33,499 nt of DNA from Methanobacteriota archaeon (lineage in GTDB: Archaea > Halobacteriota > Methanosarcinia > Methanosarcinales > Methanosarcinaceae): assembly GCA_016841265.1 (NCBI GenBank), contig JAENZL010000012.1, positions 17,887 through 51,385 of the forward strand. The letters run 5' to 3'. This document shows, one piece after another, positions 1 through 33,499 of this stretch; position 1 is the stretch's first letter; the number at the start of each line of letters is the position of its first letter. Position numbers and translations under genes: made by a program. Under the pieces are notes generated by a model, which had not been told where the DNA came from, made no database searches, and saw only the letters and a list, made by a program, of their open reading frames with translations.

Positions 1-2
1 CA

Positions 3-791
3 GAATACGCTTATAACGACATAGAACGGGAAGCAGAATACGCTTATAACGACATGGGAAGGGAAGCAGATAACACTTATGACGACTGGTCAAGAGAAGT
101 AGAATATGCATACGATGAAATGTCCGATTTTGAAAACAGTGATTGGGAAGTCTATAAGGATGGAGTAATTGATAACTTTCATTACAACAAAAACATGGGA
201 TACCCAGAATATGATAATGGTAATTATCAATTACAAAATGAAATTGACGAGGATGTTGAGGAAATCTGGAACGATATGCCTGAAGATGAGAAAAAATGGC
301 TGGTGGATAAAGCCAAAAGAGAGTCAGTAAAATTCATACCCTACGGGGAAGAAGTTTCTTACAACTCGGAAACAGGGAAATATGAGGTTGCAAACGGGAT
401 TGTCGCAATTTCCCCAGAGGAACAAAAAATTGAGGTATATCAACCGTCTACAAAAGAGGTAGTCGTTTTAGCAACCGACTATACTGTAAGTGCAATGACA
501 GGGGGTGTTTGTTGCATAGAGGATATAGAAGAGGCTTCCGTAGAAGAGAACTATGACGGTTCATTTCGCACAAAGTTCAAAGTGAAGGCAAAAGTGGGGA
601 TACCAGGGACACCCCTGGCAGTACCGATAGAGCCAAGTTTTGAAGCCGATATTGAACCGGGAACCGGAGAAGTAACAAACGTTGACAAACCCTGGTACTC
701 AAAAGCTATTATCAGCTCGGATGACGAAATAGAAGGAAACAAACTTCCTGAAGAAAGGCAGAAGATAGGGGAAATCGGGATCAATAATTAA
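3..791 (+). CDS. Acidic 11-residue-repeat protein, 5' end missing
   Basis: Unassigned protein, incomplete at its N-terminus. The frame is open to the left edge, and the first ATG (54) lies inside a repeat, so it is unlikely to be the true start. Four consecutive 11-residue units open the readable part; the first two are EYAYNDIEREA and EYAYNDMGREA, the third and fourth are degenerate. This 33-bp hendecad repeat could form a coiled coil or helical surface. The rest is very acidic (many E and D), without obvious membrane segments; the last ~100 residues look beta-rich and contain a GVCC pair and a run of short G/P-rich strands. No catalytic motif was recognised, so no function is proposed. It ends with TAA at 789-791, and about 170 bp of AT-rich spacer separate it from the next gene. 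Confidence 0.7.
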   Translation, partial: EYAYNDIEREAEYAYNDMGREADNTYDDWSREVEYAYDEMSDFENSDWEVYKDGVIDNFHYNKNMGYPEYDNGNYQLQNEIDEDVEEIWNDMPEDEKKWLVDKAKRESVKFIPYGEEVSYNSETGKYEVANGIVAISPEEQKIEVYQPSTKEVVVLATDYTVSAMTGGVCCIEDIEEASVEENYDGSFRTKFKVKAKVGIPGTPLAVPIEPSFEADIEPGTGEVTNVDKPWYSKAIISSDDEIEGNKLPEERQKIGEIGINN

Positions 792-964
792 AAGGAGAAT
801 TCCCAAATCAAAAATTAAAAACCATGAAGAGGTTGGATTCCGGAGATTTATTTTTATAAAAACCAGATTCCTATTTAATAATATTCAGGAATTTTTACCA
901 CCTCAAACATTTTTTAACCTCACACCCCATAAAAATAAATATATTTAGAACCTAATTACCAAAC

Positions 965-2002
965 ATGGATAATACCCATCTACTCCCCACTGTCTTCCTT
1001 GCCACAGTTGGGACGATGTATGTGGTACTAGTTGCTTTTACGATCCCTTCGGTCAGGCGTCTGGACAAAAAAGGGGAAGGGATCAAAAAAGTACTAATTC
1101 ATTTTACGGCATTATCTGTTACCGCTTTTTTTGACATGGCTTATAATGCGTATATTCTTTACATAATGAACGGGGGAAAACCCATAAGCCAGCTCCACAT
1201 ACTTGCAAAACTCTTTCCCTCACTAAGCTATTTTCACTGGATATGGACCTTTACCACCATATCGATTACGTATATCCTTTTCTTTTCATGCGGGCTTCTG
1301 TACCTGGTGGTGCTCACACTGCGCTCGATAAAGGTGGAGGAGCTGGAGGCTCAATGGGAAGAAAATGAGGGAGAGATCCTTGCACTTCAGGAAAAAAGAG
1401 AGACGGAATTGTCGGAACTCGAAGAGAAAAACACTTTCCTGAAGCAGCTGAAATCCGAATTCTCAGCCGAGTTCAAAGAAGCCCGCAGCGAAATCCGGGA
1501 AAAAGTAAAAATTATCATCCGGAAGGAACAACTGCTCCGGTCCGGAGCTGTAAGCGCGGAAATCAGGGAAATGCTCAACCCCGGAATAGAACTCTCATAC
1601 CCGGAAGAAAGCCCGTTTGAGGGGTACATCACAAGGGCTGAAAAAATAGAGGGTGTGGGAGGTTTACCTGAAGACCTGCTCCGGACCATAAGGGAATACA
1701 GGGCCTGTCTGGAAAGCATAGATGAAAAGTTCAGGACTTTCATTCCGGAATATAATAATGCAAAGCGGGAAAGGGATGTTATATTCGAGGCCCTGCAAGA
1801 GCTGGAAAATGAGCTGGAGATTTTTGAAGAGGAAAGTGAAGGCCTGGAAAAGCAGTTAAAAATACTGGACGGAACGCTTCCGATCATGCTTTTAACTGAA
1901 AAAATAAATTATGTTTTGAAAAAGAGTTCGCCGCAAGCAGCCGGATGGCTAAAGGGACTGAAAAAACCGGCAACTTCTAGCCCGGCGATAAACGAAAGCT
2001 GA
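965..2002 (+). CDS. Membrane protein with long cytoplasmic coiled coil
   Basis: Unassigned 345-residue protein. Three hydrophobic segments are visible, around residues 5-28, 45-70 and 92-120. Residues about 125-315 follow as a long charged region rich in E, K, L and R with heptad-like spacing, which suggests a coiled coil. A short S/P/A-rich tail ends the protein. The layout is that of a membrane-anchored scaffold or sensor-like protein, but no HAMP, kinase, methyl-accepting or transport motif was seen. An A/T-rich TATA-like element lies at about 933-949, close to the ATG at 965, which implies a short 5' leader. It converges on the minus-strand methyltransferase gene, with only 33 bp between the stop codons. 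Confidence 0.7.
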   Translation: MDNTHLLPTVFLATVGTMYVVLVAFTIPSVRRLDKKGEGIKKVLIHFTALSVTAFFDMAYNAYILYIMNGGKPISQLHILAKLFPSLSYFHWIWTFTTISITYILFFSCGLLYLVVLTLRSIKVEELEAQWEENEGEILALQEKRETELSELEEKNTFLKQLKSEFSAEFKEARSEIREKVKIIIRKEQLLRSGAVSAEIREMLNPGIELSYPEESPFEGYITRAEKIEGVGGLPEDLLRTIREYRACLESIDEKFRTFIPEYNNAKRERDVIFEALQELENELEIFEEESEGLEKQLKILDGTLPIMLLTEKINYVLKKSSPQAAGWLKGLKKPATSSPAINES

Positions 2003-2035
2003 AAAACATTTCTCTGAAATATCAATTCTGAAATA

Positions 2036-2644
2036 TCACGAAAGTCTCCCCCTGACAACTGCCAGCTCCTCAAAGGAAACCTTTTTCCTTTCTACAATAT
2101 CCACGGCAAACCCGAGCCTTTCCATCTTTTCCTGCACAGCCTCAACTCCCGTGATCGAGGAAACCAGCACCAGAATTCTCCCCCCCGGCCCGAGGTAATC
2201 CCTCACCTCGTCCAAAAACCGGTCCAGGGTCTCCCTCCCACTTGTCCCGCCGTCAAAAGCGTAATTAAGCCAGCCGGGCACTTTTTCCTCTTCCGATGTA
2301 GGGAGATACGGGGGGTTGAAAAGAATAAGGTCAAAACAGGCTTCCGGGTTCCCGGGTTTAATTCCCCTGAAAAGGTCGGTGCGGATGACCTCAACCCCGT
2401 TTTCCTTAGCACAGCGGGCTGCGTGGGGGTTGATTTCTGTTGCAATTATACGGACGTTTTCGAGGTTTGCCCGGAGTACGGCAGATACAAAACCGCTCCC
2501 GGCTCCTATTTCCAGGATGTGCATGCCGGGCTCTGCCTCCTCAAGGGCGGCATCGGCAAGTAAAAAGGAATCTTCAGCGGGTTCGTAGACGAGATCGGAT
2601 TCCCCAAGCTTTACCCGGGCATTTTTGTATTCGATTTCCACCAT
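2036..2644 (-). CDS. HemK2/Mtq2-type protein glutamine methyltransferase
   Basis: Class I SAM-dependent methyltransferase of the short archaeal HemK family (202 residues). The SAM-binding loop EIGAGSGFVS is at residues 45-54, an acidic second strand (ATEINPHA) at 68-75, and the diagnostic NPPYLP motif at 110-115, which family knowledge assigns to binding a side-chain amide. The archaeal and eukaryotic Mtq2/HemK2 branch lacks the N-terminal helical domain of bacterial PrmC, as here, and methylates the GGQ glutamine of the peptide release factor. That substrate is inferred from the family. The gene is last in a minus-strand series after ksgA with a 54-bp gap, in keeping with a conserved archaeal translation cluster. 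The ATG at 2644 fits the usual N-terminus of the family. Confidence 0.85.
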   Translation of the reverse strand: MVEIEYKNARVKLGESDLVYEPAEDSFLLADAALEEAEPGMHILEIGAGSGFVSAVLRANLENVRIIATEINPHAARCAKENGVEVIRTDLFRGIKPGNPEACFDLILFNPPYLPTSEEEKVPGWLNYAFDGGTSGRETLDRFLDEVRDYLGPGGRILVLVSSITGVEAVQEKMERLGFAVDIVERKKVSFEELAVVRGRLS

Positions 2645-2660
2645 GCTTTCTCAGGTTCAG

Positions 2661-2720
2661 GTTTCAGCTCGGATTTCAAGCAGATTTCAGCTCGGATTTC
2701 AGGTAGATTTCAAATCCGAT
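2661..2720. repeat. 23-bp direct repeat, about 2.5 copies, over the ksgA 3' end
   Basis: Units begin at 2661, 2684 and 2707; the shared core is TTTCAGCTCGGATTTCA. The array runs from the ksgA-hemK2 gap into the last codons of ksgA (stop at 2699), so the KsgA C-terminus is partly repeat-encoded. Confidence 0.7.
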
Positions 2721-3520
2721 ATCAGATCAAGGATCATGTTTGCGACTTCCGCAAGTTCCCCGGGGGTCAGGTTTTCGGCCCGTTTACCCATGAACTCTTC
2801 AGGGAGCTGGTTTACGATTTCCTTGACCTCAGGGATTTTGAGGAGGTGATTTGTGTTGAGAATGGAGTTTCGCAGTTTCTTTCGCCGCTGGCTGAAGACG
2901 GCTGCCACGAACTTCAGGAAAAAGGCCTCGTCCAGGACTTTGAAGGGAGCCGGGCGGGGGACCAGTTTGATTACGGCGGAATCGACTTCAGGAACGGGCT
3001 GGAAGGCGTTTTTCGGGACCTTCATGAGGATTGAGGCCTCGGCAAAGTAGGAGGTATCAACCGTGAGACGGGAGTAATCCTTGCAGTTAGGGGGAGAAAC
3101 CATGCGTTTTGCGAACTCGTACTGGTACATGAGAATGCCCGTTTTGAAGTTCTTGTGCAGGAGCTTGAAAGTGATTTCCGAGGAGATGGAGTAGGGGAGG
3201 TTCGAGACGACCTTGTCGAACTCGGGAAAGTCGAGCTTCAGGACATCGCCGGGGATGATCTCGATGTTTTCCACGGAATCGAAGCGATCATGGAGGACTG
3301 CTACAAGAGCAGGGTCAAGTTCGATTGCGAGGACTTTTTTCGCTTTCCTTGCAAGCCTTTCGGTAAGGTTCCCGATGCCGGCCCCGATCTCGAGTACCGT
3401 GTCCTCAGATGTCAGTTCGGCAGCCGCAACAATCCGGTCGAGGTAAACGACATCGATCAGGAAGTGCTGGTCGAAGACGCCGCCTTTTATACGGTATTTC
3501 CTTAGAATAGAATGAACCAA
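2699..3520 (-). CDS. ksgA: 16S rRNA dimethyladenosine transferase KsgA/RsmA
   Basis: Dimethylates two adjacent adenosines in the 3'-terminal helix of 16S rRNA, a late step in small-subunit assembly. With a TTG start at 3520 the protein has 273 residues, the usual archaeal length. The N-terminal FDQHFL motif is at 16-21, the SAM loop EIGAGIGNLT at 44-53, the acidic residue binding the SAM ribose in AIELDP at 65-70, and the catalytic NLPY motif at 107-110. The open frame extends 38 codons upstream to an ATG, but those residues do not look like KsgA. The TTG is preceded at the right distance by a clear AAGGAG, so it is the preferred start. It follows the DUF655 gene in a minus-strand cluster, though an imperfect repeat region of about 200 bp lies between them. 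The last residues overlap a 23-bp repeat. Confidence 0.93.
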   Translation of the reverse strand: MVHSILRKYRIKGGVFDQHFLIDVVYLDRIVAAAELTSEDTVLEIGAGIGNLTERLARKAKKVLAIELDPALVAVLHDRFDSVENIEIIPGDVLKLDFPEFDKVVSNLPYSISSEITFKLLHKNFKTGILMYQYEFAKRMVSPPNCKDYSRLTVDTSYFAEASILMKVPKNAFQPVPEVDSAVIKLVPRPAPFKVLDEAFFLKFVAAVFSQRRKKLRNSILNTNHLLKIPEVKEIVNQLPEEFMGKRAENLTPGELAEVANMILDLISDLKST

Positions 3521-3529
3521 AGTTGAAAA

Positions 3530-3535
3530 CTCCTT
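3530..3535 (-). promoter_or_regulatory. Ribosome binding site fixing the ksgA TTG start
   Basis: AAGGAG on the minus strand, about 9 bases before the TTG at 3520. It supports the short KsgA start over the ATG 114 bases further upstream. Confidence 0.75.
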
Positions 3536-3536
3536 A

Positions 3537-3722
3537 ATGGATAGACTGAATATGATAGCTGATTGACACCGATCGAAAATAACGAATAAAGTGAATAAGG
3601 TGATGGATAAGTGAATATGATGGCTGATTGACACTGATTGACACTGATCGAAAATAACGAATAATTTGAATAAGATGACGGATAGACTGAATAGGGTGCT
3701 ATATAAAGTGAATAAGATAGTG
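3537..3722. repeat. Imperfect ~70-bp direct repeats before ksgA
   Basis: Three degenerate copies begin near 3537, 3603 and 3677. Shared words are GGATA(GAC)TGAATA, GCTGATTGACAC and GATCGAAAATAACGAATAA. Copy 2 also carries a local duplication of TGATTGACAC; copy 3 is shortened. The block fills the untranslated stretch upstream of ksgA. No open frame, tRNA or obvious promoter was recognised in it. Confidence 0.65.
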
Positions 3723-3785
3723 AATTAGCTGTGCGAAATAACGGATTGGCTGAACAAAATCGATCTAAAAAAGGAATAAAGTGTA

Positions 3786-3809
3786 GAGGGTCTTCAAAAG
3801 ATCCCCCTC
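3786..3809 (-). terminator. Imperfect hairpin at the DUF655 3' end
   Basis: GAGGGTCTT and AAGATCCCCCTC form an imperfect inverted repeat that ends at the DUF655 stop codon (3808-3810). No strong T-run follows on the minus strand, so it may be a weak terminator or an mRNA 3'-end structure. Confidence 0.3.
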
Positions 3810-4539
3810 AAGCCGGCCTCTGGCGGCGATGTGGGGTGGTAAAGAGCCTGTACTTGATAAAGTCGTCCTTGAGTTCTTCTTCGATCCTGTGGGCTATGAC
3901 CTTGGCAGGGTCGTGGAGACTCGGAATCCTTTCGTGGATATCCTGGAAACTTTTAAATTCCCCTTTCTTGCGCTCATCAATGATGGACCACATGAGCTTT
4001 TTCCCGATCCCCGGAAGGAGTTCGAGCATGTGAAGGCGGGTGGTGATGGAATGAGCTTCATTGAAGAACTTTACGAATCTCTCTTCCTGGTGCCGGACAC
4101 AGGCTTCAAGGATGTACGGGAGTTCAAGGTTTGCACCGTGAGTCAGGTCGGAGTGGCTGATGCGCTGTTTTACGTGGTCAATGGTATCCCGGTCTCCGGA
4201 TCCGATGTAGACCCTTGCCTGGATTTCCGGGACCACGCCGTTCTTGGGGACAAGCTCCATCAGGGTGAACTTCTTGTCGCCAACTGCCTGGACCAGAGGC
4301 TTTTTCTGGGACAAGGACCTTGCATCCACTGCTTTCCCGTAAGGGAGATAATCAAGCACCCATACGTATTCTTCCCTTTCACCGGAATTTTCCCCGCCTT
4401 TTCCGGAAGGCCGAGGACCTGATGAGCGAGAGCCTCTTTCGGGGTGAGGCCTACCTGCCGAACGTCTGTCAGAAAAAGATTTACCATTGGCATTTCTGCC
4501 CATTTGCGGTCCACCCGACTGTGATTTTTCGTCTCTCAT
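3808..4539 (-). CDS. DUF655 family RNA/nucleotide-binding protein with helix-hairpin-helix
   Basis: Archaeal protein of the DUF655 family. After a low-complexity, G/S/R/K-rich N-terminal tail of about 50 residues, the conserved domain begins near EEYVWVLDYLPYGK, and a helix-hairpin-helix element (LLPGIGKKLMWSIIDERK) lies about residues 185-202. The family is associated with nucleic-acid binding; its precise role is not established. It sits between rpoF and ksgA, an order common in archaea, which suggests a link to ribosome or RNA metabolism. The start is uncertain. GTG 4545, ATG 4539 and ATG 4503 are all in frame. A TATA-like TTATATATAGG at 4551-4561 would place the transcript start near 4530, which favours ATG 4503. 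Confidence 0.85.
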   Translation of the reverse strand: MRDEKSQSGGPQMGRNANGKSFSDRRSAGRPHPERGSRSSGPRPSGKGGENSGEREEYVWVLDYLPYGKAVDARSLSQKKPLVQAVGDKKFTLMELVPKNGVVPEIQARVYIGSGDRDTIDHVKQRISHSDLTHGANLELPYILEACVRHQEERFVKFFNEAHSITTRLHMLELLPGIGKKLMWSIIDERKKGEFKSFQDIHERIPSLHDPAKVIAHRIEEELKDDFIKYRLFTTPHRRQRPA

Positions 4540-4550
4540 CAGCACCCATC

Positions 4551-4561
4551 CTATATATAAA
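4551..4561 (-). promoter_or_regulatory. TATA box of the DUF655 gene
   Basis: TTTATATATAG on the minus strand. At the usual archaeal TATA-to-start distance, transcription would begin near 4530, downstream of the first two possible start codons of the gene. Confidence 0.45.
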
Positions 4562-4612
4562 TTAACCCCAAAACGTATTTACAACCGAGATACTTCCGGC
4601 TATCTATGTTCT

Positions 4613-4716
4613 CGGGATATTCCCAACTTATCATAAACATTAACAGAATATTCCCCATACGGAAACATTCCTCTAACGGAATTTCCCTTACTGCATGACC
4701 GGGATATTCCCAACTT
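4613..4716. repeat. Duplicated 17-bp element with GGGA-TAT-TCCC dyad
   Basis: CGGGATATTCCCAACTT occurs identically at 4613-4629 and 4700-4716, with a related ATATTCCCCAT between them. Each copy contains the small dyad GGGA-TAT-TCCC. The surrounding 4562-5004 spacer (between rpoF and the DUF655 gene) holds no open frame that looks coding. The repeated dyads could be regulator sites or remnants of a larger repeat. Confidence 0.5.
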
Positions 4717-4947
4717 TTAATGATCGTCTTCCGGATGGTAAAGTCTCCAGCCTTCAGGCAACCTATACAATCCCCCGGCGATGCCAGATTCCCCGGTATT
4801 AAAAGACCACCCGAGCTATGCGGATATCCTCCGGGCAGGGAATTCCTTAACCTTCAGGATAATCCCTAAGGTCAAGATGTTCCCGGAAACTTAAATATAT
4901 TTTCCCAGGTTTTCAGGACAACCCTCATGAATAACAAGATAAAAACT

Positions 4948-4981
4948 TCTATATAGTTTATTCTATATAGTTTATTCTATT
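4948..4981. repeat. 14-bp tandem repeat just downstream of rpoF
   Basis: TTCTATATAGTTTA is repeated exactly at 4948-4961 and 4962-4975 and starts a third time. On the minus strand it follows the rpoF stop (5005) and leads into GTTTTTAT, so it may be part of the rpoF 3'-end region. Confidence 0.55.
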
Positions 4982-5004
4982 TCTTTTATTCTACTGCCCC
5001 TTAT

Positions 5005-5358
5005 TCAGTCTATTGCCTCGGCTACTAACTCGAGTATCTGGTCCAGTTCCTCATTGCTGAGGGTATACTTTTCTTTAGCATAAACAGCCCTGAGTTCATC
5101 CCTGGACTGTGGCATGAGATCGGCAATCCGAACCGCGATAACAGGCTTCATTTTTTCAAGTTCAAGCAGCTTGTTGACCAGCCCCCGGGATTTTACAGAA
5201 CTGGTTTTTGCAAACACCTCCGCGTGGTGCAGGGCTTTTCGGAACTCATATGCCACTTCCAGATCTCTCTCTCTGCGCTCGTCCGCAATCTCGGACAGCA
5301 TTTCCTTGACTTCAGCCAGCGTCAATAATTCTTCATTCAGGACTTCCTTAACTATCAT
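5005..5358 (-). CDS. rpoF: DNA-directed RNA polymerase subunit F (Rpo4)
   Basis: Archaeal homologue of eukaryotic Rpb4. With Rpo7 it forms the polymerase stalk that helps promoter opening, processivity and termination. The 117 residues match the family length. The N-terminal MIVKEVLNEELLTLAEVKEM segment would pack against Rpo7, and the C-terminal half forms the HRDC-like helical domain ending in SNEELDQILELVAEAID. It lies in the conserved order rpl21e-rpoF-DUF655-ksgA on the minus strand, but the gaps on both sides are unusually long (about 510 and 465 bp), so it probably has its own promoter. The ATG at 5358 has only a weak AGAGTG-like ribosome binding site. Confidence 0.93.
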   Translation of the reverse strand: MIVKEVLNEELLTLAEVKEMLSEIADERRERDLEVAYEFRKALHHAEVFAKTSSVKSRGLVNKLLELEKMKPVIAVRIADLMPQSRDELRAVYAKEKYTLSNEELDQILELVAEAID

Positions 5359-5569
5359 TGGAATACACTCTTGTTGGGCTAGAATTTCAGGTAGTTATCG
5401 CTTTTCAGGGCAATCTACTTCAATTTATCTTCTGTCCTTCCCCTAATAAGCTACTATTAATTTCCACCTGTTAACTTTTCTTAAGCTTCAACCTGTTGAC
5501 TAATTCGACCATCCGGAGATAAGTCATTTGTATGTTTGACAAACGATATATAATTATAGATGCATCTGG

Positions 5570-5602
5570 ATATCAAATGTCACCGGACATCAAATGTCAC
5601 CA
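5570..5602. repeat. Paired GACAT-CAA-ATGTC dyads upstream of rpoF
   Basis: ATCAAATGTCACC occurs twice, at 5572-5584 and 5589-5601. The second copy is part of a perfect dyad, GACAT-CAA-ATGTC (5586-5598); the first (GATAT-CAA-ATGTC) differs at one base. ATTATAGATG also flanks the pair on both sides. The element lies about 215 bp upstream of rpoF in the otherwise gene-free 5359-5868 spacer. Confidence 0.5.
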
Positions 5603-5833
5603 TATCTGCAATTATAGATGATTCTGAATAAGCTGAAACCTTATATTTTCAAAAGCAACTCTGGCATATCCCCTCTTTGAAAATATTTATTTGCACATCT
5701 CCGTTTCCTATCCTGAAGGCTTCCTACCTTAAAAAGCAAGTCAAAGGTTGTGCTATTATTTTTTAAACTGCTAAGTAGGGAGCTTAAACGCTACACAAAA
5801 ATGCTATAGGTAAACGACGGGGGATAAAAGTGG

Positions 5834-5855
5834 GTTAGGTTATATTAAACCTAAC
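5834..5855 (-). terminator. Perfect hairpin after rpl21e
   Basis: GTTAGGTT-ATATTA-AACCTAAC forms an 8-bp perfect stem, 14 bases past the rpl21e stop codon (5869-5871). No long T-run follows on the minus strand. It is best read as a transcript 3' end or stability element for rpl21e. Confidence 0.5.
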
Positions 5856-5868
5856 ATCTGCACTGTGC

Positions 5869-6165
5869 TTAATTGTATTTCTGTGGTTTCAGGTGCTGGG
5901 GCAAGGACAGAACTTCCTTCATAGCGTTGCCGCTGCGGACCTTGAGTAAATATGCCCTTCCGCGCTGCCCGACAACCTTGCCGGTAGAACCCTGAAACTT
6001 GGCATTGGGCATGCCCTTCTGGACACTCGGGTCAATATCGATGTGGACCATCTGCCCTTCTTCGAACTTCTGGATTACCTTGATTACAGGGGAAATTCCT
6101 CTCTCACGAATTGTCTTTTTTAACTTGTACCTTGTGCAACGTCTCTCACCGTGGGAATTTGTCAT
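5869..6165 (-). CDS. rpl21e: 50S ribosomal protein L21e
   Basis: Large-subunit ribosomal protein of the archaeal/eukaryotic L21e family. The 98 residues are full length and basic, opening with the conserved N-terminal [16 protein letters not shown] and containing the SH3-like barrel core ([20 protein letters not shown] and the [13 protein letters not shown] stretch). The start is firm: AAGGAGG on the minus strand lies 8 bases before the ATG at 6165. It heads the rpl21e-rpoF-DUF655-ksgA-hemK2 order typical of archaea, and its 3' end is followed by a perfect hairpin. Confidence 0.96.
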
Positions 6166-6173
6166 CGCATGTT

Positions 6174-6180
6174 CCTCCTT
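6174..6180 (-). promoter_or_regulatory. Strong ribosome binding site of rpl21e
   Basis: AAGGAGG on the minus strand, 8 bases before the ATG at 6165. It is the closest match to the anti-Shine-Dalgarno sequence in the window, as expected for a highly expressed ribosomal gene. Confidence 0.8.
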
Positions 6181-6270
6181 TAGAATGCTCGATTAATGTC
6201 AATTCTTTCTAATAAGATCTTCTATCTAATAAGATAAATATTATTTAAATAAACCTGCCATACCATGAAA

Positions 6271-6492
6271 ATTTGGTCGGATGCAGGTCCGATTCAGATG
6301 TGTCCCCGATTCAGCCATTGCCTGATACAGATTATATGAGTCTGATTCGGACATCCGGTCTGATTCAGATACTGGTCTGATTCAGATAATGAATCTGACT
6401 CGGCTATAAAGCCGGAGTCAGATATAAACTTAATTCAGACATCTGGTCGGGTTCAGATATAAACTTAATTAAGGTATCTGGCCAGGTTCAGA
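6271..6492. repeat. Degenerate GGTCTGATTCAGATA repeats between pus10 and rpl21e
   Basis: About a dozen imperfect copies of a 14-20-bp word (core TCTGATTCAGATA or TCGGTTCAGATATAAAC) fill the spacer up to and slightly into the end of pus10 (stop at 6488). The unit contains the near-dyad TCTGATTCAGA. No open frame or promoter stands out within the repeat block; an AT-rich stretch at about 6210-6250 may hold the rpl21e promoter. Confidence 0.65.
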
Positions 6493-7783
6493 TATCGACG
6501 TTGATTACGTCAAGCTCTTCCACATGCGCAGGGAATCCTAAAAGGCCGCTGAGGCTTGGGTTTGTCCTGCCCTCGTCCCCTGAAACCAGCTCTTTTACAT
6601 AGAGCCCGCCTTCGCAGTGCACAGTGATAGAGGCATAGCCGGAATCGGTAAGCTCTTTAAGTTCCATTTCATGCACGCGCCTTTTCCGGACCAGGTCGGC
6701 CCGTCGGTGCGCAACACGCGTGGGGGTTTGCTGAGCTATCTCAGTGCCACTTAGAGTTTCAAGGCAGGATTTAAGCTTTTCCTCTGAAACAGGCTCTTTA
6801 AATGTAACTTTAAGCTTATAAGCTTTATCCGCCTTTGAGTTCTTCAGGGTTTCGACCATACCCTTTGCGACAAATTTCAGGTCCAGTACCTCGACTTTTC
6901 CTGCTGCCTGCTCATTGATCTCCGCCATCAGTTTCTCAAGGTCTGTCGAGCGTTTTTTTGGGGATTTTGCTTCCACCACGAAGGGCCTTCCGCTCCCGAG
7001 CATCAGGGCATCAATGTCCTCCCTGCCCGAACCGTGGAAAGCCGTATCCACAGCCTGGAAAGCTTCCACTACAGGATCCTTGATCAGTTCGTCCACGGAT
7101 TCGGGGTACTGCTTGCCCGTGAAATTGCAGATCTCGCAGCCTTTTCCCCGACATTTCCGGCAGGGCCAGCGGGTCTGGGGGATGCCGCGAATCATTTTCC
7201 TGTACCTACCGTAGACATAGACAGACCTGACCTGAAGCTCCAGTTCCTCCTTTGTAAGGTCAAGGGTAATCACTATGTCCGGGTTTTGGAAATCAACGTC
7301 TTTTCCGACCTTTCCGGCGATCAGCTTCCCGACCTCCCGGTTGACTTCGGTCTTCAGCTGCTCGGCATAAGAGGTCCCTGTCTCGGCCCAGAGGATTTCT
7401 TCGTTTTCACTCAGAAGCCCGCTCACCTTCGTGCCCACGAGGAAAGTTGAGTAATCAATGCCTTCAAGCTGCCTGATCGCTTCATCGGCCCAGGTGTCCA
7501 GTTTCCGGAACAGGTCAAGGCAGACACAGCACTGCTCGTCCTCGCCTTCGATTCCAAGCGTCTTTCTGGCGTAAGCACTGCATGAAGCAAGTTCCCTGAG
7601 AAGGGTGTCGTCGTTTTCAGCTTTATAAACACGGTCCCCTTCCAGGGCAAGGGTCAGCTTAACGGCCTGACCCCGCTCCATATTGCTGAGGCCTGTAGAT
7701 AATTTTGCAAACTGGCGGCCCATACAGTGGTCACAGACAGGGCCTTCCTGAAGTATCTTTTTTGAAATTTCCAGTACATCCAT
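6488..7783 (-). CDS. pus10: tRNA pseudouridine synthase Pus10
   Basis: Makes pseudouridine at tRNA position 55, and in archaea also at 54, in the T-loop. The 431-residue protein begins with a zinc-type cysteine set (CDHC at 17-20 and CCVC at 85-88) and an N-terminal THUMP-related RNA-binding region, and has a further Cys cluster CRKCRGKGCEIC at 208-219. The catalytic motif GREDID lies at 253-258, with D256 the likely nucleophile, followed by LGSGRPF. The upstream gene in the same orientation is trmY, which methylates the pseudouridine 54 that Pus10 makes, so the two act in sequence. The spacer between them is long and contains an 11-bp tandem array. The ATG at 7783 gives the usual N-terminus. 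Confidence 0.93.
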   Translation of the reverse strand: MDVLEISKKILQEGPVCDHCMGRQFAKLSTGLSNMERGQAVKLTLALEGDRVYKAENDDTLLRELASCSAYARKTLGIEGEDEQCCVCLDLFRKLDTWADEAIRQLEGIDYSTFLVGTKVSGLLSENEEILWAETGTSYAEQLKTEVNREVGKLIAGKVGKDVDFQNPDIVITLDLTKEELELQVRSVYVYGRYRKMIRGIPQTRWPCRKCRGKGCEICNFTGKQYPESVDELIKDPVVEAFQAVDTAFHGSGREDIDALMLGSGRPFVVEAKSPKKRSTDLEKLMAEINEQAAGKVEVLDLKFVAKGMVETLKNSKADKAYKLKVTFKEPVSEEKLKSCLETLSGTEIAQQTPTRVAHRRADLVRKRRVHEMELKELTDSGYASITVHCEGGLYVKELVSGDEGRTNPSLSGLLGFPAHVEELDVINVDI

Positions 7784-7836
7784 TTGGTTTCACTTTCTTG
7801 AGAGCTCTTTCGGGGTAGCAGGGAAATGAGTAACAC

Positions 7837-7967
7837 GATAAATGATTGGTAAATGACTGATAAATGATTGGTAAATGATTGATAAATGACTGATAAATGA
7901 CTGATAAATGATTGATAAATGATTGATAAATGACTGATAAATGACTGATAAATGATTGATAAATGGG
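7837..7967. repeat. 11-bp tandem array, about 12 units, upstream of pus10
   Basis: Eleven full units and one partial copy of GATAAATGATT / GATAAATGACT. The variable tenth base alternates in blocks (ATT, ATT, ACT, ACT), which gives a 44-bp higher-order period; two early units start GGTAAATG. One unit is one helical turn, so copies stack on one DNA face. The array lies about 55 bp upstream of pus10 on its template side. Confidence 0.85.
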
Positions 7968-8102
7968 TGAAATTAAAGATAAAGGGTAAATATCCAGGTA
8001 AGCGTTTATCCTGATACAGGGAACTGTGATATAACGTTTTTTATCCGGCTTCCGAAAAGACAGGCTTTATGGGGGTTTCCACTCCCTGAACCCACCTGCC
8101 TC

Positions 8103-8142
8103 AGTTTCAACCCTTTAAGCTGAAACTTTGGGTTCAACCCAA
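8103..8142 (-). terminator. Two adjacent hairpins after trmY
   Basis: TTGGGTT-C-AACCCAA (8128-8142) is a perfect 7-bp dyad, and AGTTTCA ... TGAAACT (8103-8109 and 8121-8127) is a second perfect 7-bp stem next to it. Both lie within 50 bp of the trmY stop codon (8154-8156). They probably mark the trmY transcript 3' end or separate trmY expression from pus10. No U-run follows. Confidence 0.5.
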
Positions 8143-8153
8143 TCGACTGCAAC

Positions 8154-8795
8154 TTAATTTTCAACCCTGTCGGCTGCACATTCACTCTCAACAGCAGGCT
8201 CGACTTCAGGTTCCAGCCTATCAAGTTCGTTGTGAATAAGGGTTATGCAGTGGTTGGAATGCAGGGAAATCGGACCCACGGAGATAATTTTCGCTCCGGC
8301 CCCGAGGATTTCTTCTTCCTCTTCTTCGGTAACCCCGGTGTGGTCCCCGAGGATAAAGACAGGGTCCGTAATTTCCCGGGCAACTTCCCTTATATCTGCT
8401 CCGTCTTCCCGGAGGTAGAGCAGAGTGCGCCCCTTAAACTGTTCCAGCAGGGTTTTCAGGTCACCCCTGCGGACCCAGACGCCTGGTGTGGACCGGACCT
8501 CATACTCAGAAGCCTCCTTTTTGAGGGCTTTCTGGATTAAAGAGCCGCTGCTGCGCTCATCCGGGTTCAGGTACCTCAGGGTCATGCCGTCAAAGCGCAC
8601 GATTTTCCCGGGATCGGGTTCCCCGAGGAGGAGCAGGTGTACATTTACGTCTCTTCGCATCCCGAAGGAGAGAAAGAGGGCAGAACTCACACAACGGCAG
8701 AGGATGTCCATCCGGCCTGCCGAACCCGGAAGGTCGTTTAAGGGAAAATCTCCGCTTGTCATTGCCTTGTGCCCTATAATAACGATATCGCGCAT
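8154..8795 (-). CDS. trmY: tRNA (pseudouridine(54)-N1)-methyltransferase TrmY
   Basis: SPOUT-class methyltransferase that converts pseudouridine 54 of archaeal tRNA to N1-methylpseudouridine. The N-terminus (MRDIVIIGHKAMTSGDFPLN) is typical of TrmY, and the C-terminal trefoil-knot region has FILGDHTGVTEEEEE at about residues 147-161 and SVGPISLHSNHCITLIHNEL near 175-194. The length of 213 residues is close to the family norm, with a short acidic C-terminal extension. Its substrate is made by Pus10, the next gene downstream on the same strand, so the pair forms a two-step T-loop modification pathway. Paired hairpins after the stop and a 370-bp repeat-bearing spacer suggest that they are not tightly co-transcribed. 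Confidence 0.92.
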   Translation of the reverse strand: MRDIVIIGHKAMTSGDFPLNDLPGSAGRMDILCRCVSSALFLSFGMRRDVNVHLLLLGEPDPGKIVRFDGMTLRYLNPDERSSGSLIQKALKKEASEYEVRSTPGVWVRRGDLKTLLEQFKGRTLLYLREDGADIREVAREITDPVFILGDHTGVTEEEEEEILGAGAKIISVGPISLHSNHCITLIHNELDRLEPEVEPAVESECAADRVEN

Positions 8796-9002
8796 GGAGG
8801 CACTATATTTACGTAAGGGATATAAAAGATGTATGCATGTTCACTGGCATAGCCCGGATAAGGTAATACTGGAAAAAATAAATCATACGGAAAAAATCAG
8901 ACTGGAAAGAACCAGACTGGTAAAAAACAGATTGGATGAATAAAACACACCGAGAAAACAGTTATAATAATTAAAAAAATCAAGATCCAGAAAGGGATAA
9001 GG

Positions 9003-9662
9003 ATGAAGATACTCGCAATTTCCGACCCCCACGGGGACTATTCGAAAATGAAGGCAATCATGGAACGGGCAGGAGACTTCGACCTTGCAGTCATCGTAGG
9101 GGACCTGACCAATTTCGGCCCCGATGAGAAGGTCGAGGAACTCATGGAGTTGTTCGACAAACCCGTGCTTGCAATTCCAGGGAACTGTGACCAGAAGAGC
9201 ATTCTGGAAGTCCTGGACGCCTCAAAGGCGACCAACCTCCACGGAAAATCCGAACAGATCGGGAAAATCCGATTCATCGGGCTCGGAGGCTCGAACCCCA
9301 CCCCCTTCAACACTCCCTTCGAAATTCCGGAAGAAGAAATCGAAAGCACCCTTGAAGGAATGGTCTGCTCCGCGGAAGCCGCCGGGACCTGCGGGAAGGT
9401 CGTGCTCCTGACCCACGCCCCACCTCAGGGGACCTGCGACGAAATCCCCTGTGGGCACGTGGGCAGTACTGCCATCCGGAAGTTCCTGGACAGGGTGGAC
9501 CTTATAGTCTGTGGGCATATCCACGAAGCCAGAGGTATGGAAAAGGTCGGAAAAACCACAGTGGTGAACCCTGGAGAAGCCTGCAAAGGTTCCTGTGCCA
9601 TGATAACCATTGAGGAAGCCGAAGAGGACAAACCCATCGAAGTCGAGCTTATAGAAGTCTGA
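9003..9662 (+). CDS. Calcineurin-like metallophosphoesterase
   Basis: Cytoplasmic phosphodiesterase or phosphatase of the MPE superfamily, 219 residues. The metal-binding motifs appear in order: SDPHGD (7-12; D8 and H10), VGDLTNFG (36-43), PGNCD (59-63), LLTHAP (about 139-144) and CGHIHEARG (about 169-177). The set is complete, so the enzyme should be active with two metal ions, but the substrate cannot be read from the sequence. Nine cysteines is rather many for this fold; two pairs sit near CDEIPCGH and CKGSC. An AAAGGGATAAGG stretch precedes the ATG. It is transcribed away from trmY and is followed by a probable terminator, so it looks monocistronic. Confidence 0.88.
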   Translation: MKILAISDPHGDYSKMKAIMERAGDFDLAVIVGDLTNFGPDEKVEELMELFDKPVLAIPGNCDQKSILEVLDASKATNLHGKSEQIGKIRFIGLGGSNPTPFNTPFEIPEEEIESTLEGMVCSAEAAGTCGKVVLLTHAPPQGTCDEIPCGHVGSTAIRKFLDRVDLIVCGHIHEARGMEKVGKTTVVNPGEACKGSCAMITIEEAEEDKPIEVELIEV

Positions 9663-9697
9663 ACCTGCTTCAATCCCAAATCCCTGACTCCTGTTTT

Positions 9698-9735
9698 GCC
9701 GGAATTTCGGCCGGGCTTTCAGGGAGACTTTTTTT
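9698..9735 (+). terminator. Hairpin and T7 run after the metallophosphoesterase
   Basis: GCCGGAATTTCGGC (9698-9711) can form a short stem; a run of seven Ts follows at 9729-9735 and the next 40 bases are T-rich. Oligo-T runs are the main termination signal in archaea. Confidence 0.55.
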
Positions 9736-9918
9736 CTCTTATTTATCTCCTGTTTCTTTCTATATTTCCCCCTTTATCCCTCGCGGAAATATCAGGTAAA
9801 GGGAATGCTTAAATTAAATAAAATTCCAAACCTTACATATGGAATTTTATGAGGTTGAACGACGGACGTAATCCAGGATTTTGGGTTTGACCCGGTTTTT
9901 ATCGATTTCCTTCAAAAA

Positions 9919-11151
9919 TTGGCCATAGCTTTCCTTATAGGGATACTGATCGGGATCGAAAGGGAACACCGCAGCCAGACTCACGAGATCTTTGCAGGAG
10001 TAAGGACCTACAGTATAACCTGTATTACAGGGATGCTTACCGCCCTCCTGACAACCTCAACGGGGTCAGGAATCGTGTACATAGCTGCGCTTTTCTTTGC
10101 GGCGATCTGCTGCATAATCACCTACACAAAAATCACCATTTACCAGAGGATAGGTGTGACCAGTCCCATCACCCTTTTCTTCATATTCATCCAGGGAGTG
10201 CTTGTAGGATACGGGTACGGCCTCTTTGCAATCGTTTCCGCAGTTGTGGTGAGTTTCCTCCTGATACAGAAAAAACCCCTTCACGAGTTTGCCGGGAACC
10301 TGACAAGGGAGGAGCTCCTGAACGCTATGCAGTTCCTGGCAGTGGCTTTCATCCTTTATCCCGTGATGCCTGAAAAAAAGATTTTCGGGCTTGTAGACCT
10401 GAAAACCGCAATCCTGATCGTTGTCCTGGTATCCCTGATCAGTTTCCTGAGCTACGTGCTCCTGAGAAAATTCGGGGCAAAAAAAGGGCTCTGTTATTCC
10501 GGTTTCCTCGGAGGCTTTGTGAACAGTGAAGCTACCACCGGAGCTCTTGCCGGGATCTCAAAAAAAAGTTCAGGGATGGCAGAACCCGTACTTGTCGGAA
10601 TATTGCTCTGCAACACCTCAATGCTTATCAGGAACCTGGTAGTGGCGTTCATAGTTGACCCGAGCGGGAAGACGACCCTTTTAATGTTACCGCCCCAGCT
10701 TGCAATAATCCTCCTCTCAGCCCTCTTTGTGCTCAGGAAGAACAAAAACCTCTGCCCTATCGGCACGGAAACCCTTGAGATCAAGTCTCCTTTTTCCCTT
10801 GTGCCTGCTTTCAAATTCGGAGCCGCTTTCACCCTGATCCTTATCATAGGCAGCACCGCCAATGAAGTGGCAGGCACTGCCGGGATCTACGCAACCGCCC
10901 TCGGGGCTTTTGTCAGCAGTTCGGGAGTCATCGTGTCCATCACCCTGCTTGCCGTAAGCGGGAACATCTCCTACATGACCGCAGCAAACACGGCCGTCCT
11001 GGCAAGCCTGATAAGCACAATAAACAAGATCCTGCTCAGCAAGATATCCGGTTCAAACGAACTGTATTCCATTTCAAGGACAGTTTTCGGGCTGATAACC
11101 CTCACAGGAGTTGCCGCACTGTTCTTATGGAGCTATGTGAGCAGCATGTGA
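9919..11151 (+). CDS. MgtC/SapB-DUF4010 type membrane protein
   Basis: Polytopic membrane protein of about 410 residues. The first part matches the MgtC/SapB pattern (FLIGILIGIEREH, then AGVRTYSI), and the rest matches DUF4010, with many hydrophobic helices and the conserved GGFVNSEATTGALAGI stretch near residues 200-215. The family function is unclear; proposed roles include ion or metal homeostasis. The N-terminus is uncertain. The only usual start in frame is TTG at 9919, yet the open frame continues upstream to 9859 and reads DFGFDPVFIDFLQKLAIAFL, which looks like the natural MgtC beginning, without any ATG, GTG or TTG. A short ATG frame starting at 9840 runs into a stop in another phase. 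A non-standard start, frameshift or sequence error is possible. Confidence 0.8.
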   Translation: MAIAFLIGILIGIEREHRSQTHEIFAGVRTYSITCITGMLTALLTTSTGSGIVYIAALFFAAICCIITYTKITIYQRIGVTSPITLFFIFIQGVLVGYGYGLFAIVSAVVVSFLLIQKKPLHEFAGNLTREELLNAMQFLAVAFILYPVMPEKKIFGLVDLKTAILIVVLVSLISFLSYVLLRKFGAKKGLCYSGFLGGFVNSEATTGALAGISKKSSGMAEPVLVGILLCNTSMLIRNLVVAFIVDPSGKTTLLMLPPQLAIILLSALFVLRKNKNLCPIGTETLEIKSPFSLVPAFKFGAAFTLILIIGSTANEVAGTAGIYATALGAFVSSSGVIVSITLLAVSGNISYMTAANTAVLASLISTINKILLSKISGSNELYSISRTVFGLITLTGVAALFLWSYVSSM

Positions 11152-11253
11152 AGGGAAATAAAAGGGCTGAATAATCTACATTCAGAAGGCGAAATCCGGT
11201 ATTGCACCAAAAAATATCTATTATGTGCTTGAAGCATCCTTATATGCAATAGA

Positions 11254-11336
11254 GCATTTGAAATGCACTTACATAAATTATATTATACCTTATATCATAC
11301 CTTATACCATACCTTAACCATACTTTATATCATACA
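11254..11336. repeat. GCATTT-G-AAATGC dyad and TATACCTTA repeats
   Basis: A perfect dyad at 11254-11266 is followed at about 11279-11336 by six to seven short copies of ATACCTTAT(A/C). This occupies the spacer between the MgtC-type gene and the lipoprotein gene (11152-11508). The rest of the spacer is AT-rich; several ATATA runs could be TATA boxes for the lipoprotein. Confidence 0.5.
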
Positions 11337-11508
11337 CCAATCTCCAGAAAAGAAAAGGTTGGTTGAAAGACGAATAATCAAAGCAACCTTAAAACCTGAA
11401 AATTCATTCAAGCAAACTCAAAAAAAATAGAAACAGAAAAGATCAAAATTCCGGACAAAGGTCAAACTCCCGGAATTTCCATATAAAAGAGACTTGGGGA
11501 ATGTATTG

Positions 11509-12060
11509 ATGAAAGCAAAGATCATTGTTTTGCTCCTCGTATTGAGCGCCGTGCTACTTTCAGGGTGTGTGGGAGACGAACAGCCTGCACCGGAAGAGAA
11601 TCTGACTTCGGAAGAGAACCTGACTACTGAAGAGATAGGGACGCCAGAAGAAAACGAAACTTCTGAAGAGGAAATGATTCCTGAAGAAGAAGTAACACCA
11701 GAAGAAAACGAAACTTCTGAAGAGGAAATGATTCCTGAAGAGGAAGTGACTCCTGAAGAGGAAGATGCTTCCGAGGGGCCAACAATCATAAGTCCTGAGA
11801 CCAGTGTAAAAACTTACACCATAAGAATAGATAACTACAGAGCAACTCCTGCAAGCCTTGAAATCAAGAAAGGAGATACCGTTGCTTGGATTAATTTCCA
11901 GGACAAACTTTTCACCCTAGTCAGCGAGGAAGGGCTTTTTGAGAATAAAAACCTAGTATACAGGCGCAGCTACCCCTATACCTTCAACGAAACCGGAACT
12001 TATAATTTCAGCGTCCTTCCGGGCAGTATGGACGTCACCGTAACCGTAGAAGAGCCCTGA
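11509..12060 (+). CDS. Lipoprotein with cupredoxin-like domain lacking copper ligands
   Basis: Exported lipoprotein of 183 residues from the ATG at 11509; a TTG at 11494 is also in frame but would add five residues before the signal. The signal peptide ends in the lipobox LSGC (cysteine at residue 20). A Glu/Thr/Pro-rich spacer follows (about 25-85) containing two nearly identical copies of ENETSEEEMIPEEEVTPE (a 54-bp DNA repeat). The C-terminal ~90 residues resemble a cupredoxin fold: IKKGDTVAWINFQDKLFTL, YPYTFNETGTYNFSV, then GSMDVTVTV. In copper-binding relatives these positions hold His, Cys, His and Met; here the histidine site is Phe, and no Cys or His is seen near the Met. It may keep the fold without redox activity. 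No substrate or partner is evident. Confidence 0.8.
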   Translation: MKAKIIVLLLVLSAVLLSGCVGDEQPAPEENLTSEENLTTEEIGTPEENETSEEEMIPEEEVTPEENETSEEEMIPEEEVTPEEEDASEGPTIISPETSVKTYTIRIDNYRATPASLEIKKGDTVAWINFQDKLFTLVSEEGLFENKNLVYRRSYPYTFNETGTYNFSVLPGSMDVTVTVEEP

Positions 12061-12653
12061 AAAGGAAACAGTTCTCCGGAATATTTTCCAGATCCCGAAA
12101 AAACATTCCTTTCCACCGGAATCACAGGAAAAATGTTCCAGCCGCCTGAATGAAATTCAAATCGGAGGAGGAAACCCCTCTTCCAAAAAAATCTTTTTTA
12201 TATTTTCCCTGACTACTTCTCAATCTATTTTCAAATCCAAGATGCCCGATTCCATTGTCCGGACCAGGCTATCTTGCGTTTTCCCGATGTCATTCAAAAT
12301 ATATTCACGGAAATGTTATTATTTATAAAAGGCTTATATTAAAAGGGAGTAAGAAAGGAACTGCCAGAAAGGGGTGCGATTCAATCAGATAATGGGGTCA
12401 AAACAACTTAATCCCGATTCTAAAACTGATAACTATTCCTTTCAGAACCTCCAACGAGAAACTTTCAGGATATCAAACTGACAAACTTTCAGGCTCCTTC
12501 GACGGTAATCCTTCGGATTCCCCGGCGGTAATCCTTCGGATTCCCTGTCCAAAAGATCCGGAAAAAATCAATCCGTATGCCGTAATTCCGGTTTGTTCGG
12601 GCAGTTATGGATAAAATGACCATTACTGTAAAATACGATATCAATGAATAGCA
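12061..12653. other. Gene-free spacer upstream of trm1
   Basis: No convincing gene on either strand. It contains a TATA-like region near 12320-12350 (TTATTTATAAAAGG), a duplicated 20-bp element CGGTAATCCTTCGGATTCCC at 12503-12522 and 12526-12545, each holding the dyad AATCC-TTC-GGATT, and a 14-codon ATG frame (12607-12651) that stops 8 bases before the trm1 ATG. That mini-frame could be a leader peptide or chance. Confidence 0.5.
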
Positions 12654-12659
12654 TTGCAG

Positions 12660-13820
12660 ATGACCCTTAAAACCATAATGGAAGGCACGACAGAGGTTTT
12701 AGTCCCTGTCCCGCCTCAGGATGCGGCCTTCCCTCCCTCTGCGGCACCGGTATTTTATAACCCGGAGATGGAACTCAACCGCGACATCAATGTTGCAGCA
12801 ACTGCAGCTTTCGTGGAAAGACTGCTCGGGAAGAGGGATATGCAAAGGGAAGAGGTCCGTTACGTTGATGCCTTTTCCGCATCGGGAATCCGGGGGCTCC
12901 GGGTTGCTGGAGAAGTAGGGATCCACGCTACCCTGAACGACTGGAGCCAGGAGGCATTTGAGCTAATTCAACAGAACATCAAACTCAACGGGCTGGAGGA
13001 AAAAGCGGAAGGATGCCGGAAGAATGCAAACGTACTGCTCCACGAGAAGAGATTCCACATTGTGGACATCGACCCCTTCGGGACGCCTTCCCCCTTCCTG
13101 GACGCAGCTTCCTCATCGGTCTATAACCTGCTTTCGGTTACGGCAACAGATACCGCCCCCCTTTGCGGAGCTCATCTGAATTCGGGGATCCGAAAATATG
13201 CAGCCGTGCCCCTTAACACGGAATTTCACAGTGAGATGGGGATGCGGGTCCTGCTCGGGGCCTGCGCCAGGGAACTTGCAAAACACGAAAAATCAATGGT
13301 CCCCCTGCTCTCCCATGTCACCCGGCACTACGTCCGCAGTTATCTTGAAGTGCGCCAGGGAGCAAAACAGGCGGACAGGACCCTTAAATCCGTAGGCTTC
13401 CTCGCCCACTGCCCGAAATGCGGTTTCAGGCAACCTGTGGAGGGACTGGCCGTGCACATCGACCGGGAATGCCCTGTCTGCGGAGCCCGCACGAATATTG
13501 CAGGTCCACTCTGGCTCGGCACCTTAAGGGAACCTGCATTTTGCAACGAGGTGCTTGCCGAAATGGAAAAGCGTCCTCTCAGGACAAAAGAAAAAGCCAT
13601 GAAGATAATCAGCTTCTGCAAGGACGAACTCGACATACCCATGTTCTACGACCAGCACGTAATCTGCAAGGAACTGGGAGTTTCGGCTACAGGCATCGAA
13701 GGTTTTCTCGAAGCCCTGAGAGCAAATGGGTTTGAAGCCTCACGTACTCATTTCAGCGGAACTTCATTCAAGACGGATGCGCAGATAACGGAAATTAAAA
13801 AAATAATCCGTTCCCTGTGA
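12660..13820 (+). CDS. trm1: tRNA (guanine(26)-N2)-dimethyltransferase Trm1
   Basis: SAM-dependent enzyme that dimethylates G26 of tRNA, the hinge between D-arm and anticodon arm. From the ATG at 12660 it has 386 residues, a normal length. The N-terminal [13 protein letters not shown] and [12 protein letters not shown] are typical of Trm1. The SAM-binding segment [14 protein letters not shown] is near residue 67, [11 protein letters not shown] near 93, and the DIDPFGTP catalytic-type motif near 138. A C-terminal zinc ribbon has CPKCGF and CPVCG pairs at about 255 and 275. A TTG two codons upstream is an alternative start. It is the third tRNA-modification gene in the window but is not linked to pus10-trmY; it appears monocistronic. 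Confidence 0.94.
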
Positions 13821-14027
13821 AAAGCCCCAAAAATTCAAAGCATCCCGGAAGCCTAAACCCCTCAATCAAGTTCATAAATCTCAAAAGTCTCATGAGAACT
13901 CAAAAATCTCAAAATTCCGGAAAGCTGAAGCTCAGAGAATAAATTGGAACAGATAATATCAAAAAGAAGTTTTAAGATAATAACTGTCTAAAAATCATAC
14001 AAAACATATTGAATGATAATAAATATT

Positions 14028-14044
14028 TGGATCGGTAAGATCCA
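14028..14044 (+). promoter_or_regulatory. TGGATC-N5-GATCCA dyad before the winged-helix gene
   Basis: Perfect 6-bp inverted repeat with spacer GGTAA, 37 bases upstream of the ATG at 14081 and overlapping an AATAAATATTTGG TATA-like stretch. The placement suits an operator, perhaps for autoregulation; it could also be a hairpin in the leader. Confidence 0.45.
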
Positions 14045-14080
14045 GAGGCAACCCGCCATAAGGCACTCCAATGTGATATT

Positions 14081-14725
14081 ATGTCCGACGATGATGCAGA
14101 AAAATTGTTTTTACAGGAAAAACCAACTCTTGCACTGCTTATTATAGGCTCGATGGAAAAGACCTACGCCTCCGTTATTTCAAAAGAGATAGATTCCACT
14201 TTTGCCCATACCACGAGGATCCTCACCAAAATGGAACAGTGCGGACTTATCAGATTCACATTAGAGGGGCGGATCAAATTTGTTGAACTTACGGAATACG
14301 GAAAGGATGTCGAAATTGCCCTCAAGGAGTTTCGGAATGTCATCCGGGAATCAGCCCCCCCGGAAGAAGCCGAAGCAGCCGGAGAAGTGGCAGCCACGGG
14401 AACAGGGGAAGAAAGCCCTGGATCTGCGGCTGGAAAAGCGGTAGAAGAAGCAGGGGAAGCCGAAAAAATAAAGGAGCTCGACCCGATAAATAAGGAAATC
14501 CTTGTGAAAATCAGGAACCTCAAGGAAAAGATCGAGAGCATCCACCGGGAAACTCTGGAACAGGGAGACAGCAGGGATATGATTTCCCGAAAACTGGGCC
14601 CCTACAGCCGGGACATCAAAAAACTCAAGAACATGATTGAAACAGCTGAAAGCCCCATTGATGAAATTGTTACGGAATCCCTGGAAGAAAGTTCCAGCCT
14701 CTTTGAATCTTACCTTAAACATTGA
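14081..14725 (+). CDS. Winged helix-turn-helix protein with coiled-coil C-terminus
   Basis: Probable DNA-binding regulator of 214 residues. Residues about 10-90 read as a MarR/winged-helix domain: a helix (KPTLALLIIGSMEKTYASVI), a recognition region (FAHTTRILTKMEQCGLI) and a beta-wing (RFTLEGRIKFVELTEYG). An Ala/Glu/Gly-rich linker follows at about 100-130, then a charged helical segment (140-205) that may form a coiled coil for dimerisation. No ligand-binding or metal site was recognised. A dyad 37 bp upstream of the start could be its own operator. The 3' end reads TACCTTAAACAT, and a 15-bp tandem array with nearly the same word begins 16 bp after the stop codon. Confidence 0.75.
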   Translation: MSDDDAEKLFLQEKPTLALLIIGSMEKTYASVISKEIDSTFAHTTRILTKMEQCGLIRFTLEGRIKFVELTEYGKDVEIALKEFRNVIRESAPPEEAEAAGEVAATGTGEESPGSAAGKAVEEAGEAEKIKELDPINKEILVKIRNLKEKIESIHRETLEQGDSRDMISRKLGPYSRDIKKLKNMIETAESPIDEIVTESLEESSSLFESYLKH

Positions 14726-14740
14726 TTACTAGATTTGAGT

Positions 14741-14998
14741 TCCTTAAACGTATGATACCTTTAAACGTATGATACCTTTAAACGTAGGTACCTTAAATAT
14801 AGGTACCTTAAACGTATGATACTTAAACGTAGGTACTTTAAACGTAGGTACTTTAAACGTAGGTACCTTAAACGTAGGTACCTTAAAAGTAGGTCCTTAA
14901 ACGTAGGTACTTTAAACGTAGGTACCTTAAACGTAGGTACCTTAAACGTAGGTACCTTAAACGTAGATACTTTAAATGTATGATACCTTAAACATGAG
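14741..14998. repeat. 15-bp tandem array, about 18 units
   Basis: About 18 copies of CCTTAAACGTAGGTA with variants (CTTTAAACGTAGGTA, CCTTAAACGTATGATA) lie between the winged-helix gene and the DUF2110-like gene. Reading across units, TACCT-TAAACGT-AGGTA is a 5-bp dyad, so each unit can form a small hairpin and the array presents regularly spaced TTTAAA-type words. The end of the preceding gene (TACCTTAAACAT at 14711-14722) resembles the unit. An 82-codon minus-strand frame across the array is a by-product of the 15-bp period. Confidence 0.9.
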
Positions 14999-15206
14999 AT
15001 CCACATCATAAGTTAATATAAGCCCTGAAGGTTGAAACTCAACTTCACAAATGGTGCTCAGCATTATATTGGAATACATTACACTTTTGGTACCCGCCTA
15101 ATACGTTCACATCCAGTTTTAGCATTCAGACTCTCCTTAAAATCGGGAACCATTTTCATTTGACTCAACGGAATTTAAAATTCAAAGTTGATACGGCAGG
15201 AAGAAC

Positions 15207-15902
15207 ATGAAAAAAGTAGTCATACTGCAACCCATATATGGAAACCGGGAAAGGGCAATTAATTCCCTTAAAGCCCTTATTGAAAACGAATTGAAAGAAC
15301 TTGAAGTGAAGTTTGAAATATCAGTTGCCTCTGACCAGTGGGCGGAGATAAGCCTTGAAGGGGAAGACGAAGATGTTTCCATAAACTTCCTGGTTTCGAA
15401 ATACGGAACCCCTGCCAATAAAGTAGAACCTGGAAAAGTATACAGGGGTTTTATCCTGGCCGTCGAGGAAGATTTACTCGTGGTCAACATTGGCATCCCT
15501 GTGAGGGTCGAAGCCAGGGAGCTAAAGGCCCTGGGCAGCGGGAAAGCAAAACAGCTTGCTTCAAGGTTCGGGCTGATTCCCCACCTTCCGGCAGAAATCG
15601 AAATCATTGAAAGCAAAGGCAACCGGCACAGAGCAAGATTCAGCAAGCAGCAACTTGACCTCTGGTGGGAGTGGAAAAAGGCAGGTACGGACAGGGTAAC
15701 CATAAATGCTGCTACCCGTTCGGAGATAAAAAGCGCAATCAAAAAGACCGGACACGGCAAGGATATTTACGAGATCGAACGCCTGGGGCTCATGGAACAC
15801 GCAATCGTCTGCCGGGAAAAGACAGACGGGCCGGGGATCGTAGCCGCAATAGGCCCGCTCCTGAACTCGGAAATGGGAGTCGTGATAAGAAGCGCCGATT
15901 GA
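15207..15902 (+). CDS. Conserved archaeal protein, DUF2110-like
   Basis: Soluble 231-residue protein that resembles the archaeal DUF2110 family; this assignment is from memory of the sequence pattern. Features include an N-terminal VVILQPIYGNRERA, a central NIGIPVRVEARELKALGSGK, a WWEWKKAGTDRV segment near 151-162 and a C-terminal GPGIVAAIGPLLNSEMGVVI. The charged alpha/beta composition suggests a cytosolic, perhaps nucleic-acid-associated protein, but no catalytic motif is visible. The ATG at 15207 follows a good AGGAAG ribosome binding site, and no alternative start is needed. It lies alone between the tandem array and the convergent msvR gene. Confidence 0.6.
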   Translation: MKKVVILQPIYGNRERAINSLKALIENELKELEVKFEISVASDQWAEISLEGEDEDVSINFLVSKYGTPANKVEPGKVYRGFILAVEEDLLVVNIGIPVRVEARELKALGSGKAKQLASRFGLIPHLPAEIEIIESKGNRHRARFSKQQLDLWWEWKKAGTDRVTINAATRSEIKSAIKKTGHGKDIYEIERLGLMEHAIVCREKTDGPGIVAAIGPLLNSEMGVVIRSAD

Positions 15903-15978
15903 TCGACATCCTAACAGCCCCGAAATATTAATACTTATTTTTCCAGACAACGGAAGGCTGGAGGAAAAATTAAAAGAG

Positions 15979-15992
15979 AGTTATATAAATGG
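15979..15992 (+). promoter_or_regulatory. TATA-like promoter without an obvious downstream gene
   Basis: GAGTTATATAAATGG is a good archaeal TATA box on the plus strand, but the next 200 bp contain only a 9-codon frame before the convergent end of msvR. It could drive a small or antisense RNA, or be chance in AT-rich DNA. Confidence 0.25.
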
Positions 15993-16123
15993 TGTTTAAA
16001 AAACAGAGGATGTTATAAAGGAATTTACAGAAAATAATTTGACTGGAATCCGGGCCCGTGCTTCACTGGTGTAAGCGAGAACCTTAATCAGGGATACTGC
16101 AATAAACAATCTTAGTAAGGAAT

Positions 16124-16174
16124 CATAATCTGGATTATGTAATAGAAACATAATCTGGATTGTGTAATAGAAAC
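16124..16174. repeat. 25-bp tandem repeat with CATAATC-TG-GATTATG dyad
   Basis: ATAATCTGGATTATGTAATAGAAAC (16125-16149) is followed directly by a copy with one change (16150-16174). The first copy contains a perfect 7+2+7 dyad (16124-16139); in the second, one arm has a mismatch. It is 30 bp from the msvR stop codon, in the 15903-16204 spacer. Confidence 0.6.
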
Positions 16175-16204
16175 ATTATCAGTGATCTTAATCAGAAGCC
16201 ATAG

Positions 16205-16951
16205 TCAGAGCACCGTGACCTCAAACATGCAGTGTCCGTGCCCGGTTCCATAGCATTCTATTTCTCGAACCCGAAATTCCCTGCCCAGTTTCTCACAGAG
16301 AACACCTTCGATGAGGCCTTCACTCAGGGCACAAAACGGCTTTCCTATAATGGGCATAGACTCGGCCTTGAAAGGGTCTTCAATAAGGAGGGAAAGAGGT
16401 TCGGTTTTGAGTATGGAGAGCCTTCCGTTTCCCCCGGATTCCAGGAAGTATCCGATTTCTTCCAGAAGCCCTTCGAGGGTTTCTGACTCAAAAGCGGATG
16501 AAAGGTGGACACCGATGTCGCATCCGATCTTTTTTACAATAGGGACATTATCAATCCCGTAGGCTTCAAACCCGAAGCGTAAAGCATGGTAGACGGATTC
16601 CATAAAGGAAAAACGGTCTTTTTTCCCGTTTCTGGCAACCTTTTCCAGCAGACTGTTATAATGTTCATGGACAGGTTTCTGGGAGCAGCCCATGTAATGG
16701 GAAGTAAGGGAATAAATCTTCCGGCGGCGGTCGGCAGGGTCAACCATTTCCTCTACAAGTTCAGTGGTCCTGAGGTTGTTGAGGTGTACGGAAATTGTGG
16801 ACTTTGCCTTTGCCGTGTATTTAACGATTTCATCAAATGACCTGGAATCTTCCCTGAGGAGATTGAGAATTTGCAGCTTTACCGGACTGTCCACCGCAAC
16901 AAGCCCGGATTCCGTGCAAAAAAATTCTGTTTTATTCTCAAGCCTTCCCAT
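16205..16951 (-). CDS. msvR: MsvR-type redox-responsive transcription regulator (HTH + V4R)
   Basis: Regulator of 248 residues. Residues 15-85 form an ArsR-like winged helix-turn-helix (VDSPVKLQILNLLRED, then KSTISVHLNNL). Residues about 115-248 form a V4R domain ending in ECYGTGHGHCMFEV. This pairing is the signature of MsvR, a methanogen family whose binding is altered by oxidation of V4R cysteines. Seven cysteines are present (12, 89, 144, 207, 219, 233, 241), four of them in the last 42 residues, where redox cysteines of the family lie. The gene is divergent from pspA with a 215-bp gap. A TATA box at 16977-16989 is close to the ATG at 16951, and a TTCGCA-N4-TGCGAA dyad sits directly upstream of it, so autoregulation is likely. 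Whether it also controls pspA is inference. Confidence 0.85.
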   Translation of the reverse strand: MGRLENKTEFFCTESGLVAVDSPVKLQILNLLREDSRSFDEIVKYTAKAKSTISVHLNNLRTTELVEEMVDPADRRRKIYSLTSHYMGCSQKPVHEHYNSLLEKVARNGKKDRFSFMESVYHALRFGFEAYGIDNVPIVKKIGCDIGVHLSSAFESETLEGLLEEIGYFLESGGNGRLSILKTEPLSLLIEDPFKAESMPIIGKPFCALSEGLIEGVLCEKLGREFRVREIECYGTGHGHCMFEVTVL

Positions 16952-16976
16952 AATATCTTTATATAAGTTGTTTTTT

Positions 16977-16989
16977 GAATATATAAAAC
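16977..16989 (-). promoter_or_regulatory. TATA box of msvR
   Basis: GTTTTATATATTC on the minus strand. The predicted transcript would start only a few bases before the msvR ATG (nearly leaderless). Two bases separate the element from the MsvR-like dyad. Confidence 0.55.
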
Positions 16990-16990
16990 G

Positions 16991-17006
16991 TTCGCATGGT
17001 TGCGAA
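16991..17006. promoter_or_regulatory. Putative MsvR operator, TTCGCA-N4-TGCGAA
   Basis: TTCGCATGGTTGCGAA is a perfect 6-bp dyad with a 4-bp spacer, of the same layout as the TTCGTA-N4-TACGAA type site I recall for Methanosarcina MsvR. It abuts the msvR TATA box on one side, and on the other it is 13 bp from a plus-strand TATA-like GATATATAAATAT (17019-17031) facing pspA. The position suits repression of msvR and possibly coordinate control of both genes. Confidence 0.65.
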
Positions 17007-17166
17007 TAATCAATATTGATATATAAATATGAAGTTATAAATTGTGAAGCTTCAGGTTCCCTTCCGAAGAAAGCTCCGCCCCCGGATCGGATGAATCCCC
17101 CGGCAAATAAATAAAAATACCAGCCTCTCCAATTAACAGATAGCAGGAAAAAATCGGGGGGAAAAC

Positions 17167-17913
17167 ATGGGGTTAATCAACCGAATGGAAACGGTCTTCA
17201 AGTCAAAGATGAACAAAGTGCTCAACAGAATGGAAGATCCCAGGGAAACACTGGACTATTCCTACGAGAAACAGCTAGAAATGCTTCAGGATGTGAAAAG
17301 GGGTGTTGCCGAGGTGACCACCTCAAAAAAGCGCCTTCAGCTCCAGCGGGCAAAACTGATGCAGAGCGTGGGCAAACTTGACTCCCAGGCAAAAGACGCT
17401 GTAGCGGCTGACAGGGAAGACCTGGCAAGGATGGCCCTTGAACGGAAAGCTGCCCTCATGCAGCAGATAGAGGGCCTTGACACGGAAATTTCCGAGCTTG
17501 AGAAGCAGCAAGAAAAGCTCATTGCCTCCGAAAAGCGTCTCTCCACCAAGGTCGAGATCTTCAGGACCCGGAAAGAGTCCATAAAAGCCGGGTACTCCGC
17601 AGCCGAAGCCCAGGTCCGGATCAATGAGTCCGTGACAGGGATCAGCGAAGAGATGGCAGATGTGGGGCTTGCAATCGAGCGGGCTGAAAACAAGACCGAA
17701 GAAATGAAAGCCCGGGCTGAGGCTATCGACGAGCTCATGGAAGTCGGGACCCTGGAAGACCTTACAGGTCCCCAGGACGATATCGAGCGGGAACTTGCAA
17801 AAATCAGTGCCCAGACAAATATTGAGTCCGAACTCGCCAGACTCAAAGCCGAAGCGGGCAAAGAACCCGAAAAACCCGAAAGTAAAGAAGCAGGCAAGGG
17901 GGCAGAGAAATGA
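17167..17913 (+). CDS. pspA: PspA/IM30 (Vipp1) family membrane-maintenance protein
   Basis: ESCRT-III-related protein that binds membranes from the cytoplasmic side and oligomerises to protect or remodel them under envelope stress. The 248 residues are almost wholly helical. An amphipathic N-terminal helix (GLINRMETVFKSKMNKVLNR) is followed by DPRETLDYSYEKQLEMLQ and long coiled-coil segments to about 190; the charged C-terminal tail (KAEAGKEPEKPESKEAGKG) is extra compared with short PspA proteins. The start is supported by a GGGGGG-type ribosome binding site 6-12 bases before the ATG. Its stop overlaps the start of pspAA by 4 bases (ATGA), so the pair is translationally coupled. It is divergent from msvR, with an MsvR-like dyad between them. 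Two TATA-like sites are possible (17019-17031 and 17105-17117). Confidence 0.93.
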   Translation: MGLINRMETVFKSKMNKVLNRMEDPRETLDYSYEKQLEMLQDVKRGVAEVTTSKKRLQLQRAKLMQSVGKLDSQAKDAVAADREDLARMALERKAALMQQIEGLDTEISELEKQQEKLIASEKRLSTKVEIFRTRKESIKAGYSAAEAQVRINESVTGISEEMADVGLAIERAENKTEEMKARAEAIDELMEVGTLEDLTGPQDDIERELAKISAQTNIESELARLKAEAGKEPEKPESKEAGKGAEK

Positions 17914-18188
17914 TAATCAGGATTATGGGAGAAGGCCAGTTCCGGGTACATGCTGCCCTCTTTGACGAACTGAACGTGATGGACAACCGAATCGTGGACT
18001 TCGTTGCCGAAGGGAAAGCAGGGGAGTTCAAAAACGAACTTGCAAAGCTGGTAGCCGTTATAAGGACAAAAGGAACCGAAATAGCAGCTGAAGAAATTCT
18101 GGAATCGGATATCATCGTGCCCCCTGAAGACCTCAGCCTTGAAGAAGCAAAAGACGTGTTTAAGGGGACCGGGATTTTCGAGGATTGA
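17910..18188 (+). CDS. pspAA: PspAA, small partner of PspA
   Basis: Small soluble protein of 92 residues that matches the PspAA pattern: N-terminal MIIRIMGEGQFRV, then a helix with LFDELNVMDNRIVDFV and a C-terminal PPEDLSLEEAKDVFKGTGIF. PspAA proteins are found next to PspA in archaea and cyanobacteria, and comparative genomics regards them as adaptors in phage-shock-type systems; no enzymatic activity is known. The ATG overlaps the pspA stop codon by 4 bases, strong evidence that the two proteins are made together. An array of 13-14-bp repeats starts 48 bases after the gene. Confidence 0.88.
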   Translation: MIIRIMGEGQFRVHAALFDELNVMDNRIVDFVAEGKAGEFKNELAKLVAVIRTKGTEIAAEEILESDIIVPPEDLSLEEAKDVFKGTGIFED

Positions 18189-18235
18189 GCAACTGCCGCG
18201 TTTGCTTCGGCTTTCAGGGATATGGTTCTCAGAGG

Positions 18236-18297
18236 TGCAACCCTGGAATTGCAACCCTGAATTGCAACCCTGAATTGCAACCCTGGAAGTGCAACCT
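18236..18297. repeat. 13-14-bp tandem repeat after pspAA
   Basis: Four full and one partial copy of TGCAACCCTG(G)AAT. Neighbouring units create TTGCAA palindromes. The remainder of the 18189-18523 spacer has A-rich low-complexity DNA at about 18436-18486 and no gene that I can support. Confidence 0.8.
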
Positions 18298-18523
18298 TTA
18301 AAGGTACGGCTTCCAGAATACATTAGGTCAGATTTACCAAAGGAGCGGTTGCCAATGACACGTGGGTAACTGCCAATGATGTGGAAGCAACTTTTAAAAT
18401 TAAGCTGCTGCTCCTCAGGAACGGAACAAGGAGAATGAAAAATAAAAATAGAGATCGAAAAAGAAATAAAAATAAAAATAAAAATGTGGGAAGAGTAAAT
18501 TAGCAGGCTTCAGGAGCCCACAT

Positions 18524-18961
18524 TCAACGTACAACAATTACCGGAACTTTTGAGTGCCGGGTAACATTCTCTGCCACACTGCCGATCAGGAACCTTTTGA
18601 TCCCTGTCAAACCCTGTGTGCCCATTATTATCAGGTCAATACCGTTTTTCTCTGCATATTCAAGGATCTGTTCGGCCGGGCTGCCTTTCAGCAATACTAG
18701 CTCCACCTTGACTTCAGCTCCTGTTCCGGCTTTTTCAACATATGCAGTCGCAAGTTGCCCTCGATCAGTCAAATATTCTTCAAAAGGTTCTGCCCAGCCC
18801 ATGACCTTCCCTGAAACTTTTGCATGCTCATCGGAAACGACGTACACAGCGCACACTTCAGCACCGCTTACCTTCGCAATATCTATTCCATGAGATACAG
18901 CTCTTCTGGCGTTTTCCGAACCATCAGTTGCAATCAGGATTTTTTTGAAAAGATTCCCCAT
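18524..18961 (-). CDS. Universal stress protein (UspA family)
   Basis: Single-domain Usp of 145 residues. The N-terminal KILIATDGSENARRA has the conserved Asp that contacts ATP, and the C-terminal GTQGLTGIKRFLIGSVAENV contains the G-2x-G-9x-G(S/T) ATP-binding signature, followed by SKVPVIVVR. It probably belongs to the ATP-binding type. These proteins respond to starvation, redox and other stresses by unclear mechanisms. It is monocistronic on the minus strand, with GGGGAG upstream of the ATG at 18961 as ribosome binding site. Its position among msvR, pspA and htpX adds a further stress-related gene to the neighbourhood, but co-regulation is not shown by the sequence. Confidence 0.92.
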   Translation of the reverse strand: MGNLFKKILIATDGSENARRAVSHGIDIAKVSGAEVCAVYVVSDEHAKVSGKVMGWAEPFEEYLTDRGQLATAYVEKAGTGAEVKVELVLLKGSPAEQILEYAEKNGIDLIIMGTQGLTGIKRFLIGSVAENVTRHSKVPVIVVR

Positions 18962-19196
18962 TGTATATCAACTCCCCTTAGCACTATACTATAAAATATG
19001 CATTATTACTATTAAAATTTCATCCCGGAGGGTCTGATTTCTGCAATAAAGGGCTCAAACAATTAACACATATAACATTGAGACACATGTAAAATTAATT
19101 CACAAAAACAGTACCGGAAAACTACGAATTGAATTGAAGTTTAGGCAAGAAATATATTCATTCGGGGACAAGTGAAGGTCAATAAAGGAGAATGAC

Positions 19197-20462
19197 ATGA
19201 ATTCCAGATTCCTGACAAAATTGTTTACATTAGCTTTGATTTTAGTCCTGTTATCCTTCAGTGGTTGCGTTGATAACAATGAGGAGGACCGGACACCGGA
19301 AACTGAGAGTATAGGACAGAGCAAAGCTTTCGTATACGGAACTGCTTCCGTGGAAGAAGTGCAGGTAGAGATGAAAAAGACGGTAATCCCGCCCGAAATA
19401 AGCATCTCTGTAAAAGGTAACCTGCCCGACGGCTGCACCGGGATTGACCGAAAGAACATCACGATGGAAAAGGAAAACGGAAACATCACAATTGGCATAC
19501 CCACTATAAGGCCTGCTGATGCGGTCTGTACCGAAGCCCTGGTGCCTTTCGAAGAAAAGATCCCGCTTGATTTTGAAGGCTTTGAGGTCGGCAACTATAC
19601 GGTATCCGTAAACAGGGTCGAAACAAGCTTTGAACTTACTGCTTACGATGTCGTAGCCCCGGGAGAAAGCTACGCCCCCGGAGAAAGCTACGCCCCCGGA
19701 AAAGTAGCTGTAGAAAACGTAACGGTCATAATGACAAGGTCCATTCCTCCGCAGGTAAGGGCAGTGGTCTCCGGGATGCTTGCCGGAAACTGTGAAAGGA
19801 TCGATGTCGGGAACATATCAATCGAAAGGCAGGACCGGGTAATCCTTGTGGAGCTTCCAACCCTGAGCCGGACAAATGTTCCCTGCACCATGAACCTGGT
19901 ACCCTTTACGGAGTATATCCCGATCAACATCGAAGGCTTTGAACCGGGAGAATACACGGTCTCGGTAAACGGGGTAAACAACACCTTTGTCCTGGGTGAT
20001 TACGGAATTCCCTCCTTACCATCCGAACCATCCGAACCATCCGAACCATCCGAACCATCCGAACCATCCGAACCATCCGAACCCTCAAATAATGCTTCAG
20101 GCGAAGATGCGGAAACTTACGGGCTTATTGAAGGAAACATCCTCTTTGAAGACCTTGACGAAACGATCGAAGACGTTACTGTTTACATCCGGCTTAACGA
20201 CGTAAGTCTTGCGGATGCCCCTTCCACAATGATCTCGGAGACCGTTATTGAAAATGTGTCGGTGAGCCCTGAAGAAAATAAAGTTCCTTTCATCCTTGGC
20301 TTCCCGGAACTTGTGGCAAACAGGACGTATTCACTCTATGTCCAGGTAGATGTTGATGGAGACGGGAAAGTCTCAAAGGGAGACTACGTAAGCACGATGC
20401 ACAACGGTGTGCCCACCGACCAGGACACGGTAAATATGGACGTGACGGTTGAACGCGTATAA
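19197..20462 (+). CDS. Lipoprotein with twin repeat domains and YbaY-like C-terminal domain
   Basis: Exported lipoprotein of 421 residues. The signal peptide ends in the lipobox FSGC (Cys at about 24). Two homologous domains follow (about 45-145 and 165-265), each with a VEEVQVEM/VENVTVIM opening, two similarly placed cysteines and a closing EGFE(V/P)G(N/E)YTVSVN; the cysteines may form a disulfide in each. A (SEP)7 linker separates them from a C-terminal domain resembling YbaY/YscW-type lipoproteins (GLIEGNILFEDLDETIEDVT, FILGFPELV), with a DVDGDGKVSKGD loop that looks like a calcium-binding loop. AAGGAG precedes the ATG at 19197. The function is unknown; the location and context fit a cell-envelope role. 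An APGESY duplication precedes domain 2. Confidence 0.75.
   Translation: MNSRFLTKLFTLALILVLLSFSGCVDNNEEDRTPETESIGQSKAFVYGTASVEEVQVEMKKTVIPPEISISVKGNLPDGCTGIDRKNITMEKENGNITIGIPTIRPADAVCTEALVPFEEKIPLDFEGFEVGNYTVSVNRVETSFELTAYDVVAPGESYAPGESYAPGKVAVENVTVIMTRSIPPQVRAVVSGMLAGNCERIDVGNISIERQDRVILVELPTLSRTNVPCTMNLVPFTEYIPINIEGFEPGEYTVSVNGVNNTFVLGDYGIPSLPSEPSEPSEPSEPSEPSEPSEPSNNASGEDAETYGLIEGNILFEDLDETIEDVTVYIRLNDVSLADAPSTMISETVIENVSVSPEENKVPFILGFPELVANRTYSLYVQVDVDGDGKVSKGDYVSTMHNGVPTDQDTVNMDVTVERV
20020..20084. repeat. 9-bp microsatellite encoding (SEP)7
   Basis: Seven perfect copies of CATCCGAAC inside the lipoprotein gene encode the Ser-Glu-Pro linker. The identity of the units makes length change by slippage likely; the 9-bp unit keeps the frame. 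Confidence 0.9.
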
Positions 20463-20570
20463 GCAGCCAAAAAACAGATAGAAAACCGTCGGAAACTAAG
20501 GAACAGGAAATTTCAGGATGTGAAAAATTAGAAGAGAACTAAGGAGCAGGAAATTTCAGTATGTAGAAAA

Positions 20571-21191
20571 TTAGAAGGGAATTCCCCACAGAGGATACCA
20601 TTTTTCCACATTTTTTTCAATAGGTAGTTCCCGCTCCATCCCTGTCCTTAGCCTGAATTCCATTGGAGTATCCCTTTTCTTTCCCGCAAGCGGCACAAAA
20701 GGATAATAGCTACCCTGCTTGAAATTGTAGATCCAGTAAACCACTTTTTTGCCGGTATGCCCCCCGGCTTCCAGACCTTCGAGATTACCATCACCCTCAG
20801 CCTCAAAACGGTAGATTGCACAAAGAAGCTGCTTCCCGAAACCGTGTTCTTCAAGGGTCTGGCTTACCAGGTGGATGTTTGCGACCAGGTCTTCGAAGTC
20901 AGGGTCTTTGAAAATTGCCCAGAGAAAATTGTATTCATCTTTTTCAAGCCGGAATTCGGTCCCGGTTTCTTTTGCGCCGTATTCCAGAAGCTCCTCAATC
21001 TCTTTCCGGGCGCTGGTGTAGGCGGAAGCTTCGATGGGCTTAAAGCAGATCCCCGCCTTTCCGGACGGCTCCAGGCCCATATTGGTTTCCAGGGTTATGC
21101 TGGCCGTGGAAATCGCAAAAAGCTTATCAGGCCGTGATTTCGGAAGGCTGCTCCTCCCAAGGACTGCATCCACGAAATCCTTTAGCCCCAT
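20571..21191 (-). CDS. pspAB: PspAB, PspA-associated protein
   Basis: Soluble 206-residue protein that I recognise as the PspA-associated protein PspAB. The N-terminus (DAVLGRSSLPKSRPDKLFAI), a GLEPSGKAGICFKPIE segment near 40-55, the DPDFEDLVANIHLVSQTLEE stretch near 98-117, GFGKQLLCAIYRF, and the C-terminal LPIEKNVEKWYPLWGIPF match that family. PspAB usually sits next to HtpX and has been linked by comparative genomics to phage-shock systems; its biochemical role is unknown. Here it lies directly downstream of htpX on the minus strand, with a 169-bp gap filled in part by 27-bp repeats. The ATG at 21191 has a GGAG ribosome binding site. pspA and pspAA are about 3 kb away. Confidence 0.82.
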   Translation of the reverse strand: MGLKDFVDAVLGRSSLPKSRPDKLFAISTASITLETNMGLEPSGKAGICFKPIEASAYTSARKEIEELLEYGAKETGTEFRLEKDEYNFLWAIFKDPDFEDLVANIHLVSQTLEEHGFGKQLLCAIYRFEAEGDGNLEGLEAGGHTGKKVVYWIYNFKQGSYYPFVPLAGKKRDTPMEFRLRTGMERELPIEKNVEKWYPLWGIPF

Positions 21192-21207
21192 TTTAGTTCA
21201 ACTCCAT

Positions 21208-21288
21208 CTTCTTCTCCATTTTCCCCAGATTCCTCTTCTTCTCCATTTTCTCCAGATTCCTCTTCTTCTCCATTTTCTCCAGATTCCC
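21208..21288. repeat. 27-bp tandem repeat between htpX and pspAB
   Basis: Three copies of a purine-rich 27-mer (21208-21234, 21235-21261, 21262-21288), with one base change in the first copy. On the minus strand the unit holds GGAGAAGAAGAGG. All length is a multiple of 3, and one frame is a 38-codon ATG frame that ends 1 base before the pspAB ATG; another reads as an acidic Glu/Gly/Ser tail without a start. It may be a coding remnant or a leader. Confidence 0.8.
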
Positions 21289-21360
21289 CATCTTCTTCAT
21301 CTTCCTCTCCCACATATTTCACATATCCCACATCTTCATTTCGCCATTCATTTCGCTTAT

Positions 21361-22239
21361 TCAGGCCAACTCCTTCTGGATCTTCTCAAGGGCTGCAAGC
21401 CGCTTTTCCACCGGAGGATGGGTGGAAAAGAGGTTCATGAACGAAGAGCCGGAAAGGGCAGGGATAATGAAAAAGGCATTCATCCCCTCGACCTTCCGGA
21501 GGTCTTCCGTGGGGACTTTCTGCATCACCCCGCTGATCTTCATCAGGGCGGAAGCCAGGTTCGAAGGCTGCCCCGTGATAACTGCCGAACCCCTGTCTGC
21601 AGAAAACTCCCGGTAGCGGGAAAGGGCACGGATCAACAGGAAACTGACAAACCAGACGAAAACCGAAACGAACCAGACCAGCAAAATGCTCCCGCCTTCC
21701 CGCCTCTGCCCCCCACTTCCGAAATAGAGGCTGTAGCGGACAAAATAGAACGCTATGGTAGAAATAAAACTGGCAATAGTCATGACCATCACGTCCCGGT
21801 TCTTGACATGGCTCAGTTCGTGGGCAAGCACGGCTTCGAGTTCGGCAGGGGTCAATTTGTCAAGGATCCCCGTGGTGACCGCAACCACGGCATTACTGGG
21901 GCTCCTGCCGGTGGCAAAGGCGTTCGGGACCGGAGTATCCACAATGGCAACTCTTGGCTTAGGGATATCAGCAATGGCACAGAGCCTGGTTATCGTTTCG
22001 TGCAGGCGTGGAGCCTCACTTTCGGAAACGATATGAGCCCCTGTCGTCCAGAGTACCATCCTGTCCGAGTAAAAGTACTGGATTGCCATGAAAGCCCCTA
22101 TAAAGAGCAGCATGAACGTGGGCGGCGCCCCGCTGTACGAGAGAAACACCAGGAAAAAAAGATAAACTGCCGCCAGAAGAAACATTGTAAAAAGCATCCT
22201 GCCCTGTAAACCCCAGTCCTGTTCCCATTTCCGTTTCAT
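21361..22239 (-). CDS. htpX: HtpX family membrane zinc metalloprotease
   Basis: M48B protease of 292 residues that degrades misfolded membrane proteins. Two membrane segments near residues 15-37 and 40-58 place the catalytic domain in the cytoplasm; two more hydrophobic stretches lie at 150-172 and 183-205. The zinc motif HELSH is at 140-144, with the third ligand Glu at 211 in REFSADR, so the site is complete. The length is typical. GGGGGAAAATCC before the ATG at 22239 supports the start. It is followed by pspAB, its usual partner gene. Together with pspA-pspAA it gives a membrane quality-control set. A 391-codon plus-strand frame over this gene is antisense. Confidence 0.94.
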   Translation of the reverse strand: MKRKWEQDWGLQGRMLFTMFLLAAVYLFFLVFLSYSGAPPTFMLLFIGAFMAIQYFYSDRMVLWTTGAHIVSESEAPRLHETITRLCAIADIPKPRVAIVDTPVPNAFATGRSPSNAVVAVTTGILDKLTPAELEAVLAHELSHVKNRDVMVMTIASFISTIAFYFVRYSLYFGSGGQRREGGSILLVWFVSVFVWFVSFLLIRALSRYREFSADRGSAVITGQPSNLASALMKISGVMQKVPTEDLRKVEGMNAFFIIPALSGSSFMNLFSTHPPVEKRLAALEKIQKELA

Positions 22240-22372
22240 GGATTTTCCCCCGGTTTTTATTGTGCATCCGCAATTTTGCCGATGTAATTTTTCGTTATAT
22301 TTTTGTTTATATTTTATTCTTCATCTTATTTGAACCAGAACCTCAGGAGGGTCAGGTAAACAAGTTGTAAAA

Positions 22373-22459
22373 AAGCTGTAACCGCAATACCAACGTGCAG
22401 ATAAGTAAGCTGTAATCGCAATCTCAATGTGTATATAAGTAAGTTGTAAATGCAATTAC
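22373..22459. repeat. 34-bp direct repeat between htpX and the ABC genes
   Basis: Copies at 22373-22406 and 22407-22440 share AAGCTGTAA.CGCAAT and an ATAAGT end; a third partial copy starts at 22441. The array fills part of the 22240-22606 divergent spacer, which should also contain the promoters of htpX and the ABC ATPase gene. Confidence 0.7.
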
Positions 22460-22606
22460 CAGAACTCAGTCATTACCGGCAATCCAACCCCCCAATTAAT
22501 GAAAACACCGATATCTTTTTTATCATAAAGGAATTCAAAAGATTCAGGAAAAAATTCGAATACCTTTGTTTTTCTGATAATAAAAAATTGATTAAAGGTC
22601 CAAGCC

Positions 22607-23410
22607 ATGCAAAACATCCTCTCAGTCCAGTCCCTTACAAAAAAATTCAACGACTTCACAGCCGTGAACAGTATCAGCTTCGACGTCGAAGCCGGCTCGA
22701 TCTTTGCGTTCCTCGGCCCGAACGGTGCAGGGAAGTCCACGACGATCAAAATGCTCACAACCGTCCTGAAGCCCACAAACGGCGAGATCCGGATTAACGG
22801 CTTCAACGTGCTAAAAGAACAGGACGAAGCCAGGGCTTCTTTTGGGATCGTTTTCCAGGACCAGAGCCTGGACGACGAGCTTACGGCTTACGAGAATATG
22901 ACCTACCATGCGGTGATCTACAAGGTCCCGAAAAAAGAAAGGGACGAAAGGATCCGGACAGCCCTTGAAATTGTGGGACTCTGGGAGCGGCGCAAAGATT
23001 TTGTGAAAACCTACTCAGGGGGGATGAAGCGCAGGCTTGAGATTGCGAGGTCACTTGTCCACTACCCGAAAATCCTTTTCCTGGACGAGCCCACGGTCGG
23101 CCTGGACCCCCAGACTCGAAAAGCCATCTGGAGCCATATCCAGACCCTTAACAAAGAAAGAGGCATGACAATTTTCCTGACAACGCACTACATGGAAGAG
23201 GCCGAAGCAATCGCAGACAAAATCGCAATCATAGATCACGGGAAAATCATAGAAACCGGAACCCTGGAAGAGATAAAAGAGAGAAATGAGACCGGAACCC
23301 TGGAAGAAGCTTTCCTTAACCTGACCGGAAGGGACATAAGAGACGAAAATGGAGCATCGAGGAGTAAAATGAGGCTTATGGGTGGCATGCACGGGAGGCG
23401 GAGACATTGA
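22607..23410 (+). CDS. ABC transporter ATP-binding protein (DrrA-like, ABC-2 type)
   Basis: Nucleotide-binding subunit of an ABC-2 exporter, 267 residues. Walker A GPNGAGKST is at 37-45, a Q-loop in FGIVFQDQSL, the signature YSGGMKRRLEIARSL near 133-147 and Walker B KILFLDEPTVGLD near 154-166, with the switch His in TTHYMEEAEA. The N-terminal order and C-terminal tail resemble drug- or lipid-type exporters of the DrrA group; the substrate is not evident. The downstream permease starts with a TTG that overlaps this stop codon by 4 bases, so both are made together. It is divergent from htpX. Membership of the envelope-stress region is suggestive only. Confidence 0.93.
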   Translation: MQNILSVQSLTKKFNDFTAVNSISFDVEAGSIFAFLGPNGAGKSTTIKMLTTVLKPTNGEIRINGFNVLKEQDEARASFGIVFQDQSLDDELTAYENMTYHAVIYKVPKKERDERIRTALEIVGLWERRKDFVKTYSGGMKRRLEIARSLVHYPKILFLDEPTVGLDPQTRKAIWSHIQTLNKERGMTIFLTTHYMEEAEAIADKIAIIDHGKIIETGTLEEIKERNETGTLEEAFLNLTGRDIRDENGASRSKMRLMGGMHGRRRH

Positions 23411-24159
23411 TCGAAGTAATCTACATCCTGTGGCTGCGGCAGCTCAAACGCTACTGGCGCTCAAAAGCCCGGCTGATCGGCTCCCTGGGACAGCCCCTCC
23501 TCTTCATGGTTGCCTTTGGCTTCGGTTTCGGCCCCATGTACGCCCGGGCCAGTGGTGGGGCAAATTACATGGACTTCCTGGCTCCAGGGATCGTTTCCAT
23601 GTCAATCCTTTTTACAGCCGTCTTTTCAGGCCTGGAAGTTATCTGGGACCGGCAGTTCGGCTTCCTGAAAGAGACTCTAGTAGCCCCGATCACCAGGACG
23701 GAAATCATGATCGGAAAAACCCTCGGAGGGGCAACCATCGCCATGATCCAGGGCCTCGTAGTCTTTGGCCTGACCTACCTGCTAGGGTTCAGGGCCGCGA
23801 GTTTCGGAAGCCTCGGGCTTGGCCTGCTTTTCATGTTCCTGATCGCCCTCTTCTTCACGGGCATGGGCCTGACCATAGCCTCGAAAATGAAAGACATGCA
23901 CGGTTTCCAGCTGATCATGAACTTCCTGATCATGCCAATATTCTTCCTCTCAGGCGCCCTCTTCCCCCTGCAAGACCTGCCCCCTGCAATCTACTTCATC
24001 AGCAGGATCGACCCCCTTACCTACGGCGTAGACGGCCTCAGGGGAGCACTTACCGGGGTCAGCACCTTTGGCGTGTACACCGACCTTGCTGCAATCGCCG
24101 CGCTGTCGGCATTCATCTGTACGATAGGAGCCGTGTTGTTTTCGAAGATTGAGGCTTAA
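23407..24159 (+). CDS. ABC-2 type transporter permease
   Basis: Membrane subunit of the exporter, 250 residues with about six hydrophobic segments. The conserved ABC-2 pattern is visible: LWLRQLKRYWRSKARLIGS at the N-terminus, YMDFLAPGIVSMSILF near 50-65, the EVIWDRQFGFLKETLVAPIT loop, then GALFPLQDLPPAIYFISRID and a DPLTYGVDGLRG motif before the last helix. The TTG start at 23407 overlaps the ATPase stop (TTGA), which supports translational coupling and this start. It would pair with the upstream ATPase to form a 2+2 exporter. The substrate is unknown. AT-rich DNA with repeated palindromes follows it. Confidence 0.92.
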   Translation: MIEVIYILWLRQLKRYWRSKARLIGSLGQPLLFMVAFGFGFGPMYARASGGANYMDFLAPGIVSMSILFTAVFSGLEVIWDRQFGFLKETLVAPITRTEIMIGKTLGGATIAMIQGLVVFGLTYLLGFRAASFGSLGLGLLFMFLIALFFTGMGLTIASKMKDMHGFQLIMNFLIMPIFFLSGALFPLQDLPPAIYFISRIDPLTYGVDGLRGALTGVSTFGVYTDLAAIAALSAFICTIGAVLFSKIEA

Positions 24160-24190
24160 GTTGGCCGCTTCTTTAGATATAAATAAAAAC

Positions 24191-24268
24191 GTATAATTAT
24201 ATACTACTCTGTTGTAATTCGCACCATCGTGTATAATTATATACAACTTATACATGATTTGATCATGT
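24191..24268. promoter_or_regulatory. Repeated GTATAATTATATAC and ACATGAT-TTG-ATCATGT dyads
   Basis: GTATAATTATATAC, with the palindromic core TATAATTATA, occurs at 24191-24204 and 24231-24244. A perfect 7+3+7 dyad follows at 24252-24268. They lie in the 24160-24410 spacer between the permease and LysE genes, 140-220 bp upstream of the latter. They may be operators or alternative TATA elements for lysE, or part of the permease mRNA end. Confidence 0.45.
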
Positions 24269-24410
24269 GTGCCGAATTTACTGATCGGGAATTCGTTGCT
24301 CACTCAGCAGATTTGACGGCAGATTCATTGAACTGACAATGCATAAAAAACTGAGGGATCTGAGAGATCTGGGGGACCTGAAGCACAAAACCGAGGTATA
24401 ATAATTGAGC

Positions 24411-25037
24411 ATGTTAGGAATTTCCGAATTTTTAGTCATGGGAGCATTTCTTGGCCTCGTTTCAGGAATGTCGCCAGGTCCGCTGTTAGCTATAACGATC
24501 TCCGAAACTCTGCAGCACGGCAAATGGGAAGGAATAAAGGTTGCAATATCCCCTTTGATTACAGACTTGCCAATAATTTTATCCGTATTGTTCATTCTGT
24601 CACATTTGGCAAACTATAACTCCATTATCGGAATTATTGCGTTTTTTGGTGCATCATATCTTATATATTCAGGAATGGAATCGCTGAAAATCAAAAAAGA
24701 CAGTGTGGATATAAAGTTAGAAAAAAAAGATGCCCTTAAAAAAGGAGTTATTGTCAACTTCGGGAATCCGCACCCATACATATTCTGGCTTTCCATAGGC
24801 GGACCAATAATATTCAAGAGTTTAAACACAAATGCCTGGGCTACAATTCTATTTGTATCTGGTTTCTATATATTTCTTGTAGGATCAAAGGTAATTGTTG
24901 CGTTACTTGTAGAAAGGTCAAAATATTTTATCAACAGTAAATATTATTTTTCTATCATTCGCATTCTGGGAATTGCGCAGATTGTATTCGGATTAACTTT
25001 TATTAAATTGGGCCTGGATTCATTAGGAGTACTTTGA
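24411..25037 (+). CDS. LysE/RhtB-type exporter
   Basis: Small polytopic membrane protein of 208 residues from the ATG at 24411; a TTG two codons upstream is also possible. The N-terminal FLVMGAFLGLVSGMSPGPLL motif is typical of LysE/RhtB translocators, and NFGNPHPYIFWLSIGGPII near residues 115-133 is a second family signature. Six hydrophobic segments are visible. These proteins export amino acids or related compounds by proton exchange; the substrate cannot be told. The AT-rich composition contrasts with the GC-richer exporter genes before it. The upstream spacer contains several dyads. It is not co-directional-overlapping with neighbours and is probably monocistronic. Confidence 0.85.
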   Translation: MLGISEFLVMGAFLGLVSGMSPGPLLAITISETLQHGKWEGIKVAISPLITDLPIILSVLFILSHLANYNSIIGIIAFFGASYLIYSGMESLKIKKDSVDIKLEKKDALKKGVIVNFGNPHPYIFWLSIGGPIIFKSLNTNAWATILFVSGFYIFLVGSKVIVALLVERSKYFINSKYYFSIIRILGIAQIVFGLTFIKLGLDSLGVL

Positions 25038-25383
25038 TTTTATTCTCTATTTTTCACGTCCAAGCTGCGCCACCCAAGCTACGCCAACCGAGTTTCGTTT
25101 CGGGGTCATCTACAGTTTATGAGGAAAGAAAACAAAAAGTAATACCCTCATTTTGTCTCCTGAAGGCTTCATCGTCACAGGCAAAAAGGGCCGTTGAAGG
25201 AGGCAGAGAGCGTACTGCCGATTGGCCAAAAGGAATTATCACAGCTTGAAGAGGCAAGGACCGGTTCATCAGGTTATTACTTTGGAAAGAGGTTACAGGT
25301 ATGAATAAAACACCTGCTGGGGACTGTTTCCGAAGATAACAAGTAACAGGAGCGAAGATAACAATTAGGGGGGATTAATTCGG
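25038..25383 (+). pseudogene. Possible relic coding DNA before the flavodoxin-like gene
   Basis: No intact gene fits. In one frame LSPEGFIVTGKKGR reads up to a stop near 25196; in the adjacent frame KEAESVLPIGQKELSQLEEA begins near 25197 and continues to a TGA at about 25303. The two stretches could be one gene broken by a frameshift. An imperfect repeat, AAGCT(G/A)CGCCA, occurs at 25063 and 25078. AGGGGGGAT at about 25369-25377 is the ribosome binding site of the next gene. Confidence 0.25.
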
Positions 25384-25917
25384 ATGCAAATCAAAGTTCT
25401 TGTGGCTTATGCTTCCAAGTATGGTTCAACGCAGGAAGTGGCCGGGGCAATCGCGGCGACTTTGCGCGAAAGTGGCCTTGTGGTAGATCTTGAGCCCATG
25501 CGAGAAGTAAAAGCTCTTGAAGAATACACCGCGGTCGTGCTGGGCGCGCCACTTTACATGCTCCGCTGGCATAAGGACGCGCGCGGTTTTCTATCGAGGC
25601 ACCGTGAAGCCCTTACGGAGCGGCCAGTAGCCATTTTTGCGCTCGGACCATTTCATGATGAGGAAGAGGAGTGGAAGGAAGCGCGCGAACAGCTCGATGA
25701 AGAGCTTGCGAAGTTCCCATGGCTTACACCCATCGCTATTGAAATATTTGGCGGCAAATTCGACCCGGCGAAGCTACGTTTCCCTGACAACTTACTTGCA
25801 CTTCTGCCGGCAAGCCCCTTACGCAAGATGCCAGCAAGCGACGTGCGAGATTGGACAGCGATCCGTGCCTGGGCGAGCAACCTTGCCACGAAGCTTCAGC
25901 CTGCTTTGCCACACTAA
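25384..25917 (+). CDS. Flavodoxin-domain protein, probably acquired
   Basis: Cytosolic FMN-binding-type protein of 177 residues. The N-terminal KVLVAYASKYGSTQEVAGAI (5-24) is the flavodoxin phosphate-binding loop, VVLGAPLYMLRWHKD (51-65) resembles the second loop, and the FALGPF stretch is near 85-90. It resembles the flavodoxin-like family that includes HemG-type protoporphyrinogen oxidases, so an oxidoreductase role is plausible; the substrate is unknown. Codon use differs from the neighbours: many GCG, CGC, CGT and CGG codons and GCGCGC-rich DNA, while most genes here prefer AGG/AGA for Arg. That suggests transfer from a GC-rich donor. The ATG follows a strong GGGGGGAT ribosome binding site. 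A possible relic gene precedes it. Confidence 0.8.
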   Translation: MQIKVLVAYASKYGSTQEVAGAIAATLRESGLVVDLEPMREVKALEEYTAVVLGAPLYMLRWHKDARGFLSRHREALTERPVAIFALGPFHDEEEEWKEAREQLDEELAKFPWLTPIAIEIFGGKFDPAKLRFPDNLLALLPASPLRKMPASDVRDWTAIRAWASNLATKLQPALPH

Positions 25918-25962
25918 TTCACATCCTGGCATGGAGCCAGCTATGACTACCGTCCCCTAAAG

Positions 25963-26745
25963 TCAAACAGGGAATTCAAGTTCAAGTCCCACAGGACAGT
26001 GGTCTGAACCCATAATTTCCGGAAGTATCGATGCAGACTTTACGTTTTCCTTCATATTCTCACTAACGAAGAAGTAATCGAGGCGCCAGCCCACATTCCT
26101 TTCTCTTGCACGGGTTCGCATCGACCACCATGTATAATTCTTATCTTCCTGATTGAACATCCGGAAGGTGTCGAGGTAGCCGGCATCGAGGAATTTGTCC
26201 ATCCAGGCCCGTTCTTCGGGGAGGAAACCGGAGTTGGTCTCGTTTTCCTTTGGCCTTGCCAGGTCGATTTCTTTGTGGGCGGTGTTAACGTCTCCGCAGA
26301 TGACGAGCTTTTTGCCTTCGGCTATCAGGGCGTTTGCGTAGTCAAGGAAAGCGTCGTAAAAGACCATTTTGTAGTCCAGGCGCTCCCGGGAGGCTTTGCC
26401 GTTCGGGAAGTAGATGTTCATGAGAGTGAAGTCGGCGTAGTCAGCCCTGATGAAGCGGCCTTCACGGTCAAAATCCTCGATCCCCATACCGGTCTCGATG
26501 TTCAGGGGTTTTTCCCTGGAAAAGAGACCTACCCCGCTGTAGCCCTTCCGCTCGGCGGAGACGAAGTAGTTGTGGTAGCCCGGGATGTTCTTGGCTTCCC
26601 TCGGGAGCTTGTCAGGGGAAGCTTTGGTTTCCTGGATGCCTATGATGTCGAATTTCTGCTCCAGCAAAAGCTCAAGGAAGCCCTTTTTCATAGCAGCCCG
26701 AAGCCCGTTTACGTTCCAGGAGATGATTTTGTAGTTGCCTGGCAT
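25963..26745 (-). CDS. xth: Exodeoxyribonuclease III (AP endonuclease)
   Basis: DNA-repair nuclease of the ExoIII/APE1 family that cuts at abasic sites and trims 3' ends. From ATG 26745 it has 260 residues. Catalytic motifs are present: SWNVNGLRA (N near 9), IQETKA (metal-binding Glu near 35), the Tyr/Asn region NIYFPNG, GDVNTAH (Asp and Asn near 153), and the C-terminal [11 protein letters not shown] (Asp-His). GAGGA lies 7 bases before ATG 26745, so this start is preferred to the in-frame TTG at 26769. The 5' ~455 bp and promoter recur at 31943-32500 as a truncated copy. It is divergent from a large secreted beta-helix gene. Confidence 0.94.
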
Positions 26746-26769
26746 TTTTGTGTCCTCAAGTTTCCTCAA

Positions 26770-27229
26770 TGTTTACTATCTCAATATATCTCAATATATC
26801 TGGCAACTCGGTAATATTTGTAATGTCTCACAGGATAAAAAAGCCGGGATCTCAGCTATGAACTAAGGAGGTCGACCGGAAAAGCTATATGAATTATCAT
26901 TTTAAGTTTTTTACAATTTTTTTGTTTGATGTCTCTAATTATTTTTTTAGACACTGTTGTATAAAAACGCAAGTTTTTTGTACGATTTAAATTCTCACTG
27001 TGTATTGAATTTCTTGAGAATGTATTATTCCTTAGTGGATTGTACATAATCTTACCCCTTGAAACAAAGAAACACGATAGCAATCCAGAAATTACCTGTA
27101 CGTGCTCAATTTCTAGATAACACCGTCAAATAAAGTTCAAAATCAAAAAAAACTTTGCAGCTAACCATAATCCAGATAGTAGATACAAATTGCCTGATAC
27201 GAATAATAACTTTTATTGTAGTGTTTGTT
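26770..27229. other. Divergent promoter region, duplicated at 32423-32863
   Basis: Gene-free spacer between xth and the beta-helix gene. The first 75 bp next to xth are virtually identical to the second copy; the rest, toward the beta-helix gene, still aligns but with many changes and a few small indels. It contains a tandem CTCAATATAT(CT) repeat near 26778-26800 that may carry the xth TATA box, and ATGAACTAAGG near 26858. A 75-codon minus-strand frame inside it has no supporting features. Confidence 0.7.
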
Positions 27230-30220
27230 ATGTGGAAGATAGAAAGAATCGTTATACTCTTTTTTGCATTGATGCTTGCAATCAACCTGGCAATCGCAGG
27301 CAATGTAGCTGCTGAAACGTTTTATGTGGATGACGACGGAACGGGAGATTTCACTACTATCCAGGCAGCCCTGAATAACGCAAGTTCCGAAGATGAAATC
27401 GTCGTCAAATCAGGCACGTATACGGAAAATGTAGATGTGAATAAAACTGGCATAACAATAAGATCCGAATCAGGAAACCCTTTCGACACTATAGTTCAGT
27501 CAAGCAATAGTGGAGACTTCGTTTTTAATGTTGCGGCAGACGGAGTAAAAATTAGCGGGTTTAACATAACGAGAGCTAGGGGCCCCTGGTGTGCCGGAAT
27601 CTATCTTCAAGGAGTTAAAAATTGCAGTATCGAAAATAACGAATTATCGAACAACGATCACGGCATCTATCTGGGTAATTCCAGTAACAACACGCTGAGC
27701 AATAACAAAGCATCGAACAACGAATGCGGCATTAGGTTGCGGGATTCCAGCGACAATTCCATCTACAACAACTACTTCAACAATACTAATAACGCTTATT
27801 TTGAAGGCACAAATATCGACAACACCTGGAACACGACCAAAACCGCCGGCTCAAACATCGTCGGAGGCTCCTACCTGGCCGGAAACTTCTGGGCAAACCC
27901 GGATGGTACGGTCTATCCAGAGGGAGCCGAGGATATAGATCATGATAGCATCTTTGATTCCCAATATAATATTGAAGGCAGCGGATTCATCGATTACCTT
28001 CCACTTCAAGAACCAGGACCAAAGACAATTACCGTAAACAACAACCCACGCCCTGTTGCGGACTTTGAATTCATAAAGGCTGCGGTAAATGCTGCCCATA
28101 ATGGTGACACTATCCTTGTTTACGCAAGCACGTATACGGAAAATGTAGACGTGGATAAAACTAACATAACAATAAGATCCGAATCAGGAAACCCTTTCGA
28201 CACTATAGTTCGGGCAGCTAGTAGCTCAGACGATGTTTTTAACGTTAAGGCAGACGGAGTAAAAATTAGCGGGTTTAGTATAACGGGGGCCAGTGACGGG
28301 CGCAGCGGAATCTACCTTGAAGGAGCCGAATATTGCCTTATTGAAGATAACGAATTATCGGAAAATGATATTGGAATCTATCTGACAGGTTCCAGTAGAA
28401 ACACACTTAGCAATAATACAGCAAATTTGAACAACTATTGCGGCATCTGGCTGTATTCTTCTAGCAGCAACACACTTTCAAAAAATACCGCATCGAAAAA
28501 CATCAATTACAGCATATCTCTTTCTTCTTTGAACAGCAACACGCTTTCAAAAAATACCGCATCGAAAAACATCAACTATGGAATATATCTTTCTTCTTCG
28601 AGCAACTCCAATATGCTTGAAAATAACATCGCATCGAACAACGATTGCGGCATCTATCTGGATTATTCCGACAAGAACACGCTGAACGATAACACAGCAA
28701 ACTTAAAAAACGATTTTGGAATCTATCTGGATTATTCCAGCGACAACACGCTAAACAATAACCATGTGCTGGATAACAACGATGGCATTTTTCTGGAACA
28801 TTCCGATGAAAACACCCTTACTGACAACACTGTAAATTCAAATGGACGCGGAATCTATTTGAATAGTTCCAGCAACAATTGTATTTATAATAATGATTTC
28901 AACAACAATAATAACGCTTTTTTCTCAGGCACAAACCCCGGCAACATCTGGAACACGGCCAAAACCCCCGGCTCAAACATCATCGGCGGCTCTTACCTGG
29001 GCGGAAACTTCTGGGCAACACCGACCAAAAACGGCTTCAGCCAGATCCACAAGGACAAAGATGGAGATGGCATTTGTGATGTAGCTTACAACCTGGGTGA
29101 AGGAAACATTGATTATCTGCCTCTGCTCATCCCTTCACCCCTTCCAGACACTATCAATGACCCATGGGGGGTACTAGAATATGTCACTGAAAACTTTACC
29201 ATTTCCTGCAAATATTTTAAACCCATGTGCTCCAACCCGCCCCCTGAAGTAATTGTGAATGAAAGCGTCTCCTTTGAGGTTTCACCCCCGTCTAACGTGG
29301 TCGTCTACAAAAACGTGACTATTCAGGTAGGTGAAGCTAATTTTTCGAGCAACGAGAGCAATTTCAAAGATGCAACAATCGAGTTCAGGGTTGAAAAGAG
29401 CTGGGAAAACAATATTACCAACGGCACAATCAATTTGAAAAGGTATTCAGAGGGGAAATGGGACGATCTTGAACCTCCAAAGGTCGGTGAAGATGAGAGT
29501 TTCATCTATTTTAAGGCTGAAACTCCGGGGTTCTCTTTATTTACTATTTGTGATAAAGAAGAACTTGGAGGAGAAGTAAGGAAGGTAGAGTCTGAATGGA
29601 AGCCACTAGAAAATGACACTGAAAACTTTACCATTTCCCTAAAATATTTAGATACTGGGTACTCCAATCCCCCCGGTATAATTGTGAATGAAAGCGCTTC
29701 CTCTGAGTTTTCAGCCCCGTCTGACGAGATCGTCTACAAAAACGTGAATATACAGGTAGGTGAAGCTAATTTTTCGAGCAACGAGGACAACTTCAGAAAT
29801 GCAACAATCGAGTTCAGGGTTCAAAAGAGCTGGATTCAAGAAAACAACATTAATGAATCCACAATCGTTATGCGCAGGTTTTCAGAGGGAAAATGGGAAA
29901 ATCTTAACACTTCCCTTCTTACCACTTCAAAGGTCAGCAATGCAACGATTGAAGAAAACAACATTAGCGAAGACAAAATCCATTTGGAAAGGTATTCAGA
30001 GGGAATATGGGACTATCTTAAAACTCCAAAAGTCAATGATTATGATGATTACATCTATTTTGTGGCTGAAACTCCGGGTTTCTCTCCGTTTGACATCTTT
30101 GGAAAGGTACTACCGGATGGGCTAACGAATGATGTTCGCATTTTCTCGACAGCGTATCTTTTAATAATTTGTCTCGGAAAATTTTTTGTGTCGAGAGAAA
30201 AGGACCAAGATAAAAAATAA
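27230..30220 (+). CDS. Secreted NosD/CASH-type beta-helix surface protein with PGF-pre-PGF domains
   Basis: Large secreted protein, 996 residues from ATG 27230. A Sec-type signal peptide (RIVILFFALMLAINLAIAG) precedes FYVDDDGTGDFTTIQAAL. Two right-handed beta-helix modules follow, each opening with a TYTENVDV.KT.ITIRSESG block (about 65-90 and 305-330) and holding many ~22-residue rungs rich in N, S and GIYL. Two C-terminal domains (about 700-800 and 820-960), each with VYKNV.IQVGEANFSSNE and ending in ETPGFS.F, resemble the PGF-pre-PGF domain of Methanosarcina surface proteins. A hydrophobic segment and basic tail (FFVSREKDQDKK) end the protein; no PGF-CTERM sorting motif was seen, so it may be held by this helix. 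The fold suggests polysaccharide binding or a matrix role. The TTG at 27155 would place residues before the signal and is rejected. Confidence 0.85.
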   Translation: MWKIERIVILFFALMLAINLAIAGNVAAETFYVDDDGTGDFTTIQAALNNASSEDEIVVKSGTYTENVDVNKTGITIRSESGNPFDTIVQSSNSGDFVFNVAADGVKISGFNITRARGPWCAGIYLQGVKNCSIENNELSNNDHGIYLGNSSNNTLSNNKASNNECGIRLRDSSDNSIYNNYFNNTNNAYFEGTNIDNTWNTTKTAGSNIVGGSYLAGNFWANPDGTVYPEGAEDIDHDSIFDSQYNIEGSGFIDYLPLQEPGPKTITVNNNPRPVADFEFIKAAVNAAHNGDTILVYASTYTENVDVDKTNITIRSESGNPFDTIVRAASSSDDVFNVKADGVKISGFSITGASDGRSGIYLEGAEYCLIEDNELSENDIGIYLTGSSRNTLSNNTANLNNYCGIWLYSSSSNTLSKNTASKNINYSISLSSLNSNTLSKNTASKNINYGIYLSSSSNSNMLENNIASNNDCGIYLDYSDKNTLNDNTANLKNDFGIYLDYSSDNTLNNNHVLDNNDGIFLEHSDENTLTDNTVNSNGRGIYLNSSSNNCIYNNDFNNNNNAFFSGTNPGNIWNTAKTPGSNIIGGSYLGGNFWATPTKNGFSQIHKDKDGDGICDVAYNLGEGNIDYLPLLIPSPLPDTINDPWGVLEYVTENFTISCKYFKPMCSNPPPEVIVNESVSFEVSPPSNVVVYKNVTIQVGEANFSSNESNFKDATIEFRVEKSWENNITNGTINLKRYSEGKWDDLEPPKVGEDESFIYFKAETPGFSLFTICDKEELGGEVRKVESEWKPLENDTENFTISLKYLDTGYSNPPGIIVNESASSEFSAPSDEIVYKNVNIQVGEANFSSNEDNFRNATIEFRVQKSWIQENNINESTIVMRRFSEGKWENLNTSLLTTSKVSNATIEENNISEDKIHLERYSEGIWDYLKTPKVNDYDDYIYFVAETPGFSPFDIFGKVLPDGLTNDVRIFSTAYLLIICLGKFFVSREKDQDKK

Positions 30221-30386
30221 TTCATTTTTGTGATTATTCCAATATTCGGCAGAAATACATAAATGAGACATCTATCTGTACAGATGAATCATTTTAGGGG
30301 AGGCAACTCCTCTATTTTGCATTTTTGGGCATTAATATTATCCTTATTGTGTCCTGGTGCTGAATGTAGGATATATGTTCTATTAA

Positions 30387-31781
30387 TCAAGTTTCGTTCA
30401 TCAATTTTTTGAATAACTCGTCACTCCATAATTTTTTAAAATCCTCGTCATTTTTTGCATATTCCTTCCATTCCGGATAAACTTTTATTGCGTGTTTTAG
30501 ATCATTAAGTGCCTCTTTTTTCTTTCCGTTCGTACAGTAAATACAGGCACGGTCGTAGAGTGCATCTTTGTCGTCAGGGTCTGTTTCCAAAACTGTGTTA
30601 TAAACTTTTAAGGCGTCCTCAAGCCTGCCTATTATGAACAAAGATTTTCCTTTGTTAATCATTGCGTCTGCATTCTCTTGATTTATTCTTAGAGCCCTGT
30701 CATAAGCCTTCAGAGCATCTTCGTGCTTATCAAGACTGGAAAGGGAGGCTCCCAGGCCAATAAATGAGCCTTCGTGGTTTTTGTTTAGGTCAGTGGAATG
30801 TTCAAACATTTTTCTGGAACACTCATATTTTTCTCTGTTAAAATAAGCGATTCCAAGGTTGTAAAATAAACTGTAAAGAAGCTGATATTCAGGTTCAGCT
30901 TTTTTTGCTCCAATACAATTTTTTGCAGAAAGTTCAAGGAATTCAAACTGCTGATTTTTTGTGTATCGAGAATACGCTTCAAGAGCTTCTGTATAATACT
31001 TTAATCCGGTCCATGTTTTTGCCTGGAGTTCTTCTTTTGAGATGTCATAAACTATCATGAAGGCAAGTTCCCGGATTTTGCTTATAATCTGGTCCCCATC
31101 ACCATTTTGAATATTTTCACGGCTGGTGTCCCAATAAAAGACTTCATTACCCTCCATCTGTGCGGTAAGACGGATACCTGATTCACATTCCTGCAGGTTT
31201 CCTGTGATTCGTCTCCCTGGCCCTCCCAGAGGCCACAATTGTTTGAGGACAACAGCCAAGTCTCCAATCGGTAGGTTCACCCCACCGATGCTAAACTCTC
31301 CTACACTGGATATTTTAGCTTCAAGACATTCCCTATTAGGGGTCACTTTTGGCAATATTATTTTTTCGGGGTTTATGTTGGGGTAGTCGTTACAGTGAAT
31401 CTGATCAATTCGACGCAGTTCCAGAATAAGGGAATCTGAGATTATTTTTTCATTATATCTCTTTTCGGAGATATGGATGTCGAAGGGTGACACGACAATC
31501 TTTTCATCTTCTCTGGACATCCATATAATTAGTTTGAAAATGAAAGTTAAAAGAGTTATAGCTACAAGGAACTGAACAATAGAGAATATTAAGTTATTAA
31601 TAGAGGATATTGAGTCATTAATACAGGATATTAAGTTATTAATAGAGAATGTTGAGTTATTAATAGTGAATGTTGAGTTATTGGCAGTCTCCAGTAGAAA
31701 ATTCACCCCGTAAGAGCCAGTGAGGGTCTGTTGGAATATAGGAATTGCTGATTGTGCGCTTTCAATTAATTTTTTGATCAT
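30387..31781 (-). CDS. Membrane-anchored TPR protein with N-terminal heptad repeats
   Basis: Unassigned protein of 464 residues. The N-terminus (about 30-68) has five 7-residue units such as INNSTFS and INNLIFS, encoded by a 21-bp tandem repeat. A membrane segment follows (FLVAITLLTFIFKLIIW, about 69-85). A middle domain (90-290), without a recognised fold, includes SIGGVNLPIGDLAVVLKQLW and is charged. Residues about 310-440 contain three to four tetratricopeptide repeats (NLGIAYFNREKYECSRKMFE, GLGASLSSLDKHEDALKAYD, NKGKSLFIIGRLEDALKVYN), a protein-interaction scaffold probably facing the cytoplasm. No enzymatic motif was seen. It lies between the two copies of the exoIII/beta-helix unit and has no copy of its own. 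Confidence 0.8.
   Translation of the reverse strand: MIKKLIESAQSAIPIFQQTLTGSYGVNFLLETANNSTFTINNSTFSINNLISCINDSISSINNLIFSIVQFLVAITLLTFIFKLIIWMSREDEKIVVSPFDIHISEKRYNEKIISDSLILELRRIDQIHCNDYPNINPEKIILPKVTPNRECLEAKISSVGEFSIGGVNLPIGDLAVVLKQLWPLGGPGRRITGNLQECESGIRLTAQMEGNEVFYWDTSRENIQNGDGDQIISKIRELAFMIVYDISKEELQAKTWTGLKYYTEALEAYSRYTKNQQFEFLELSAKNCIGAKKAEPEYQLLYSLFYNLGIAYFNREKYECSRKMFEHSTDLNKNHEGSFIGLGASLSSLDKHEDALKAYDRALRINQENADAMINKGKSLFIIGRLEDALKVYNTVLETDPDDKDALYDRACIYCTNGKKKEALNDLKHAIKVYPEWKEYAKNDEDFKKLWSDELFKKLMNET
31578..31682. repeat. 21-bp tandem repeat, five units, in the TPR gene
   Basis: Five units of the type AATAGAGAATATTAAGTTATT lie in frame inside the TPR gene and encode seven-residue N/S/I/F units immediately before the membrane segment. 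Units differ by a few bases, so the array is not very recent. Confidence 0.85.
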
Positions 31782-31867
31782 TACTTCCTCCAGTATGACC
31801 CCTCACTCGAAGATAAAAATACGGCCTTACATCCATGTAAATATCACAATTAAATATGCGTCTTATC

Positions 31868-32398
31868 CTAATAAAACATACAGTTGAAGGATGAAGTGAG
31901 GTCCAGATTTTGTAAAGCTTTTGTTCCCTTCTCTTTTCTCATGTCTCTGCAGATGACAAGTTTTTTGCCCTCGGCTGTCAGGGTGTTTGCGTAGTCCAGG
32001 AAGGCATCGTAAAAGGCCATTTTGTAGTCCAGGCGTTCCCGGGAGGCTTTTCCGTTCGGAAAGTAGATGTTCATAAGGGTGAAGTCTTCGTAGTCAGCCC
32101 TGATGAAGCGGCCCTCACTGTCAAAATCTTCGATCCCCATGCCAGTCTCAATGTTAAGGGGTTTTTCCTTAGAAAAGAGACCTACCCCGCTGTAGCCCTT
32201 CCGCTCGGCAGAGACGAAGTAGTTGTGGTAGCCGGGGATGTTCTTGGCTTCTCTCGGGAGCTTGTCAGGAGAAGCTTTGGTTTCCTGGATGCCTATGATG
32301 TCGAATTTCTGCTCCAGCAAAAGCTCAAGGAAGCCCTTTTTCATAGCAGCCCGAAGCCCGTTTACGTTCCAGGAGATGATTTTGTAGTTGCCTGGCAT
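31868..32398 (-). pseudogene. Truncated second copy of exodeoxyribonuclease III
   Basis: Residues 1 to about 151 are nearly identical to the intact xth at 25963-26745 (about six substitutions, no indel). Similarity ends abruptly at about 31943 (26290 in the full gene), within the catalytic GDVN motif. The frame then reads about 25 unrelated residues to a stop at 31868. The metal-binding Asp/Asn and the C-terminal SDH motif are lost, so activity is not expected. The same GAGGA ribosome binding site and promoter are present, so it may still be expressed as a short protein. It is the end of a larger duplicated segment. Confidence 0.9.
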
Positions 32399-32422
32399 TT
32401 TTGTGTCCTCAAGTTTCCTCAA

Positions 32423-32863
32423 TGTTTACTATCTCAATATATCTCAATATATCTGGCAACTCGGTAATATTTGTAATGTCTCACAGGATAAAAAAGTAGG
32501 GATCTCAGCTATGAACTAAGGTTGCAAACCGGAAAGTCAACAGGGATCATCATTTTTAAATTAGTTATAATTTTGTATTGACATCTCTAATTATTTATTT
32601 AGAACCTATTAAATAAAATCGTAAGTTTTTAGTAAGATTTAAAGTCTCACTATGTATTGAATTTTTTGAGTATGTTTATTCCTTATTGGATGGTGCATAA
32701 TCGTAACCCAGGAAACAGAAAGATGCGATAGCAGTCCAGAACTTACTTGGATGCACTCAATGTCTCAATAACACAATCAAATAAAGTTCAAAGTCAGAAA
32801 TAACTTTGCAGCTTACTATAATTCAGATGATTGCTACAAACAATAATTATTGCAGTGTTTATT
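32423..32863. other. Duplicated divergent promoter region
   Basis: Equivalent of 26770-27229. The 75 bp next to the truncated xth are almost unchanged, including the CTCAATATAT repeat; the half next to the beta-helix gene is clearly more diverged. I see no gene in it. Confidence 0.65.
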
Positions 32864-33499
32864 ATGTGGGAAGTCAAAAGAATCAGTATAACTTTTTTAG
32901 TATTGATGCTTGCGTTCAACCTGACAATTGCAGGCAATGTAGCTGCTGCAACGATTTTTGTGGATGACGACGGACCGGCAGATTTCACGACAATTCAAGC
33001 AGCCCTGAACAGCTCAAGCCCCGGAGATGAAATCATCATCAAACCAGGCACGTATACGGAAAATCTAGACGTGGATAAAGCTAACATAACAATAAGATCC
33101 AACTCAGGAAACCCTTTCGACACTACAGTTCAGGCAGCCAGTATCTCAGACCACGTTTTTCATGTCACTGCAAACGGAGTAAAAATTAGCGGGTTTAGCA
33201 TAACGGGAGCTAGTGCCATCAATTGTGCCGGAATCTATCTTGAAGGAGTTGAAGATTGCCTCATTGAAAATAACATAGCATCGAACAACGAGTACGGCAT
33301 CTGGCTGTACTATTCGAGCAGCAACATGCTTTCTAATAACACAGCATCGAACAACGACGACGGCATCCGGCTGGACTCTTCGAGCAGCAACACGCTTTCT
33401 AATAACACAGCATCGAACAACGATGACGGCATCTGGCTGTACTATTCGAGCAGCAACATGCTTTCTAATAACACAGCATCGAACAACGACGACGGCATC
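32864..33499 (+). CDS. Second beta-helix surface protein, 3' end beyond window
   Basis: Open from ATG 32864 to the window edge (212 codons), a paralogue of the gene at 27230. A signal peptide (ISITFLVLMLAFNLTIAG-like, here RISITFLVLMLAFNLTI) is followed by IFVDDDGPADFTTIQAALNS and the TYTENLDVDKANITIRSNSG block. From about residue 135 there are 22-residue rungs of the type ASNNDDGIWLYYSSSNMLSN, encoded by 66-bp units that are almost identical to each other, more so than in the first copy. It should be a secreted beta-helix protein; whether it keeps the C-terminal domains of its paralogue cannot be seen. It shares a duplicated divergent promoter region with the truncated xth copy. Confidence 0.85.
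   Translation, partial: MWEVKRISITFLVLMLAFNLTIAGNVAAATIFVDDDGPADFTTIQAALNSSSPGDEIIIKPGTYTENLDVDKANITIRSNSGNPFDTTVQAASISDHVFHVTANGVKISGFSITGASAINCAGIYLEGVEDCLIENNIASNNEYGIWLYYSSSNMLSNNTASNNDDGIRLDSSSSNTLSNNTASNNDDGIWLYYSSSNMLSNNTASNNDDGI
33283..33499 (+). repeat. 66-bp tandem repeats encoding beta-helix rungs
   Basis: At least three nearly identical 66-bp units, with exact words such as AATAACACAGCATCGAACAA and CTGTACTATTCGAGCAGCAA, run to the window edge. Each encodes one 22-residue rung. The high DNA identity points to recent expansion or homogenisation. Confidence 0.85.

Follow-up and report, generated by a model that had tools for sequence, protein, structure and literature searches.

The window analysed here (the whole stretch of DNA, 33,499 nt) carries the divergently oriented genes msvR and pspA, and the 215-bp gap between them contains an inverted repeat with TATA-like elements on both sides (Table 1). 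Both flanking genes named in the first-pass annotation were confirmed by profile matches (NF053755 for msvR and PF04012 for pspA). The MsvR protein scored 282.8 bits against the full-length NCBIfam profile NF053755 (cut-off 220), and the winged helix (HTH_5, PF01022) as well as the V4R domain (PF02830) were present. Three V4R cysteines, C207, C233 and C241, were retained and aligned to C206, C232 and C240 of the MsvR from an M. acetivorans-like genome (G074). The gene on the far side of msvR encodes a DUF2110 protein, as does the corresponding msvR neighbour in M. acetivorans, and the shared synteny suggests that it is equivalent to COG4044 of that species. A 15-bp unit, CCTTAAACGTAGGTA, is repeated in tandem approximately 16 times between the msvR-side genes (14742-14993), and many other short tandem arrays occur in the window.

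Table 1. Features of the msvR-pspA region (positions are those of the window).
Feature	Position	Strand	Evidence or remarks
msvR, redox-sensing transcription regulator (ArsR-type winged helix and V4R domain)	16205..16951	-	NF053755, PF02830, PF01022
msvR TATA box	16980..16988	-	TATATAAAA, read on the minus strand as TTTTATATA; present in all aligned loci
MsvR operator dyad	16991..17006	none	TTCGCATGGTTGCGAA (TTCGCA-TGGT-TGCGAA); conserved core TTCGN8CGAA
P1, TATA-like element on the pspA side	17020..17027	+	TATATAA at 17020-17026, 13 bp from the dyad; candidate promoter
Second conserved A/T element of P1	17035..17041	+	TTATAAA; start-proximal element or alternative TATA
P2 counterpart, degenerate	17099..17138	+	resembles the Methanosarcina pspA leader element, judged by eye; rival promoter candidate
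pspA, PspA/IM30 membrane-repair protein	17167..17913	+	PF04012, E 1.6e-24
pspAA, PspA-associated protein	17910..18188	+	PF22743, E 9.1e-31; 4-bp overlap with pspA

The sequence bears out the perfect 6+4+6 dyad that had been claimed at this position, together with its spacing, i.e., 2 bp from the msvR TATA box on the left and 13 bp from the plus-strand TATATAA on the right. The dyad is the sole exact TTCGN8CGAA in the window. The 3.65-Mb genome contains 44 exact copies of this motif, giving a chance expectation of about 0.003 for the msvR-pspA gap. The 17-bp flanks of the msvR dyad have GC contents of 18% and 12%, and it is the only one of the 44 copies for which both flanks fall below 20%. The only composite of a TATA box and a dyad found in this genome is that at msvR, and each matching genome of Methanosarcina and of this genus likewise has a single one. 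The 6-bp arms are particular to this genus, the conserved core being TTCGN8CGAA. Two further TTCGN8CGAA dyads, spaced by 512 bp, were noted at L182 (1001-1016 and 1513-1528; G000:C29:171132 and 171644), outside ORFs of at least 100 aa and with flanks that are not both AT-rich; one of them, TTCGTATTTATACGAA, matches the published TTCGTAN4TACGAA perfectly.

The msvR loci from 94 Methanosarcinaceae genomes were compared to determine how the dyad is conserved. In 86 of the 94 loci, the msvR ATG is preceded at a distance of 28-40 bp by TTCG, exactly 8 bases and CGAA, whatever the neighbouring gene. The exceptions included six genomes of genus g11, with TTAGN8CGAA, and one Methanosarcina genome, with CTCGN8CGAA. 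The half-sites were kept in the aligned loci, while most inner bases and also the outer bases varied. In one genome of genus g4 (G005, L084), a single case in which no pspA was found, the right half-site of the operator has been lost and the adjacent ATATAA remains. The reduced MsvR of M. acetivorans binds a TTCGN8CGAA box upstream of msvR (Isom 2013, PMC3729527), and this binding requires both half-sites and the AT-rich 17-bp flanks, replacement of the flanks abolishing it (PMC3729527). The locus studied here shows the same sequence features, namely, a TTCGN7-9CGAA inverted repeat ahead of the msvR TATA box, with less than 20% GC in each 17-bp flank. A chance match could be invoked because the motif is short and has 44 exact copies in the genome; however, its position and N8 spacing are fixed in 86 of the 94 loci despite variable inner and outer bases, and the orthologous site is bound in vitro. 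Given this conservation, chance is refuted in practice, and we assign it a negligible probability. The dyad is almost certainly the orthologue of the M. acetivorans MsvR box and hence the autoregulatory operator of MsvR. The previous assignment of the repeat as an MsvR-type operator is upheld by the match to the published MaMsvR box, the conserved position, the AT-rich context unique in the genome and the redox cysteines.

The locus closely resembles that of M. acetivorans MsvR (MA1458) with its PmsvR boxes A/B (PMC3729527), sharing the gene itself, the TTCGN8CGAA box upstream of the msvR TATA box, the DUF2110 (COG4044) neighbour, the redox cysteines and the AT-rich flanks. The perfect 6-bp arms, in contrast, distinguish this genus from the M. 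acetivorans box. The msvR transcript is predicted to start approximately 27 nt downstream of its TATA box and to be nearly leaderless, and the mapped start of M. acetivorans msvR lies 8 nt ahead of the ATG (PMC3729527). The operator itself is an element of an already known kind, and the link to pspA is a new prediction with moderate support.

The divergent arrangement of msvR and pspA-pspAA was observed in 4 of 4 genomes of this genus (g1), in 24 of 26 Methanosarcina genomes with msvR and in one of two g4 genomes, and the MsvR proteins of these three genera form one clade (support 100/100). The gene opposite msvR in most other genera is of the TRM5/TYW2 type (two cases confirmed by Pfam and NCBIfam, the rest assigned by eye). 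We asked whether the dyad accompanies pspA by examining 28 pspA loci of g6, g10 and g11; none had TTCGN7-9CGAA within 400 bp upstream of pspA, and the idea was rejected. In two Methanosarcina genomes, G076 and G104, a rearrangement has split the region, so that msvR kept the dyad and P1 and pspA kept its leader without the dyad. The conservation of the dyad upstream of pspA orthologues, which had been put forward as a check, therefore holds within the msvR-linked clade and fails at the 28 loci of g6, g10 and g11 and in G076 and G104. The simplest reading of these sequences is that pspA came to adjoin a pre-existing operator. A second conserved site, consisting of a TATA box and TTCGN8CGAA with the geometry of the msvR promoter, was noticed in four g6 genomes (L235, L238, L239 and L244, locus position 1501). 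The gene downstream of this site encodes an IscA/ErpA-like Fe-S assembly protein (TIGR00049, 90.2 bits) and may be a second target of MsvR in g6.

In M. acetivorans, MsvR was described as regulating only itself at its locus, with MA1457 and the hypothetical MA1459 as its neighbours (Isom 2013, PMC3729527), at gaps of 181 and 128 bp, respectively (PMC3729527). The gaps flanking msvR in G074 are exactly 181 and 128 bp, the latter to an antisense 122-aa ORF, and the identical gaps and cysteine positions lead us to infer that G074 is M. acetivorans. The 122-aa ORF matching MA1459 (L100 4361-4729, G074) runs antisense through an 18-bp tandem repeat of 14 copies within the pspA leader and is very probably spurious, i.e., not a real gene. 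The pspA gene of G074 lies 651 bp away and is divergent to msvR. Since MA1459 appears to be an antisense tandem-repeat ORF, pspA would be the true divergent gene in M. acetivorans. The published account names MA1459 as the divergent gene and only msvR as controlled (PMC3729527), whereas at the present locus and in the re-read G074 the divergent gene is pspA.

In the pspA-linked clade, a conserved block occupies the right flank of the dyad. It consists of TAAT and, after a stretch of variable sequence, ATATAA (about +14 relative to the dyad) and ATAAA (about +30). When counted 10-17 bp after the dyad, ATATAW was present in 31 of 31 loci of this clade, which represent one clade and not independent events, versus 5 of 62 other loci. 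The spacing of P1 from the dyad is 11-14 bp. The alignment columns surrounding the P1 block are nearly devoid of information, a contrast that speaks for selection on the block. Its layout mirrors that of the msvR promoter (TATA, then TTATnTAAAG near the msvR start site). In all 31 loci, the dyad is accompanied by a TATA-like element whose use and direction as a promoter are putative; the direction is uncertain because the core is nearly palindromic and lacks a conserved purine-rich BRE. A search for a terminator between P1 and pspA, in the form of a T-run, gave a longest run of 2 in this genome and of up to 6 in others. The one Rfam match in the scanned region (16900-18600), to the family LPR10, was rejected, as it had an E value of 0.66 and was far below the gathering score.

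The best explanation of the data as a whole, which we hold to be somewhat probable, is an autoregulatory operator combined with MsvR repression of P1, leading to redox-induced pspA-pspAA. The divergent placement of pspA-pspAA relative to msvR would have arisen in the ancestor shared by Methanosarcina, g4 and this genus, with P1 on the other side of the dyad. A reduced MsvR dimer would occupy the dyad and its AT-rich flanks, covering the msvR BRE/TATA on one side and the P1 BRE/TATA region on the other, so that both promoters would be repressed. As P1 lies within or adjoins the flank that MsvR requires, the bound dimer is expected to cover it. Oxidation of the V4R cysteines would then release MsvR, and the msvR and pspA-pspAA transcripts would increase. 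The pspA-pspAA leader starting from P1 would be approximately 115 nt long here and up to approximately 550 nt in M. acetivorans. The activity and direction of P1, its occlusion, the read-through to pspA and the redox induction of pspA are steps that we infer. That MsvR directly controls pspA-pspAA in Methanosarcina and the sister genera, using one operator for this gene pair and for its own promoter, has in our estimate an even chance. The proposal that one sensor governs both msvR and the PspA operon therefore stands with regard to autoregulation, and its pspA part is plausible, supported indirectly by the conserved divergent pair and the fixed-spacing P1.

Shared control by the msvR dyad is plausible from the sequence comparison, and several observations speak against it: the direction of P1 is uncertain, pspA lacks both the dyad and P1 in G076 and G104, the 28 pspA loci of g6, g10 and g11 have no dyad, and the pspA leader contains a second conserved element, P2 (GATAAACTAAAAATATAACTCC; GATAAACTAAAAATATAACTCCAGCC, e.g., L099 and L033). 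P2 is conserved in Methanosarcina and in G004, where it is located mostly about 150 bp and up to 459 bp before pspA (-145 to -460 in Methanosarcina, and about 150-200 bp at loci such as L099 and L033). It could be the pspA promoter or an RNA element. The dyad might accordingly control msvR only, with pspA transcribed from P2 near 17105 and P1 being either an AT-rich flank kept for MsvR or a distal promoter facing msvR. We regard such a restriction to msvR as unlikely, though it has several points in its favour. MaMsvR fails to bind once the AT-rich 17-bp flanks are replaced (PMC3729527), and a part of the P1 conservation could be explained by this need of MsvR binding itself. Moreover, the dyad is also conserved beside other neighbours, P2 is conserved as described above, and in G104 pspA keeps P2 even though P1 and the dyad have been separated from it. 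However, in other genera with a well-formed dyad no ATATAW is conserved at this place and the right flank is less rich in A/T (mean GC of the 17 bp 27%, versus 14% in the pspA-linked clade), and the requirement for AT-rich flanks alone is therefore insufficient to account for a fixed motif. In addition, several genomes carry ATAGAA in place of the TATA-like core of P2, and the element is degenerate in this genus.

MsvR might instead repress its own promoter and activate P1, e.g., by aiding TBP binding from an upstream site, in which case pspA expression would be highest under reducing conditions. The centre of the dyad lies approximately 51 bp upstream of the predicted P1 start, and some archaeal activators use sites at about this distance from the start. 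On the other hand, repression by MsvR is the only activity reported in the literature that we found, and occlusion is favoured by the overlap of the P1 TATA with the AT-rich flank that MsvR requires for binding. Activation of P1 is therefore less likely than its repression, and we consider this arrangement improbable.

The layout of the locus resembles one in Methanothermobacter thermautotrophicus, where, in the account of Karr 2010 given in PMC3729527, MsvR boxes lie in the shared divergent promoter of msvR and fpaA. In both cases, an MsvR box is located between msvR and a divergent operon. According to the same account (PMC3729527), the operon in M. thermautotrophicus is the oxidative-stress operon fpaA with at least three boxes, whereas a single dyad and pspA-pspAA are found here. 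MthMsvR is described there as binding in both redox states (PMC3729527), unlike the M. acetivorans orthologue, which binds only when reduced. The archaeal two-gene cluster PspA-PspAA, surveyed by Ravi et al. 2024 (PMC11237479), is the gene pair found here, and the main text of that survey (PMC11237479) makes no mention of MsvR, V4R or ArsR. The literature found agrees with the earlier statement that no link between MsvR and PSP genes has been described. One example in the survey, AAM04874.1, presumably belongs to M. acetivorans, judging by the style of the accession. Our literature search on how msvR and pspA are expressed in Methanosarcina, and on where their transcripts start, returned nothing usable. 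MaMsvR did not bind the oxidative-stress promoters that Isom et al. tested (PMC3729527), and the literature found establishes no structural-gene target of MsvR in Methanosarcina. Since the msvR promoter is the only site combining a TATA box and the dyad that was found in this genome and in each matching Methanosarcina genome, and pspA faces it, pspA-pspAA becomes the leading candidate target of MsvR. The view that MaMsvR regulates only itself was based on MA1459 as the divergent neighbour, and the re-reading with pspA in this position would correct that basis. The candidate can be tested in a genetically tractable methanogen. If true, shared control would provide MsvR with a physiological target in this lineage and the archaeal PSP system with a regulator, and it would connect the sensing of oxidants with membrane repair in strictly anaerobic organisms.
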